NCBI GenBank assembly: GCA_030589945.1
Contig: JAUUZN010000002.1
Span: 1-60,166, forward strand
Length of the DNA: 60,166 bases
Direction: 5' to 3'
From: Gammaproteobacteria bacterium
GTDB taxonomy: Bacteria; Pseudomonadota; Gammaproteobacteria; Enterobacterales; GCA-2746155
Shown: one piece after another, positions 1 through 60,166 of the stretch
How positions within the stretch are numbered: the stretch's first letter is position 1
How the letters are laid out: every line of letters starts with the position of its first letter
Notes under the pieces: model-generated
What the model saw: the letters and a program-made list of their open reading frames with translations, nothing else
Told to the model about the DNA's origin: nothing
Database searches by the model: none
Position numbers and translations under genes: made by a program

Positions 1-101
1 AATGCTCATGTACTCATCGTACACTCCGCTTTTTCATCGGCTTTGCCTTGTTCTTTGACTTCTCGCTATCCGTGTAAAGGTCTCAAATAGAGCTAATTTA
101 A

Positions 102-245
102 ATGCGTATCGTAATAACACCAGGTGAACCCGCAGGAATTGGACCTGATCTTATTATTCAATATGTGCAACATGCACAAGCACATGAGCTCATTTGTATC
201 GCCGATCCTATTATGCTGCAAGCGCGGGCAAAAAAATTGGGCTTG
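102..245 (+). pseudogene. pdxA: 5' fragment of 4-hydroxythreonine-4-phosphate dehydrogenase (PdxA), truncated at about nt 245
   Basis: [20 protein letters not shown]...[10 protein letters not shown] matches the PdxA N-terminus ([13 protein letters not shown]); homology stops abruptly and the frame ends at 299. Confidence 0.8.
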
Positions 246-506
246 TGCAGAATCATTGTCACCACCCAAACCTTTTGTGAAAAAGAGTTGTTTACCTAAC
301 TGAGCTACAGAACCATCTATAGATGGGAGTGTTCTACCTGTCGTTGGGTCACCTGTCATTCCTGTACTTGTAGCGAGACTTAACAAGACCTCCGCTGTTG
401 TAGGAATTTCAGGTTCTACAATTAAAGGGTCATCATCGCTACAGGATGATATAAATAAACTTAAGGGTATTAATATACTTAGGGTTAAGGTGTTTCTATT
501 ATTCAT
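246..506 (-). pseudogene. 5' fragment of a lipoprotein-type di-heme cytochrome c peroxidase, truncated before the first CxxCH
   Basis: Signal/lipobox (SLFISSCSDDD) plus [20 protein letters not shown], typical of cytochrome c peroxidases just before CxxCH; homology ends at about nt 246. Confidence 0.7.
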
Positions 507-749
507 ATTGCCAACTTATTAAATTAGAATTGTCTAATATAATGAGTTGTGTAATTATTGTGTACAATGTGACGAAGTGTCGCAGGTCAATCGGTGTTCC
601 ATTGCCTTCATCCGTTTGCCTTCCTTTCAGTTTCTCAATGCTTGTTCTTAATCAAAAATAATAAAAATTAAAATCAGTGCATCCAAACCCCTATCGAGAT
701 GCATCTATATAACTAAGATGTAATAATACATTGGTAAATATAGGCATAA

Positions 750-1145
750 ATGGAGAACAATATGAGTGAGTTCATGATACCAATTTCAATGTTTGCAATG
801 ATTTTAGGGATAGTTTGGGTTATTTCAGCATCCAAGGCAAAATCTAAGATAGAAATTCAACATACAATTCAGGCGGCTATTGGTAACAATACTGAGTTAA
901 CGCCTGAAGTGATTAAAGCTCTGGGTGCAAACCCTGCAAAGCCATATGCAGACTTACGTGCAGGTGTTGTATTGATTGCGGTTGCTTTAGGTTTTGTTAT
1001 ATTAGGCTATAACATAAGTAATGTAGAGGGAAATAAAGAAGTAATGTCTATTATGACGGGCGTTGCAGCATTTCCTGGCTTAATTGGCTTGGCTCTAATT
1101 GCTATGCACTTTTTCCTGAAAGGCAAAAAAGACGGTACTGAGTAA
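750..1145 (+). CDS. Small membrane protein, DUF6249-like
   Basis: Three hydrophobic segments; directly upstream of an ECF sigma factor; ATG at 762 is an alternative start. Confidence 0.6.
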   Translation: MENNMSEFMIPISMFAMILGIVWVISASKAKSKIEIQHTIQAAIGNNTELTPEVIKALGANPAKPYADLRAGVVLIAVALGFVILGYNISNVEGNKEVMSIMTGVAAFPGLIGLALIAMHFFLKGKKDGTE

Positions 1146-1148
1146 CTT

Positions 1149-1697
1149 TTGGAATCAACGGATCATGAATTGGTGGCGCTAGTCGTCGCCATGGGCGATA
1201 AAAAAGCATATGGCGTGTTGGTGCATCGCTATCAGACCTTAATAAGAGGTCTGCTTATGCGAATGACGTCAAATGCAGCTCTGGCTGATGATCTGTCACA
1301 GGCTACGTTCATCCATGCTCATAAGAAGATAGGCACCTACACGGGAAAGGGCAGCTTTAAAGGATGGCTATGCCGCATCGCACATAATGAATTTTTACAG
1401 GCGAGACGCAAGAAAAAAGCTGCTGATGCTGTATTGGAGAAGTATCGAGAACATCAGGATATACAACCACAAGCAAGTCACTGGGATGTTGGCGATACTA
1501 TGGATTTAGACTTGGCACTATCAAGGCTAAAGGAGCCAGAACGGGTTGCTATCATCATGTGTTATTCAGGTGGTTTAAGCCATAGTGAAGCATCTGATGC
1601 AATGGGACTGCCTGTTGGTACTATCAAGTCACACATTAACCGTGGCAAGAAAAAGTTAAGAGAATTGCTGGAAGAGCAGGAGGTAGTAACAGTATGA
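1149..1697 (+). CDS. ECF-type RNA polymerase sigma factor
   Basis: Sigma-70 region 2 (DDLSQATFIHAHKKI) and region 4 HTH (GLSHSEASDAMGLPVGTIKSHINRGKKKLRE); TTG start. Confidence 0.9.
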   Translation: MESTDHELVALVVAMGDKKAYGVLVHRYQTLIRGLLMRMTSNAALADDLSQATFIHAHKKIGTYTGKGSFKGWLCRIAHNEFLQARRKKKAADAVLEKYREHQDIQPQASHWDVGDTMDLDLALSRLKEPERVAIIMCYSGGLSHSEASDAMGLPVGTIKSHINRGKKKLRELLEEQEVVTV

Positions 1698-2023
1698 ATA
1701 TGGAAGAAGAGCTTGATATGAAACTACAAAATGCTTTTGCCCACGCAAATGCTCAAGTACTCCCAAGTGAAGAATTTGTGAATAAAGTCATGGAAGATAT
1801 ACAGGTTAAAAGCCATAAAAGAACAGTTATTCTCGGTGGTGCTGCGACAACAGGTTCTGCGATTACTGCGGATCAGCTTTCCGGTTTGATTGAGAATGTT
1901 CATTTCACTAATCCTATATTAGCGCAGGGTTTTGAAATGCTGGGACCGGATGTCTTAATCACTGTCGCATTCGTGCTTATGGCCAGTGTTGTTGCATTTG
2001 TATTGCCAAACCGTTCGTTCTAG
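1694..2023 (+). CDS. Hypothetical membrane protein, possible anti-sigma partner
   Basis: Overlaps the 3' end of the sigma gene by 4 nt; C-terminal TM. Confidence 0.5.
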   Translation: MNMEEELDMKLQNAFAHANAQVLPSEEFVNKVMEDIQVKSHKRTVILGGAATTGSAITADQLSGLIENVHFTNPILAQGFEMLGPDVLITVAFVLMASVVAFVLPNRSF

Positions 2024-2090
2024 TTGATTGACAGCTAAGCATGGTGCACGGTTTAATAGACCGCTACAAAATAATTTAGGTAGGTAAACG

Positions 2091-2504
2091 ATGAGTCTTA
2101 AAAAATACACTGGCAGCTGTCTTTGTGGCGATGTTAAATATGAGGTAGAAGCTGAGGCTGAGAGTTTTTATTTATGTCATTGTCAACAATGCAGAAAACT
2201 AACCGGTTCAGCCATGGCAAGTAATATTCAGCTAGCGCCTGCAGATGTAAATTGGCTCTGTGGTGAGTCACAAATCAAACGCTTCGACCAGCCTGGAGAC
2301 AGAACATTTACAAAGGTGTTCTGTTCTAATTGTGGTTCTGCTTTACCTTATATTAATAAAAGTGGGAATTCTTTGGTTATCCCAGCCGGTTCTCTGGATC
2401 ATCAGATAGATATTGCACCAGAGGTGAATATATTTTGGGAAGATAAAGCTGAATGGTTAGAACTTGGTATAGAAGCACGAAAGTGCGATGGTTTTGATGA
2501 ATAG
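2091..2504 (+). CDS. GFA/CENP-V family glutathione-dependent formaldehyde-activating-like protein
   Basis: GSCLCGDVKYEV, CHCQQCRK, CSNCGS zinc motifs. Confidence 0.9.
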   Translation: MSLKKYTGSCLCGDVKYEVEAEAESFYLCHCQQCRKLTGSAMASNIQLAPADVNWLCGESQIKRFDQPGDRTFTKVFCSNCGSALPYINKSGNSLVIPAGSLDHQIDIAPEVNIFWEDKAEWLELGIEARKCDGFDE

Positions 2505-2599
2505 ATTGATTTTAATGTTAGTACCTAAGTAAATAATAAACATTTCATAAATTACTGTCAGGCATATTTTAAGTCACTTTTAATCGGTTCTAGAATGAA

Positions 2600-2633
2600 G
2601 AGGGCACACATAAGTAAACCTATGTGTGCCCTC
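2600..2633. terminator. Hairpin between convergent genes
   Basis: Perfect 13-bp inverted repeat GAGGGCACACATA-N8-TATGTGTGCCCTC; weak T-tracts. Confidence 0.6.
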
Positions 2634-2655
2634 GACTTATGACTAACTAAACAGC

Positions 2656-5079
2656 TTAAAATTCGTACGAAATAGTCGCACCAAATGTTTGTGGCTGATT
2701 AGGATAGACTGTAATGCTTCCAGCTTGTATTGGTGTTGGAAAACCTGACATAAAGTATTCATCATCGTTTAGATTTCTGACCCAAAGTTGAATGCTGACA
2801 TCATTGTTGAAAGTCACACCAGCACTGGCATTAAGGGTACTCACTTCACGTGTTAAATCATCGGGTAGGTTTGCAACCAGTAAAGCTTCACTCTCATAGA
2901 TGTAGTCTGAGCGGATATATCCGTATGCGCCACTATCAAACTCGAAATCATACATAATACCAGCAACGATACTCGTTTCATGGACTCCAGCAGGTTTCTT
3001 ACCGGTTAAATCAATTGGACCAGAAGGACCTTGTGCACCCGCAAATGAATCGTAGATAGGGTCAAGGAACGTACCTGCTAAAGTTAGCGTCCAGTTATCG
3101 TTTGGTCTAAAGACTGAATCAAACTCTACGCCAGTAGTACTTTGTTGACCAGCATTTGCAAGAACAAAACCGGTTCCAATAAAGATGGAAGATTGAAATT
3201 CTTCAATGGTCTGGTCAAAGTATGTGATATTAAAAGCACCTTTTTCGAATCGTGTTTTCATACCTAACTCATAAACAGTAGCTTCTTCAGGAGCAGCACT
3301 TCTTGTTCCATAACGTTGATCGCCTCGAGCAAGGCCAGCTGCTATCAATGCAGTTTGATCGGTCATGAAGGGAAGTGTATCGCGAGATAAGTTCCAAGAC
3401 GTAGCTTTAAATCCAGTCGCTGCTGTGGCAAAGATATTAACATTCTCATTAACTTCATAAGCTAAGCGTACAGTCCATGTGGTTGCACTATCTGAGCTCT
3501 TGCCATCTTCCACAGAGTTAGGAAAATCTAACATGGGTGGTAAAAACTGGAAGCTTTGTAAAATTGGAACAGCTGGTGCGAGTGATGGAATGAATCCAAT
3601 AGGAACACCAAATAGAGTAAGGTCATTGGTTAGGTCTATTGCAGAAAGCGCATCGGTATTCGTTTGAGTGACCGTTAAGTCTTTCTCGTCATTGGTATAA
3701 CTCATACCAAAGGTAGCTGTGAATTCATCTGAAATATGATAATCAAAGGTAGCGAATATTGAATAAGCTTTATTATCTTGCGTGTAGGCAGTATTAACAC
3801 TGGTATCTGATGAAAAGAACGAACCAGGAGCAAGACCATATACGCCCTCAACACCAGCAAGTAGTCCAGGTGCTCCACCAGCCGCCAATAAGACGTCAAA
3901 GAAACTTCTGATATTGTCACCAAAGAACAGGGTATCATCGGTCGTTACATCTTCTTGGAAGATAAAGGCGCCTACCATCCAATCTAATTTGCGTTTACCT
4001 GTTGATGTTAATCGGAACTCTTGAGTAAACGTTTCAATTTTGACATTCGCAGACTCGTTAATGACATCTAACGATGAAAAATCAACGTCATTATCAAAAC
4101 CTGATTCATTGGTACGCATCGCTGTAATTGAGACAAAAGTGAATCCATCAAAATTAATGTCGGCCTGTAAAGAAAACCCACTATCTTCAACTTTATTAGT
4201 AGGATCACTATTAAGAGCAGACTCATAAGAAAAAGGCGTTGTGTCACTAGTGACCTGTCCACCTAATAATTGAGTGATTGGAGCAGTGGGGCCATTAATA
4301 AAGCTTGAGACGGTACAACAAACTTCATCAATTTCACTCATATCAGCGATTAAGCGTAAGGTAACATCGGCTGTAGGTTCAAAGAGCATTTGTCCACGAA
4401 CGTTCCAACGATCTCGCGTATTCAAATCGCCAAGTCCTACGATACTTTCTGTATAGCCATCACGAGTATTTAAACCAGCAGAGAGACTAAAGGCTGTAGT
4501 ATCATTAATCTCATTAGTGATATAACCTTTAAACACCTGTTGGTTATAATTTCCGAACCCTGCTTCAAACTTTCCCTCAAAATCATGAGATGGTGTTTTA
4601 GTCCGTACGTTGATAACACCTGCTGAAGCATTCTTACCGAATAATGTGCTCTGTGGTCCACTTAATATTTCTATCTGATCAAGCCTCGGCAAATCACCGA
4701 TTTGAGAAGCTGAGCGAGAACGGTATACGCCATCAATAAAAACACCCACTGAAGGTTCTATGCCGGTGTTGTTTGAACCGTTACCGAAACCACGAAGTGT
4801 GAAACTTGTGTTAACAGAGCGTTGTAGAGGTGTAACTCTCAGTGTTGGAACAATTGCTTGAAGGTCATAGATGTCTAGAATCTTAGTCCGCTCTATAGCT
4901 TCTTCACCTACCACTGTAATAGCAATGGGTGATTGTTGTAATCCTTGCTGTCGTTTAGAGGCGGTTACGATGATCACATCGTCATCGACGGCTTCATCAC
5001 CTTCAGCTGCATATAATTGTTGATTGGTTGGTATCAGTGTAGCTAGGGCTGCTATGCTAAAAATCTTTAGAACTCGCAT
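2656..5079 (-). CDS. TonB-dependent receptor
   Basis: Plug domain (DVIIVTASKRQQGLQQSPIAITV; FTLRGFGNG; QIEILSGPQSTLFGKNASAGVINVRT) and C-terminal aromatic residue. Confidence 0.93.
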   Translation of the reverse strand: MRVLKIFSIAALATLIPTNQQLYAAEGDEAVDDDVIIVTASKRQQGLQQSPIAITVVGEEAIERTKILDIYDLQAIVPTLRVTPLQRSVNTSFTLRGFGNGSNNTGIEPSVGVFIDGVYRSRSASQIGDLPRLDQIEILSGPQSTLFGKNASAGVINVRTKTPSHDFEGKFEAGFGNYNQQVFKGYITNEINDTTAFSLSAGLNTRDGYTESIVGLGDLNTRDRWNVRGQMLFEPTADVTLRLIADMSEIDEVCCTVSSFINGPTAPITQLLGGQVTSDTTPFSYESALNSDPTNKVEDSGFSLQADINFDGFTFVSITAMRTNESGFDNDVDFSSLDVINESANVKIETFTQEFRLTSTGKRKLDWMVGAFIFQEDVTTDDTLFFGDNIRSFFDVLLAAGGAPGLLAGVEGVYGLAPGSFFSSDTSVNTAYTQDNKAYSIFATFDYHISDEFTATFGMSYTNDEKDLTVTQTNTDALSAIDLTNDLTLFGVPIGFIPSLAPAVPILQSFQFLPPMLDFPNSVEDGKSSDSATTWTVRLAYEVNENVNIFATAATGFKATSWNLSRDTLPFMTDQTALIAAGLARGDQRYGTRSAAPEEATVYELGMKTRFEKGAFNITYFDQTIEEFQSSIFIGTGFVLANAGQQSTTGVEFDSVFRPNDNWTLTLAGTFLDPIYDSFAGAQGPSGPIDLTGKKPAGVHETSIVAGIMYDFEFDSGAYGYIRSDYIYESEALLVANLPDDLTREVSTLNASAGVTFNNDVSIQLWVRNLNDDEYFMSGFPTPIQAGSITVYPNQPQTFGATISYEF

Positions 5080-5642
5080 GGGTCATTCCTCGTTGATTTG
5101 TATCATTTATTTTTGGTTTGGCGGTAATTTTAAATTACATAAATCATTCATGATGATTCTTATTATTATTTATTTTTATACAGGCCGTTCATTTCTAATA
5201 CAGTAGTTCTGTTAACCCCATTGATGGGTAGTCGCACTATAAATGTACAGCTGAAACAGAACTCTAATTCAGTTTTATAAAAATATCAACTTTATGGCGA
5301 TAGTTAACAAGCTTTGGGTCATTGAATTATAGGTGTTTTAAGGGATTTTCTGAACCTTTTGAACTCAGATATAAGCCAATATTATTAAAATAATTCTAAA
5401 TAACATCTTTTTATTTGTAATTTCTGCACAAAGTAAAAAATTCAAACTATAGTATCCTTATAGGGCTGTAATTCAATAGATTTGAATTGCTATCGATAAG
5501 GATATCAGTTATAAGATTATCCTAATAAAAACGAATATAAATTTATAATTTAAAAGATGAGACCAACAAGGCTGTAGTCTCAAAAATCAAACGTTATAAA
5601 AATTAAACAATTGATAAATATTGATTAGATAGGGATGTATTA

Positions 5643-6440
5643 ATGCGCGGTGAAGTAGACATTCAGCAGAGTTCTTCCGAGTTACCCAACCTACTTATTA
5701 TTGATGACTCTGAATCATTGGTTATTTTTATTACTGAGTTATTTTCTGAAGATTTTTATTGCCAAAGTGCATCTGATGGTCAGGAAGGCATACAAAAAGC
5801 AGAACGTCTGTTACCAGATATTATCCTGTGCGATGTAAAAATGCCAAAAATTTCAGGGCTAGACGTAGTCAGGACTCTCAAAAATAATCCAAAAACAAGA
5901 TTTATTCCTATTATCCTTCTCAGTGGTTATAACACGCGTGAAAACCGTCTTGAAGGGTTAAGAGCGATGGCGGATGATTTTCTACCCAAACCGTTCGATT
6001 ATGAAGAACTGCGTATTAAGATGACAAATCTTCTACAAATACGTAAAGAACTTCAGACGAATGATAATGAAGATTTCTTAAATATTGAACTTGGATTGGA
6101 TGCAAATAATTACAGCAGTGACCATCGTCACTTTATCGAACTGATGTTAGGTTGTTTTATAGCAAAATATTCTGATCGAAAACTCAATGTAAATCTCATC
6201 GCCGAACATATGAACATCAGTATTCGCCAATTACAAAGAAAAATAAAGGCAATTACCGGGTTATCCCCGATGGATTTATTAAGAATTTATCGCCTGAGGC
6301 AGTCATCGCAATTGTTACTCAGACATAAGAGTATCGCAGAAGTTGCTGAAGCCTGTGGTTTTCGTTCTCCAAACTATTTTTGTACCTGTTTTAAAGATTA
6401 TTTCAATATTACCCCTAGTTATCATCAGCGTAATCATTAG
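5643..6440 (+). CDS. Response regulator with AraC-type HTH output domain
   Basis: Receiver (LLIIDDSES...ILCDVKMPKISG...LPKPFDYEEL) and AraC HTH (MNISIRQLQRKIKAITGLSP...ACGFRSPNYFCTCFKDYFNITPSYHQ). Confidence 0.9.
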   Translation: MRGEVDIQQSSSELPNLLIIDDSESLVIFITELFSEDFYCQSASDGQEGIQKAERLLPDIILCDVKMPKISGLDVVRTLKNNPKTRFIPIILLSGYNTRENRLEGLRAMADDFLPKPFDYEELRIKMTNLLQIRKELQTNDNEDFLNIELGLDANNYSSDHRHFIELMLGCFIAKYSDRKLNVNLIAEHMNISIRQLQRKIKAITGLSPMDLLRIYRLRQSSQLLLRHKSIAEVAEACGFRSPNYFCTCFKDYFNITPSYHQRNH

Positions 6441-6484
6441 AAAAAAGTTCCACGTTATACCTTTATATTTTGTTTCTCTAATAT

Positions 6485-6498
6485 TTGATCTAGATCAA
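6485..6498. promoter_or_regulatory. FNR/Anr box upstream of ccoN
   Basis: TTGATCTAGATCAA, perfect TTGAT-N4-ATCAA. Confidence 0.85.
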
Positions 6499-6642
6499 TA
6501 CTATTTTCTTCTGTATAACTATGATCGCGATTACCTCTAGGGTTAGAGAATCACAACAACTCCACATCAGACTAGTGCTTGTAATTTGCCTATTAGTTTG
6601 AACTATTTACTTAATATTTATTGAAGAAGGTTAGAGCTCTCT

Positions 6643-8055
6643 ATGGATACCAATCAATATAATTATAAAGTTGTCAAACAGTTTGCATTTATGACCGTAA
6701 TTTGGGGCATAGTGGGCATGCTGGTTGGCGTAATCATAGCTACTCAGTTAATTTGGCCAGATTTCTTGAGAGATATTCCCTGGCTAAGTTATGGTCGATT
6801 GAGACCTTTACATACCAATGCAGTAATTTTTGCATTTGGCGGCAGTGGATTGTTTGCAACTGCTTACTATGTTGTGCAACGAACCTGCCATGTACAATTA
6901 TTCATGCCTCGTCTAGCGGCCTTTACCTTCTGGGGATGGCAATTGGTAATTGTTCTTGCAGCAATTACACTGCCTCTTGGTTTGACCACTTCTAAAGAAT
7001 ATGCAGAACTTGAATGGCCAATTGATATCTTAATTACGGTCGTTTGGGTCTCCTTTGCAATTGTTTATTTTGGCACCATTGTAAAACGTAAGACATCGCA
7101 TATTTATGTAGCCAATTGGTTTTATGGTGCATTCATCTTAACCATTGCAGTTTTACATTTGGTCAATAGCGCTGCAGTTCCCGTAACATTCTTTAAATCT
7201 TACTCAGCATACGCTGGCGCCATTGATGCGATGGTGCAGTGGTGGTACGGACATAATGCAGTTGGATTCTTCCTAACGGCTGGTTTCCTTGGCATGATGT
7301 ATTATTTTGTCCCTGTACAGTCTGGACAACCCGTTTACTCATACCGTCTTTCAGTAGTTCACTTTTGGGCATTGATTGCAATTTATATGTGGGCAGGTCC
7401 TCATCACCTTCATTACACTTCACTACCGGATTGGGCCCAATCCATTGGTATGGTGTTTTCTTTGATTTTGTTAGCTCCATCTTGGGGTGGCATGATCAAT
7501 GGTATGATGACCATGTCGGGTGCTTGGCATAAGCTTCGCCACGATCCCATATTACAATTTATGATTGTATCCTTATCGTTTTACGGTATGTCTACTTTTG
7601 AAGGTCCTATGATGGCCATCAAAACCGTCAATGCATTATCTCATTATACAGACTGGACCATTGGTCACGTTCATTCAGGCGCATTAGGCTGGGTGGCGAT
7701 GGTGACCATCGGTACACTTTATTCTCTATTTCCTCGACTCTATGGAAAGACAGAAATGTTCAGCGTGCCATTAATCCGAGTGCATTTTTGGTTAGCAACT
7801 GTCGGTGTGGTTCTTTATATCACCGCCATGTGGATTGCCGGAGTGATGCAAGGGCTGATGTGGCGTGCGGTGAATGATGATGGAACTTTAACCTATAGTT
7901 TCGTTGAGTCATTGGAAGCGACAATGCCTTATTATGGTGTTCGTTTGCTCGGAGGAACTATCTTCCTAATTGGTATGTTTTTTATGCTCTACAACGTTAT
8001 TAAGACGATTCAGGGTCCCGATACCGCTGATCGTACAATACCTGCACCTGGTTAA
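6643..8055 (+). CDS. ccoN: cbb3-type cytochrome c oxidase subunit I
   Basis: [37 protein letters not shown] motifs. Confidence 0.97.
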
Positions 8056-8069
8056 TTAAGGAGATACTC

Positions 8070-8675
8070 ATGAGTCATGAAACAATTGAAAAAAATGTAG
8101 GCTTAATGGCAATCCTTATTGTTGTTGCCATTAGTTGGGGGGGATTAGCTGAAATCGTCCCGCTATTCTTTATCTCCGAAACAACTGAACCCGTTGAAGG
8201 ATTAAAACCTTATCCAGCTCTAGAACTAGAAGGTCGTGATATCTACATCCGTGAAGGTTGTCATGTGTGTCACACACAGATGATTCGCCCCTTACGTGCT
8301 GAGACTGAGCGATATGGACACTATACGGTCGCAGGTGAGGATGTTTATGAGCATCCATTCCTTTGGGGCTCTAAACGAACTGGGCCTGACTTATCAAGAA
8401 TTGGCAATCGCTACAGTGATGATTGGCACAGAGTTCATTTGAATGACCCTCGTGATGTTGTGCCTGAGTCTAACATGCCAGCCTATACCTGGTTGAACGG
8501 TGCTGTTCTTGATGGTGTTGATACTCCGAAAAAATTGGAAGCTTTAAAATTTTTAGGAGTTCCATACACTGATGAAGACATTGCAAATGCCACAGACGCT
8601 GTTAAAGGAAAAACTGAGATGGATGCAATTGTCGCCTATCTTCAGGGTCTTGGTAAAGAAATGAAGAATCGATAA
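8070..8675 (+). CDS. ccoO: cbb3-type cytochrome c oxidase subunit II (monoheme c)
   Basis: [29 protein letters not shown]. Confidence 0.97.
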
Positions 8676-8679
8676 GCCA

Positions 8680-8862
8680 ATGGATATTAATGTATTCAGA
8701 GGCATAACAACCTTAATTTTGTTAATCATCTTTATTGGCTTCATCTTTTGGGCATTTAGTAAAAACAGGAAAAAATCTTTTTCTGAAGCTGAATTAATGC
8801 CCTTTGATGACGAGCAAATAAAACAAATTAAAAAGCAACGTGAGGACAGCAATCATGAGTGA
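8680..8862 (+). CDS. ccoQ: cbb3-type oxidase subunit IV
   Basis: Short single-TM protein between ccoO and ccoP. Confidence 0.85.
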   Translation: MDINVFRGITTLILLIIFIGFIFWAFSKNRKKSFSEAELMPFDDEQIKQIKKQREDSNHE

Positions 8863-9736
8863 TTTCTGGAGTTGGTACATCATAATTTTAGTTGTAATTA
8901 ATATTGTCGCTATCTGGGGATTGTTACATTTTACCCGTGAGCTAGACGTTACTCCTGAAGAAGACGGCACAACAGGGCATGCGTACGATGGTATTAAAGA
9001 ATATAATAATCCACTGCCCAGATGGTGGTTGTATATGTTTTATATCACCATAATTTATTCAGTGGTTTACCTCATTGTTTATCCTGGCATGGGAAATTAT
9101 GCAGGGACCTTTGGTTGGAGTTCTGCCGGCCAACATCAGGAACAGGTCGATGATGCGAACGCTAAATTTGGTCCTATTTTTGAGAAGTACGCGAAAATTG
9201 AAGTTGAAGAGTTAGTCAAAGAGAAAAAGGCCGTTGTAATGGGTCAAAGAATCTTCGCCAACACCTGCTTCGCCTGTCATGGTTCTGACGCTCGTGGTGC
9301 ACCGGGATATCCAAACTTAACAGATTCTGGATGGCTTTATGGTTCAACACCCGATGATATTAAAATGAGTATCACCAACGGTCGAACTGGCGTAATGCCT
9401 CCTATGGGTGCAGCACTCGGTGAAGATGGACTTAAAGATGTCGTTGCCTACGTGCTCACATTGTCTGGTAGAGAGTCGCCAACGGGTGATGCTGAAGCTG
9501 GCAAAGCAAAGTTTGTAATTTGCTCAGCCTGTCACGGTGCTGAAGGTAAGGGAAATCCTTTAATGGGTGCGCCTGATCTAACCGATTCGGTATGGCTTTA
9601 CGGTGGTTCTCCCATGTTAATTGCTAAAACAGTCACTGAAGGAAGAATGGGTGTAATGCCTGCTCATAGAGATATTTTAACGGCAGAGCAGATCCATTTG
9701 GTCACTGCCTATATCTATTCCTTGACCAATCAATAA
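8855..9736 (+). CDS. ccoP: cbb3-type cytochrome c oxidase subunit III (diheme c)
   Basis: Two CxxCH (CFACH, CSACH); ATG at 8855 inside ORF 8840..9736 gives MSDFWSWYI. Confidence 0.95.
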   Translation: MSDFWSWYIIILVVINIVAIWGLLHFTRELDVTPEEDGTTGHAYDGIKEYNNPLPRWWLYMFYITIIYSVVYLIVYPGMGNYAGTFGWSSAGQHQEQVDDANAKFGPIFEKYAKIEVEELVKEKKAVVMGQRIFANTCFACHGSDARGAPGYPNLTDSGWLYGSTPDDIKMSITNGRTGVMPPMGAALGEDGLKDVVAYVLTLSGRESPTGDAEAGKAKFVICSACHGAEGKGNPLMGAPDLTDSVWLYGGSPMLIAKTVTEGRMGVMPAHRDILTAEQIHLVTAYIYSLTNQ

Positions 9737-9778
9737 GTGTTAAGATTATATTAATAGTTACTAATGTAAGCAGCTAAC

Positions 9779-11191
9779 ATGACTGACCCTAAAAAGGCTT
9801 CGTCGGATGCATTAAAAATAGAGCATCCGACTAGTCTCTACGCAAAATCTCCCACGGTTTACGTTAAGAAAAGTGAAGGTTACTTTGCTAACCTTCGCCT
9901 TATCTCAGCCTGGATACTGCTCGGTCTATATTATGGTTTTCCTTGGATAAATTGGAATGGTACTCAAGCGGTACTGCTCGATCTACCAGCGCGTAAATTT
10001 CACTATTTTGGCATCACTCTGTGGCCACAGGATTTTATTTATCTATCTTGGCTGCTCATTATTGCCGCCATGACCCTGTTCTTTTTTACCTCATTAGCGG
10101 GTCGTCTCTGGTGTGGCTATGCTTGTCCTCAGACTGTATGGACAAAGACATTTTTATTTATAGAGCGCATCATTGAAGGTAATCGAAACAAGCGAATGAA
10201 GCTTGATAAATCGCCATTATCTGCACGTAAAATTCGTATTAAAGCCTTTAAGCATTTCAGTTGGCTAACGTTTGCATTATTTACAGGATTTACCTTTGTA
10301 GGTTACTTCTCTCCCATTAGAGAAATGGTGACACAAATTCCTGATCTATCTTTTGGGGGTTGGGAGTCATTTTGGATCATATTTTATTCACTAGCGACAT
10401 ACGGTAACGCTGGCTGGCTTAAAGAGCAGGTGTGTATCTATATGTGCCCCTATGCACGATTCCAAAGTGCTATGTTTGATGTGAATACTCTCATTATTGC
10501 CTATGATCCCAATCGAGGAGAGTCTCGAGGATCGCGAAAAATCAAAGACAAGGACTATAAAGAGCAGGGCCTTGGTGATTGTATTGATTGTGAACAATGT
10601 GTCCATGTATGTCCGACAGGCATTGATATAAGAGACGGTTTACAATACGAATGTATTGCCTGTGCAGCCTGTATTGATACCTGTGATTCAGTCATGGAAA
10701 AGATGGATTATCCTAAGGGATTAATTCGTTATACCACAGACAATGAAAACGATGGTAAAGAAACCAGTGTATTCAGACTGAAGACAGCTGTTTATGCTGT
10801 TGTTCTCATTGGTTTATTTGTGTCTTTTGTTATTTCGTTGAATAACAGAATACCCTTTGAAGTTGATATTATCCGTGACCGAAGTACGCTTTATACCAAT
10901 ACGCTTGAGGGTTTGGTTGAGAATGTTTACAGCATTAAAATGCTTAACATGTCGCAAAAGGACATGAACTATCATATTGAAATTTCGGGTCTTGATTCAA
11001 TTATCCTATTGGGTGATTCAGATGTATTTGTGAAGGCTGGAGAAGTCGTAACGGTGCCAGTTCGTTTACAGGTTGACCCTGGACAACTTAAATCGAGCAG
11101 TACCACAATCTACTTTAAAGCCCATTCTATTGAAGACCCTACAATCGTTGCAGATTCTGAAAGTCGATTCCTAGGTCCGGTGAGCAGATAA
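9779..11191 (+). CDS. ccoG: Cytochrome c oxidase accessory protein CcoG (FixG/RdxA-like)
   Basis: CGYACPQTVWT, CIDCEQCVHVCPTGIDIRDGLQYECIACAACIDTCD. Confidence 0.96.
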   Translation: MTDPKKASSDALKIEHPTSLYAKSPTVYVKKSEGYFANLRLISAWILLGLYYGFPWINWNGTQAVLLDLPARKFHYFGITLWPQDFIYLSWLLIIAAMTLFFFTSLAGRLWCGYACPQTVWTKTFLFIERIIEGNRNKRMKLDKSPLSARKIRIKAFKHFSWLTFALFTGFTFVGYFSPIREMVTQIPDLSFGGWESFWIIFYSLATYGNAGWLKEQVCIYMCPYARFQSAMFDVNTLIIAYDPNRGESRGSRKIKDKDYKEQGLGDCIDCEQCVHVCPTGIDIRDGLQYECIACAACIDTCDSVMEKMDYPKGLIRYTTDNENDGKETSVFRLKTAVYAVVLIGLFVSFVISLNNRIPFEVDIIRDRSTLYTNTLEGLVENVYSIKMLNMSQKDMNYHIEISGLDSIILLGDSDVFVKAGEVVTVPVRLQVDPGQLKSSSTTIYFKAHSIEDPTIVADSESRFLGPVSR

Positions 11192-11194
11192 AAT

Positions 11195-11713
11195 ATGGTT
11201 AAATCAACATTGATTAATGGAGTCCCTGAGCATCTTGTACCCTGGTACAAACAGTTTTGGCCTTGGTTTATTATTTCATTACCAGCAACTGTAGTTGTTG
11301 CGGGACTAGTCACCGTATATATCGCTTTTGATAATGCCGATAGTCTGGTTGCAGATGATTATTACAAACAAGGGTTAGCAATAAATGGCAATATTAAAAT
11401 GCAAACCAATGCATCGACCTATGGTTATGCAGCATTATTGAAAAGAATGCCTGACAATCGATTATTTCTTAAGTTTGACAATGCAACGCCAGATACCGAA
11501 ACTCTGAGTTTGAAATGGGTGCATCCGGGTGATAGTGAGAAAGATTTTGTGATGATTTTGAACCGTCAATTGGATGGGAGTTTTCAAAATAAAAGTGAAA
11601 ATGATTTTTCAGGTCGCTGGTACTTGCAACTATCAGCAGATAGCGATTGGCTGATTAAATCTGAAATTAGTTCTGGGATCACGACCGTACATCTTACGCC
11701 GCGCATAAATTAG
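11195..11713 (+). CDS. ccoH: FixH family protein
   Basis: Position between ccoG and ccoI; WPWFIISLPATVV TM segment and DDYYKQGLAIN. Confidence 0.88.
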   Translation: MVKSTLINGVPEHLVPWYKQFWPWFIISLPATVVVAGLVTVYIAFDNADSLVADDYYKQGLAINGNIKMQTNASTYGYAALLKRMPDNRLFLKFDNATPDTETLSLKWVHPGDSEKDFVMILNRQLDGSFQNKSENDFSGRWYLQLSADSDWLIKSEISSGITTVHLTPRIN

Positions 11714-11722
11714 TAGGCCAAT

Positions 11723-14191
11723 ATGGCCGATTCTTCAAATCATTGTTTTCACTGCGGACTTCCTAACACTGCTACTGCTGATGCAAAATCAAAATATCCT
11801 GTAGTGGTGAATGATGAAACTGAGTATGTCTGCTGTCCGGGCTGTCAGGCAGTCTGTGAGTCGATAATCAGCCTCGGGTTATCTGATTATTACCAATTCC
11901 GTGAAAACCTACCTGATGTGTCTCCCAAAGAGCTCGAAGCAGATCTCGAACAACTTGAATTTTATGATCATCAAAAGGTTCTGAGCAAATACACGTCATT
12001 AGACGATGAGCAAAATCAAAGCATCGCACTAATGATTCAAGGGATAGTCTGTTCAGCCTGTACTTGGTTAATTGAATCTCGTATTAGCAAGATGCCTGGG
12101 ATCAAAATAATCTCAGTAAATCAAACGACAAGTCGTGCATTGGTGAGTTGGGATCCAGAAATTGTAAAACTGAGTGAGATTCTTAAATCAATCAATCTAC
12201 TGGGTTATCAGGCACAACCCTATGATCAAAAAATTAAAGAGCAACAACTCATTGATGAAAATAAACGGGCTCTTAAAAAGCTAGCCGTTGCCGGTCTAGG
12301 TATGATGCAAGTGATGATGTATAGCCTAGGGTTTTATTTGGACACGGGTTCAGAGATGAGTCACTCAACGGCAACCATATTGCGTTGGACGAGTTTACTG
12401 ATATCAGCTCCTGTAGTTTTTTATTCCGCGAGTTCATTTTATATCTCAGCATTTAAAGCGTTAAAAAATAAAGCAGTGAACATGGATGTGCCAGTGACCA
12501 TTGCGATTTTTTCAGCCTGGGGAGCAAGCCTCTATACAACATTGATGGGACAGGGCGAGGTCTATTTTGATTCAGTGAGTATGTTTGTTTTCTTCCTACT
12601 CACGGGTCGATATTTGCAGATGAAAGCCATTCATCGTGCAAGCCGTGTATTGGAATTTAAACTCAAGTCTAAACCAGAAACAGCGTTACGTATTTCTGAG
12701 AATGTTGAAAAAAGAGTCATTCAAGAAAGAGTGTTACTTGATGATGTGTTGGTCGATGATCATCTGTTGATTAAACCGGGTCAGCAAATTCCCTGTGACG
12801 GTATCGTCATTAAGGGTGAGACCTCGGTTGATGAGTCTTTATTAACCGGTGAGTCCATGCCCTTGCATCGTAAGATTGGGGATAATGTGGCTGCGGGTTC
12901 AATTAATAAAGGTGATGCTATCACAATTGCGGTCACTAAAATTGCTGAGGATTCTACTCTTAACGGTATTATCAAATTAATGCAAAGAGCGCAGCAGGAT
13001 AAACCCGATATTCAATTGTTCGCGGATAAAATTGCCAGTTATTTTGTGACCATGGTGCTTGTGGTCGCCCTAAGTACTGGGTTGTTTTGGTTGCAACAGG
13101 ATAGTCATCAGGCGTTTAATGCGGTTTTGGCTGTGCTGGTCGTCACCTGTCCTTGTGCCTTATCTCTTGCGACACCCGTAGCGATTACCACCGCACTGGG
13201 TCGACTGACGAGCATGTCATTAATACTGAACCGTACTAAGGTCATGAGTTCATTGAGTGAGTTGACCGATGTTGTTTTTGATAAGACCGGTACACTGACA
13301 ACCGGTGGGTTTAGTGTCAGTGAATTAGACAACCGCTCTGAGATTTTTGATTCGGAAGTACTCTATATTATTTCTCTCATAGAAAGTGAATCCGAACATC
13401 CCATTGCAACAGCATTTCAAAACAATGATACGAGTACAATTGTTCAGGAGTACGCAAAAAAGTATCAACTTGATGAAACATCATTGATTTCTTCGAAAGG
13501 TATTGAGGCTATAATCTCTGGGGAAAGGTGGATGATTGGGAATTCAAGTATTCTTAGCAATGAAACAATTTATTCAGCAGATGAAAAACTCCCTGCTGGT
13601 CAGTTAGCGCTCTATTTGCTGCAAGATGAACAATGTATAGCGAAGGTGATTGTCAAAACTGAAATTAGAAAAGATGCTGCAACAACAATCGAGCAACTTA
13701 AATCGATGGGCATAAAAGTTCATCTGCTAAGTGGTGATCAACAAAGCAATGTGCAACAGACTGCTGATGAGTTAGCTATTGATACGTTTTATGGCGAGCA
13801 AACACCCGAACAAAAACTAGCGTACATTAATGCACTAACATCAAAGGGGTTGAATGTAGCCATGGTGGGAGATGGTGTCAATGACAGTCCTGCAATGGCA
13901 GCATCACTGGTGTCCTTTGCCATTGCTAAATCAACTGACATCACCAAGACCAGCGCAGATATTGTTATGCTCTCTGATCAGTTGAGTTCTATCTTAGATG
14001 CCATTAGACTTTCAAAATCTACTCGCAGGATTATTAAACAAAACCTACTTTGGGCCCTGTCTTATAATGTCTTGGCAATCCCACTTGCAGTCTCGGGTTT
14101 TATTACACCTTGGATTGCTGCTGCGGGTATGTCGTTGAGTTCTTTGGTGGTGGTTTTTAATGCATTAAGATTAAATCGGAGGATCACTTGA
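11723..14191 (+). CDS. ccoI: Cu-translocating P-type ATPase CcoI/FixI
   Basis: CSACTW metal site, TGES, CPC, DKTGTLT, GDGVNDSPA. Confidence 0.96.
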   Translation: MADSSNHCFHCGLPNTATADAKSKYPVVVNDETEYVCCPGCQAVCESIISLGLSDYYQFRENLPDVSPKELEADLEQLEFYDHQKVLSKYTSLDDEQNQSIALMIQGIVCSACTWLIESRISKMPGIKIISVNQTTSRALVSWDPEIVKLSEILKSINLLGYQAQPYDQKIKEQQLIDENKRALKKLAVAGLGMMQVMMYSLGFYLDTGSEMSHSTATILRWTSLLISAPVVFYSASSFYISAFKALKNKAVNMDVPVTIAIFSAWGASLYTTLMGQGEVYFDSVSMFVFFLLTGRYLQMKAIHRASRVLEFKLKSKPETALRISENVEKRVIQERVLLDDVLVDDHLLIKPGQQIPCDGIVIKGETSVDESLLTGESMPLHRKIGDNVAAGSINKGDAITIAVTKIAEDSTLNGIIKLMQRAQQDKPDIQLFADKIASYFVTMVLVVALSTGLFWLQQDSHQAFNAVLAVLVVTCPCALSLATPVAITTALGRLTSMSLILNRTKVMSSLSELTDVVFDKTGTLTTGGFSVSELDNRSEIFDSEVLYIISLIESESEHPIATAFQNNDTSTIVQEYAKKYQLDETSLISSKGIEAIISGERWMIGNSSILSNETIYSADEKLPAGQLALYLLQDEQCIAKVIVKTEIRKDAATTIEQLKSMGIKVHLLSGDQQSNVQQTADELAIDTFYGEQTPEQKLAYINALTSKGLNVAMVGDGVNDSPAMAASLVSFAIAKSTDITKTSADIVMLSDQLSSILDAIRLSKSTRRIIKQNLLWALSYNVLAIPLAVSGFITPWIAAAGMSLSSLVVVFNALRLNRRIT

Positions 14192-14418
14192 GCATCTTAT
14201 TTTTACTCATTCCATTGGCGATAATATTTTTAATCATGGCTGTTGCATTCTTCTTTTGGGCCATTAAACGTGGTCAGTATGACGATATGCAGTCTCAGGC
14301 TTTGCGCGTGGTGATTGATGATCATCAGAGTATGAAGGTGGCTGCTGATAATAAAACACAGCTTGAGAATGATGAGCAATTGGATGCTGATTCTGACAAA
14401 AGCGCGGATAAGGACTAG
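14188..14418 (+). CDS. ccoS: cbb3-type oxidase assembly protein CcoS
   Basis: MSILFLLIPLAIIFLIMAVAFFFWAIKRGQYDDM, typical CcoS; overlaps ccoI end. Confidence 0.93.
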   Translation: MSILFLLIPLAIIFLIMAVAFFFWAIKRGQYDDMQSQALRVVIDDHQSMKVAADNKTQLENDEQLDADSDKSADKD

Positions 14419-14426
14419 GAACAAAC

Positions 14427-15179
14427 ATGGGTATTGATCCTGTACTTCTATCAACATTAACGGCTGCCTTCGTTGCAGGTCTTGTGGGTAGTCTGCACTG
14501 TGTTGGAATGTGTGGAGGCATTGCCTCTGCCTTGGGGATGAGCCAAAAACGCGCGGAAACATCAATCCCACCAGCACATTTTGCAATTCTCTATCAAATT
14601 GGGAGAATCAGTAGCTATGCAGTTGCTGGAATGATAGCGGGCTCATTGGGAGAGGTGATCACACAGTCAGAATGGTTAAAGGATATTTCACTTTATCTGA
14701 GACTGTTTTTTGCACTGTTCATCATTGGTCTTGGACTTTTTATTGCGGGTTGGTTTCCAGCTTTTTCTATCATTGAGAGAATGGGATTACCTCTATGGAA
14801 AAAAATATCTCCCTTATCAAAAAAATTAATACCCGTAACAAAATATCCTCAAGCCTATGCACTCGGATTTCTTTGGGGTTGGCTGCCCTGTGGTTTGACC
14901 TATAGTATTTTACTCTGGTCGGTATCTTCGGCTTCTAGTTTAAATGGGGGGCTTATCATGCTTACTTTTGGGTTAGGAACAATACCGGCGATGTTTTCAG
15001 TCACGCTTGGGGCGGGTAAAATATCTAAACTTGTACGTTATCCTTGGGTAAGAAAGATTGCGGGAATGGTACTCATTATCGCGGGTGTCTTTGTTGTGCT
15101 GGGTACCGTCAAAATGGCATCACATGATCCAGCGACTCATGAACAAATGAACGCGGATGCTGTTTTGCGAAAAGATTAG
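14427..15179 (+). CDS. Sulfite exporter TauE/SafE family protein of the cco locus
   Basis: GLVGSLHCVGMCGGIASALG and GFLWGWLPCGLTYS; multiple TMs. Confidence 0.88.
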   Translation: MGIDPVLLSTLTAAFVAGLVGSLHCVGMCGGIASALGMSQKRAETSIPPAHFAILYQIGRISSYAVAGMIAGSLGEVITQSEWLKDISLYLRLFFALFIIGLGLFIAGWFPAFSIIERMGLPLWKKISPLSKKLIPVTKYPQAYALGFLWGWLPCGLTYSILLWSVSSASSLNGGLIMLTFGLGTIPAMFSVTLGAGKISKLVRYPWVRKIAGMVLIIAGVFVVLGTVKMASHDPATHEQMNADAVLRKD

Positions 15180-15217
15180 ATGATGAAAATACGAGGATAA
15201 TCATCGTTGTAAATATG

Positions 15218-17191
15218 TTATAAAAATGTCTGAAATTGCGGTTGATAATACTCACTCAAATCAACAAGCATCCGAGCGGTGGCTCCCCAAATCATCTGAT
15301 CACGCCATTGAATCTTATAATATTCACGATCTTCACCCTGATAATAGATGCTTTCTTTGTGATGATTAATGCTGTCGCAAACAAAACTAAGGGGAGCACT
15401 AAAGACTTCATCAACCTCATCCTCAGCAATGGTCATGGGAGGTAAAGTTTCGAGTAGCGCAATATAAGGAAAGATTCTAAATCCAGTTAAAGTAGGGCGC
15501 TGCTTTAGTTGGCCGATAATCTTATAATGGTTAGCACTAATTCCAATCTCTTCATAAGTTTCACGAATTGCGGTTGCAAGCAAGTGCTCATCCGACACAT
15601 CAAAGCGACCTCCAGGAAAACTCACCTGGCCAGCATGGTGATTTAGGTGTGAAGCGCGTTTAGTAAAAATAATTTGCCACTCATTATCCGTCTTGTGTAA
15701 TAACAATAAAACGGCCGATGCCTTTAAGTCATCATCCCATTTTCTTAGTGGTGGTGAAGGAATTGGACTTGATAGTTGCACTAGAGAGCTAAACGGATAA
15801 TCAATCCTCGCATCATTCTCAGTTTTAGATCGTCTCTTAAGTACAGGAAGAATACGACTGACTTTATCAAAGGTTTCTTGGTATTCATCGTCGGCAATAG
15901 ATTCTTGAACAATGCCACCACCTGCCCAACAGTAGATCTTATCTTCCTTACGAACCAACGTTCGAATACTAATGTTGCAATCCATTTGACCTCTAAAATC
16001 GATATAACCAATAGAACCACAATAGTAGCTGCGTCTATTAGGCTCAAGTTCATCAATGATATTCATTGCTCTAATTTTTGGAGTACCAGTAATCGAGCCT
16101 CCGGGAAAGCAATTTGCTAACAAAGAGAAAGCGTCTTCGCTATCTTCGATTGTTCCAATAATAGTACTGACGAGATGATGAACAGATTCGAAGGATTCAA
16201 TTTTAAACAGTTCTGGAACCTTTATTGAACCTGGGATGCAGGTTCGACCTAGATCATTTCTCATTAAGTCGACTATCATTAAATTTTCGGCCTGATCTTT
16301 TTTAGAGTGAGAAAGTTCAGACCTTAGTCGCTGATCTTCTTGCTCAGTCATTCCTCTGGGTCTAGTGCCTTTAATGGGCTTTGTCTGAACGAGGGAATCT
16401 TTGAGACTGATAAAACGTTCAGGAGAAAGACTCAAAATAGTTGCGTCACCACAGTTTACGTAGGCAGAGAAGGGTGCCTTATTTACTTTAGCTAATTGCT
16501 GATAGGCTGACCAACTGCTACCGATACATTGGGCATTAAAGCGCTGCGCTAAATTCACTTGATAACAGTCACCTGCACGGATGTAATCTTTGATTCTTTG
16601 GAATGAATTTTTATATTCGTCTTTGGTAAAGTTTGAACACCAGTCAGATGTTAAATAGAAGTCCTCGGTAAAGTATTCTAATTCTTGTTGCTCGAGTAAG
16701 GCGCATATTTGTTGGTTAAATTTTTCGTAAAGAGGTCTTTTAGAATTTTGGCTGAGGATGAGATAACTTTGCTCATTATTCCTATCAATGACTAAAATGC
16801 AGCCGTAAATTCCTGCATAAAAATCAGACAATCCCAAGTCATCTTTAGACTCATGAGGCAGCATTTCATAGTAGCGGCCTAGATCATAAGCAAATGCGAA
16901 TAAAAGCCCACCCAGACAGGGAAGGTTATTAAGTTCTTCAGGAATCTCACAGGTTTCAACGTTATAAGAGGCGAACTGCTCGCGTAAGTGCCCTAGTGGA
17001 TCGCTGACACTATCAGAAATGTTATGGTACTGGGCAATGGGCTCAACACCAATAATATCAAATGCATTCTCAGAGCACTCTTGTAAACTACTGTCTAGCA
17101 GTATAGAACCTTGATTATTTGCATAGAGCGAAAATAGCGCATCTCTTTGCTCTAGACTCAATAATGGATATTGTTGATATTCTATGGGCAT
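15218..17191 (-). CDS. pabB: Fusion: aminodeoxychorismate synthase component I (PabB) + C-terminal NUDIX hydrolase (CoA pyrophosphatase-like)
   Basis: Chorismate-binding motifs (IKGTRPRG, FPGGSITGTPKIRAM, CWAGGGIVQES) then Nudix box GGRFDVSDEHLLATAIRETYEEIGI in one frame. Confidence 0.9.
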   Translation of the reverse strand: MPIEYQQYPLLSLEQRDALFSLYANNQGSILLDSSLQECSENAFDIIGVEPIAQYHNISDSVSDPLGHLREQFASYNVETCEIPEELNNLPCLGGLLFAFAYDLGRYYEMLPHESKDDLGLSDFYAGIYGCILVIDRNNEQSYLILSQNSKRPLYEKFNQQICALLEQQELEYFTEDFYLTSDWCSNFTKDEYKNSFQRIKDYIRAGDCYQVNLAQRFNAQCIGSSWSAYQQLAKVNKAPFSAYVNCGDATILSLSPERFISLKDSLVQTKPIKGTRPRGMTEQEDQRLRSELSHSKKDQAENLMIVDLMRNDLGRTCIPGSIKVPELFKIESFESVHHLVSTIIGTIEDSEDAFSLLANCFPGGSITGTPKIRAMNIIDELEPNRRSYYCGSIGYIDFRGQMDCNISIRTLVRKEDKIYCWAGGGIVQESIADDEYQETFDKVSRILPVLKRRSKTENDARIDYPFSSLVQLSSPIPSPPLRKWDDDLKASAVLLLLHKTDNEWQIIFTKRASHLNHHAGQVSFPGGRFDVSDEHLLATAIRETYEEIGISANHYKIIGQLKQRPTLTGFRIFPYIALLETLPPMTIAEDEVDEVFSAPLSFVCDSINHHKESIYYQGEDREYYKIQWRDQMIWGATARMLVDLSEYYQPQFQTFL

Positions 17192-17447
17192 GCTTTAAAC
17201 TCATGTCTCTTGTTGTGAAAAAATAAGGTGCCAAAATAAGGCGGCAAGATTAGCACAAATAAAAAATTTGAGTTAAAAATTCAAAAAATCGGGTTTGTGG
17301 TGAATCTGTCTGTCATATCATTCAATTCATCTTGTCGGGCTTTAAATTGTAAAAATAAGCGCTATTATAGCGCCATAGACATCATGATGCTTGAGTGACT
17401 CATTGAAAGATGAATAATTGATACTCAGTGGCATCAAATGGAGAATT

Positions 17448-18104
17448 ATGAATTATAAGTTAATAGCGGTTCTGGTACTGATGCAATACACCATTGTTTC
17501 AGGGATTGTTCAGGCTGGAGATAAATTCCCAATTGCAGATATTGCAAGCAAGGTTAACCCGTTAAATCTTGGTTCTAAAATTCCCAACGTGGGTTTATGG
17601 ACGGGCTATGGAGACCCTGTACATCTTCGAAAAATAACCTATAAAAAACCTTCGGTTATTTATTTTTATCAAGGCGCCTGGATGCCCATTTGTTCTAAGC
17701 AGCTGAATGAACTTAGAGACATCGCTGAAAAGCTCGATGCGATTGGCTTCCAACTCATTGGAATTAGTCCCGATTCACCTCGCCGGTTAATAAAAACTAG
17801 GAAAAAGCAGAAGCTGAATTTTATGCTACTTTCTGATTACCATCTTGATGCTGCCAGAGGGTTTGGTATTGCCTATCGACTGACTAAAAAAGAAGAGCGT
17901 TTAGCGAGGAAAAAGTATGGTGCGGACTTACGCTACATTAAGGGAGAAGAGGGGTATAACTTACCTGTGCCAGGATTTTTCATAGTAGACACCCAAGGAA
18001 TAATACATTTTCAATACGTAAACCCTAACCTTAAACAACAGATGACCACCGACTTTTTGCTATCAGCAGCCCAAATGGTATCCACCTCTATCAAAACAGA
18101 TTAA
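17448..18104 (+). CDS. Peroxiredoxin-like (AhpC/TSA) exported protein
   Basis: Thioredoxin-fold motif [17 protein letters not shown] and [11 protein letters not shown]; signal peptide from ATG 17448 (ORF 17418..18104). Confidence 0.8.
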
Positions 18105-19546
18105 GGCACGTTCCCGACTACAAGGATTTTCATCGCATTGGTTCCACCATCGACGCCCATATGTTCACCCTTGGTTAGAATGACGATGTCGCCTTTTTGA
18201 ACAAGGCCTCTCGATTCTAATTCTTCAACGGCTTTGCGATTGACATCTTTACGTTCAAATTGAGTGGCATCAAAGGGGACTGCTTCAACACCACGAAACA
18301 GAGCTACTTTTAGCCGTGTTGATTGGTGACGTGTCATTGCAAAGATAGAAATTCCTGAGCTTATTCTTGACATCCAAAGTGGCGTTGACCCCGATTCAGT
18401 TAAACACAGAATGGCTTTGACTCCATTAAGGTGATTTGCTGTATACATGGTGGCCATTGCTATGGCTTCATCTGTACTTTTAAAGGCTGAATCAACTCGG
18501 TGGCCTGATACCACGGAAATCTTCTGTTGCTCGGCACCCAGACAGACACGCGACATGGTTTCTACAACCTGAACGGGATACGCCCCGGTGGCTGTTTCCG
18601 CGGATAACATCACCGCGTCTGTTCCATCCAGTACTGCATTAGCAACATCAAATACTTCGGCTCTTGTGGGAACGGGAGCAGTAATCATCGATTCCATCAT
18701 CTGTGTTGCTGTAATGACCAGTCGATTGAGGCAACGCGCTCTTTTAATGATGTGTTTTTGTACACCAACCAGAGCTGCATCACCAATTTCAACGCCCAAA
18801 TCTCCACGCGCAACCATTACAGCATCACTAGCAATAATGACTTCATCGAGAATTTCATAGTCCATGACCAACTCAGCGCGTTCAATTTTTGCCACCATAC
18901 TTGCTTGGCTACCTGCCGCGCGAGCAAGCTGAGTAGCTTCTTGCATGTCCTGGGGGCTTCTAGGAAATGAGACAGCGAGGTAATCGACACCAATTTTAGC
19001 TGCGGTAATAATATCAGCCCGATCTTTGTCAGTTAAGGCTCCAGCAGAGAGTCCACCGCCTTTACGGTTGATTCCCTTATTGTTGGATAACGGACCGCCG
19101 AGTACTACTGTGCATTCAATACGAGTACCTTCAATGGCTGTGACAGTGAGTTCAACACGACCATCATCAAGCAGAAGAATATCGTCAATGACAACATCAT
19201 CGGGTAATTCTTTGTAGTCTATACCAACCTGCGTTATGTCACCGGCGTCGTTGTCTAGAGCGGCATCAAGAACAAAGGTCGCACCTTCTACAAGTTCGAT
19301 AGTGCCTTCTTTAAATCGAGACACGCGGATCTTTGGCCCTTGTAAATCACCGAGAATAGCAACGTAACGACCATGCTTTTGAGCAATTTCTCTAACCATT
19401 GATGCGCGTTTGAGGTGATCTTCAGCCTCACCATGTGAAAAGTTGAGTCGAACAACATTAGCGCCAGCTAAAATCAGTTGTTCTAGAGTTTCTGGATTAT
19501 CGGTCCCTGGTCCAAGTGTAGTTACAATTTTTGTACGTCTAGTCAT
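18101..19546 (-). CDS. pyk: Pyruvate kinase
   Basis: [48 protein letters not shown]; start trimmed from the 19651 ORF. Confidence 0.95.
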
Positions 19547-19814
19547 TTGTATTCCAGTAGTCAGGTTCTGGGTTGTCTTTGAAAAGTTCGTCATCCTGTG
19601 GCAGGGGTTGTCCTGTATAGGCATGAAGAAATGCTTCACAGAGTAGTTCACTGTTTGTTGCGTGTCTAAGGTTGTTTACTTGTCGACGTGTTCTCTCGTC
19701 AGTCAATATTTTAAGTACCGTTAAAGGAATCGATACGGTTACCTTTTTAACTGAGCCACTTTTCTTGCCGTGTTCGACATAAGGGCTAATGTAATTGCCA
19801 TCCCATTGATTCAT
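19539..19814 (-). CDS. metJ: Methionine regulon repressor MetJ
   Basis: [65 protein letters not shown]. Confidence 0.96.
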
Positions 19815-19868
19815 TATTTCGTCCTAACAGAGAATAAGTCACCAGTGATTGTACACTTTTACAACATT

Positions 19869-19908
19869 AGACGTCTAGCGCCTTAGAGATATAGACGTTT
19901 AAAAGTCT
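19869..19908. promoter_or_regulatory. Five tandem 8-bp MetJ boxes
   Basis: agacgtct|agcgcctt|agagatat|agacgttt|aaaagtct, first box the perfect consensus AGACGTCT, upstream of metJ. Confidence 0.8.
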
Positions 19909-21088
19909 ATTTGGAAAACATTAGTTTGTGAATCACTTCATTACCTTCAGCGGGAGATTCGGGTATATTTCTTGATGCAATGAGAGAGCTAAAGGCAATC
20001 GCTGCGCCCAACCAAAATACCACTGAAGGACTAGTCAGCCAAATAATCCCAAACGCAGCCGGTATCACCACTGCGGCGATGTGACTGATAGTAAAACTAA
20101 CGCCTGATGTGGCGGCAATATCGGCTGGATCAGCAATTTTTTGGAAGTATGTTTTGATGGCAATGGCCATAGCAAAGAAGAGATGATCGATCACATAGAG
20201 TATCGCAGCAATCTGTGCATTTTCGACTAGGGCGTAACCAGAAAAAACTAAGATTAATGCGCAATATTCAATAGTAAGGGTCGTACGTTCACCAATTTTA
20301 GCGATAAACTTACCTATTCTCGGTGCAGCATAGAGATTTATCAGATGGTTAATTAAGAACAGCAGGCTGATATCTGCAGCAGAGTAGTTAAATTTTTCCA
20401 CCATCAAAAATCCAGCAAAAACCATAAAAATCTGCCGCCTAGCTCCGCTCAAAAAGATGAGTACGTAATAAAGCCAGTACTTCTGGCGCATGAATAGTTT
20501 CTTAGATTGCTCTACGGGCGTTTTAAACTTTGGGAATATTTTCATTGTCCCAATGACTAATAACAGGCCGGTTCCACCACAAATAAGGTACAGCCACTGA
20601 TAGGCAATTGAAAAATATTCAATGACGATCCAAAATAATGCATAGATAATTAATGATGTGAAAGAACGCACGGCGAGTAACTTTCCCATAAACTCAGGAC
20701 TATCTTTCTTGGGTATCCATTGCAGTACCAGAGATTGTTTGACCGCTTCAAAATAATGAAAACCTATAGACATTAAAAATGTAGTAGACAACAGACCAAT
20801 ACTGGAAGGAAAAAATCCAGTGAGTGCAACACCAATTGATAATATAGCAAGAGACACCATGGCTAGCATCTGCTCTGAGATGATTAGTAATACGAGAATA
20901 ACGGTAAAGGTTAAGAAGCCTGGAATTTCACGAATACTGTGTAAAAAACCGATATCAGCACCACTATAAGCAGCTTGCTCGATAGCAAAATTGTTAATGA
21001 GAACAACCCATGTGGAAAAGGTCAGGGGTAAAATCACTGACATAATGATGAGCAGTGAGCGTTCATTGATCCAAGGTTGGGTTTTCAT
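19907..21088 (-). CDS. MFS transporter
   Basis: About 12 hydrophobic segments, MFS-like size and pattern. Confidence 0.75.
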   Translation of the reverse strand: MKTQPWINERSLLIIMSVILPLTFSTWVVLINNFAIEQAAYSGADIGFLHSIREIPGFLTFTVILVLLIISEQMLAMVSLAILSIGVALTGFFPSSIGLLSTTFLMSIGFHYFEAVKQSLVLQWIPKKDSPEFMGKLLAVRSFTSLIIYALFWIVIEYFSIAYQWLYLICGGTGLLLVIGTMKIFPKFKTPVEQSKKLFMRQKYWLYYVLIFLSGARRQIFMVFAGFLMVEKFNYSAADISLLFLINHLINLYAAPRIGKFIAKIGERTTLTIEYCALILVFSGYALVENAQIAAILYVIDHLFFAMAIAIKTYFQKIADPADIAATSGVSFTISHIAAVVIPAAFGIIWLTSPSVVFWLGAAIAFSSLIASRNIPESPAEGNEVIHKLMFSK

Positions 21089-21254
21089 GCAGTTCGACAG
21101 GTTTTATCAGTAAGATGAGAGTTAATCCATTATTTCAGATATTGATGGTTTAAGCTATCTCTCTGAGCAACTTGATCTGCAGATAAATAACGAATAACTG
21201 TTACAATTAGATTAATGACATCATAAGATATGATTTCGACAAGAAGGTTATGCC

Positions 21255-22142
21255 ATGCACCAAATTGAATATATTGAACCCGTTTATCGACCACCTAGCG
21301 AATGGAAATCTCTGATTTTACAGGTGACAAACGGCTGTTCTTGGAATCATTGTACCTTTTGTGAAATGTATCAGGGTCAACAAAAAACCTTTAACCATAA
21401 ATCCATGGAACAACTGCGGCATGATCTTGATATTGCTAAACAGTCACAGATGCCAGTCAATCGAGTATTCCTTGCCGATGGTGATGCGATGACTCTTTCG
21501 GTGCGCAGACTCAAGGGTATATTGGAGCTCATCAACGAATATTTTCCAGAGGTACAGCGTATTTCATCCTATTGTTTACCGAGAAACTTAATTAATAAAA
21601 CGGTTGATGAGTTGAAGGAACTCAGGGCACTCGGCTTAAAACTCGTCTATGTGGGTTGTGAGAGCGGCGATGACGAGGTGTTAGAACTGGTTAATAAGGG
21701 TGAGAACTATGAGTCGTCTTTGGCGGCATTACTAAAGATAAAGGCTGCGGGGATTAAGTCTTCTGTGATGATATTAAATGGATTAGGTGGAGAATTACTC
21801 AGTCAACAACATGCGATAAACTCAGCGCGACTAATGAACGCGTCCCAGCCTGAATATCTTTCAACATTGGTTGTGAGTTTTCCTCTGGGTGTCGACAGGT
21901 TTGAACAACGATTCCCAAAGTTTGTTGCCTTAGATCAACAACAGTTATTTAATGAAATGAGAGTATTACTTGAGTCTTTGGAATTGAATAAAACTATTTT
22001 CAGAAGCGATCATGCAAGTAATTACCTAATTCTAAAGGGTATTTTAGGACGCGATAAGTCAAAGTTGCTCGATAAGGTTAATACTGCTATCCATCAGCCA
22101 CAACGAATTCATCTTAGACAAGAATCGCAACGGGGACTATAA
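21255..22142 (+). CDS. Radical SAM protein
   Basis: QVTNGCSWNHCTFCEMYQG (CxxxCxxC) and VYVGCESGDDEVLELVNKG. Confidence 0.9.
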   Translation: MHQIEYIEPVYRPPSEWKSLILQVTNGCSWNHCTFCEMYQGQQKTFNHKSMEQLRHDLDIAKQSQMPVNRVFLADGDAMTLSVRRLKGILELINEYFPEVQRISSYCLPRNLINKTVDELKELRALGLKLVYVGCESGDDEVLELVNKGENYESSLAALLKIKAAGIKSSVMILNGLGGELLSQQHAINSARLMNASQPEYLSTLVVSFPLGVDRFEQRFPKFVALDQQQLFNEMRVLLESLELNKTIFRSDHASNYLILKGILGRDKSKLLDKVNTAIHQPQRIHLRQESQRGL

Positions 22143-22214
22143 TAGTCTTCAAAGATAAATGATAAAAACAAAATATCCAACCAGGTTCGTAAAACAAGCA
22201 TCGAGGTCAATAAA

Positions 22215-22853
22215 ATGCTTCATAAATTAATAAGAATAATAAAAATGAGTTCAATGCTCATGGTCTTTTCCATGATATCTGCCTGTGCACCAATGATGGA
22301 AAACATTACTGATTACGTGCCTCCAAATTCCGAACTTGGGATGCAATGTATTGAGAAAGCTAATGTTGGACGAAATCGATGTGAAGCACAGCAGGAATCA
22401 GAGAGACTTAAGTGTGTTGATGGCGCCAGTGGTGAAGCTGAATATCGTTTTGGTGAGGCAGAAAGAACTTATTCTCATCAACTGGAAGATTATATTAATG
22501 CTGAAGAACAATTTGACTATGATTATGAACATTATCTTGAACAAAAACGTCTCATCATTCGAGACGGAGAATTAGAATATATTCAATGTTCAAAAGACGT
22601 CAATATGGATAAAATTGCACAGTTTCCAAAATGTGAAAAATTCTTGAAGACAGCAAATAAACGGGCAAAAAAATTACGTAAGCCTCGAGAACCTAGAAAA
22701 CCGAGAGCGCCAAACCTAGGTAGGATCTACTCCCGGTTAGTGGCTCAATGCAATGGTCGAAACAATGGCTGCCAGCAAGCTTTTGACCAGTCTTATCGAT
22801 CCTGTGGCGGCATTATTAATGTCCGGCAGGTCTGTGTGAGTAATTGTGATTAA
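22215..22853 (+). CDS. Cysteine-rich lipoprotein, unknown function
   Basis: Lipobox MISACAP; K/R/P-rich linker KRAKKLRKPREPRKPRAPN; conserved-looking Cys residues. Confidence 0.6.
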   Translation: MLHKLIRIIKMSSMLMVFSMISACAPMMENITDYVPPNSELGMQCIEKANVGRNRCEAQQESERLKCVDGASGEAEYRFGEAERTYSHQLEDYINAEEQFDYDYEHYLEQKRLIIRDGELEYIQCSKDVNMDKIAQFPKCEKFLKTANKRAKKLRKPREPRKPRAPNLGRIYSRLVAQCNGRNNGCQQAFDQSYRSCGGIINVRQVCVSNCD

Positions 22854-24606
22854 TCGATTACAGCAAAAAGGCAAGTTCGGTCTACTGTCAATACTAATAC
22901 TATTTCATTGTTTACTTTCATTTTCCGTCGTTACTGCCCAGGAAAATGAGTTATCGAAAGATACTGATGCTAAGCCGGACGTTGAACGTCCCACAGAACT
23001 TACTCGCCAAATAGAAAGTACCAGAGGTCGTCTGGTCTATTTGATGTCTACAGAGCAAAGAAAAGAATTGCTTTTAGTACAGCTGCTTAATCAACTGACT
23101 AATTCTGAAGATTTAGAAGACTCGGATGAAAAGACGCAACTGGAAGCACAAATAAAGTCGTTGCGAGATGAGATAACGGTAACTCGTGAAGAGTTTGACA
23201 CTACACTAACGGGTGGTATCGAGCAGATCAAACTTGAATCTGATGTGGATGAAGCCTACAACTGGCGAAATGATCTTGAAGAAATCATGAAGCCAATCTT
23301 TAGAACGATGAAAGGCGTCACTGAAAAACCACGAGAGATTGAACGTCTGAGGTCTAAAATAAACTTTCTCGGGCGAGATATAGAACTAAGCAAATCAGCT
23401 CTTGCATTTATAAATCAGCTTGAGGGTGAACAGTTATCTGACATCTTCCTGCTCCGTATCAGCACTGCAAAAGAAGCCTGGTATAGCCGACTCTATTCTT
23501 TGGAAGAAGAACACAAAATTGTCGAGTTTCAGCTTCAAACGCGTCTGGATGAAAGTTCAAACTTCTTTAATAATTTTGGTGGAACATTGAAGGAGTTTGC
23601 AAGTGGACGTGGTTTATCCATTGCGATTGCCATATTTGCATTTTGGTCTGTTTGGATGATGTTCGCCTATGCGCGAAAAGCATATCGTTATGTACTTGCA
23701 AGAAGAAAATTAGAGTTTAAATCGGGCCTGACCTCGAGAGTTCTCTATTACGTCTATCAAATATTAGCCGGTACAGTTGCATTTGTTGCCATGATATTGG
23801 TGTTTTATGTCAATGGTGATTGGATCATGCTGGGTGTCAGCATGCTCATTCTCGCATCGGTGTTGTTTTCCATTAAAAATGTCTTACCAAAGTTTATTGT
23901 TGAATCAAAACTATTACTCAATGTCGGACCGGTCCGTGAGGGTGAACGCATTTTTTATCAGGGTATCCCGTGGAAGGTCGATAAAATACGCATCTACACA
24001 GAGTTGTTTAACCCGTTATTATCGGGTGGAAGGATTAGAGTTCAACTCAATGAATTAGTTGATATGAATTCGCGCCCCTACAGTAAATTTGAAGATTGGT
24101 TTCCTTGTAGAGAAGGGGACATGTTGTTGATGCCTGAAGGTCGACTGGTTAAAGTTGAACTACAAACACCCGATTTTGTGAAACTCAACTATACGGGTGG
24201 TGCAACTACTACCGTAAGAACCATAGATTTTTTATCCATGTCCTTCACAAATTTAAGTGAAGAATCCTTTAGAGTGTCATCATTTTTCGGCATCGATTAT
24301 AGCTTACAGAATAAGTCGACCAGTAAAGTTCCAGCTGTTTTCCGTGAAGAGATACAAAATATCCTAGAGAGTCAAAATTACGGAAAGTATCTTAAGGTAT
24401 TAAGAGTAGAATTACATGAGGCTGCAGGTTCTTCTTTGACTTATAAAATAATCGCAGATTTTCATGGAATTGCAGCTCGCTATCACAATATCATTGCCCG
24501 TGAATTACAAAGTGCTGCCATTGAAGTTTGTAATAACCACGGTTGGTTAATTCCATTCGAGCAACTCACCATCAATCAGGCTTCTATAGCTGAAATCGAA
24601 AGTTAG
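22846..24606 (+). CDS. MscS-like mechanosensitive channel family protein with periplasmic coiled coil
   Basis: Signal peptide, coiled-coil N-half, TMs, then LLNVGPVREGERIFYQGIPWKVDKI-type beta domain. Confidence 0.6.
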   Translation: MINRLQQKGKFGLLSILILFHCLLSFSVVTAQENELSKDTDAKPDVERPTELTRQIESTRGRLVYLMSTEQRKELLLVQLLNQLTNSEDLEDSDEKTQLEAQIKSLRDEITVTREEFDTTLTGGIEQIKLESDVDEAYNWRNDLEEIMKPIFRTMKGVTEKPREIERLRSKINFLGRDIELSKSALAFINQLEGEQLSDIFLLRISTAKEAWYSRLYSLEEEHKIVEFQLQTRLDESSNFFNNFGGTLKEFASGRGLSIAIAIFAFWSVWMMFAYARKAYRYVLARRKLEFKSGLTSRVLYYVYQILAGTVAFVAMILVFYVNGDWIMLGVSMLILASVLFSIKNVLPKFIVESKLLLNVGPVREGERIFYQGIPWKVDKIRIYTELFNPLLSGGRIRVQLNELVDMNSRPYSKFEDWFPCREGDMLLMPEGRLVKVELQTPDFVKLNYTGGATTTVRTIDFLSMSFTNLSEESFRVSSFFGIDYSLQNKSTSKVPAVFREEIQNILESQNYGKYLKVLRVELHEAAGSSLTYKIIADFHGIAARYHNIIARELQSAAIEVCNNHGWLIPFEQLTINQASIAEIES

Positions 24607-24610
24607 TCGG

Positions 24611-25231
24611 TTGAATATTGTTGGTTTAGTTTTGGCAGGCGGATTATCATCGAGAATGCACGATGATAAAAGCCAACTGTTATGGAAGGGTAAGACTTTA
24701 CTCGAGCACAGTTGTCAATTGTTGCTGGATTCTGGATGCAATGAAGTTTTGGTAAGCTGCGCTCAAGATGAAACACCCCGTAATATAATTATTGATTATA
24801 CCGTTATCGCAGATCGCTTCCCTCAAGCAGGTCCCTTGGCAGGATTTGAATCTGCAATGCATCATCTCCTGCAACTTTCACAAAATTCAGCTCTATTAGT
24901 TGTTCCGGTAGATATGCCTTTAATGAGCACTGAGCTTCTCAAGGTACTGGTCAGTCGAGCCACTGAGAATGCTCAGAGCATTTCAAAAGCCGTTTACTTT
25001 TCTGCAGGGCGCTTTCCAATGATCCTACCTGTTTCTGTAGAGCTGAGAAACATACTTTCTGAAATGTTGACCATGAATCATTCTAAACAGAACAATGAAG
25101 GTCGGGCAACATCCATTAGAAAATTTCTAGATAATGTGGAACCAATAATCATTGATTCTGTTGAATCGGGAGATAAGCGGTTCTTTAATTGCAACACTCC
25201 TGAAGATTATCAACAATTATCCTCATCGTAG
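24611..25231 (+). CDS. mobA: Molybdenum cofactor guanylyltransferase
   Basis: GLVLAGGLSSRMHDDKSQLLWKGKTLLEH, FPQAGPLAGFESAM, VPVDMPLM; TTG start. Confidence 0.93.
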   Translation: MNIVGLVLAGGLSSRMHDDKSQLLWKGKTLLEHSCQLLLDSGCNEVLVSCAQDETPRNIIIDYTVIADRFPQAGPLAGFESAMHHLLQLSQNSALLVVPVDMPLMSTELLKVLVSRATENAQSISKAVYFSAGRFPMILPVSVELRNILSEMLTMNHSKQNNEGRATSIRKFLDNVEPIIIDSVESGDKRFFNCNTPEDYQQLSSS

Positions 25232-25324
25232 AATGTTCATTGAGAGATTCGTCAGGTAAAATTCAATGGTTAGATTAAAAATATTTAACGGTCAGTCGGA
25301 GATACAAAGGGAGAACCATAGATA

Positions 25325-25870
25325 ATGTCTGGACACGCAAAAAAAGATTTCGTTGCTTTGAATATTGCAGTACTCACTGTTTCAGATACACGTACTGAAG
25401 AAAATGATACCTCCGGTGATGTATTGGTGGATAAGCTTAGCGAAGCGGGACACCGGCTCATTGATCGAACAATTAGTGTCGATGATATTTATCAATTAAG
25501 AGCTGTTGTTTCAACCTGGATTGCCTCTGGCGACATTCAAGTAATCCTTGTTACTGGTGGCACAGGCTTTACTGATAGAGATACCACGCCCGAGGCATTA
25601 ACGGTTCTGTTTGACAAGCCTGTTGAAGGGTTTGGTGAACTGTTTCGAGCGGTATCTTTTCAGGAAATCGGAACATCGACCATACAATCAAGAGCTGTTG
25701 CTGGTATGGCTAATAATACGGTTATCTTTTGTATGCCAGGTTCACCAGGAGCCTGTAGAACAGCTTGGGATGGTGTCATCAAAGAACAACTGGATGCATC
25801 ACATGGACCCTGTAACTTTGTTATGCACTTGAAAGTGTCTGATGCAGAGCCATGTGAGACTCGTAGTTAG
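25325..25870 (+). CDS. moaB: Molybdenum cofactor biosynthesis protein B
   Basis: NIAVLTVSDTRTEENDTSGD, VTGGTGFTDRDTTPEA, MPGSPGACRTAWD. Confidence 0.95.
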   Translation: MSGHAKKDFVALNIAVLTVSDTRTEENDTSGDVLVDKLSEAGHRLIDRTISVDDIYQLRAVVSTWIASGDIQVILVTGGTGFTDRDTTPEALTVLFDKPVEGFGELFRAVSFQEIGTSTIQSRAVAGMANNTVIFCMPGSPGACRTAWDGVIKEQLDASHGPCNFVMHLKVSDAEPCETRS

Positions 25871-26270
25871 CAAGAAAACCATAGGGCTGATGCGTTGTTG
25901 CGATACTCACCATCCAAAAAACGACTAAGATTGCAGCGAAGTAGATAATCCGTTGAAGTTTGATATTGTTAATGCGATTAAGTGCAAGGACACCGAGAAC
26001 AATGTAGACAATAAGAGCAGTAAGTTTAACTGCTAACCAGGATTGAGTTGTGGGGTATTGTTGAGACATTACCATTAGAGTCACTCCCGATAACAATAAT
26101 AAAGTATCTATTACCGGTGGAACTCTTCGAAAAAAATTATGTCGATAATGAGGGATGCCAGAGGTTGACTCAAACTTTGTAGATAGCATTAACAAGAGTC
26201 CTCGAACTAAAAATAAAAGGACACTAAGAGCCACTAATGAGATGTGAATCGATTTAACGGTAAGATACAT
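25821..26270 (-). CDS. SirB2 family membrane protein
   Basis: SIHISLVALSVLLFLVRGLLL...PPVIDTLLLLSGVTLM. Confidence 0.85.
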   Translation of the reverse strand: MYLTVKSIHISLVALSVLLFLVRGLLLMLSTKFESTSGIPHYRHNFFRRVPPVIDTLLLLSGVTLMVMSQQYPTTQSWLAVKLTALIVYIVLGVLALNRINNIKLQRIIYFAAILVVFWMVSIATTHQPYGFLANYESHMALHQTLSSA

Positions 26271-26369
26271 AGTTTAATCAGCTTATTTAACTTATTCTTA
26301 AAATAAAAATGATAGTCTTGAAATAACAATAGCGATCATTGCTGATCATCAACATATTATCAACTCCAA

Positions 26370-27305
26370 TTGGAAATCATGGATAAAAAAATAGCCAAAA
26401 AGAAAACCAGTCAATCTTCGCCTCTTAAAGGCTTTGTCGTCATTGCACTGATAAAGTTCCTGTCACTACTACCATTGTCGGTGGGTAGGGCATTGAGCCG
26501 TCTTGGTGCATATCTAATGTACATTGTTGGCAGTGATAGCCGATTTGTCACTGAAATTAATTTAAAATTATGTTTTCCAGAAAAATCTGCTGAGCAACGA
26601 AAAGTGTTGACTCAAAAAAGTATGTTGGCGAGTACTCAGCTACTATTCGAGATAACTAAAATATGGCTACAAGCGCCTGAAAAATCGCTACAGATGATTA
26701 ATAAGGTTGTGGGTGAGGATGTTCTAGAGAATGTGCTTAATGATGATACTAGAGGTGTGTTGATTGTCAGTCCTCATGTTGGGAATTGGGAACTACTCTA
26801 TACGTATCTAGCAAAGAACCATCAGCTAGCGGGTTTATATCGACCTCCAAAATTAATTGAACTTGAACCTATTATACTCGAAGGACGAGAGCGTGCAGGG
26901 GGAAAGCTGATTAGAACTTCGCAGATGGAAGTTCGTAAGATGTTGAAACTGTTGAAAAGTTCGGGAGGTTTGTTTTTATTGCCCGATCAACAGCCACCAC
27001 TAGGCAGTGGTGTATTTGCTCCATTTTATGGACAGGATGCGTACACCATGACGTTACTTCAGGGGCTTGCTAAGCGAACCAATGCACATCTGCTAATTGC
27101 CAGTTGTATTCGTGAAGCTGATGGCTTTAAGCTTGAATTTAAAACATTAACCATTAATGTGGAATTAGATGAATCTGAGTTTGCAGGGCAGCTTAATAGA
27201 GCAATGGAAGAGGTTATTAATGAAGATCCAGCACAATATGAATGGGCGTACAAAAGGTTTAAATCACTTGAAAAAGGTGTAACCGATATATATAAAAAGA
27301 TATAA
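26370..27305 (+). CDS. Lipid A biosynthesis lauroyl/myristoyl acyltransferase (LpxL/HtrB family)
   Basis: SPHVGNWELL, GLYRPPK, LPDQQPPLGSGVFAPFYG, YEWAYKRFK. Confidence 0.92.
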   Translation: MEIMDKKIAKKKTSQSSPLKGFVVIALIKFLSLLPLSVGRALSRLGAYLMYIVGSDSRFVTEINLKLCFPEKSAEQRKVLTQKSMLASTQLLFEITKIWLQAPEKSLQMINKVVGEDVLENVLNDDTRGVLIVSPHVGNWELLYTYLAKNHQLAGLYRPPKLIELEPIILEGRERAGGKLIRTSQMEVRKMLKLLKSSGGLFLLPDQQPPLGSGVFAPFYGQDAYTMTLLQGLAKRTNAHLLIASCIREADGFKLEFKTLTINVELDESEFAGQLNRAMEEVINEDPAQYEWAYKRFKSLEKGVTDIYKKI

Positions 27306-27330
27306 AAAGATATAAACAAATATAAACAAA
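27291..27330 (+). repeat. 10-bp tandem repeat, 4 copies, spanning the acyltransferase stop codon
   Basis: tataaaaaga tataaaaaga tataaacaaa tataaacaaa. Confidence 0.9.
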
Positions 27331-27340
27331 GGATGGTTAT

Positions 27341-27661
27341 ATGTCGATATTAAGACTTTGGCACGGTGAAGTATCTCTTGAAAAAGCAGATGAGTACCAA
27401 CAATTTATGATTGATAAAGCGGTACCCGACTATTCATCAGTAGCTGGCTTACTTAACTTGTCATTTACACGAAAAGATGAAAAAACAAAATCACATTTTT
27501 TATTGGTGACACTCTGGGATACGATTGAATCGGTCAAAAAATTTGCTGGAGAGCAGCCTGAGATTGCCAAGTATTACGAAGAAGATGATAACTTTTTACT
27601 CGAGAAAGAAAAGTATGTTTCAAATTATAATGTGTTTTATCAACAAGATTTTTCACAGTGA
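27341..27661 (+). CDS. Antibiotic biosynthesis monooxygenase-like (ABM fold) small protein
   Basis: HGEVSLEKADEYQQFMIDKAVPDYSSVAGLLNLSFTRKDE...LVTLWDTIESVKKFAGE. Confidence 0.65.
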   Translation: MSILRLWHGEVSLEKADEYQQFMIDKAVPDYSSVAGLLNLSFTRKDEKTKSHFLLVTLWDTIESVKKFAGEQPEIAKYYEEDDNFLLEKEKYVSNYNVFYQQDFSQ

Positions 27662-28485
27662 TCTATAAGCTAATGATCGATAAGGGAAGAATGGCTATTA
27701 AAAAAACAACACTCTATATCATTGGTACTTTTGGAGTACTGGTTTCAATTTTGGTTTCTGATATGTTACTTGGCGTCACGGGTCTGTTACCGACAAGTCT
27801 TAGTGCCGGCTCACTATTTTCAGCATCAGTGCCAAAATTTTCTGAGTCTGCTGCTGGAGTTGAAAGAAAGAAGTTATTTATCGAATATTTTTTACCGATA
27901 ATCCAACGTTCAAATGAAGAAATTTTGGAAGATAGAAAAATATTACTGAAATGGAAAAATGATATTACAACATTTTATTGGTGGGATGATTTCCTGTTAG
28001 GTGACATTATTGAAAAATACCGAATGCCTGATTTTAACATTGAAGCCGATCAAGATTGGGAACAACTTTTAACAAGAGTCAATGAGGTGCCCGTTTCTCT
28101 GGCGCTTGCACAGGCTGCAAATGAAAGTGCTTGGGGGACGTCACGTTTTGCTCAAGAAGGTAATAATTATTACGGTCAGTGGTGTTTTGTAAAAGGATGT
28201 GGCCTTGTACCAAAGGGGCGAGGAGGCTCTAAAGTGCATGAGGTTGCAGTATTTAACACACCTTCAGGGTCGGTTGAAAGTTATCTTACTAATCTAAACA
28301 GTCATAACGCCTATAATAACCTTCGCAAGATTCGCACCGAACTCCAGGCAAAGAATGAACCAGTGACAGGTTTGTTACTCGCTGAAGGATTAGGACAATA
28401 TTCTGAGCGAGGTGATGTTTACATTAAAGACCTTCAAAGCCTAATTCGGTTTAATGAGTTAACACAGTATGATATGACGGAGTGA
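27658..28485 (+). CDS. Bax-like glucosaminidase domain protein
   Basis: VPVSLALAQAANESAWGTSRFAQEGNNYYGQWCF...CGLVPKGR. Confidence 0.88.
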   Translation: MIYKLMIDKGRMAIKKTTLYIIGTFGVLVSILVSDMLLGVTGLLPTSLSAGSLFSASVPKFSESAAGVERKKLFIEYFLPIIQRSNEEILEDRKILLKWKNDITTFYWWDDFLLGDIIEKYRMPDFNIEADQDWEQLLTRVNEVPVSLALAQAANESAWGTSRFAQEGNNYYGQWCFVKGCGLVPKGRGGSKVHEVAVFNTPSGSVESYLTNLNSHNAYNNLRKIRTELQAKNEPVTGLLLAEGLGQYSERGDVYIKDLQSLIRFNELTQYDMTE

Positions 28486-28503
28486 ATGACTGTTTAGCTT
28501 CGC

Positions 28504-29862
28504 TCAGGCTGTTTCTTTTCTTAAAAATGCTTTTATCATAACGATAATAAATAAAGTGCCACCAATAATAGAAATGGCTCCACCTGCGCCCATTAATCCC
28601 ATGCTAGCAATTTGTGGTAAGTGCTCCAACACATCTTCAGCACCAAATGTTTTACGCTGCACACCATAACCTCCAGACCAGACTAAGCCGATAATATGCA
28701 TTAGCTGTCCACCACCATAGATATAAGGTTGCCAACAGGCCATCTTTGACATCGGTCTAGAAAATCCTAGATATGGAAGAAGATGGTAAGCGAGTCCCAT
28801 GAATGCCAAGGTTACACCAACAATTGAACCATGATAATGGGCGGGCACTACCACATTCATTCCATCGATCATAAATCCGATAATTCCACCTGCCGCAAAT
28901 AATGTTATTGAGCTGAGTAGCGCTGCTTTAACGGGTAATTTATTAGCATGAAAAGTAGGAGACTTAATAATAGAAAACACCACAACAAATCCCAGAGGGA
29001 TGGAAGCTAATCCACCATACTTCATCAAATCAGTGAAGGCTGTTCTGTGCTCTAGTGAAACAACATCATATTGGAGATAAATGAAAGGAGTCACTACAAG
29101 AGGGAAGGCCGCTAACAAAAATAGCCATTGGGCAATTTTCGGCGAGAAGTCAATGCTGATTCCTGCAGCCTTGCCTATCCATAACCAGGCAACTAACAAT
29201 AACAATGTATGAGTATATTGCAGTATGTGACCGGAACCCCAAAATAAAACCTCGTAGAAAGCAGTACTTTCATAGGACGACGGTATCCCTACATAACTTG
29301 CAACCAACGAAATCAATGCCAATAGAGCAATCCATGCGCTGATATAGATGCCCGTATCTAACGCGTCAGAAGGACTAGGATTAGAAAAGTTAGGGGGGCT
29401 TGATGTTATTCTCAGTAAAATTTGTAATAGCATTCCCAAGCCAAAAATAGACAAGCCTGTGATGAATATTGGATGATCTAATATTGGGATATAATTATTC
29501 ATCAGCGGATTACCCACACCGATAAATGGAGCAATACTGATTGCTAGGGTTCCAGTTATCGCTAATCCAATGGCAATTTTATTGAGAACATTATTTTTAG
29601 AATCCGTGGTAAAACTCCACAAAACACCTGCAAAAGAAACAAACCATATCAATACTGAGAGATCCACATGAACAACCAAAGCCACATAAAAGAAGTTGCT
29701 AAAAGGAATCATTTCCTTTATCACGGGTGTACGTGATAGAACCAATACTATAGAAAATATTCCTGCCAAAACTAGTGAAACAACACTTAATTTTAACCAG
29801 GCTGATGCTATAGAATTTTCGGCATTGATTGATTTTGAAAATTGAAAATATTGACTTGTCAT
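28504..29862 (-). CDS. Heme-copper oxidase superfamily subunit I-like protein, CuB His-His pair apparently absent
   Basis: Multi-TM; helix II H (VALVVHVDLSVLIW), helix VI FWGSGHILQYTHT, helix X PAHYHGSIVGVTLAFMGL; the expected HH region reads FIYLQYDVVSLEHRTAF. Confidence 0.8.
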   Translation of the reverse strand: MTSQYFQFSKSINAENSIASAWLKLSVVSLVLAGIFSIVLVLSRTPVIKEMIPFSNFFYVALVVHVDLSVLIWFVSFAGVLWSFTTDSKNNVLNKIAIGLAITGTLAISIAPFIGVGNPLMNNYIPILDHPIFITGLSIFGLGMLLQILLRITSSPPNFSNPSPSDALDTGIYISAWIALLALISLVASYVGIPSSYESTAFYEVLFWGSGHILQYTHTLLLLVAWLWIGKAAGISIDFSPKIAQWLFLLAAFPLVVTPFIYLQYDVVSLEHRTAFTDLMKYGGLASIPLGFVVVFSIIKSPTFHANKLPVKAALLSSITLFAAGGIIGFMIDGMNVVVPAHYHGSIVGVTLAFMGLAYHLLPYLGFSRPMSKMACWQPYIYGGGQLMHIIGLVWSGGYGVQRKTFGAEDVLEHLPQIASMGLMGAGGAISIIGGTLFIIVMIKAFLRKETA

Positions 29863-29864
29863 TT

Positions 29865-30908
29865 TTATTGTTTAACTTCTCGGTTAATAAATATCATGAT
29901 AGAGAGCAATATCATTGCTCCGCCCTGATGCGCAACAGCAACAGGGACTGGCATGTTGAAAATTAATGTAGTGACACCCAGAGTTACTTGGATCACTAGC
30001 ATCGCTAAAAGGAAATGTGCTGCCTGACTGCTTTTTCTGGTAATCGCGAGACGTCTTAGTGCAAAACTAAAAACGGGGACTATCACCAGCAAAAGATAGG
30101 CTGTCATTCGATGGTTGAATTGGATCGTAGTTATGTTCTCAAACCAGTTTAACCAAAAGGGTACAAGGGTATACATGCCGTCAGGAATAAACTTTCCTTC
30201 CATCAGTGGAAACGTATTGTAGGCATAGCCGGCTTTAGTTCCAGCAACGAAGCCACCCGTGCTAATCATAAAAACAACCAAGCCTGTTAACGCCAAAGAG
30301 TAGCGATATAATGTTCGCCCTTGAGCAGTGTTAACAAGTTCACGGCCTTGTTGTAACAAACCAAAAGCAACCCATAAGATATAGCTAAATATCATCACAG
30401 CGGCAATTAAATGGGCCGTTAATCGATATTGACTAACCTGTGGGTCATTGACTAAACCGCTTTTAACCATGTACCAGCCGAGTACACCTTGTAGGCCGCC
30501 AAGGATAAACATGGTTATCATCTGCGGTAACATTTTGCGACGAATTCTACCGGCAAACCAGAAGAATAAGAATGGTATTAGAAATATCAATCCAATCAAT
30601 CGGCCCAATACGCGGTGAGAATATTCAAAATAAAAAATGCTTTTAAATTCATCCAAAGACATACCAATGTTTAACTTTTGATACTCTGGAAATTCTTGGT
30701 AATGTTTGAATGCTTGCATCCACTGGATTTCATTAAGCGGTGGTATTACACCCATAATGGGCTTCCAATCGACCATTGATAAACCGGAATGAGTGAGGCG
30801 GGTAGCTCCTCCTAAAATGATCATAAAAAAAATAACGGCAGCAACAATAAATAACCAAGTAGCCACCTGTTTGTCATGAGCGTTTTGTAATGATGTATCT
30901 ATACTCAT
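29865..30908 (-). CDS. ctaA: COX15/CtaA family heme A synthase, Cys-less (mitochondrial/alphaproteobacterial-like) type
   Basis: GGATRLTHSGLSMVDWKPIMGVIPPL...FYFEYSHRVLGRLIG. Confidence 0.9.
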   Translation of the reverse strand: MSIDTSLQNAHDKQVATWLFIVAAVIFFMIILGGATRLTHSGLSMVDWKPIMGVIPPLNEIQWMQAFKHYQEFPEYQKLNIGMSLDEFKSIFYFEYSHRVLGRLIGLIFLIPFLFFWFAGRIRRKMLPQMITMFILGGLQGVLGWYMVKSGLVNDPQVSQYRLTAHLIAAVMIFSYILWVAFGLLQQGRELVNTAQGRTLYRYSLALTGLVVFMISTGGFVAGTKAGYAYNTFPLMEGKFIPDGMYTLVPFWLNWFENITTIQFNHRMTAYLLLVIVPVFSFALRRLAITRKSSQAAHFLLAMLVIQVTLGVTTLIFNMPVPVAVAHQGGAMILLSIMIFINREVKQ

Positions 30909-31918
30909 GAAAATGATTTTCCCGACATTTTTCTATTAAGAGATGTTAAAAACATTAATAACACGGCAGTCATGAAGTTATGAGAGAGCACCAAAAACAA
31001 CGGCAGTTGAACTAACAATGTGCTGATCCCTAATAAGAACTGAGCGACGACTAAAGAAAGCACCAACAAGCAGTCCTTGGCTAACCGACGATCGGAACTC
31101 CATTCGGATCGCATGAGAAATGTCACTATCGATATGAAATAGGCGAGAACAATTACACCTAAAAAATGATGTATGATTTGAATGAGCTTCATCTTGTCTT
31201 CAAGTATAACTTTGTCTTGGTTGTCCAATTGCAAAAAACCGACTGGATTGAAAGCCTCAATAATGTTTACACTCTCTATTTGCTTGGCACCACAATTAAA
31301 TAAACTTTCACAGCTAGAACCTGCAAAGTTAACACTGGTCCATCCCCCCCAGAATATTTGCAACAAAATAATAAACATACCAATACGAACGAAGGGAACA
31401 AGAGGTGATTCCATATGGATTTCTTTCGTTCCTGATATTTTTAGATAAAGATGTAAAAGCAACGCGACCAATACTAAACCCCCAACAAAATTACCCATTA
31501 AGAGAATGGGTAATGGCTGATTAGGATGAAACGGGCCTATGGCTGCTAAAAATACGGTCACTGATAAAATTGCCGTAGGAATGCGGTTACCGAGTATGTT
31601 TCGATACTTTTCACTCATCGTTAATAAAAAGAGGAATAAAATGATTAAGCCTAATGTACTGGTCACTATTCGATGAGCAATTCTTTCCATTCGATAAGGA
31701 GTGGCACGGGCTTCACTGGTTAGTACATTAACACCTTGAACACTTTTGTTATTTTGATATTGACCATAGCAGGAGGGCCATGGCTCACAACCAACGCCAG
31801 ATTCAGCTAGACGCACATAGCTACTGAGAACCACCGTCATTAAGGCGAATCCCAAAGCGATTATTATTAATGCAGGTAACCATCGGCTGACCTTAGTATT
31901 TGGTGTTTCGATATTCAA
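30905..31918 (-). CDS. ctaA: COX15/CtaA family heme A synthase, Cys-pair type
   Basis: SSYVRLAESGVGCEPWPSCYG, RIAHRIVTSTLG, GSSCESLFNCG, IHHFLGVIV. Confidence 0.9.
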   Translation of the reverse strand: MNIETPNTKVSRWLPALIIIALGFALMTVVLSSYVRLAESGVGCEPWPSCYGQYQNNKSVQGVNVLTSEARATPYRMERIAHRIVTSTLGLIILFLFLLTMSEKYRNILGNRIPTAILSVTVFLAAIGPFHPNQPLPILLMGNFVGGLVLVALLLHLYLKISGTKEIHMESPLVPFVRIGMFIILLQIFWGGWTSVNFAGSSCESLFNCGAKQIESVNIIEAFNPVGFLQLDNQDKVILEDKMKLIQIIHHFLGVIVLAYFISIVTFLMRSEWSSDRRLAKDCLLVLSLVVAQFLLGISTLLVQLPLFLVLSHNFMTAVLLMFLTSLNRKMSGKSFS

Positions 31919-31938
31919 GACTCTTCCATTTATAGTTA

Positions 31939-32472
31939 TTATTTAAGAAGTAGCATTACTTCATGCCGAATTTTAGATATATCATTTGCTTTGAAACCTT
32001 GGTGTGCATACCGTAACACACCCTGCTTATCAATAAGGTATGAAGCAGGTAATACGTTAATCTGGTACAGTTTGTAAATATCGAGTTCAGCAGTATGCAC
32101 CACTGGATAATCTACTGGATATTTTACAAGAAAATCTCTGCCATTATTTGGATCATTGTCTAAATTAATAGCAAGAATTTCAAATTCATCGTTGCCAAGT
32201 TCTTTGCGCATTTTATCCAACAATGGCATGGATGTTAAACAGGGTTTGCACCAAGAAGCCCAAAAATCCAGATAGATAACTTTGCCGCGGTAATTTGTCA
32301 GTCTATCGTCAATGTTACCATCAGACATAAGTGATTGAAAAATAATTTCCGGTGCCATTTCACCAATTTTTAAAACCGGTGGCATTTTGCCAACAGGAGT
32401 TTCAACATCGCTGCAACCACTGATAAAAACAAGCCATAATATTAAAAAACAATTCAATAAATACTGTCGCAT
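31939..32472 (-). CDS. TlpA/ResA-type thioredoxin-like lipoprotein
   Basis: Lipobox FISGCSD; DFWASWCKPCLTSMPLLDKM. Confidence 0.92.
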   Translation of the reverse strand: MRQYLLNCFLILWLVFISGCSDVETPVGKMPPVLKIGEMAPEIIFQSLMSDGNIDDRLTNYRGKVIYLDFWASWCKPCLTSMPLLDKMRKELGNDEFEILAINLDNDPNNGRDFLVKYPVDYPVVHTAELDIYKLYQINVLPASYLIDKQGVLRYAHQGFKANDISKIRHEVMLLLK

Positions 32473-32601
32473 AAATTATTTTACTCAACCTCTATAATAT
32501 CAATCATCTAATCATTCCAAATGGTGTTCCTAATAGATTACAGCAGCTCCATAGACTGTTAATATAACGGCAATTATATCAAGTTAATTGAGGAACTCAT
32601 T

Positions 32602-32814
32602 TTGGAAATTATCTTATTTACCCTAGTAGCAATTGTTTTATATATTGTCTCAGACAGCATTGTAAAAGCCATTGAACAACGAAACAGTGCGTTACAGAAA
32701 TATCGTAGCATTATTTTTTTCGTCATCATAATGGTATTGGCGGTAACAACTTTTAGTCTTTTACAAAACTACGGGCCCGAACTTGGTTTGTTGCCAACTC
32801 CTCCTGCAGAATAG
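32602..32814 (+). CDS. Small 2-TM membrane protein on the strand opposite the flanking oxidase genes
   Basis: 70 aa, two hydrophobic helices; TTG start; between two minus-strand operons. Confidence 0.5.
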   Translation: MEIILFTLVAIVLYIVSDSIVKAIEQRNSALQKYRSIIFFVIIMVLAVTTFSLLQNYGPELGLLPTPPAE

Positions 32815-32825
32815 ATTTTAAAATA

Positions 32826-34901
32826 CTAAAGCTTGTTACTTGTTCCCCCTAAAATGATGAATTTTTTGGTATCCGGATCAAAGTCAATCACCAGTACACT
32901 TCTGGAAGCCAGATTAATTTCTCTGGTTTCCTGATAATTATAATCATCTAAATCTCTGTGATCCTTTAATTTTACAGTAATTTTATGCATCCCTGCTTTA
33001 ACGGTAAAGCGATGATATAATTTGGCCCTGCCATCATTATTCAAACCCGCCGGCATGACCACCTTGTGGTAAGACTCCACATCATTTATAAGTAATTGAA
33101 ACTCAATTGAGGAGCGTTCTCTAGGACATACTTTGGCGAGCCTCATATTAGCCGGTAAACTAAGCATTTCTTCATCAGAGCGAAAGCGACACTCACCAAT
33201 GATTTGACCCGTATGACGCAAACTTAGTTTAATGGTTGCTTCACCTTCTTCAATCTGTGTATAGGTTGGTGAATTAGAAAAGTAGCCAATAAATAATATT
33301 ATTGCCGCATAAAACAATGCCTGCCCAAAATAATTCTTACCTTTCTTTTGGAATCTGATATTACCTATATCTTCTGACACTTTTCCAGAATCTAAAAGCT
33401 GAGAAAAATTATTGACCTCCGATTTCAATGCTGGCAATTCCATTGCTCCAGCCCAACGGACTCTAACCTTATTATAATCTTTTGCAGCTGCCGTCCTTAA
33501 ATGCGGACTGCGTTCTCCTTTAAATCGTTCATCAATCCATTGATTTCCTAATCGGTAATAACAGTTTTCTAAGCAACAGCCGGTGACCATTACACCATCG
33601 GCATGATCTTTTCTTATCAAGTAGTCGACAAAAGAGGGGGGCAAAAAACCTATACAGGGCAGGCTAATTGGGATGGTGTTTTTGATGCCAATTTGCTCTA
33701 TGTCAGCACCTTTTTCGCAACCAAAGATAATGAGCCTGTCTTTACCCTTCAGTTGTCCAAGCTTGTTGATAATTTCGTGTTTAAATACATCAATAGAATA
33801 ATCCGGTATGCCGATACCACTCTTCAATTCATCAATGGTTTGAAAGGGTGTAGCAGATGGACAAGAACCCGTGCAAATTCCACAGGCTGTACATTTGTCA
33901 GGATTTACCACAGCGATACGTGGACTTTTATTATTAGGATGGGGTTCAAAACTAATTGCGTCGAATGGACAGTCGAGATCACACCAGCCACAACCATTAC
34001 AGCGATCTGGATTGATAACGGCTGCAGGCACTTTTTTGTGCTTCATTATTAACGGCAGGAAGCTTAAAAACATTGATATCCCTACCAGTAATACCCAAAC
34101 TGTCCCAGGTCCCCAATAATCAATCAAGGGATAAACATTAAGATAAAACCAATCAATTGGAATATTAACCGGTGTCTGACTTAAATCGGCGCGACCAGAA
34201 CTGATTGCAGGCTTTATTAGTGATAGCACAATGAACGCTATAATGGTTCCAATGGCCAAGCCTCTCGGAGGATTAGTTTTCGCTTTTGAGACACGGCTAA
34301 TATGGATAAACATAGCCAGCATCATAAATAGCGGAATACCAAAATGAAGAAATACCATCAATGAGAAGAAACGATCACTCACCGTATCGTTGCTTAAAAA
34401 GTTTCGAGCCATTGGATCGCCAAAAGTAGGCAACCAATCAAGAAATTCCATTGTGGCAACTGCAACATATTGTGCAAATTGATCCCATACTAGCCAATAG
34501 CCACCAATTGCTGCAGCAAACATAAACCATAGCAGTGGGATGCCTGTGAACCATGAAAACCAACGGGTACCGGTGAAGCGTCCCAGTGAGAATTCGCGCA
34601 CTAGATGCAGCGTTACTGTTAATGCTAATGCATCTGAGCAATAGCGGTGTAAGCTTCTTACAACTCCACCTAAATACCATTGTTCATTGGTTAAATACTG
34701 AAGCGAGTCATAGGCACCATTAATGCTGGTTTCAAAAAATATAAACAGATAAAGGCCGGTAACGGTTAAAATCCAAAAGAAATAAAATGATAAGGCGCCC
34801 AGTTGATAGAAGGGATTCCAATCGTCATCAAAAAATAAATTGAATGCTGCTTCCACACGATCAAATAAATAATGTAGAGACTTTTGTAAAACAGATAGCA
34901 T
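32826..34901 (-). CDS. Fusion: cytochrome b (b6-like, bis-heme) + 2x[4Fe-4S] ferredoxin + MvhD/FrhD-type iron-sulfur domain + C-terminal beta domain
   Basis: Two H-x13-H pairs (LHRYCSDALALTVTLH; LHFGIPLFMMLAMFIH); CNGCGWCDLDCP, CTACGICTGSCP; FGCEKGAD...CIGFLPP...GCCLENCYYRLGN. Confidence 0.88.
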   Translation of the reverse strand: MLSVLQKSLHYLFDRVEAAFNLFFDDDWNPFYQLGALSFYFFWILTVTGLYLFIFFETSINGAYDSLQYLTNEQWYLGGVVRSLHRYCSDALALTVTLHLVREFSLGRFTGTRWFSWFTGIPLLWFMFAAAIGGYWLVWDQFAQYVAVATMEFLDWLPTFGDPMARNFLSNDTVSDRFFSLMVFLHFGIPLFMMLAMFIHISRVSKAKTNPPRGLAIGTIIAFIVLSLIKPAISSGRADLSQTPVNIPIDWFYLNVYPLIDYWGPGTVWVLLVGISMFLSFLPLIMKHKKVPAAVINPDRCNGCGWCDLDCPFDAISFEPHPNNKSPRIAVVNPDKCTACGICTGSCPSATPFQTIDELKSGIGIPDYSIDVFKHEIINKLGQLKGKDRLIIFGCEKGADIEQIGIKNTIPISLPCIGFLPPSFVDYLIRKDHADGVMVTGCCLENCYYRLGNQWIDERFKGERSPHLRTAAAKDYNKVRVRWAGAMELPALKSEVNNFSQLLDSGKVSEDIGNIRFQKKGKNYFGQALFYAAIILFIGYFSNSPTYTQIEEGEATIKLSLRHTGQIIGECRFRSDEEMLSLPANMRLAKVCPRERSSIEFQLLINDVESYHKVVMPAGLNNDGRAKLYHRFTVKAGMHKITVKLKDHRDLDDYNYQETREINLASRSVLVIDFDPDTKKFIILGGTSNKL

Positions 34902-34994
34902 TAATGCGCCTTATATAAATAGTTCTAATGGTGTTGTTGGGAAGTTAGTAAAAACCAAGGTCATTATCAAATGTTGTAAATATTGGAATGGTTT

Positions 34995-35915
34995 TTAATC
35001 TGTTTTATCGGTTACAGCTGAATCATTATTCTCGTCGTTGTGATTACCTGTTTTACTTAATTTCCACTCACGAACAAAAATTCTAACGAAGAATATACCC
35101 ATAACCAAGGCAACAAATATTCCAATAAAAATGGAATAGTTAAAATAATACTTATCTTGGGAAGGATCGTAAACAGTGCAGAATAGTTTTATCTTTGTCG
35201 AAATGGCAGAGAATAAAGAAGCACTCTTATTTTCACCAAAGACTAGCTCTTTTAGTGGTTCGACAAAATTGGGTGTTTGAGGTCTCATCCCATAAACTTG
35301 ACGGTAAACAACAGAATCTTTATCGAGTATGCTGGCTTGTATCATGTGATCAAAACCTTGGGGTGAGGCTGAAAAAATAAATCCCAAATCTCGTGCTAAG
35401 GCACTCATTGTTGCCGCATCTGTTGAAAGGAAAAACCAGTTTTTTGAACCTGAACTGTGCGACTTTGCAAACTGAGCCATTGCCTTGGGAGTGTCTATGT
35501 GAGTATCAAAACCAATAGTAATGACATTAAAACTATCCTCACCTAACACCTGCGTAGCTTTTTCAACCACCCGATTTAAATTTTCTGTAATGGTTGGACA
35601 AATATGATGACAACTAGTGTATATCATACTCACTATCAATGGTTTTCCACTGAAGGTTTTAGTGGTTAATATTGCACCATCCGATGAAGTAAAACGATAA
35701 TGACCTACCGATTGACCGATAGCAGCCTGACTGATTGCCAGTGCTTGCTCATTGCTATATTGGCTAATCTCTTCAGTTGCGGTATTTTTGTTTTTAATAT
35801 GGTCCTTGGCGGCTACATCTGATGTAGCAGCATTTGCTGTAGCACCGAAAGCCAAAAGGAATAAACAACTAACGGTGAATCGACGATTAAATCCCCGTTG
35901 AAAAAAATTAAACAT
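34995..35915 (-). CDS. SCO1/SenC family copper chaperone with C-terminal TM
   Basis: KPLIVSMIYTSCHHICPTITENLNRV; GFDTHIDTP; GFDHMIQASILD. Confidence 0.92.
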   Translation of the reverse strand: MFNFFQRGFNRRFTVSCLFLLAFGATANAATSDVAAKDHIKNKNTATEEISQYSNEQALAISQAAIGQSVGHYRFTSSDGAILTTKTFSGKPLIVSMIYTSCHHICPTITENLNRVVEKATQVLGEDSFNVITIGFDTHIDTPKAMAQFAKSHSSGSKNWFFLSTDAATMSALARDLGFIFSASPQGFDHMIQASILDKDSVVYRQVYGMRPQTPNFVEPLKELVFGENKSASLFSAISTKIKLFCTVYDPSQDKYYFNYSIFIGIFVALVMGIFFVRIFVREWKLSKTGNHNDENNDSAVTDKTD

Positions 35916-35940
35916 TAGGTGTGTCCATAGGGCTTTTGTT

Positions 35941-35984
35941 CATTAGGCATTCCATTAGGCTCTCCATTAGGCTCTCCATTAGGT
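35941..35984. repeat. 12-bp tandem repeat at the ctaB 3' end / ctaB-SCO intergenic gap
   Basis: cattaggcattc cattaggctctc cattaggctctc cattaggt. Confidence 0.9.
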
Positions 35985-36842
35985 AAAGCCATTAAGTACT
36001 GAGCCGAGTAAAACCATTGTCAACTGTATTAATGATGCAAAAAAACAACTCATAGCACTCTTCTTATTGGTATTAATAACCAATTGTATACTTTTAATTA
36101 TAAAATAGGCGCCACCTGATAGGGCGCAGATTAGATAAACAACTCCCATTTCATAGAAAAAAGGCAAAATGGATACCGTCACCAGCATTAATGTGTGAAT
36201 GAGAATGACGATTGCCGCTTTTTCATCGCCTATCACTACTGGCAACATGGGCACCTTAGCAAGTGCATAATCTTTGTGAAGAGCAATGGCCAGACTCCAA
36301 AAATGTGGAGGTGTCCAAAGAAATAAAACCATGGCCAGTAATATTGAGGAACTATTTAAATCTGGTGATGCGGCAGCAGCTCCGGCCAATACTGCAAAAC
36401 TGCCAGATACACCGCCAATGATTATGTTGATACTGCTTCGACGTTTTAACCAGAGGGTATAAACGACTCCATAAAAGAAAGCGCCTAAGAATAAATAAAT
36501 CGCTACCATCGAATTAAAAACTATCCAGGCGGTAACCACTGAAGCGACAAGAATAGCTGCAATAATAAATAACCAAATAGAATGGTGTTTAATAACACCC
36601 GTTACAAAGGGTCTATTTTGCGTACGTGGCATTACCGAATCGAGATCTCTCTCAGCATATTGATTAAAAGCACCAGCGCTTGCTGAAGCCAAAACCACCA
36701 GCACCAACAACAGTGTGACTTCTGCTAGTGAAAGTTCTCTACCTGGTGTCACCGCATAGCCTGCAAGTGCAGTGACCGACATCATTATTCCGATCCTAAG
36801 TTTAAACAGATCGACCAATTGTCTGAGCATTAGAAACCTCAA
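35979..36842 (-). CDS. ctaB: Protoheme IX farnesyltransferase (heme O synthase)
   Basis: LVDLFKLRIGIMMSVTALAGY, NQYAERDLDSVMPRTQNRP, WTPPHFWSLAI. Confidence 0.95.
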   Translation of the reverse strand: MRFLMLRQLVDLFKLRIGIMMSVTALAGYAVTPGRELSLAEVTLLLVLVVLASASAGAFNQYAERDLDSVMPRTQNRPFVTGVIKHHSIWLFIIAAILVASVVTAWIVFNSMVAIYLFLGAFFYGVVYTLWLKRRSSINIIIGGVSGSFAVLAGAAAASPDLNSSSILLAMVLFLWTPPHFWSLAIALHKDYALAKVPMLPVVIGDEKAAIVILIHTLMLVTVSILPFFYEMGVVYLICALSGGAYFIIKSIQLVINTNKKSAMSCFFASLIQLTMVLLGSVLNGFT

Positions 36843-36930
36843 TACTTTTTAATCATTTTAGACTACTAGAAACAATTCGAGATAGGCTAATGCCTACCTC
36901 GAAGATGAACCAACTTCGTTGTATTAAAGG

Positions 36931-38637
36931 CTAACTGAGGCCCCATGTTTCTGACAGATACTTCCAGTTGATGAAGTAATAGGCGGCGAAAGTTGCTAAA
37001 AATACCATCGCTAAGAGGAATGTTCCCGGAATAGCGTTGTTGGTTGATTTATGTAGCGTAGCATACTGTTCATCAGTCACTGCCGGTACAATCATTTGCT
37101 GAGAGCACTTTTCATCATCAGCCAGTTTCTTACCAAAGAGTAATGAACCGACGATGAGTAAACAAAACATCGCTCCACCGATGACTGCCAACACTACACT
37201 TAAACCATTGAGTGACATCATCGCTAATGCTGATGATGCGAATTCATAAGGGAAGGTGGCATCTGTGAATGAAGTATCCCAATGTCTGCGTGGTACACCC
37301 ATGGTTCCAGCGCCCATCATGAACATTGAAACACCAACCATTCCCAGACTGAAGATATAAGGTTGCATGGAACAGAGTTTCTTAAAGATTAGTTCTCGGC
37401 GGAATATTATCGGTACCAGCCAGTAGGTAAGTCCCATAAATGTCAAGGTTGTACCCAATACAACGGTAGCGTGAAAGTGACCGGGAACATAGAGGGTGTT
37501 GTGGATTAGCAAGTTCAATTGCTCAGTACCCATCATGACTCCGGTAATACCACCGATGAATCCAAAACCAAATATGGATATCATGATTGAAGAGAAGGTT
37601 GGGTTGCCCCAAGGCGCTTTTCGTAACCACTCAAATAATCCATTATTAAAACCACGTGCTCTTTGTGCTGCTTCCATGGCACCTGGAACTGTCACACCAT
37701 GAACCATACTTGCCATAACCGCAAGATACATAGCGTAACTGGTATTGAACATCTTCCATTCAGCGCTAACGCCCGGATCAACCAATAAATGGTGAGCACT
37801 GGCGATTTGAAGAACAGCAATATAGAGTAAAAATGCAAAACGACTGACTTTTTCAGAGAGTGGTTTGGCACCAAACATAACGCTGGCAACCAAATACCAA
37901 ATGGTAATGTGCGTGGCGACGTTAATTTGTTGAGAAGAGTGTCCGAAAGCCCACCAGATTAAACGATAAACACCAGCATCAATATGGCTCACTAAGCCCA
38001 ATTGCCAGAAAAATGTGGGTAATAGGATTAACGCGCCAGATGCGATAGTAAAGACTGCGATAATACAGGCGGTTAATGCACCAAAGGTTACCAGTGGTAA
38101 CGATCCCTCATAGGTTTTCTCTTTCTTTGCGATAACTAATGTACCGAGAAAGACGAAGCAACCTAACAGGGCGCCTACGGCAAAGAGTATCAATCCCAAA
38201 TAAAAGGACCAATGAGCAGGCATCGGTGCATAGGAGGTCATCATTACAGCTGAATTAAGTTTCCACACTGCGTAGTTGTTCATTAAAGCACCAACGACCA
38301 TGAGGCCAAATCCAGCCCATGCTACTTTTGGGGCAGCCAACCGAACGCGAAGTACGGCGGAGGATGCAAAGTAGAGTACTGCAATTTCGAAAAAGATGAT
38401 CCAAAATATTAATACATTGATGCCATGACCCGTTAGAGCGGTATAAAAGTCTTGTGCTCCTAATAAATGCACTTCGGGCCAGCGTGTTAAACCAACACCT
38501 AGCCCCATAAATCCACCTACTAATAAGAAAACAACAGCAGCTACGGCGTTAGCTTTTATCAGCGACAATGCTGGTTTGTGTAGTAAAAGCCCAGTATCAG
38601 GGCATGTTCGGAAATTATTGTCTGACATTAGAGTCAC
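36931..38637 (-). CDS. Heme-copper oxidase superfamily subunit I, NO-reductase-like (Gln at the cross-linked Tyr position; B-family-derived NOR candidate)
   Basis: TGHGINVLIFW, WAFGHSSQQINVATH, SAHHLLVDPG, VPGHFHATVVLGTTLTFMGL. Confidence 0.85.
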   Translation of the reverse strand: MTLMSDNNFRTCPDTGLLLHKPALSLIKANAVAAVVFLLVGGFMGLGVGLTRWPEVHLLGAQDFYTALTGHGINVLIFWIIFFEIAVLYFASSAVLRVRLAAPKVAWAGFGLMVVGALMNNYAVWKLNSAVMMTSYAPMPAHWSFYLGLILFAVGALLGCFVFLGTLVIAKKEKTYEGSLPLVTFGALTACIIAVFTIASGALILLPTFFWQLGLVSHIDAGVYRLIWWAFGHSSQQINVATHITIWYLVASVMFGAKPLSEKVSRFAFLLYIAVLQIASAHHLLVDPGVSAEWKMFNTSYAMYLAVMASMVHGVTVPGAMEAAQRARGFNNGLFEWLRKAPWGNPTFSSIMISIFGFGFIGGITGVMMGTEQLNLLIHNTLYVPGHFHATVVLGTTLTFMGLTYWLVPIIFRRELIFKKLCSMQPYIFSLGMVGVSMFMMGAGTMGVPRRHWDTSFTDATFPYEFASSALAMMSLNGLSVVLAVIGGAMFCLLIVGSLLFGKKLADDEKCSQQMIVPAVTDEQYATLHKSTNNAIPGTFLLAMVFLATFAAYYFINWKYLSETWGLS

Positions 38638-38646
38638 CCTTTATAA

Positions 38647-39189
38647 TTATTTAACGACGTGGATCTTACCCACCATATTGTGATGACCTATACCGCAGAA
38701 TTCATTACAAATAATTGAAAATTCTCCGGATTTGTTAGGCGTAATGGTAAAGACATGTTCATATCCAGGTAACACTTGAATATTGATGTTTTCAGGTTGT
38801 AGAGAAAACCCATGATTCCAGTCCATAGAAGTCAAATGTAATCGATAACTTTGACCTTCTTTAAGTTCAAGAATTGGCCACCAGTCCCAGAGTCTCGCTA
38901 CAAGATAAACGTCGGAACCAATAGGTGGAGCAACCACTGGAAATTTACGGTCACCTTCTTCACGTATGGTAAATTCATCAACCATGGCTTGGGCTTTCTT
39001 TTGAAACAATTGAGGAGTGGTTCGATAGGTTTCAGCCGAGAGGTTTTGGTTTCCATACACGTGCCACAAAGGCATCATTAGTGTAAGAATTAAACCCCAG
39101 ACTATCACTATTCCAATCCAGATAAGTTCAACCCTTTCGATGGGCTCTTTCCACCATAGTTTTTGAGCCGGTGGTGATAGACATGTCAT
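38647..39189 (-). CDS. Cytochrome c oxidase/NO reductase subunit II with intact CuA site
   Basis: HGFSLQ...GEFSIICNEFCGIGHHNMVGKI; N-terminal TM. Confidence 0.9.
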   Translation of the reverse strand: MTCLSPPAQKLWWKEPIERVELIWIGIVIVWGLILTLMMPLWHVYGNQNLSAETYRTTPQLFQKKAQAMVDEFTIREEGDRKFPVVAPPIGSDVYLVARLWDWWPILELKEGQSYRLHLTSMDWNHGFSLQPENINIQVLPGYEHVFTITPNKSGEFSIICNEFCGIGHHNMVGKIHVVK

Positions 39190-39241
39190 AAAATATCTCC
39201 GAAAATCTAAATTTGATTTATTGTTAGTACGATTCGGCCAA

Positions 39242-39388
39242 TTATTGAGCCAAAGGGATCGATACTAACTCCATAATTCCCCAGATCAGATAAGTCACTG
39301 TGGGTATTAATACACCTATAAATAATAATAAAAAGCTGTTATCCATAAGCTTTTGCATTAATGGAATATTTTCTTCATCATCTGCCAT
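39242..39388 (-). CDS. 48-aa single-TM microprotein, candidate small subunit (not in the ORF track)
   Basis: Hand-translated MADDEENIPLMQKLMDNSFLLLFIGVLIPTVTYLIWGIMELVSIPLAQ*; GGGAG about 8 nt before ATG; directly upstream of subunit II. Confidence 0.75.
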   Translation of the reverse strand: MADDEENIPLMQKLMDNSFLLLFIGVLIPTVTYLIWGIMELVSIPLAQ

Positions 39389-39545
39389 GTTCACTGCTCC
39401 CATTGAGGGGTTAAAAATTAATTTTAAAAATGAAAATCCAAGACAAATTTATCAAGGAGGAACATCTCCAAACCTTACGTAAGATAGAATACTATGCATG
39501 GTCAATTGTAAGAAAGTGTAATTCGATGAAGAACTTACAAAACTA

Positions 39546-39559
39546 TTGACTTAAATCAA
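39546..39559. promoter_or_regulatory. FNR/Dnr-like box upstream of the NOR-like cluster
   Basis: TTGACTTAAATCAA, one mismatch to TTGAT-N4-ATCAA. Confidence 0.65.
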
Positions 39560-39656
39560 TAAAATCTTAGTTAAATTTTATTAACTGCATTTTTTGATAA
39601 TTTCATAGTGGCGACTAAGAAATTATGCTTATTTTTAAATTTCGTTAACGGCTATG

Positions 39657-40172
39657 TTAATCCTTTTTTTTCTCAGCCGCATTAAATAATATTTCACTGA
39701 TTGCATCACCCGAACCGTCGTAAAGTGCTCCCCAATGGAGATCTTTACCGCCACAGATATTAATAGTCTTAGTTCGCCAATTTTCTAGCAAAGTGTTTCG
39801 AGTAGGATCTGTACCTGCCCATTCCAATGCTGCAGTTTTATGTATTGCATTCACATAAACTATTTCTCTTCTGAGCATTCCAAAGGAAACGTACTGTCGA
39901 TAGTAATCATCCAGATTTACTGCTTTTCCTGGTGCAAATTTTTCTAGCGCTGCAGGAAGCAATGTCTCAATTTTTTCAACTAATTTAATATCTAACTCGT
40001 TATAACTGGTTCTAAAGGATGGTGTCATCCTTGAACATTGCTTAAACATTTTTAAAATTTGGGGAACCTCATTAAGAATACTGTAATTTGTTTCTTTCGT
40101 TTCCGCCGAGATCTGAAGGGAGAAAGAAAAAACAACACACCATAGATTTATTAAAAAAAGACTACGTTTCAA
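39657..40172 (-). CDS. Hypothetical secreted protein
   Basis: Signal peptide MKRSLFLINLWCVVFSFSLQISA; paired Cys. Confidence 0.5.
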   Translation of the reverse strand: MKRSLFLINLWCVVFSFSLQISAETKETNYSILNEVPQILKMFKQCSRMTPSFRTSYNELDIKLVEKIETLLPAALEKFAPGKAVNLDDYYRQYVSFGMLRREIVYVNAIHKTAALEWAGTDPTRNTLLENWRTKTINICGGKDLHWGALYDGSGDAISEILFNAAEKKKD

Positions 40173-40352
40173 TTGAGGACTACCTTTAAATTATATTATT
40201 TGATAATAAGCTTACCATAAAATATTGAGTTATTATGTGAAAAATTAAAAGACCTAATCTGTCGAATGTGCAGTGCTAGTCGTTGATGTGACCCATTGGT
40301 GACTTGCCGAGTGTTCGCACAACTAGAATGTTAGCTAACTCATTGATTAAAT

Positions 40353-40429
40353 TGGCGCGCCCGGAGCGATTCGAACGCCCGACCAACTGGTTCGAAGCCA
40401 GTTACTCTATCCAGCTGAGCTACGGGCGC
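40353..40429 (-). tRNA. tRNA-Arg (anticodon UCG)
   Basis: GCGCCCGTAGCTCAGCTGGATAGAGTAACTGGCTTCGAACCAGTTGGTCGGGCGTTCGAATCGCTCCGGGCGCGCCA; cloverleaf and encoded CCA. Confidence 0.95.
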
Positions 40430-40620
40430 TGAAGAGGGCGTATTCTTACACTTTGAGAGTTAACTATCAAGCCAGAGTTGTGAAATTGCCTTAATTTATT
40501 AACGTCATTAAAAGTAATCGAAATAAATGATGTTTATCAACAATTATTTGCAATAAAGTTACTCTAAGATCAACATTTAGAATACAATTTCTCTATTGTA
40601 CAAAATACACGGAATTGAAC

Positions 40621-41790
40621 ATGCTAAAACTGATTAAGGGTGCTGATGTCTATGCTCCTGAATACCTTGGACAAAAAGATGTATTGATTGCTGACGGTCG
40701 GATAATGGCTATTGAAACTGAAATTAATGTCGCTGCCATTTATAAAGATTGTGTGGTCATTAAAGCAGAGGGTATGAAGTTAGTGCCAGGCTTTGTAGAT
40801 TCACTTGTGCATATTACCGGTGGAGGCGGAGAGGGTGGCTTTCACACACGTACACCGGAAATGTCTTTGACGGATGCTTCTCTCAACGGCATCACTACCA
40901 TGGTCGGAGTGTTAGGGACGGACGCAACAACTCGCAGCCTTCCTAATCTTTTAGCAAAGAGTCGGGCACTCACCTATGAAGGCATAAGTTGCTATTGCCA
41001 TACGGGATCGTATCAGGTGCCTGTGACCACCATAACGGGTTCAGTTCAGGACGATATCATTTTAATTCCAGACTTCATTGGAGTGGGTGAAATTGCTATT
41101 GCTGATCACCGCTCTTCGAATCCAAGCGTTTCAGAAATAGCAAAAATTGCATCACAAGCACGTGTTGGTGGCATGCTCAGCGGCAAAAAAGGAATTGTCA
41201 GTATACATATGGGCGACAGTACCGATTATCTCTCATTGTTAAAGGCTGTAGTTGATGAGACTGACATCCCCATTACTCAGTTTTACCCAACGCACATCAA
41301 TCGTAATCGTGGCTTATTGGATGCTGCAAAATCTTGGCTTGATGATGGAGGCCTCATCGATCTGACCACAAGCACCACAGAAATGGACCTTGCAAATGGC
41401 GAACCTAGGTGCAGTGAAGCCTTGGCTGAACTTTTGGAAGAAGGTAAGAATATCGATCAAATCACGTTTTCATCCGATGGACATGCAAGTCTACCGACCT
41501 TTGATTCTGAGGGTAATTTGTCAGGATTAAAAGTAGGTTCAGAAGCGAGTCTCTTTGCAGAAATAAGGGCTGCGGTACTTGATTACAATGTACCACTGGA
41601 AATGGCAATTAAAGTTGCTACATCATCACCTGCATCTGTTCTAGGGCTTCACTCTAAGGGCAGAATTAAAGTCAGTGCAGATGCGGATATGGTTCTGCTT
41701 GATGAAGATTTAAATATACAGACGGTCCTTGCTAAGGGACAAGTTCTTGTTAAAGATGGGCGGGCCATTGTTAAAGGAACCTTCGAATGA
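40621..41790 (+). CDS. iadA: Isoaspartyl dipeptidase (beta-aspartyl-peptidase)
   Basis: LVPGFVDSLVHITGGGGEGGFHTRTPEM, FYPTHINRN, FSSDGHASLPTFD; ATG 40621 preferred over TTG 40615. Confidence 0.92.
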   Translation: MLKLIKGADVYAPEYLGQKDVLIADGRIMAIETEINVAAIYKDCVVIKAEGMKLVPGFVDSLVHITGGGGEGGFHTRTPEMSLTDASLNGITTMVGVLGTDATTRSLPNLLAKSRALTYEGISCYCHTGSYQVPVTTITGSVQDDIILIPDFIGVGEIAIADHRSSNPSVSEIAKIASQARVGGMLSGKKGIVSIHMGDSTDYLSLLKAVVDETDIPITQFYPTHINRNRGLLDAAKSWLDDGGLIDLTTSTTEMDLANGEPRCSEALAELLEEGKNIDQITFSSDGHASLPTFDSEGNLSGLKVGSEASLFAEIRAAVLDYNVPLEMAIKVATSSPASVLGLHSKGRIKVSADADMVLLDEDLNIQTVLAKGQVLVKDGRAIVKGTFE

Positions 41791-42353
41791 ACCCAACAGA
41801 TTTATTAAATCATGCTATTTTTAATGTGTCATTAACGGCAGATATTGAAGCTTCATCAGAACGTATCATTTTTGGCATGGGATGCTTCTGGGGTGCTGAA
41901 CGATGTTTTTGGCAACTTGAAGGCGTACTTAGAACGGCAGTTGGCTATGCTGCAGGAACGACAACTGATCCAAGTTATACGGCTATATGTAGCGGCAACA
42001 CAGGCCACGCAGAAGTGGTTGAGGTCATCTTTAACCCAACAATAATATCAACAGAGCAAATTCTAAGAGCATTTTGGGAAAACCATGATCCCACCCAAGG
42101 AATGCGCCAGGGGAATGATCGAGGCAGCCAATATCGTTCCGTGATTATCTGCTCTGATGAAGAACAATTAAACATTGCCGAAGAAACTAAGAAACGCTAC
42201 CAGACTCAACTAACAAAGGACGGCAATGGTGATATTACTACCGAGCTGTTAACGAATGTTCATTTCTATTTGGCTGAAGAAGATCACCAACAGTATTTGC
42301 ATAAAAACCCATCAGGGTATTGCGGACTCGGTGGGACAGGAAGCTGCTTGTGA
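41787..42353 (+). CDS. msrA: Peptide-methionine (S)-S-oxide reductase
   Basis: GMGCFWGAERCFWQLEGV, GYAAG, GHAEVVEV, FWENHDPTQGMRQGNDRGSQYRS. Confidence 0.96.
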   Translation: MNPTDLLNHAIFNVSLTADIEASSERIIFGMGCFWGAERCFWQLEGVLRTAVGYAAGTTTDPSYTAICSGNTGHAEVVEVIFNPTIISTEQILRAFWENHDPTQGMRQGNDRGSQYRSVIICSDEEQLNIAEETKKRYQTQLTKDGNGDITTELLTNVHFYLAEEDHQQYLHKNPSGYCGLGGTGSCL

Positions 42354-42524
42354 AAAGGATAGATGTTGAGAGTCTGCAATACCTTACTTATTAATTAGAC
42401 GTTGGATATTTTGTTTATAGGTTCTACTGACTTTCTTATTGTGCCATGGCTGTTCAATATTGTCATAACGTGTCGTCACAGGATAGTATCGGTTGGTCAC
42501 ATATCAGTGCTTGTAATAATATAA

Positions 42525-42549
42525 TGATGGTAGTTTTATAAAACCATCA
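42525..42549. terminator. Putative terminator after msrA
   Basis: TGATGG...GTTTTATAAAAC...CCATCA hairpin followed by GTTTT. Confidence 0.45.
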
Positions 42550-42601
42550 GTTTTAAGTTGTCATCTTGTAACTAAACGAATTTTTTTAAATTGGATTAAC
42601 T

Positions 42602-45600
42602 ATGAATAATAATATCATTAAACAAAAGTTCTCATATACTTTCATCATCCTCAGCTATTTATCAATGATGAATATTTGCGCGTCGGAAGAACAGGTAATA
42701 AATCACAAGATTAATGCAAGTTATGAACCTGCAACTCACCTTGTGTCGGTGACAGACACCATTTCTCTCGCTGAGGGTATAGAAAATAATTCAATTGAAT
42801 TTAAACTTCATAGTGATTTGAATGTTACCTCTAATACTAAGGGTGTTTCTGTTGAATTGGTCAATACAAACTCTTCGGCAATTGATAAGGGCATGGATCA
42901 AGAAAAGTTTGATGTGCCACTTAGCACCTATAAAATAACGTTTAGTAATCTATTCAAAGGAACTAAAGGCCAATTTACTTTAAAATATGAAGGTGTCATT
43001 CACCATATTATCAAACAAAAAGGTGAAGAATATTCGCGAGGATTCAGTCAATCTCCGGGTATTATTGAAGAGCGGGGCGCCTACTTGTCAGGTTCAACCT
43101 ATTGGGTACCCAGCTTCGGTGATGAATATATAACCTATGAACTGACAACCTCATCGCCTGAAGGATGGAGAGTGGTGAGCCAGGGTAAGCGCATGCTTTC
43201 TAAAGATGAAGGTGGTCGACATCTTGATACTTGGTTGGTTGACACACCCACAGAGGAAGTCTATTTAATTGGCGCTAAATTTAGTGAATACTCCTTTGAT
43301 GTTGGCGCAGTTAAGGCGATGGCATTTTTACGAAGCTCTGATGAAGCTCTCGCTAATAAATATTTGGAAACTACAGCTCAGTATATGGAGATGTATCGAA
43401 ATTTAGTGGGTCCCTATCCATATTCTAAGTTTGCCCTCGTAGAGAACTTTTGGGAAACAGGCTACGGCATGCCATCTTTCACATTGTTGGGTGAACAAAT
43501 TATTCGATTCCCTTTTATATTACATTCATCCTATCCACATGAATTGCTGCACAACTGGTGGGGCAATAGTGTCTATCTTAATTTCGATCAAGGTAACTGG
43601 TGTGAAGGGTTAACAGCCTATATGGCAGATCACCTGATAGCAGAACAACGGGGCATTGCTGGAGAGTACAGACGGTCTACCTTGCAGGGCTATACTGATT
43701 ATGTTGATGAGAAAACAGATTTTCCTCTAAGTAAATTCATTTCTCGCTTCAGTCCAGCAAGTTCAGCAGTTGGTTATGGTAAATCAGCCATGATGTGGGA
43801 CATGTTAAGAGACAAGGTCGGTGATGAACATTTTATTAAGTCGTTCCAGAAATTTTATCGAGAGAATAAATATCAACGTGCAGGCTATTCAGATATTCAA
43901 GCTGCATTTGAGTCCGTATCTGGTGAAGAATTAACTCCATTTTTTGAACAATGGGTACAAAGAAAAGGGGCTCCAGAGCTGGAAATTGGTCAAGTTAATA
44001 TTACCGGAAACAAAGGGGCCTATAGTATTGAATTTAGCTTAAATCAGGTTCAGTCAGAAAAAGCATTTGTACTCGACATACCTCTTGCTATTTATAGTAA
44101 GGATGGCGTGACTCAACATAAGGTTCTAATGGATTCAAAGCAACAAAGTTATTCTATAGAGCTGACATCGAAACCTGAAAAAATTCATGTTGATCCCCAG
44201 TTCAACCTATTTAGAAAACTACATTTTTCTGAGATCCCTCCGTCATTGTCTAAGATATTTGGTGCTGAAAAAGTGACCATTGTTCTTCCTTCTAAAGCCA
44301 GTGCGTTAGAAGCGGAGCGATATAATGAATTGTCAAAAATATGGACTCGGCAGAGCGATAAATTCGAAGTTGTTTATGATAATAAAATCAGCTCACTACC
44401 GGCTGACAGAGCGGTATGGCTGTTTGGTTGGAATAACACGTTTCGTTCGGTTGTTGAAAAAGCTCTAGAATCATTAAGCGGCGAAATTGGTGATAACAAA
44501 GTCACACTCGGTAAAACCGAACTATCTGCAGATGACAACAGTTTTGTCATTGGTGTACGCCATCCAAAAAATTCAAATTTAGTGGTTGTATGGGTTACCG
44601 CTCATGATCAAAAGGCTGTTGCCGGTCTTGCTAGAAAGCTTCCACATTATGGCAAGTATAGTTACTTAGCATTTACCGGTACTGAGCCTTCAAATGTCTC
44701 AAAGGGACAGTGGCCTACAGTTAATTCACCCTTAGTTTACAACCTGTCAAAAGATGCTGATTTTAGTAACATCAAATTGCCTAAACGTCCTGCTCTTGCC
44801 AAATTAGCTCCAGTATTCTCAGCTGAGCGTATGCAAAAAACGGTTGACTACTTAGCAAGTGATGAACTAAAAGGGCGAGGGTTAGGGACCGATGAGCTTG
44901 ATACGGCTGCTGATTACATTGCAGAGCAGTTCAAAAAAGCAGGTCTAGTGACGGCCGGTGACAACGATACTTATTTTCAAGATTTTGTAGCAACAGCAGG
45001 TGAAAAAAACAAAAAGGTCTTTGCGAAGAATGTTATTGGAGTGATTCCTGGTAGCAATAAAGAATGGGCTGAAGAGTCGGTCATTGTAAGTGCTCATTAT
45101 GACCACCTTGGATTAGGCTGGCCGAGTCCTGCAAAGGGTAATAAAGGAAAAATACACAATGGGGCTGATGATAATGCCAGTGGTGTTGCTGTATTAATAG
45201 AATTAGCGAATGTACTAAAGAGTATGAAGCCAAAGCGTAATGTCATCTTTGTTGCCTTTAGTGGTGAAGAAGCTGGATTACTTGGTGCTAAATATTACGT
45301 TAAAAACATGCAGAAATACCCTGTCAATAAAGCCATGGGCATCATCAACATGGATACCGTGGGTAGTCTAGGTGATAAAAAAACTATTAATCCTCAATGG
45401 CTCATCAGCTAGGGAATGGAAGTTTATTTTAATGGGGACTTCATTCGTTACTGGCGTTGAAACTGAAATGGTTTCTCAGGAAATTACCTCCAGTGATCAT
45501 GCGGTCTTTATTGATGCAGGCGTCCCAGGCATTCATTTGTTTGCCGGCTCTTCTAGCAACTACCATACGCCATCTGATACAGCAGACACAATAGATAGTT

Positions 45601-45995
45601 CAGGATTGGTGAAGGTTGCTACCGTGGCACGCGAAGTGGTTAACTATCTTGCTGAACGTCCTGAGCCCATGTCCTTTGCTGGAGCAAAATCGAAAAAAGC
45701 GCCATCTGGCAACAAACAAAAACCAAAGGGACGGAAAGTGAGCACCGGAGTTATGCCCGACTTTGCCTTTTCGGGTGAGGGTGTACGGGTTGCAAGTGTT
45801 AGCGATGGTTCAGCTGCTGCAAAGGCCGGACTTATCAAAAATGACATCATTACGGTCTTAGCCGGTGTAAAAGTGACCGACCTTCGTAGTTACTCTACAG
45901 AATTAAAAAAACACGACATTGGTGAAACTATCGATGTGTCTTACCTTCGTGGTAAAGAAACCCATACAACAAAAATAACACTAGCGGCTCGATAG
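42602..45995 (+). pseudogene. M1-type aminopeptidase + M28 peptidase + PDZ fusion, interrupted by a single-nt frameshift
   Basis: HELLHNWWGN (M1), HYDHLGLG, NGADDNASGVAVL, FVAFSGEEAGLLG (M28); ORF 42602..45412 stops after DKKT, homology continues in +1 frame as KKLLILNGSSAREW...SSNYHTPSDTADTI then PDZ. Confidence 0.85.
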
Positions 45996-46020
45996 CTATT
46001 TATTACAAGAGGAAAGAGGA

Positions 46021-47001
46021 ATGTCTAATTTGAAATCAATAATTTTTGCTACATCAACATTATTTTGTAGTGCAACAATTTCTGTACAGGCAGGAGAGTT
46101 ACCTGTAAAGCGAATTCCTCATAGTGGCGAAGCTGCAGAGTTTTATTTTTCTCCTGATGGGAAACAATTAATCGGAAACGCTAAACTTGAAGGTGATAAA
46201 ACTCATCATGTTTATATTATGGATCTTGATGGAACAATGACACTCATTAATGATAAGGGTGAAGATGCCTGCTCACATTTTTTTCCCGATGGTAAGCGTA
46301 TAATTTGGACCTCTACACGGGATCATCTAGAGCTCGAAAAAGGTAACTATTCTGATCCTGAAAATTATCCAAAAGGCTCAGAACTCTACAGCTCAAACCC
46401 AGATGGTAGTGATGTTAAACAATTAACTCATAATGAATACTATGATGCTGAAGTAGGAATCTCACCAGATGGTCAATGGATACTCTTCGCAAGAATGATT
46501 GATGGAAAGCAGGACATGTGGCGCATGCGTTCAGATGGTTCGGGTAAAGAAATTCAAATTACCTTCACTGAAACCGAGCAGGAAGGTGGAGCATTTTATA
46601 TGCCCGATAGCGAAACCATTCTCTATCGTTCATGGGATGTCAGTGTACAGGGGCAACGTGGAATGCCGATGACTATTTATACGATAAAGCATGATGGAAG
46701 CCAAAAGAAGAAGGTCAGTACTCAGCCTGGTACAAATTGGGCTCCGTTTCCAGCACCAGACGGTGATCATTATGCCTTCGTAAGAATGTTACCACCCCAT
46801 AATTTTGAAGTATTTCTTGGTTCAATTTCAACTGGAAAATTAACCCAATTAACTCATAATGATGCTTTTGATGGCTTTCCTGCAATCTCTGCCGATGGAA
46901 AAACATTGACCTTTTCTTCCGGAAGACAGGCTGAGAAAGGTAAGAGAGAATTACATCAATACACCATGGACATTTCTTCTTTGAATTTAGGTCAAAAATA
47001 A
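46021..47001 (+). CDS. TolB/PD40 beta-propeller secreted protein
   Basis: Repeats FSPDGKQLIG, FFPDGKRIIWTS, ISPDGQWILFA, ISADGKTLTFSSGR. Confidence 0.85.
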   Translation: MSNLKSIIFATSTLFCSATISVQAGELPVKRIPHSGEAAEFYFSPDGKQLIGNAKLEGDKTHHVYIMDLDGTMTLINDKGEDACSHFFPDGKRIIWTSTRDHLELEKGNYSDPENYPKGSELYSSNPDGSDVKQLTHNEYYDAEVGISPDGQWILFARMIDGKQDMWRMRSDGSGKEIQITFTETEQEGGAFYMPDSETILYRSWDVSVQGQRGMPMTIYTIKHDGSQKKKVSTQPGTNWAPFPAPDGDHYAFVRMLPPHNFEVFLGSISTGKLTQLTHNDAFDGFPAISADGKTLTFSSGRQAEKGKRELHQYTMDISSLNLGQK

Positions 47002-47124
47002 TCAAAGAGTAGTGATGGATAGTTTCAGCAAAGGAACTATCTCCATTTACTTCTCATAACATTGAGTTCTCAAATTGCTCCACTGAGGGTACAATTCAAC
47101 AACTTCTACTCATAGGTAAATAAA

Positions 47125-48150
47125 ATGTTAACTAAAACGGCAACTTCTGCAATTCTTCTGGCAATAGTTCTTATTACAGGCTGTTCGACTCATGGAATTA
47201 AGCAGAACAGTAATGCATCATTACCCGCTCTCAACACCCTGTACCAATCGATTGTGATGGAGTCTAAAACAAGGCAGAGAGTTTCAGTAACAACACTTGC
47301 TGAACAACTTAAAGATACCGATGTTATTTTTATGGGCGAATTCCACTCGCACCAGGGGGGACATAAATTACAACTGGATTTACTTGAGGCTCTGTATAAA
47401 CAAAACCCAAAAATCATTCTATCAATGGAGCAATTCACTCGTGATGCTCAACCAATATTAGACGGGTATCTTGAAGGCAAATATGGTGAAGCAACCTTGA
47501 TTGAAGAAGGCAACGCCTGGCCACATTATAAGGGTTCATATCGAGCAATTGTAGAGTTTGCAAGAGAGCACGAACTACCCGTTGTCGCTGCAAATGCACC
47601 GGCTATGTTTGTCCGATGTGTGGGCAAAAAGGGCGTTGAAATTCTTGAAACTATCCCTGATGAAAAAAAGCCTTGGTCAGCTAGAAAACTAGATTTAGAT
47701 AATGAACAGTATAAGGCTAAATTCATGTCATTCTTGAGTGGTTCTGGCACTAGACATGGTCAAACAGAAGAGGTAGCAAAGAAGCGAATGATGAATACGT
47801 TTGCTGCTCAATTATTACGTGATACAACAATGGCTGAGTCTATAGATGATGCAATGCAAGAGAACCCTGGGTATCAGGTTATTCATCTTAATGGTTCATT
47901 CCACAGTGACGGTCACTTGGGTACAGCTGCTGTTATAGAGACCATGCGTCCCTCGCTAGTAACATCTGTGTTAAGTCCGGTAACGGCTCAAGATGCAGCC
48001 AGTCCAGCTGCGACTGAGGAGCAATATAGCCAAGGCGACTATATTTATTTAATTAAAGAAATGCCAGAACGCTATGTAGATAAAGAAAAGTTAAATGCTT
48101 CAATTCGCAAGTTAATTGGTGAACGAATGAAAAAGAAGTGCGAGCTCTAA
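47125..48150 (+). CDS. ChaN family lipoprotein
   Basis: Lipobox VLITGCST; DVIFMGEFHSHQGGHKLQLDLLEAL; LNGSFHSDGHLG. Confidence 0.85.
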   Translation: MLTKTATSAILLAIVLITGCSTHGIKQNSNASLPALNTLYQSIVMESKTRQRVSVTTLAEQLKDTDVIFMGEFHSHQGGHKLQLDLLEALYKQNPKIILSMEQFTRDAQPILDGYLEGKYGEATLIEEGNAWPHYKGSYRAIVEFAREHELPVVAANAPAMFVRCVGKKGVEILETIPDEKKPWSARKLDLDNEQYKAKFMSFLSGSGTRHGQTEEVAKKRMMNTFAAQLLRDTTMAESIDDAMQENPGYQVIHLNGSFHSDGHLGTAAVIETMRPSLVTSVLSPVTAQDAASPAATEEQYSQGDYIYLIKEMPERYVDKEKLNASIRKLIGERMKKKCEL

Positions 48151-48189
48151 TTATTTAAAAGATTGTCCTGTATTAATCAGGCGTATTAT

Positions 48190-49167
48190 TTAGACTGTAG
48201 CGACTATAGTTGCTCTCATAGGGGCAGGGTAGCCTTCAATCGTTAAACGATTATCATTCGGGTCCAGATAGTTTTCCAGTGAATGGAAATGCATCCACTG
48301 GGTCGCTCTTTGCTCTTCAATGCTCGTTTTGGTGCAATCAACCAGTTTGACATTGTTGAGACCACAGCGCTGCATCCAATGAGTCAGTGCATCTGTAGAA
48401 GGTAAGAACCAGACATTTCGCATTTGCGCATAGCGTCCCTTAGGCAGTAAAGAAGTATTAATATCACCTTCAACGACCAATGTTTCCAATACCAGCTCAC
48501 CACCAGGTCGTAGAAGCTCTTTAAGCTGCTGTATATGGTCGATGGGTGAGCGACGGTGGTATAAAACGCCCATGGAAAACACGGTATCAAATAGAGGCAT
48601 TTTTGGCATCTGCTCAATACCTAAAGGCAACAAATGTATCGGCAACTGTCCAAAAAAATGTTTCATTGCAAGAAATTGTGCGAGAAACTTCTGAGATGGG
48701 TCAATGCCAATGGCAAGCTTTGCACCTTCTCCACGCATACGAAAAAGGTGGTAACCATTACCGCAGCCAACATCGAGAATCGTTCTATCTTTTAAAGGGC
48801 TAATTTCTGGCAAAATTCGTTGCCATTTCCAATCGGAACGCCATTCAGTGTCAATGTGAATGCCGTGTACATGATAAGGTCCCTTGCGCCAAGGGTGGAG
48901 CTGCTTCAATTGCCTAATAAGCTGTTCACGTTGCTCAGTAGACAGGCTCTGATCGTTACCCACACTGACTTTGTCGCTCAATTCGAGGTCTGTTGCGCTA
49001 ACATTAATAAGCTCGGCAAGTAACGTTTGCCAACCATCAAGCTCGCCATGAGTGTAATTTTTAAAGACATGTTCAATGTCTTGAGGTAATTGTTTCATCC
49101 ACACTTCAAGAGTACTGTTACTAATATCCTCATAGGCATTGGCAAATAATGTTTTAGAATCGATCAT
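48190..49167 (-). CDS. cmoB: tRNA 5-methoxyuridine(34)/uridine 5-oxyacetic acid(34) synthase CmoB
   Basis: GPYHVHGIHIDTEWRSDWKWQRILPEISPLKDRTILDVGCGNGYHLFRM. Confidence 0.95.
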   Translation of the reverse strand: MIDSKTLFANAYEDISNSTLEVWMKQLPQDIEHVFKNYTHGELDGWQTLLAELINVSATDLELSDKVSVGNDQSLSTEQREQLIRQLKQLHPWRKGPYHVHGIHIDTEWRSDWKWQRILPEISPLKDRTILDVGCGNGYHLFRMRGEGAKLAIGIDPSQKFLAQFLAMKHFFGQLPIHLLPLGIEQMPKMPLFDTVFSMGVLYHRRSPIDHIQQLKELLRPGGELVLETLVVEGDINTSLLPKGRYAQMRNVWFLPSTDALTHWMQRCGLNNVKLVDCTKTSIEEQRATQWMHFHSLENYLDPNDNRLTIEGYPAPMRATIVATV

Positions 49168-49202
49168 TTCATCACTATTTTTAGTTGCTTTACTTGATTG
49201 CT

Positions 49203-49925
49203 TTACTTGATTGCAACAAAGGACGCGAAATTATATTGTTGGAACCAAATGTCAGCTGTGCTAAAGCCGGCGTCTAGTAGACGTTTCCTATGGTCATCCA
49301 CAGATTCTGGAATCAAAATATCCTGTAGAGCTTCTCTTTTTTGGCTAATTTCAAGTTCGCTGTAACCATTCTCTCGCTTGAAGTCTAGGTGCATTTCATC
49401 AATGAAATTTTGGGTAATGGGGTTGTCGAAGTGGATCTTTTCAGATAATACCAATAATCCTCCATTATTGAGACCCTTTGCAATCTTTCTGAGCAACTGA
49501 GTTCTTAATGATTTTTCAATAAATTGAAGGGTAAAGTTCAAAACAACCATACTAGCGTTTTCAATATCGACATTCTCAATACTGTCTTCAATGACAGTGA
49601 CATCAATTGTAGACTCATAGGATTCAATGATCTTTTTACTACGAGAAACCATTGAGGAGGAGTTGTCGATAGCGTAAATATGGACCCCTTTATTCTCAAT
49701 GTTTCTTCTCATTGAAAGCGTTGCAGCACCTAAGCTACTACCTAGGTCGTAGATATTGGAGTTATCTGTAACAAAACGTCTTGAAAGACTGCCCAGATGT
49801 TTAATAATTGTCTCATAACCCGGTACAGATCGTCGTATCATGTCGGGGAAAACAGCCGCGACTTTGTCGTCAAAATCGAAATCTTTAATCTGACATAGTT
49901 TATCTGAAAATATATTGTCTTTCAT
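49203..49925 (-). CDS. cmoA: Carboxy-S-adenosyl-L-methionine synthase CmoA
   Basis: DFDFDDKVAAVFPDMIRRSVPGYETII, YDLGSSLGAATLSMR, VVLNFTLQFI. Confidence 0.95.
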   Translation of the reverse strand: MKDNIFSDKLCQIKDFDFDDKVAAVFPDMIRRSVPGYETIIKHLGSLSRRFVTDNSNIYDLGSSLGAATLSMRRNIENKGVHIYAIDNSSSMVSRSKKIIESYESTIDVTVIEDSIENVDIENASMVVLNFTLQFIEKSLRTQLLRKIAKGLNNGGLLVLSEKIHFDNPITQNFIDEMHLDFKRENGYSELEISQKREALQDILIPESVDDHRKRLLDAGFSTADIWFQQYNFASFVAIK

Positions 49926-50188
49926 ATAGATAGGGCACTAAGTTAATGTATATTATTAGCAATGTAGACCTGTTAAATCGAAGATAGAGAGTAACATATC
50001 ATTGCATTAGATGAGAACAGAAAATATAATTATTACCGATAAGAAGTCGTGACAATGATTTGTTGAAATTTGCCGATTTTGTGTAACAACACTTGATTTC
50101 AAGACTAGATCGTCTAATATGTATGCTGTTCGAGGGCATGAAGCCCCGATTTAAAGTCACGAATTACTGACTCAAGGAGAGAGATACG

Positions 50189-50413
50189 ATGTTGACATTA
50201 TCAAGAAAGAATAACCAATCAATAATAATTACCCCTGCAGTTGGTTTGGATCCTAATATGACGGTATCTGAGCTATTTGGGCAATCTAAGATTGAAATAC
50301 ATTTTAATAATATTCGTAATGGGACTGCTTCGATATCAATTGACGCACCTAAATGTCTCGATTTAATGCGAAGTGAATTAATTGACCCAGATATACTGAC
50401 TGCCGGAGAATAG
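50189..50413 (+). CDS. Divergent CsrA-family translational regulator with internal insertion
   Basis: MLTLSRKNNQSIIITPAV...KIEIHFNNIRNGTASISIDAPKCLDLMRSEL aligns to CsrA with about 15 extra residues. Confidence 0.8.
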   Translation: MLTLSRKNNQSIIITPAVGLDPNMTVSELFGQSKIEIHFNNIRNGTASISIDAPKCLDLMRSELIDPDILTAGE

Positions 50414-50417
50414 TTGA

Positions 50418-50630
50418 ATGCGTATAGGAATGAGAAATTTTAAAGAATTTCATAAGATGGCTGACTGGCGTACTTATGTAAGTACCTATATGAGTAACAC
50501 CAAAGAACAAGAGTCTGATTCAGAACTGAAGATTATTACCGGGCGAGGCGAAACAATTGCTGTTTGGCAAAAACATGGTTATGGCTACATTGAAGAGTGT
50601 CGCTCAGCAGAACGATTATCTGCGCAGTAA
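50418..50630 (+). CDS. Small hypothetical protein, probably cotranscribed with the CsrA-like gene
   Basis: Starts 4 nt after the CsrA-like stop codon. Confidence 0.5.
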   Translation: MRIGMRNFKEFHKMADWRTYVSTYMSNTKEQESDSELKIITGRGETIAVWQKHGYGYIEECRSAERLSAQ

Positions 50631-50650
50631 CAGTGCATAAATTATTCAAA

Positions 50651-50675
50651 TGTAGAGCATGTTCTGTGCTCTACA
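50651..50675. terminator. Hairpin between convergent genes
   Basis: TGTAGAGCA-N7-TGCTCTACA perfect 9-bp stem. Confidence 0.65.
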
Positions 50676-50728
50676 GTTAAACTTCCAATTGTTATCATAA
50701 AAACCAATTAATCACAGTGTAATTTCAA

Positions 50729-52915
50729 TTAACGAGCCTGAGCTTTAGCTAATTTTCGATAGTGATGTAGAATTGGTTCGGTATAGCCATTGGGTTGGAC
50801 GATACCTGAAAATATTAGAGCAGAAGCGGCCTGAAATGCAAGACTCTGCTCAGTATTGTTTGACATGGGAATATACCATTCATCTGAACTGTTTTGTTGA
50901 TCAACAATACGGGCCATACGTATGAGAATTTCTTTTATCTGATTTTCAGTACAGATTCCGTGGAATAACCAATTTGCAATGTGTTGACTGGATATTCTAA
51001 GTGTTGCTCTATCTTCCATGAGCCCAACATCATGAATATCAGGAACCTTTGAACAGCCAATCCCTTGTTCTACCCAACGAACAACATAGCCTAGAATTCC
51101 CTGGATATTATTTTCAAGTTCAGTGGTTATATCTTCAGCCGTCAGCTTTTTGTTTGTAGGCATTAGTGGAATTGTGAGAATATCTTCAAACAGGAACTTT
51201 GCACTGCTTGCTAGTTCTTTTTGTACTGCTTGCACATCAGTTTGATGATAATGTAGAGCATGCAATGTTGCTGCAGTAGGGGAAGGAACCCAGGCGGTAT
51301 TAGCCCCTGATTTAGGATGCTCAATTTTTTGTTTCATCATTTGCTTCATTTCATCTGGCATGGCCCACATGCCTTTCCCTATTTGGGCCCTTCCATGAAA
51401 GCCGCAGGACAGACCCACATCAACATTATAGTCTTCATAAGCAGATATCCAAGGCTGTTGCTTAATCCCTGCCTTCGGCAAGAAAGCCCCAGCATACATA
51501 CTGGTGTGGATTTCATCACCAGTTCGGTCAAGAAATCCAGTATTGATAAAAATAACGCGATGTTTTGCAGCTCTAATACACTCTTTCAGATTAACGGTAG
51601 TGCGACGCTCTTCATCCATAATGCCAAGTTTGATGGTATTGGTTTTTAGTTTAAGAAGCTGCTCAACTGCAGCAAATAGTTTGCAAGTGAATTCAACTTC
51701 TTCTGGTCCGTGCATTTTAGGTTTTACGATGTAGATGCTGCCTGCTTGAGAATTACCTGAATTAGTACGATTGAGATCAATTGAACCAATTAAGCTAGTC
51801 ACTACAGCATCAATAATACCTTCGGGCAAGTCTTCTACTCCAATATCGGTATTCTGTAATAGCTCAGAATTCATCAATTGACCCACATTACGAGCAAACA
51901 GTAGAGATGTTCCTGAGAGTTGAAATTGGTTACCCTCTAAGTCAGTATATTGTCTGTCGGATTCCATTTGGCGAACAATAGTTTTATCTTTCTTAGTAAA
52001 ACTAACACTCAAGTTACCTCGCATGAGTCCTAACCAATTTCGGTAGGCAATTAGTTTGTCTTCAGCATCTACTGCAGTTACGGAATCTTCGAAATCAATG
52101 ATGGTAGTCAGTGCTGATTCAATAATGATATCTTGCATAGCAGCGATATCTGTAGCACCAATTTTACCCGTGGGGTCGAACTGTAATTCTACATGTAATC
52201 CATTATTGACTAGCAAAATAGAGCTTGGTTGTGCCATTAATCCTTTATAACCAAGCAATTGAAGTTGATTTTTGAGTGTTACCTGTTCGCCATTTTGTAA
52301 TGTCATACACAGGCTTTTGTTGTCAATAAAATAATTTGAGACATCCGTATGAGAACCTGTGGTGCAAGGGAAGCATTGGTCAAGAAAGTTTTTTGCATAG
52401 GCAATAACTTTATCGGCTCGTTTGTGACTAAACCCCGTTGAGTTTTTTTGAACAGTTTCACCTTCATTAATATCACTGTCAATGACGTCGGTCCCGTACA
52501 ATGCATCATAAAGACTACCCCAACGAGCATTTGCTGCGTTAAGTGCGAAGCGGGCATTGTTAACGGGTACTACCAACTGTGGTCCAGCGATCAATGCAAC
52601 TTCAAAATCAACATCGGTTGTTTCTATTTGAAAATCTTCTTCTTGTTTTAGGATGTAACCAATGTCATAGAGATATTGGATGTAATCTTCCTGAATAAAA
52701 TTTTTACCTTGATGTGTTTGATGGTATTCATCTATCTGTTGTTGCAAATGCTTCCGACGCTGAAGTAAAGCATTATTGCGAGGTGTAAAATTTCGCAAAA
52801 TTTGTTTAAAACCAGCCCAAAATTCGCTCTCTCCAACTTGAGTAAATGGCAAAACCTCATCATTGATGAATCTTGAAAATGTTTTATTAATTATTATTTG
52901 TTGTGAATTTGTCAT
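50729..52915 (-). CDS. glcB: Malate synthase G
   Basis: NARWGSLYDALYGTDVI, TIIDFEDSVTAVDAEDK, KPKMHGPEEVEF, GIMDEERRTTVNL. Confidence 0.96.
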   Translation of the reverse strand: MTNSQQIIINKTFSRFINDEVLPFTQVGESEFWAGFKQILRNFTPRNNALLQRRKHLQQQIDEYHQTHQGKNFIQEDYIQYLYDIGYILKQEEDFQIETTDVDFEVALIAGPQLVVPVNNARFALNAANARWGSLYDALYGTDVIDSDINEGETVQKNSTGFSHKRADKVIAYAKNFLDQCFPCTTGSHTDVSNYFIDNKSLCMTLQNGEQVTLKNQLQLLGYKGLMAQPSSILLVNNGLHVELQFDPTGKIGATDIAAMQDIIIESALTTIIDFEDSVTAVDAEDKLIAYRNWLGLMRGNLSVSFTKKDKTIVRQMESDRQYTDLEGNQFQLSGTSLLFARNVGQLMNSELLQNTDIGVEDLPEGIIDAVVTSLIGSIDLNRTNSGNSQAGSIYIVKPKMHGPEEVEFTCKLFAAVEQLLKLKTNTIKLGIMDEERRTTVNLKECIRAAKHRVIFINTGFLDRTGDEIHTSMYAGAFLPKAGIKQQPWISAYEDYNVDVGLSCGFHGRAQIGKGMWAMPDEMKQMMKQKIEHPKSGANTAWVPSPTAATLHALHYHQTDVQAVQKELASSAKFLFEDILTIPLMPTNKKLTAEDITTELENNIQGILGYVVRWVEQGIGCSKVPDIHDVGLMEDRATLRISSQHIANWLFHGICTENQIKEILIRMARIVDQQNSSDEWYIPMSNNTEQSLAFQAASALIFSGIVQPNGYTEPILHHYRKLAKAQAR

Positions 52916-53109
52916 ACTTATTACATTATTCCATCAATTAAGTGTTTAGACTGATCGTTACCAGTGTATTTTTTGAGAAATATGAAGCATAACAAAAGCC
53001 TGAATAGAAAATCATATTTACAAAAAAACTAAAATTAAGGAACTCACAAAATCATCAGTCGTTGATTCTTAAAAGGTATCCTAATTGTGCATGTATTTAT
53101 ATCGTTTAT

Positions 53110-53123
53110 TTGATCTAAATCAA
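53110..53123. promoter_or_regulatory. FNR/Anr box upstream of the TonB receptor
   Basis: TTGATCTAAATCAA, perfect TTGAT-N4-ATCAA. Confidence 0.8.
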
Positions 53124-53196
53124 CTCTAGAAATTATTGAAAGAATTACTATGCCGACAGTTGTAAGAACACAGCAATTATTGAGAGGGAATAATTA

Positions 53197-55389
53197 ATGT
53201 ATAAATTTTTTACGTTAGCAGCCTTAGGCCTGCTGATAAGCTTTATGCCGAGTTCTGTTTTACTCGCCGAAGACGATTCCGGTCGTGATACAGACGAAAA
53301 TACAGTGGTGGTGATCGCCAACAAACAGTCACGAACCGTTTTTGAAGTGGTTGGGGCGGTATCAATTATCGATGCTGAGTCAATCGCCATAACCAATAGT
53401 GAAAATTTAGCTGATGCTCTTCGCTATGAAAGCAATATTGACATGGAGAATGCAGGCGCTCGATTTGGTTCTTCAGGTATTAATATAAGGGGTATTGGCC
53501 AAAATAGAGTCGCTGTTGAAGTCGATGGTGTGTCCAATGCCAAGCAGTTTTCGATTGGTTCCTACTCCAATGCGACTTCAATATTTCCTGAAACAGATTT
53601 AATTAAACGTATAGAAATACTTAATGGACCGGCTTCAACTCTTTATGGAAGTGATGCCATTGGTGGCATTGTCTCGATTCAAACTTGGGATCCAGTTGAG
53701 TTAATTCAAAAATCATCCGCTGAGAGATATTCAAAATTACGCATTGCTTATGATGGCAAGAATCAAGGACAGGCATTATCGGCCATTACTGCATGGCAAT
53801 CTGAACAATTTGATTCAATGGTGTCGGTAACGACTCGCCAAGGTAAAGAGTTGCTAAATCATGATTCAATCACTACTCCTGCTGATTCTGTTGATTGGTC
53901 TGAAAATAATATTTTCACTAAATTTGTATGGAATACCAATGAATCAGATGTTTTAAGGATCAGTTTAAACGCATCAAATCGAAAACAGGACACAGAAATT
54001 AATTCATTTCTTGGTCAAGAGCGATTTTCAAGAACAACAGAGTTAATTGGTAATGATGCACAGGATAATTATAAAGTTATTGCGAATTATGATTTTTCCT
54101 TAGATAACAATTGGTTTGATGACGGCTTATTCAAAGCCTATTACGGTGCGACTAGTTTTGAACAGACTACCAATGAACTGCGTTCTTCACGCAGAGGTAC
54201 ACCACTTGCCCAATATCGATATTTTGAATATCAACAGAGTGAGGTGGGTATTGAGCTTAATTTAAATAAAACGCTCAATTCAGATAATGCTACTCACAGT
54301 ATGATTTTTGGCATTGACATAAATTATGCGTCAATTGAAGAACTAAGAGATGGCTCTGAGACAAACCTAACAACCGGCATTACTAATACGAGCATCCTCA
54401 GTGAGGAATTTCCAAGACGAGATTTTCCCAATTCAGACGTTGATACTGTGGGTTTATTTGTTCTGGATGAGATAAAGATAGACGGCACGCCTTGGACATT
54501 AATACCTGCGATAAGAGTTGATCATTATCAGCTCAGTCCATCTCGGGATAGTCTTTTCGATGCCAATGGTACTGATACTGAAATTGTGTCAATTAGTGAG
54601 ACTGACTTTTCTCCAAAGTTGGGTGCTATGTATGAATGGTCGGACAATACCAATGTCTACTTTCAATACGTTCACGGATTTAGAGCACCACCCTTCGATG
54701 ACGTAAATATTGGTCTTAATATTCCGTTGTTTAACATTAAAGCAATCGCTAATCCAGATTTGAGGTCAGAATCTTCAGATGGCTATGAAATAGGCCTTAG
54801 AACAAAATCAGAGGATCAGTACTTTGAAGCCACAGTATTTTTAACAAATTACCAAGACTTTATTGAGTCAAAAGCAATCATCGGAATCGAGCCAGAAACA
54901 GGAGCATTACTATTTCAGTCGCGTAATATTGAAGAAGCAAAAATTTCTGGTGTTGAACTATCGCACCGTTGGCAAATAGGCCCCCAACTTAAAAGTTATT
55001 CAACCTTATCGACAACTCGTGGTGACAATGAAATTACAAATCAGCCATTGAACTCAATATCACCTGCTAAATTTGTCCATAACCTTGAATGGACCGGCGA
55101 TGATGGTCATTGGTCTGTTAATCTTTATTCTAGTTTTGTCAAAAAAGTTTCGAGAGTTGATGAGACAAATAATGACTACTTCAAACCATCTGGCTATGCA
55201 GTTTTTGATCTATTTTATAATTATAATTTTAGTGATAAGCACCATATCCAGGTGGGTTTATTCAATTTAACCAATAAAAAATATTGGAACTGGCAACAGG
55301 TCAAAAATTTCTCAACCAATGAAACAATCATTGACTCTTTGTCACAGCCATCAAGGACACTATCGGTTTCCTATCATTTATATTTGTAA
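53197..55389 (+). CDS. TonB-dependent receptor, heme/hemoglobin receptor-like
   Basis: Plug GINIRGIGQNRVAVEVDGV, IEILNGPASTLYGSDAIGGIVS; C-terminal GLFNLTNKKYWNWQQVKNF. Confidence 0.9.
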   Translation: MYKFFTLAALGLLISFMPSSVLLAEDDSGRDTDENTVVVIANKQSRTVFEVVGAVSIIDAESIAITNSENLADALRYESNIDMENAGARFGSSGINIRGIGQNRVAVEVDGVSNAKQFSIGSYSNATSIFPETDLIKRIEILNGPASTLYGSDAIGGIVSIQTWDPVELIQKSSAERYSKLRIAYDGKNQGQALSAITAWQSEQFDSMVSVTTRQGKELLNHDSITTPADSVDWSENNIFTKFVWNTNESDVLRISLNASNRKQDTEINSFLGQERFSRTTELIGNDAQDNYKVIANYDFSLDNNWFDDGLFKAYYGATSFEQTTNELRSSRRGTPLAQYRYFEYQQSEVGIELNLNKTLNSDNATHSMIFGIDINYASIEELRDGSETNLTTGITNTSILSEEFPRRDFPNSDVDTVGLFVLDEIKIDGTPWTLIPAIRVDHYQLSPSRDSLFDANGTDTEIVSISETDFSPKLGAMYEWSDNTNVYFQYVHGFRAPPFDDVNIGLNIPLFNIKAIANPDLRSESSDGYEIGLRTKSEDQYFEATVFLTNYQDFIESKAIIGIEPETGALLFQSRNIEEAKISGVELSHRWQIGPQLKSYSTLSTTRGDNEITNQPLNSISPAKFVHNLEWTGDDGHWSVNLYSSFVKKVSRVDETNNDYFKPSGYAVFDLFYNYNFSDKHHIQVGLFNLTNKKYWNWQQVKNFSTNETIIDSLSQPSRTLSVSYHLYL

Positions 55390-55403
55390 TATCGAATGTT
55401 GGT

Positions 55404-55417
55404 TTGATATAGGTCAA
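55404..55417. promoter_or_regulatory. FNR/Dnr-like box upstream of nirS
   Basis: TTGATATAGGTCAA, one mismatch to TTGAT-N4-ATCAA. Confidence 0.6.
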
Positions 55418-55544
55418 TATATTGCTTTAAAAGTAGGTCTAAAATCTTGATTAAGATAAATATATTATGTCGGGTGTGAATTATTTTGTCCTGACCCAAT
55501 GAATTAATTTAACAGTAATTAGAAAAATAAAATCATAAAAATAG

Positions 55545-57704
<2,160 letters not shown>

Positions 57705-57739
57705 ACCGAATAACCGGGCTGTGGGTTTATTGTTCTTAT

Positions 57740-59116
57740 CTAACCCTCTCCAATGAACTCATAGCACGGTTTGTATTCTTTAGAAGCAAGTTTCATGCGG
57801 CGCTGCTTTATGAAAGCCTGAAGTAAGTTATCAACTTCAGCACATAAAGTAGCATCGCCTTTTAGCTTGTAAGGTCCATACTTTTCAATGGCTTCAATGC
57901 CATTTTCTTTTACATTTCCCGTCACAATCCCTGAAAAAGCTTTTCTTAAATTTGCAGCCAAAGAATGTTTACTCTGATTTCGAGTAAGGTCTAGGGCCGC
58001 CATTTTTTGATGATCGGGTTCAAAGGGTTGTTGAAATAAATCATCAATGGTCAGCCGCCAATTAAAGTGAAAGGCATCATCCATATCTTTTCTAAATTGC
58101 GTCACATTTGCCATACACTGTAAAAGTTCTTTTGCAACCTGATCGGGATCGTCAATGATTATTTTGTACTTTGAACATGCCTCATCGCCCAATGTATTTC
58201 TGATAAACCGGTCAATTTTGTCAAAGTAAGCCACGGAATCTTTATTACCAGTGAAAATGAGCGGCAAGGGCAGGTTGTTGTTTTTTTCGTCCAGTAACAC
58301 ACCTAGAATATAAAGAATTTCTTCCATGGTGCCTACACCACCTGGGAATACGATAATTCCATGTCCTAATCGTACAAATGCTTCTAGACGTTTTTCAATG
58401 TCGGGCATGATCACCAATTCATTCACTATTGGATTCGGTGATTCTGCCGCAATGATCCCAGGCTCAGTGATGCCAATAAAACGACCATCATGGATGCGTT
58501 GCTTAGATTGGCCAATGAGTGCACCCTTCATGGGTCCTTTCATCGCTCCCGGTCCACATCCTGTGATGATGTTAATTGCTCGTAGTCCTAATCGGTAACC
58601 TACATCCTTGGTGTATTCGTATTCTTCATCGGATATTGCATGACCTCCCCAACAGACGACCTGATTGGGTTCAATACCGGGTTTAATAGCCTGTGCATTG
58701 CGTAGCATGATGAAGATTGCATTGGTGATTAAATCATTGGAACTAAAATCAAAATCTGGATTGTTGGCCAATGCCTGATCGAGGAATACGATATCGCGTA
58801 ATACTGAAAAGAGATGTTCTCTTATGCCTTTGATCATCACGCCGTCAACGAACGCCTGATTGGGTGCGTTGATAATTTCGAGTTCTATGCCTCTATTTTT
58901 CTGTAAGACATTAATATCGAAATTTTCATACTGAGATTGGACGTGTCGGATATCATCGGTGATTTCAAGGCTATTGAGTACTGCCAATGCACATTTCTTG
59001 AATAACTCTTTAATACCTCCTTCTGAGCTATCTCTTATTCTTGAGACCTCATTGAGGGACAGGATGTTACTCGTTGGGTTGGGTCTGATGACTGTGTTTT
59101 GGAATTTATTACTCAC
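57740..59116 (-). CDS. ppnN: Nucleotide 5'-monophosphate nucleosidase (PpnN/YgdH, LOG family)
   Basis: CWGGHAISDEEYEY, GCGPGAMKGPMKGA, PGGVGTMEEILY. Confidence 0.93.
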   Translation of the reverse strand: MSNKFQNTVIRPNPTSNILSLNEVSRIRDSSEGGIKELFKKCALAVLNSLEITDDIRHVQSQYENFDINVLQKNRGIELEIINAPNQAFVDGVMIKGIREHLFSVLRDIVFLDQALANNPDFDFSSNDLITNAIFIMLRNAQAIKPGIEPNQVVCWGGHAISDEEYEYTKDVGYRLGLRAINIITGCGPGAMKGPMKGALIGQSKQRIHDGRFIGITEPGIIAAESPNPIVNELVIMPDIEKRLEAFVRLGHGIIVFPGGVGTMEEILYILGVLLDEKNNNLPLPLIFTGNKDSVAYFDKIDRFIRNTLGDEACSKYKIIIDDPDQVAKELLQCMANVTQFRKDMDDAFHFNWRLTIDDLFQQPFEPDHQKMAALDLTRNQSKHSLAANLRKAFSGIVTGNVKENGIEAIEKYGPYKLKGDATLCAEVDNLLQAFIKQRRMKLASKEYKPCYEFIGEG

Positions 59117-59242
59117 GACTGCTCCGGTTTATTTTGATTTGTGCTTCCTAATGTTCTAACTATAGATGTAAACGTTGATTATTCATACTGATTGAGTTGT
59201 AACAATGTTTTATAGCTGGTTATTTCTTTGTATCAGGCCTCG

Positions 59243-59342
59243 GTGCCATTGGTCTATAATTGCTGGACGCCGTTAACCCGTCCATGGGGGCTTCGCTGCA
59301 GCATCCCTGCTGCAGAGACCTGCAATTATAGACCAATGGCAC
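59243..59342. repeat. Nested inverted-repeat intergenic element
   Basis: Perfect 21-bp outer arms GTGCCATTGGTCTATAATTGC / GCAATTATAGACCAATGGCAC enclosing hairpin CTGCAGCA-TCCC-TGCTGCAG. Confidence 0.9.
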
Positions 59343-59514
59343 AGAGCCCTTTAATTGGCTGTTTTTTTTAGTTTCACCAGTAAAAAAACATGTCGTTTTT
59401 GGCGGGTTTTATTGACTGTTTCTCTACTCATCGGTATAGTCCGCTAGCTCAGTGAATACAGTGTGTTAGAACGATTTCTTATGCACATTTGCAAACCTAA
59501 AACAAAGAATTGTC

Positions 59515-60166
59515 ATGCGACTTAAAGACTTCAATTTTCAATTGCCGGAAGAATTGATTGCCCAGTATCCTCTTGAGGAACGTACTGCGAGTCGATTGCT
59601 TTGTTTGGACGGTGAAAATGGCGGTATAGAGCATCGGTATTTTGCTGATCTGTTGCAGATTGTTGAGGCGGGTGATTTGCTTGTATTTAATAATACTAAA
59701 GTAATTCCTGCTCGTTTGAGTGCGACTAAAAGTACCGGTGGTAAGGTTGAGATTCTTATTGAGCGTCTCACTTCTAATTTTGAAGCGCTTGCTTATATCA
59801 AGGCGAGTAAATCTCCTAAAGCGGGTTCTTTGCTTTTATTGGAAGATGGTACTGAGGTTGAGGTTGTTGGTCGGGACGATAATCTTTATCGACTAAAAAC
59901 TGTTGATGGGTCAGATTTTATGATTTATTTGGACGCTATGGGTCACATGCCATTGCCTCCATACATTAAGCGCGCTGATGAAATTTCTGACCGTGAACGT
60001 TATCAAACGGTATATGGCGAACATGATGGTGCTGTTGCGGCTCCTACTGCTGGGCTTCATTTTAGTGAAGAGTTGATATCAAAGCTTAAAGCTAAAGGTG
60101 TTGAAACTGGTTTTGTGACGCTGCATGTCGGTGCAGGGACTTTTCAGCCGGTTCGTGTGGATGATA
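59515..60166 (+). CDS. queA: S-adenosylmethionine:tRNA ribosyltransferase-isomerase QueA, truncated by window end
   Basis: Hand-translated [29 protein letters not shown]...[12 protein letters not shown]...AAPTAGLHF...[11 protein letters not shown]. Confidence 0.95.

Follow-up and report, generated by a model that had tools for sequence, protein, structure and literature searches.

The stretch of gammaproteobacterial DNA analysed here (60,166 nucleotides of contig JAUUZN010000002.1, referred to as the window) carries a gene for a homologue of heme-copper oxidase (HCO) subunit I that has lost the His-His pair of the CuB site and has kept the positions of the heme ligands. The same combination is found in a conserved, widespread clade of relatives, for which we tentatively propose a role in hemoprotein maturation. 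The positions of the gene, its ligand residues and its neighbours are collected in Table 1.

Table 1. Features of the CuB-less gene and its gene run in the window (nucleotide positions; residue counts refer to A2, the 73-row alignment of relatives)
Feature	Position	Strand	Remarks
CuB-less HCO subunit I homologue	28504-29862	-	452 aa, 12 predicted TM helices
R403-K404	28651-28656	-	R403 72/73, K404 73/73
H389, helix XI	28696-28698	-	73/73 in this subfamily; missing from second subfamily
H342-Y343-H344, helix X, high-spin and low-spin heme ligand positions	28831-28839	-	73/73
H272, start of helix VIII	29047-29049	-	65/73; CuB ligand only under hhalign placement
I261-Y262, slot of CuB His-His pair	29077-29082	-	Y262 72/73
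Y216, helix VI His+4, slot of cross-linked Tyr	29215-29217	-	Phe in 70/73
H212, helix VI (GHILQY), sole CuB His position retained	29227-29229	-	73/73
H65, helix II, low-spin heme ligand position	29668-29670	-	73/73
ctaA, COX15/CtaA heme A synthase family	29865-30908	-	2 bp upstream of the CuB-less gene
Second, divergent ctaA-like gene	30905-31918	-	4-bp overlap with first ctaA
tlpA, TlpA/ResA-like thioredoxin	31939-32472	-	Pfam/NCBIfam
Cytochrome b N-terminal + two [4Fe-4S] + FlpD/MvhD-like fusion	32826-34901	-	Pfam
sco, Sco1/SenC family copper chaperone	34995-35915	-	Pfam
ctaB/cyoE, heme O synthase	35979-36842	-	TIGR01473 above cut-off
coxA, partner subunit I, B-type sNOR-like	36931-38637	-	HH kept, Gln at His+4 Tyr slot
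coxB, partner subunit II, CuA-type motif	38647-39189	-	adjoins partner subunit I
171-aa ORF heading the run	39657-40172	-	no Pfam/NCBIfam match; 467 bp before coxB, membership uncertain

The oxidase scaffold and the slot of the CuB ligands

The open reading frame starts with ATG and contains no internal stop. Residues 18-429 of its product match Pfam COX1 (PF00115) at 49.9 bits, above the cut-off of 34.8, and COX1 is the one domain recognized, at E 0.001, in all 73 rows of the alignment of relatives (A2); no NCBIfam model was matched by the protein or by any of these rows. The host genome holds four COX1 matches: an A-type oxidase (contig 144), ccoN (6643-8055 in the window), the B-type partner gene of Table 1, and the gene under study. 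An AlphaFold2 model computed on A2 (pLDDT 87.3, pTM 0.90) has twelve long helices and the complete fold of an HCO subunit I, which together with the Pfam match bears out the original prediction that the gene belongs to this superfamily. The top Foldseek match of the model is the Thermus thermophilus ba3 oxidase (3s8g_A, E 6e-8, TMq 0.75), and VIA-align superimposes it on HCO subunits I of several types with Z scores of 28-30 over about 400-420 residues (about 28 for ba3; PDB 3s8g, 1ehk). Neither the Foldseek nor the VIA lists contain a fold closer than ordinary HCOs, and a PDB profile search returned one weak HCO match only, 7deg; that others are missing from these results is no evidence against them. 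The CuB His-His pair is present in ba3 and absent from the family described here.

A2 comprises the window protein and 72 of 80 fetched loci; the other eight (L062, L072, L075, L077, L078, L088, L101 and L106) are near-duplicates or truncated. At least 581 relatives exist, of which the 80 loci have the highest scores, and the sample is therefore biased towards close relatives. Residues invariant across the 73 rows include H65, H212, Q215, H342, Y343, H344, Q386, H389, and K404. The helix II His and the His residues of the GHILQY and HYH motifs named in the original prediction are among these, and the heme ligands, which it suggested might remain, are indeed conserved by position (65, 342 and 344). 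An earlier alignment of 20 sequences (the window protein and those of 19 other genomes) had the same heme-ligand positions common to all. Judged by sequence conservation, these positions would provide a bis-His low-spin heme (H65/H344) and a second heme (H342), and R403-K404 stands where HCOs have the Arg-Arg pair to which the heme propionates bind. The ba3 oxidase carries a cross-linked Tyr; the Tyr found at that slot in the window protein, Y216, is not a family feature, because nearly all relatives have Phe there. A further degenerate form is the relative L026, in which neither the helix II His nor the Arg-Lys pair is left, and the copy at L009 contains an in-frame stop.

At the slot where ccoN of the window reads GPHHLHY the protein reads FIYLQYDVVSLEHRTAF, with no HH. 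None of the 73 rows has HH there, a hydrophobic residue occupying position 261 and Tyr nearly always position 262, whereas all 31 of the B-type partners and all 13 of the A-type oxidases have the pair. The wider CuB-less clade likewise lacks it (0/33, against 21/21 reference rows with HH). The absence noted from the window alone is thus conserved among relatives and no sign of a decayed gene. Of the helix VI His and helix VII His-His that make up a CuB or FeB site, only H212 is kept.

An hhalign comparison of A2 with A3 dissents on the placement: it opens a gap and lays S-x-E271-H272 on the SAHH of the partner. One of the two His would then survive in 65/73 rows, and one at most in the window protein; an HH dipeptide lies near 272-273 in five rows. 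We favour the ungapped placement because the distance from the helix VI His to the slot is 50 residues in both proteins (H212 to 262 here, H233 to H283 in the partner), because MAFFT returned it in two alignments, and because helix VII ends at 264 in the predicted structure, with residue 272 at the start of helix VIII. On the model, the hhalign placement therefore appears less likely. Under either placement the window protein is without a His-His pair.

The gene run and the neighbours of relatives

The gene is the last of a minus-strand series that reads, from 40172 to 28504: the 171-aa ORF, coxB, coxA, ctaB, sco, the cytochrome b/FeS fusion, tlpA, ctaA, ctaA, and the CuB-less gene. That no subunit II adjoins it, as originally stated, is literally true; the run does contain a single subunit II gene, some 9 kb upstream, next to the complete partner subunit I. 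Neither this two-subunit partner oxidase nor the genes for heme O and heme A synthesis figured in the earlier reading. The second ctaA-like gene scores 124 bits, compared with 367 for its neighbour. The cytochrome b/FeS fusion has in addition a C-terminal segment, is conserved in the same runs elsewhere, and may be a reductase for cofactor assembly. Partner CoxA has Gln-Gln after the helix VI His where ba3 has Val-Tyr, and so has no active-site Tyr, a trait shared by 31/31 members of its family; loss of the active-site Tyr at His+4 is known from NO-reducing HCOs. Judged by the known features and gene order of sNOR, the partner is a putative sNOR proper. For the B-type sNOR of Nitrosomonas, roles as a NO reductase and as a high-affinity oxidase are both under discussion (PMC6967387).

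Two gaps interrupt the run, one of 353 bp in front of tlpA and one of 467 bp in front of coxB. Between coxA and ctaB lies the longest terminator-like stem of the region (36903-36876), with 12 pairs. From the stem and the 353-bp gap, the run may comprise more than one transcript, and tlpA-ctaA-ctaA and the CuB-less gene may form one of their own. A promoter scan of the region gave 32 promoter-like sites against 38.6 in shuffled sequence, no more than expected by chance. Elsewhere in the window, 55575-57704 encodes a c-type cytochrome plus cytochrome d1-like protein, NirS/NirN-type by eye, and a similar gene adjoins a relative of the CuB-less gene in L048 (7759-9924).

The neighbours of relatives were called by similarity to the proteins of the window and of L061, L041 and L147, with Pfam for selected ORFs; unlabelled neighbours exist. 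Among the best 80 of at least 581 loci the counts were: ctaA 46, sco 46, ctaB 45, cytochrome b/FeS 45, B-type coxA 39, and A-type ctaD 17. Half of these 80 exceed 19 kb in length; 39 of those 40 have at least one oxidase, cta or cytochrome b/FeS neighbour, and 35 have an oxidase set, while 11 of the 40 shorter loci are without any such gene. In the same 80, the gene immediately upstream is cytochrome b/FeS in 26, and the gene immediately downstream is a convergent ctaB in nine and ctaA in five. The B-type run seen in the window recurs at most loci, and at others the gene belongs to an aa3 cluster that includes surf1, ctaG and cox3. Carriers of relatives include Comamonas granuli, which can be cultured, and Thiothrix caldifontis. 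This link to two different oxidase types argues for a shared need of these systems rather than for a subunit of one enzyme.

Co-occurrence was scored in 229 genomes of the class: 15 have the CuB-less gene and an sNOR-like coxA, four the coxA alone, nine the CuB-less gene alone, and 201 neither (odds ratio 84, p 3.6e-14, shared ancestry being ignored). Ignoring ancestry likewise, CtaA occurs in 23/24 carriers and 123/205 others (p 2e-4). The 24 carriers are 27 matched genomes less one with a distant paralogue (G061) and two in which the match was the partner coxA (G167 and G228); G186 and G215 are counted on fragments only, and for G067 the count relies on a fragment together with a truncated gene. 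SURF1 is found in 16/24 carriers, no different from the rest (p 0.51), and the idea that the CuB-less protein replaces SURF1 was rejected. Nine of the 24 carriers are without an sNOR-like oxidase, and four of the 19 genomes with such an oxidase are without the CuB-less gene. An sNOR-like run on a Defluviimonas plasmid has ctaB, sco and cytochrome b and no CuB-less gene within 10 kb, so that the protein is not essential for an sNOR-like oxidase; searching plasmids with the window protein gave no match. On the Thermus thermophilus plasmid pHB5018b (L166), the sNOR-like subunit I adjoins Rrf2 and DUF542 genes, which suggests that the family of the partner enzyme is linked to nitric oxide.

A second CuB-less subfamily and the origin of the clade

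More distant CuB-less members emerged when 398 genomes of the phylum were searched with a profile; 13 places were fetched, yielding 12 scorable proteins. This second subfamily has HH at the slot in 0/12 and the heme positions in 12/12; Y262 is lost, and most members are without H272. Eight of the 12 carry a TPR tail, and in two more a separate TPR gene follows directly behind. The neighbours include a multiheme cytochrome, mostly with 11 CXXCH motifs (7/12), a ResB-like protein (8/12) and a CcsA-like protein (3/12). Seven loci (L145, L146, L147, L148, L153, L154 and L155) are Uet-like clusters with a TPR-bearing CuB-less HCO, the TPR being fused or in the next gene, and with a multiheme cytochrome and a ResB-like protein, joined in three by a CcsA-like one. 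The 11-heme and triheme cytochromes resemble the Uet set of Gallionella and Tenderiales as described in PMC10734462. Two members are more distant still: one adjoins an A-type oxidase run, the other an 11-heme cytochrome.

In a tree of 54 hand-picked rows (a quick search without bootstrap, in which the long-branch NorB, S2_L156 and C_L172 were kept), all 33 CuB-less sequences form one clade with SH-aLRT 100 and a stem of 1.87 changes per site. Within the B-type branch this clade is sister to the sNOR-like oxidases (support 98), so that the window protein stands beside the sNOR-like clade and outside it. The S2 and S3 rows had been cut down to the HMM match because their ORF starts ran upstream. 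Membership in cbb3 or NOR was rejected by the tree position. Profile comparison agrees, placing the family at E 9e-29 from the B-type partner family and 4e-7 from the A-type. Given the single clade and the agreeing profiles, the CuB site was most simply lost once, with diversification thereafter. The dN/dS ratio is 0.03-0.19 wherever dS is finite (the 30 closest of 75 pairs), and from these sequence comparisons we conclude that the CuB-less protein is under purifying selection.

A possible function in hemoprotein maturation and its alternatives

Our preferred reading, put forward tentatively, is that the protein is an oxidase-derived membrane heme protein that would have given up O2 and NO reduction and would serve the maturation of other hemoproteins, either by handling heme or by delivering electrons. 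That the CuB pair is lost while the heme-ligand and propionate positions are strictly kept points to a heme protein without O2 or NO reduction. The role in maturation is preferred because it is the shared denominator of the two settings: one has oxidase genes and genes for heme O/A synthesis, the other heme-attachment genes and TPR. Of the roles guessed earlier (NO/O2 binding, electron transfer, or assembly), gene context favours assembly or maturation. More speculative, and put forward with somewhat less confidence, is the wider proposal that the whole CuB-less branch abandoned O2 and NO reduction with the loss of CuB and became a dedicated membrane heme or electron donor, acting on heme O/A oxidases in one form and, TPR-fused and with ResB/CcsA, on the undecaheme cytochromes of extracellular electron uptake in the other.

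The protein would descend from subunit I of a B-type oxidase, the CuB site having disappeared a single time, in the common ancestor of the clade. The protein would bind two hemes, with H212 and Y262 lining the distal side of the second, or with H212 as its sixth ligand. Electrons or heme would be taken from the membrane pool and handed over during cofactor insertion, the recipients being the sNOR-like or aa3 oxidase for the subfamily of the window protein and a multiheme cytochrome c for the TPR-tailed one. CcmF, which has a heme b of its own and a proposed quinol:heme oxidoreductase role, offers an analogy and is no homologue.

Compared with the B-type HCO and sNOR systems (NorSY, coxBA-senC of ammonia oxidisers), the protein has the 12-helix fold, the same heme-ligand positions and the Gln at helix VI His+3, but lacks both helix VII CuB His and a subunit II of its own and is about 115 aa shorter. 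CcoN and NorB belong to the same superfamily and share the helix II, VI and X His; both keep HH and are distant in the tree. CtaA/Cox15, CtaB, SURF1, CtaG and Sco are genomic neighbours, and the proposed role is like theirs, but there is no sequence kinship. With the ResB/CcsA and CcmF/CcmI-NrfG routes of cytochrome c maturation the second subfamily shares its TPR and the ResB-like and CcsA-like genes beside it; the fold is different, and a functional parallel would be one of analogy.

The best surviving alternative, in our view unlikely, is an electron-transfer subunit: a di-heme b cytochrome that would pass electrons from quinol, perhaps via the cytochrome b/FeS protein, to the oxidase, to Sco and copper, or, where the second subfamily is concerned, to the undecaheme cytochrome that serves extracellular electron uptake. 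Two kept heme sites with catalysis apparently lost are what such a subunit would look like, and both the frequent cytochrome b/FeS gene directly upstream and the Uet-like cytochromes are consistent with it; it leaves the heme-synthesis and heme-attachment neighbours and the TPR tail without explanation, and fits poorly with the presence of the gene beside two unrelated oxidase types. Less probable again is a sensor or scavenger, in which a His/Tyr distal pocket (H212/Y262) would bind NO or O2 and protect or regulate the partner enzyme. The near-invariance of both residues at the emptied site would agree with this, as would the Rrf2 and DUF542 genes in Thermus and the missing active-site Tyr of the partner family, a likeness to NO-reducing HCOs. 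Against it, no fusion to a signalling domain or a regulator is seen in the subfamily of the window protein, Y262 is lost in the second subfamily, and ordinary aa3 clusters are linked as well. An enzyme with an unusual binuclear site, holding copper or another metal on H212 together with H272, Y262 or M280, is decidedly improbable: hhalign does lay E271-H272 on the HH pair, and M280, like H212, is present in 73/73 rows, but H272 opens helix VIII in the model, is missing in 8/73 and in most of the second subfamily, and the slot of the cross-linked Tyr holds Phe in 70/73. A decaying, functionless pseudo-oxidase, suggested by the lost catalytic residues, by L026 without H65 and by the in-frame stop at L009, is rejected as next to incredible in view of the low dN/dS, the absence of HH and the invariant heme positions in all 73 rows, the single CuB-less clade and the at least 581 relatives.

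In the open-licence PMC literature searched, no family of HCO subunit I homologues without CuB was found to be described; there are specialised studies of NO-reducing HCOs beyond that literature. Where genomes are annotated by PF00115, genes of this kind are scored as terminal oxidases. HCOs are known as enzymes, and the existence of a widespread, conserved clade that has the HCO fold and heme-ligand positions and is without CuB means that the oxidase scaffold has been reused. If the protein is a maturation factor, as we prefer to read it, it would add a missing player to the assembly of oxidases and multiheme cytochromes, and would offer a natural CuB-free control for oxidase chemistry. Should the reading as donor or maturase prove true, the family would be one of pseudo-oxidase maturases, a new role for the oxidase fold.

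Follow-up and report, generated by a model that had tools for sequence, protein, structure and literature searches.

A 691-aa protein encoded in a 60,166-nucleotide stretch of gammaproteobacterial DNA (the window) is probably a dedicated, so far uncharacterised helper that moves electrons across the membrane, either to build the NOR-like enzyme eNOR or to feed it. We gave this fusion protein the working name CBFM and called its C-terminal module Cdom. Its domains, its invariant ligands, its near-exclusive co-occurrence with eNOR and its conserved neighbours can be read directly from the DNA; a more specific reading sees in CBFM an accessory protein, dedicated to eNOR, that conducts electrons through the membrane and most likely acts in the maturation of the enzyme; we favour this reading tentatively.

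The sequence-only reading had described a fusion of a bis-heme b6-like membrane domain, two 4Fe-4S clusters, an MvhD/FrhD-like domain and a C-terminal beta domain. The open reading frame was present at exactly 32826-34901, with the correction that it lies on the minus strand (34901..32826), and every proposed domain was recognised by profiles: the membrane domain as Pfam Cytochrome_B (residues 29-204, 75 bits against a curated cut-off of 27), the two clusters as Fer4/Fer4_7 (295-349, above the curated cut-off), and the MvhD/FrhD-like domain as FlpD (MvhD) (408-501, 36.7 bits, cut-off 22.3). The b6-like half was found as described; the cytochrome b part turned out to reach further than that, into a PxDW (PEWY-like) segment. 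The gene and its parts are as follows.

32826..34901, minus strand: CBFM (cytochrome b - 2x[4Fe-4S] - MvhD - C-terminal domain fusion), 691 aa
34290..34817, minus strand: cytochrome b (b6-like) domain, residues 29-204, with heme ligands H85, H99, H186 and H200
34047..34265, minus strand: what is left of the C-terminal half of cytochrome b (residues 213-285); invariant D250-W251 takes the place of PEWY
33855..34019, minus strand: two-cluster ferredoxin domain, residues 295-349, with eight invariant Cys
33387..33740, minus strand: MvhD/FlpD domain, residues 388-505, with four invariant Cys and an expected [2Fe-2S] cluster
32829..33356, minus strand: Cdom, residues 516-691, one helix plus beta-sandwich, with two conserved Cys and one conserved His

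Conservation and the family profile were based on 53 relatives; a scan of the collection with CBFM as a single sequence returned one close relative only. Among these 53, the heme ligands H85/H99/H186/H200 were invariant or near-invariant, the ferredoxin cysteines (C301/304/307/311 and C337/340/343/347) and those of the MvhD domain (C395/416/442/447) were invariant or nearly so, and the quinone-site-like PxDW motif was invariant. The four MvhD-domain cysteines fit a [2Fe-2S] site. The family profile matched cytochrome b6 (E 4e-29), bc1 cytochrome b and the solved MvhD chains 9sw2_D and 5odc_D, and family positions 26-302 aligned in one stretch with residues 25-323 of bovine cytochrome b in the profile match. 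Judging by the offset at the end of the alignment, D250-W251 would correspond to the Glu-Trp of the PEWY quinone-site motif. A cytochrome b fold was also predicted by AlphaFold (53 rows, pLDDT 83.9; one row from an annotated plasmid record was left out of the structure-prediction alignments), and a Foldseek search with this model gave bovine bc1 cytochrome b as the best match (9e-9), with a TM score to target of 0.72 for b6. CBFM shares with cytochrome b6 and bc1 cytochrome b a homologous bis-heme domain and the PEWY-like segment, but differs from them in its shortened C-terminal half, in having Asp for Glu, in its Fe-S fusion and in having no Rieske or cytochrome c1/f. The best NCBIfam match of the cytochrome b part (112.6 bits) was the ExtP b-type cytochrome of a selenite/tellurite reduction operon (NF040969), but the curated cut-off is 290, far above this score, and the model holds no Fe-S fusion. 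Residues 293-504 resembled the C terminus of HdrA2, with the same order of ferredoxin and MvhD, again far below the NCBIfam cut-off. With the HdrA2, MvhD and QmoB modules CBFM shares this arrangement and a homologous MvhD domain; unlike them, it has no HdrA flavin domain, hydrogenase or HdrBC and carries a cytochrome b membrane anchor of its own.

Predicted alone, Cdom came out, in line with the earlier description of a beta domain, as one helix followed by a 7-strand beta-sandwich (mean pLDDT 94.8). It had no Pfam match, a fold search against the PDB gave no confident relative and only weak Ig/CARDB-like matches, and no sequence similarity was seen to the CcoG and CcoH encoded in the window itself. 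Homology to CcoG/FixG_C or FixH was tested with hhalign and Pfam and not found. Positive residues precede the Cdom helix, suggesting a periplasmic location for the sandwich and a cytoplasmic one for the Fe-S domains. The family conserves cysteines 571 and 592 (protein numbering); the divergent L150 copy lacks both, a joint loss suggesting that the two form a pair. Cdom is fused to CBFM in the window and in the L003 and f183 genomes, while elsewhere, as in most relatives, it is the next gene; in family f225 (L134, L149 and L150) two CBFM copies stand in tandem with one Cdom gene. A combined alignment of core and Cdom was discarded, with the Cdom rows scattered over the core.

The genes around CBFM, described earlier as NOR-like subunits and SCO, proved to be eNOR-type subunits I and II, CtaB and SCO, accompanied by further genes.

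28504..29862, minus strand: HCO-like protein, 452 aa, with the His of TM2, TM6 and TM10 kept and the TM7 His-His pair missing
29865..30908, minus strand: CtaA heme A synthase
30905..31918, minus strand: divergent CtaA/COX15-like protein with four conserved Cys
31939..32472, minus strand: thioredoxin-like (ResA/TlpA-type) protein
32602..32814, plus strand: small hydrophobic protein, 70 aa, convergent with CBFM and unannotated
34995..35915, minus strand: SCO copper chaperone family protein
35979..36842, minus strand: CtaB heme O synthase
36931..38637, minus strand: eNOR subunit I, motif FGHSSQQINV, with Gln replacing the oxidase Tyr
38647..39189, minus strand: eNOR subunit II, with a complete set of CuA ligands
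39242..39403, minus strand: single-helix 53-aa protein ahead of subunit II

By its sequence, the NOR-like enzyme beside CBFM is specifically eNOR. The criterion given in PMC8756737 is a Gln at the position of the crosslinked Tyr of subunit I, and this Gln (TM6, FGHSSQQINV) was present in the window and kept across a 37-member aligned set. Subunit II, whose gene lies immediately upstream of that of subunit I, has a full CuA site, with H126, C161, C165, H169 and M172 conserved. Matches from Haloarcula were rejected as eNOR, as they carry the ordinary Tyr motif. The genome encodes four COX1-family proteins. One, on C144, is an ordinary oxidase and another belongs to the window's cbb3 operon; the remaining two are eNOR and the HCO-like protein, and no further NOR-type COX1 protein was found beyond eNOR. 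Genes of the cytochrome cd1 family were found in all 14 eNOR genomes tested, the window's included, which is an indirect pointer to NO reductase activity. The cd1 protein of the window (NirS/NirN-type; 55575-57704, plus strand) has a pair of cytochrome c domains at its N terminus, ahead of the d1 domain, a make-up that resembles the chimeric NirS proteins reported for Chloroflexi in PMC8756737.

Several of the neighbours recur with the system. In a 22-member aligned set from eNOR-linked loci, the HCO-like protein retains the heme-type His of TM2 and TM10 together with a single His in TM6 but has no TM7 His-His pair, and it is probably not a catalytic oxidase. The divergent CtaA-like protein, which keeps only the His pair of the C-terminal half, recurs in several eNOR clusters, and homologues of the small hydrophobic protein (about 60-110 aa, no Pfam match) occur in about 30 CBFM/eNOR loci. 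The 53-aa single-helix protein also precedes the subunits II of Thermus and Thermomicrobium; it may be a small subunit of the enzyme, as subunit IIa is of ba3 oxidase. A conserved 171-aa protein with no Pfam match (39657-40172, minus strand) is encoded upstream of eNOR in the window and in the L003 and f183 genomes. The window also carries a cbb3 oxidase operon with CcoG and CcoH (6643-14191, plus strand), so that the organism has both systems.

We then determined how closely CBFM is tied to eNOR, a tie to NOR having been claimed from the window alone. A CBFM relative was found in 34 of 369 gammaproteobacterial genomes and eNOR subunit I in 33; both were present in 32, CBFM only in 2, eNOR only in 1 (G320) and neither in 334. 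All three exceptions are explainable by incomplete assembly: G272 is 77% complete, G315 has an eNOR fragment at a contig edge, and in G320 the contig stops 24 bases past eNOR subunit I. The Fisher p value for this co-occurrence was 1e-42; since the genomes are related, the tallies by genus (26 and 27 of 272 genera) are fairer. In a second draw of 399 Pseudomonadota, 34 had a CBFM relative, and all well-assembled CBFM genomes held eNOR subunit I, in a tally of 18/18 that includes the eNOR-only G320. The claimed tie is strongly supported by the two draws, in which the family was found almost only with eNOR and mostly had NOR or oxidase neighbours. In some lineages CBFM lies kilobases from eNOR or on another contig and still co-occurs with it. 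This exclusivity holds for Pseudomonadota, other phyla having been covered through plasmid records alone. Evolutionary distances of CBFM, eNOR subunit I and SCO were similar (Mantel r 0.75 each). A genome of the same genus as the window, G001, lacks CBFM and gave no cytochrome cd1 match, which makes the CBFM/eNOR system accessory at the genus level. The passages of the eNOR literature available here name the enzyme only.

These counts bear on the idea that CBFM acts on its own as a ferredoxin:quinone (or quinol:ferredoxin) oxidoreductase, perhaps a bifurcating one, and is tied to eNOR by co-regulation only. Its PxDW motif fits such an activity, and MvhD and membrane Fe-S modules co-occur in the quinone-linked QmoABC (PMC4911364). 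Such an enzyme would be expected in genomes lacking eNOR, however, and essentially none was found in the draws of 369 and 399 genomes. Among the cluster proteins there was no Rieske or cytochrome c1/f partner, and neither CBFM nor the adjacent cluster proteins had an HdrA-type FAD domain; with flavin, Rieske and cytochrome c1 all missing from the cluster, neither known bifurcation chemistry is complete. Bifurcation, which the sequence-only reading had raised as a possibility, was accordingly rejected, and we consider a free-standing oxidoreductase improbable.

The usual gene order is the 53-aa protein, subunits II and I, CtaB, SCO, CBFM, Cdom and the HCO-like protein, with CtaA genes nearby. 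Cdom was present at every one of 31 fully flanked CBFM loci. It was followed in frequency by eNOR subunit I (25 loci), SCO (24), the small hydrophobic protein (22), CtaB (17), the HCO-like protein (13) and CtaA (9); in the six without adjacent eNOR, the enzyme is encoded elsewhere in the same genomes. Where clusters are split, SCO and CtaB remain with eNOR, while CBFM has CtaA and the HCO-like gene directly after it in f183, and in f233 is accompanied only by the small hydrophobic protein. A minimal unit was found on a Defluviimonas plasmid, with subunits II and I, CtaB, SCO, CBFM, Cdom and a hemerythrin and no cytochrome c; it is a mobile unit of enzyme, assembly factors, CBFM and Cdom. Relatives of subunit I with the same Gln, encoded on plasmids of Thermus and Thermomicrobium, had no CBFM beside them.

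The arrangement in f183, where CBFM and CtaA stand together with the HCO-like gene apart from eNOR, raises the question of heme A synthesis. CBFM could be the electron donor of CtaA for eNOR, in the manner of the mitochondrial ferredoxin and reductase for Cox15, which requires both (PMC13213658). CtaA and CtaA-like genes are present in several clusters, and paralogues of the cytochrome b module are ferredoxin-FAD-NAD(P)H fusions. Against this, CtaA lies within the cluster in only 9 of the 31 flanked loci. Oxidases of the aa3 type are common in genomes lacking CBFM, so CtaA has no general need of it. CtaA activity moreover requires O2 (PMC9145763), and we regard a role as CtaA donor as rather unlikely.

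The paralogues were informative about the direction of electron flow. The cytochrome b module of CBFM is also found fused to Fer2-FAD-NAD(P)H (L151:10637-12619 and L048:7583-9571) and to flavodoxin-FAD-NAD(P)H (L066:2172-4712), and a further paralogue, L044, is interrupted by a contig end. Three of the four (L151, L066 and L044) lie in or beside eNOR clusters, and L048 lies elsewhere in its genome. The fused forms draw electrons from cytoplasmic NAD(P)H, and the MvhD form would probably draw them likewise, from a partner protein. The paralogues thereby suggest a flow from cytoplasmic Fe-S to heme b, opposite to the quinone-to-Fe-S transfer suggested in the sequence-only reading.

The main rival to a maturation role is direct electron feeding of eNOR. 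CBFM would then be a respiratory donor, passing electrons from quinol at PxDW or from cytoplasmic Fe-S proteins to eNOR or the HCO-like subunit as a dedicated substitute for bc1 plus cytochrome c, which is the idea of the sequence-only reading minus bifurcation. The near-exclusive linkage to eNOR, the invariant bis-heme ligands with the quinone-site-like motif, and an HCO-like neighbour that is itself bis-heme all fit a donor of this kind. The complete CuA of subunit II, however, is where cytochrome c usually docks to deliver electrons. A bc1-type cytochrome b was found, at a low threshold, elsewhere in the window's own genome and in most CBFM genomes searched; with CuA and bc1 both at hand in most genomes, an extra quinol-to-CuA link by CBFM is not required. 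The Fe-S clusters are, moreover, predicted to be cytoplasmic, away from CuA, and eNOR-like enzymes occur elsewhere, on plasmids, with no adjacent CBFM. We judge a respiratory donor unlikely, though it deserves to be weighed seriously.

An accessory role, probably in maturation, is favoured because the paralogues are fed by NAD(P)H, because CuA and, in most of these genomes, bc1 are present, and because the plasmid unit joins the enzyme, CBFM and Cdom with assembly factors. In the proposed scheme, low-potential electrons of the cytoplasm would enter CBFM at the MvhD [2Fe-2S] port, cross the two [4Fe-4S] clusters to the two membrane-spanning b hemes and exit to the periplasm close to the C-terminal beta domain, where they would most likely aid eNOR maturation by reducing copper, a chaperone thiol or an intermediate of heme A synthesis. 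The cofactors, the orientation of the protein, the direction in which electrons flow and the role in maturation are all deduced from sequence and gene context, and the copper or thiol chemistry is putative. The location of CBFM outside the vicinity of SCO in two lineages, in one of them with CtaA and the HCO-like gene, weakens a specific partnership with SCO or a purely copper-linked role, and its staying with these two genes in f183 keeps heme A synthesis and direct electron feeding as rivals. The invariant PxDW counts against maturation, since it hints at a functional quinone site and a reductase that served maturation alone could do without one.

The task proposed would be that of CcoG, and possibly CrpH, for other heme-copper enzymes. 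CcoG, a cupric reductase, ends in an Ig-like domain that lies in the periplasm (PMC7558416). CBFM parallels CcoG (FixG, RdxA), which serves cbb3 assembly, in its predicted layout: a TM bundle is followed by cytoplasmic 2x[4Fe-4S], another TM helix and, at the C terminus, a periplasmic beta-sandwich. Like CcoG, it is dedicated to one family of heme-copper enzymes and is encoded beside that enzyme. Unlike CcoG, it has an unrelated membrane part, a two-heme cytochrome b absent from CcoG, and an extra MvhD domain, and the C-terminal domains share no sequence similarity; Pfam and hhalign comparisons gave no CcoG homology (Fer4_18, FixG_C), and CBFM would be at most an analogue, not a homologue, of CcoG. 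NosR/NirI is likewise a membrane polyferredoxin dedicated to one denitrification enzyme; NosR differs from CBFM in having a periplasmic FMN domain and no cytochrome b. CrpH (PepSY_TM) and the eukaryotic metalloreductases are heme membrane proteins thought to move electrons outward for HCOs (PMC13038864). CrpH, a heme-based membrane protein like CBFM, is a precedent for supporting HCO function (PMC13038864), but it belongs to the PepSY_TM family, is not a cytochrome b6 relative, and has no Fe-S domain mentioned for it.

Taken with its paralogues, CBFM may point to a wider dependence, which we propose with slightly more reserve than the maturation role: eNOR of Proteobacteria would depend on an undescribed class of b6-type cytochrome b reductases that move electrons outward and whose cytoplasmic input modules, 2x[4Fe-4S]-MvhD, ferredoxin-FAD-NAD(P)H and flavodoxin-FAD-NAD(P)H, would be exchangeable. 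The enzyme is widespread, little studied and N2O-producing, and databases often label it as cytochrome c oxidase. As a near-constant companion of eNOR in Proteobacteria, CBFM can serve as its marker and opens a direct way to study how eNOR is built or wired, and it shows cytochrome b and MvhD modules in use beyond methanogens, hydrogenases and bc complexes.
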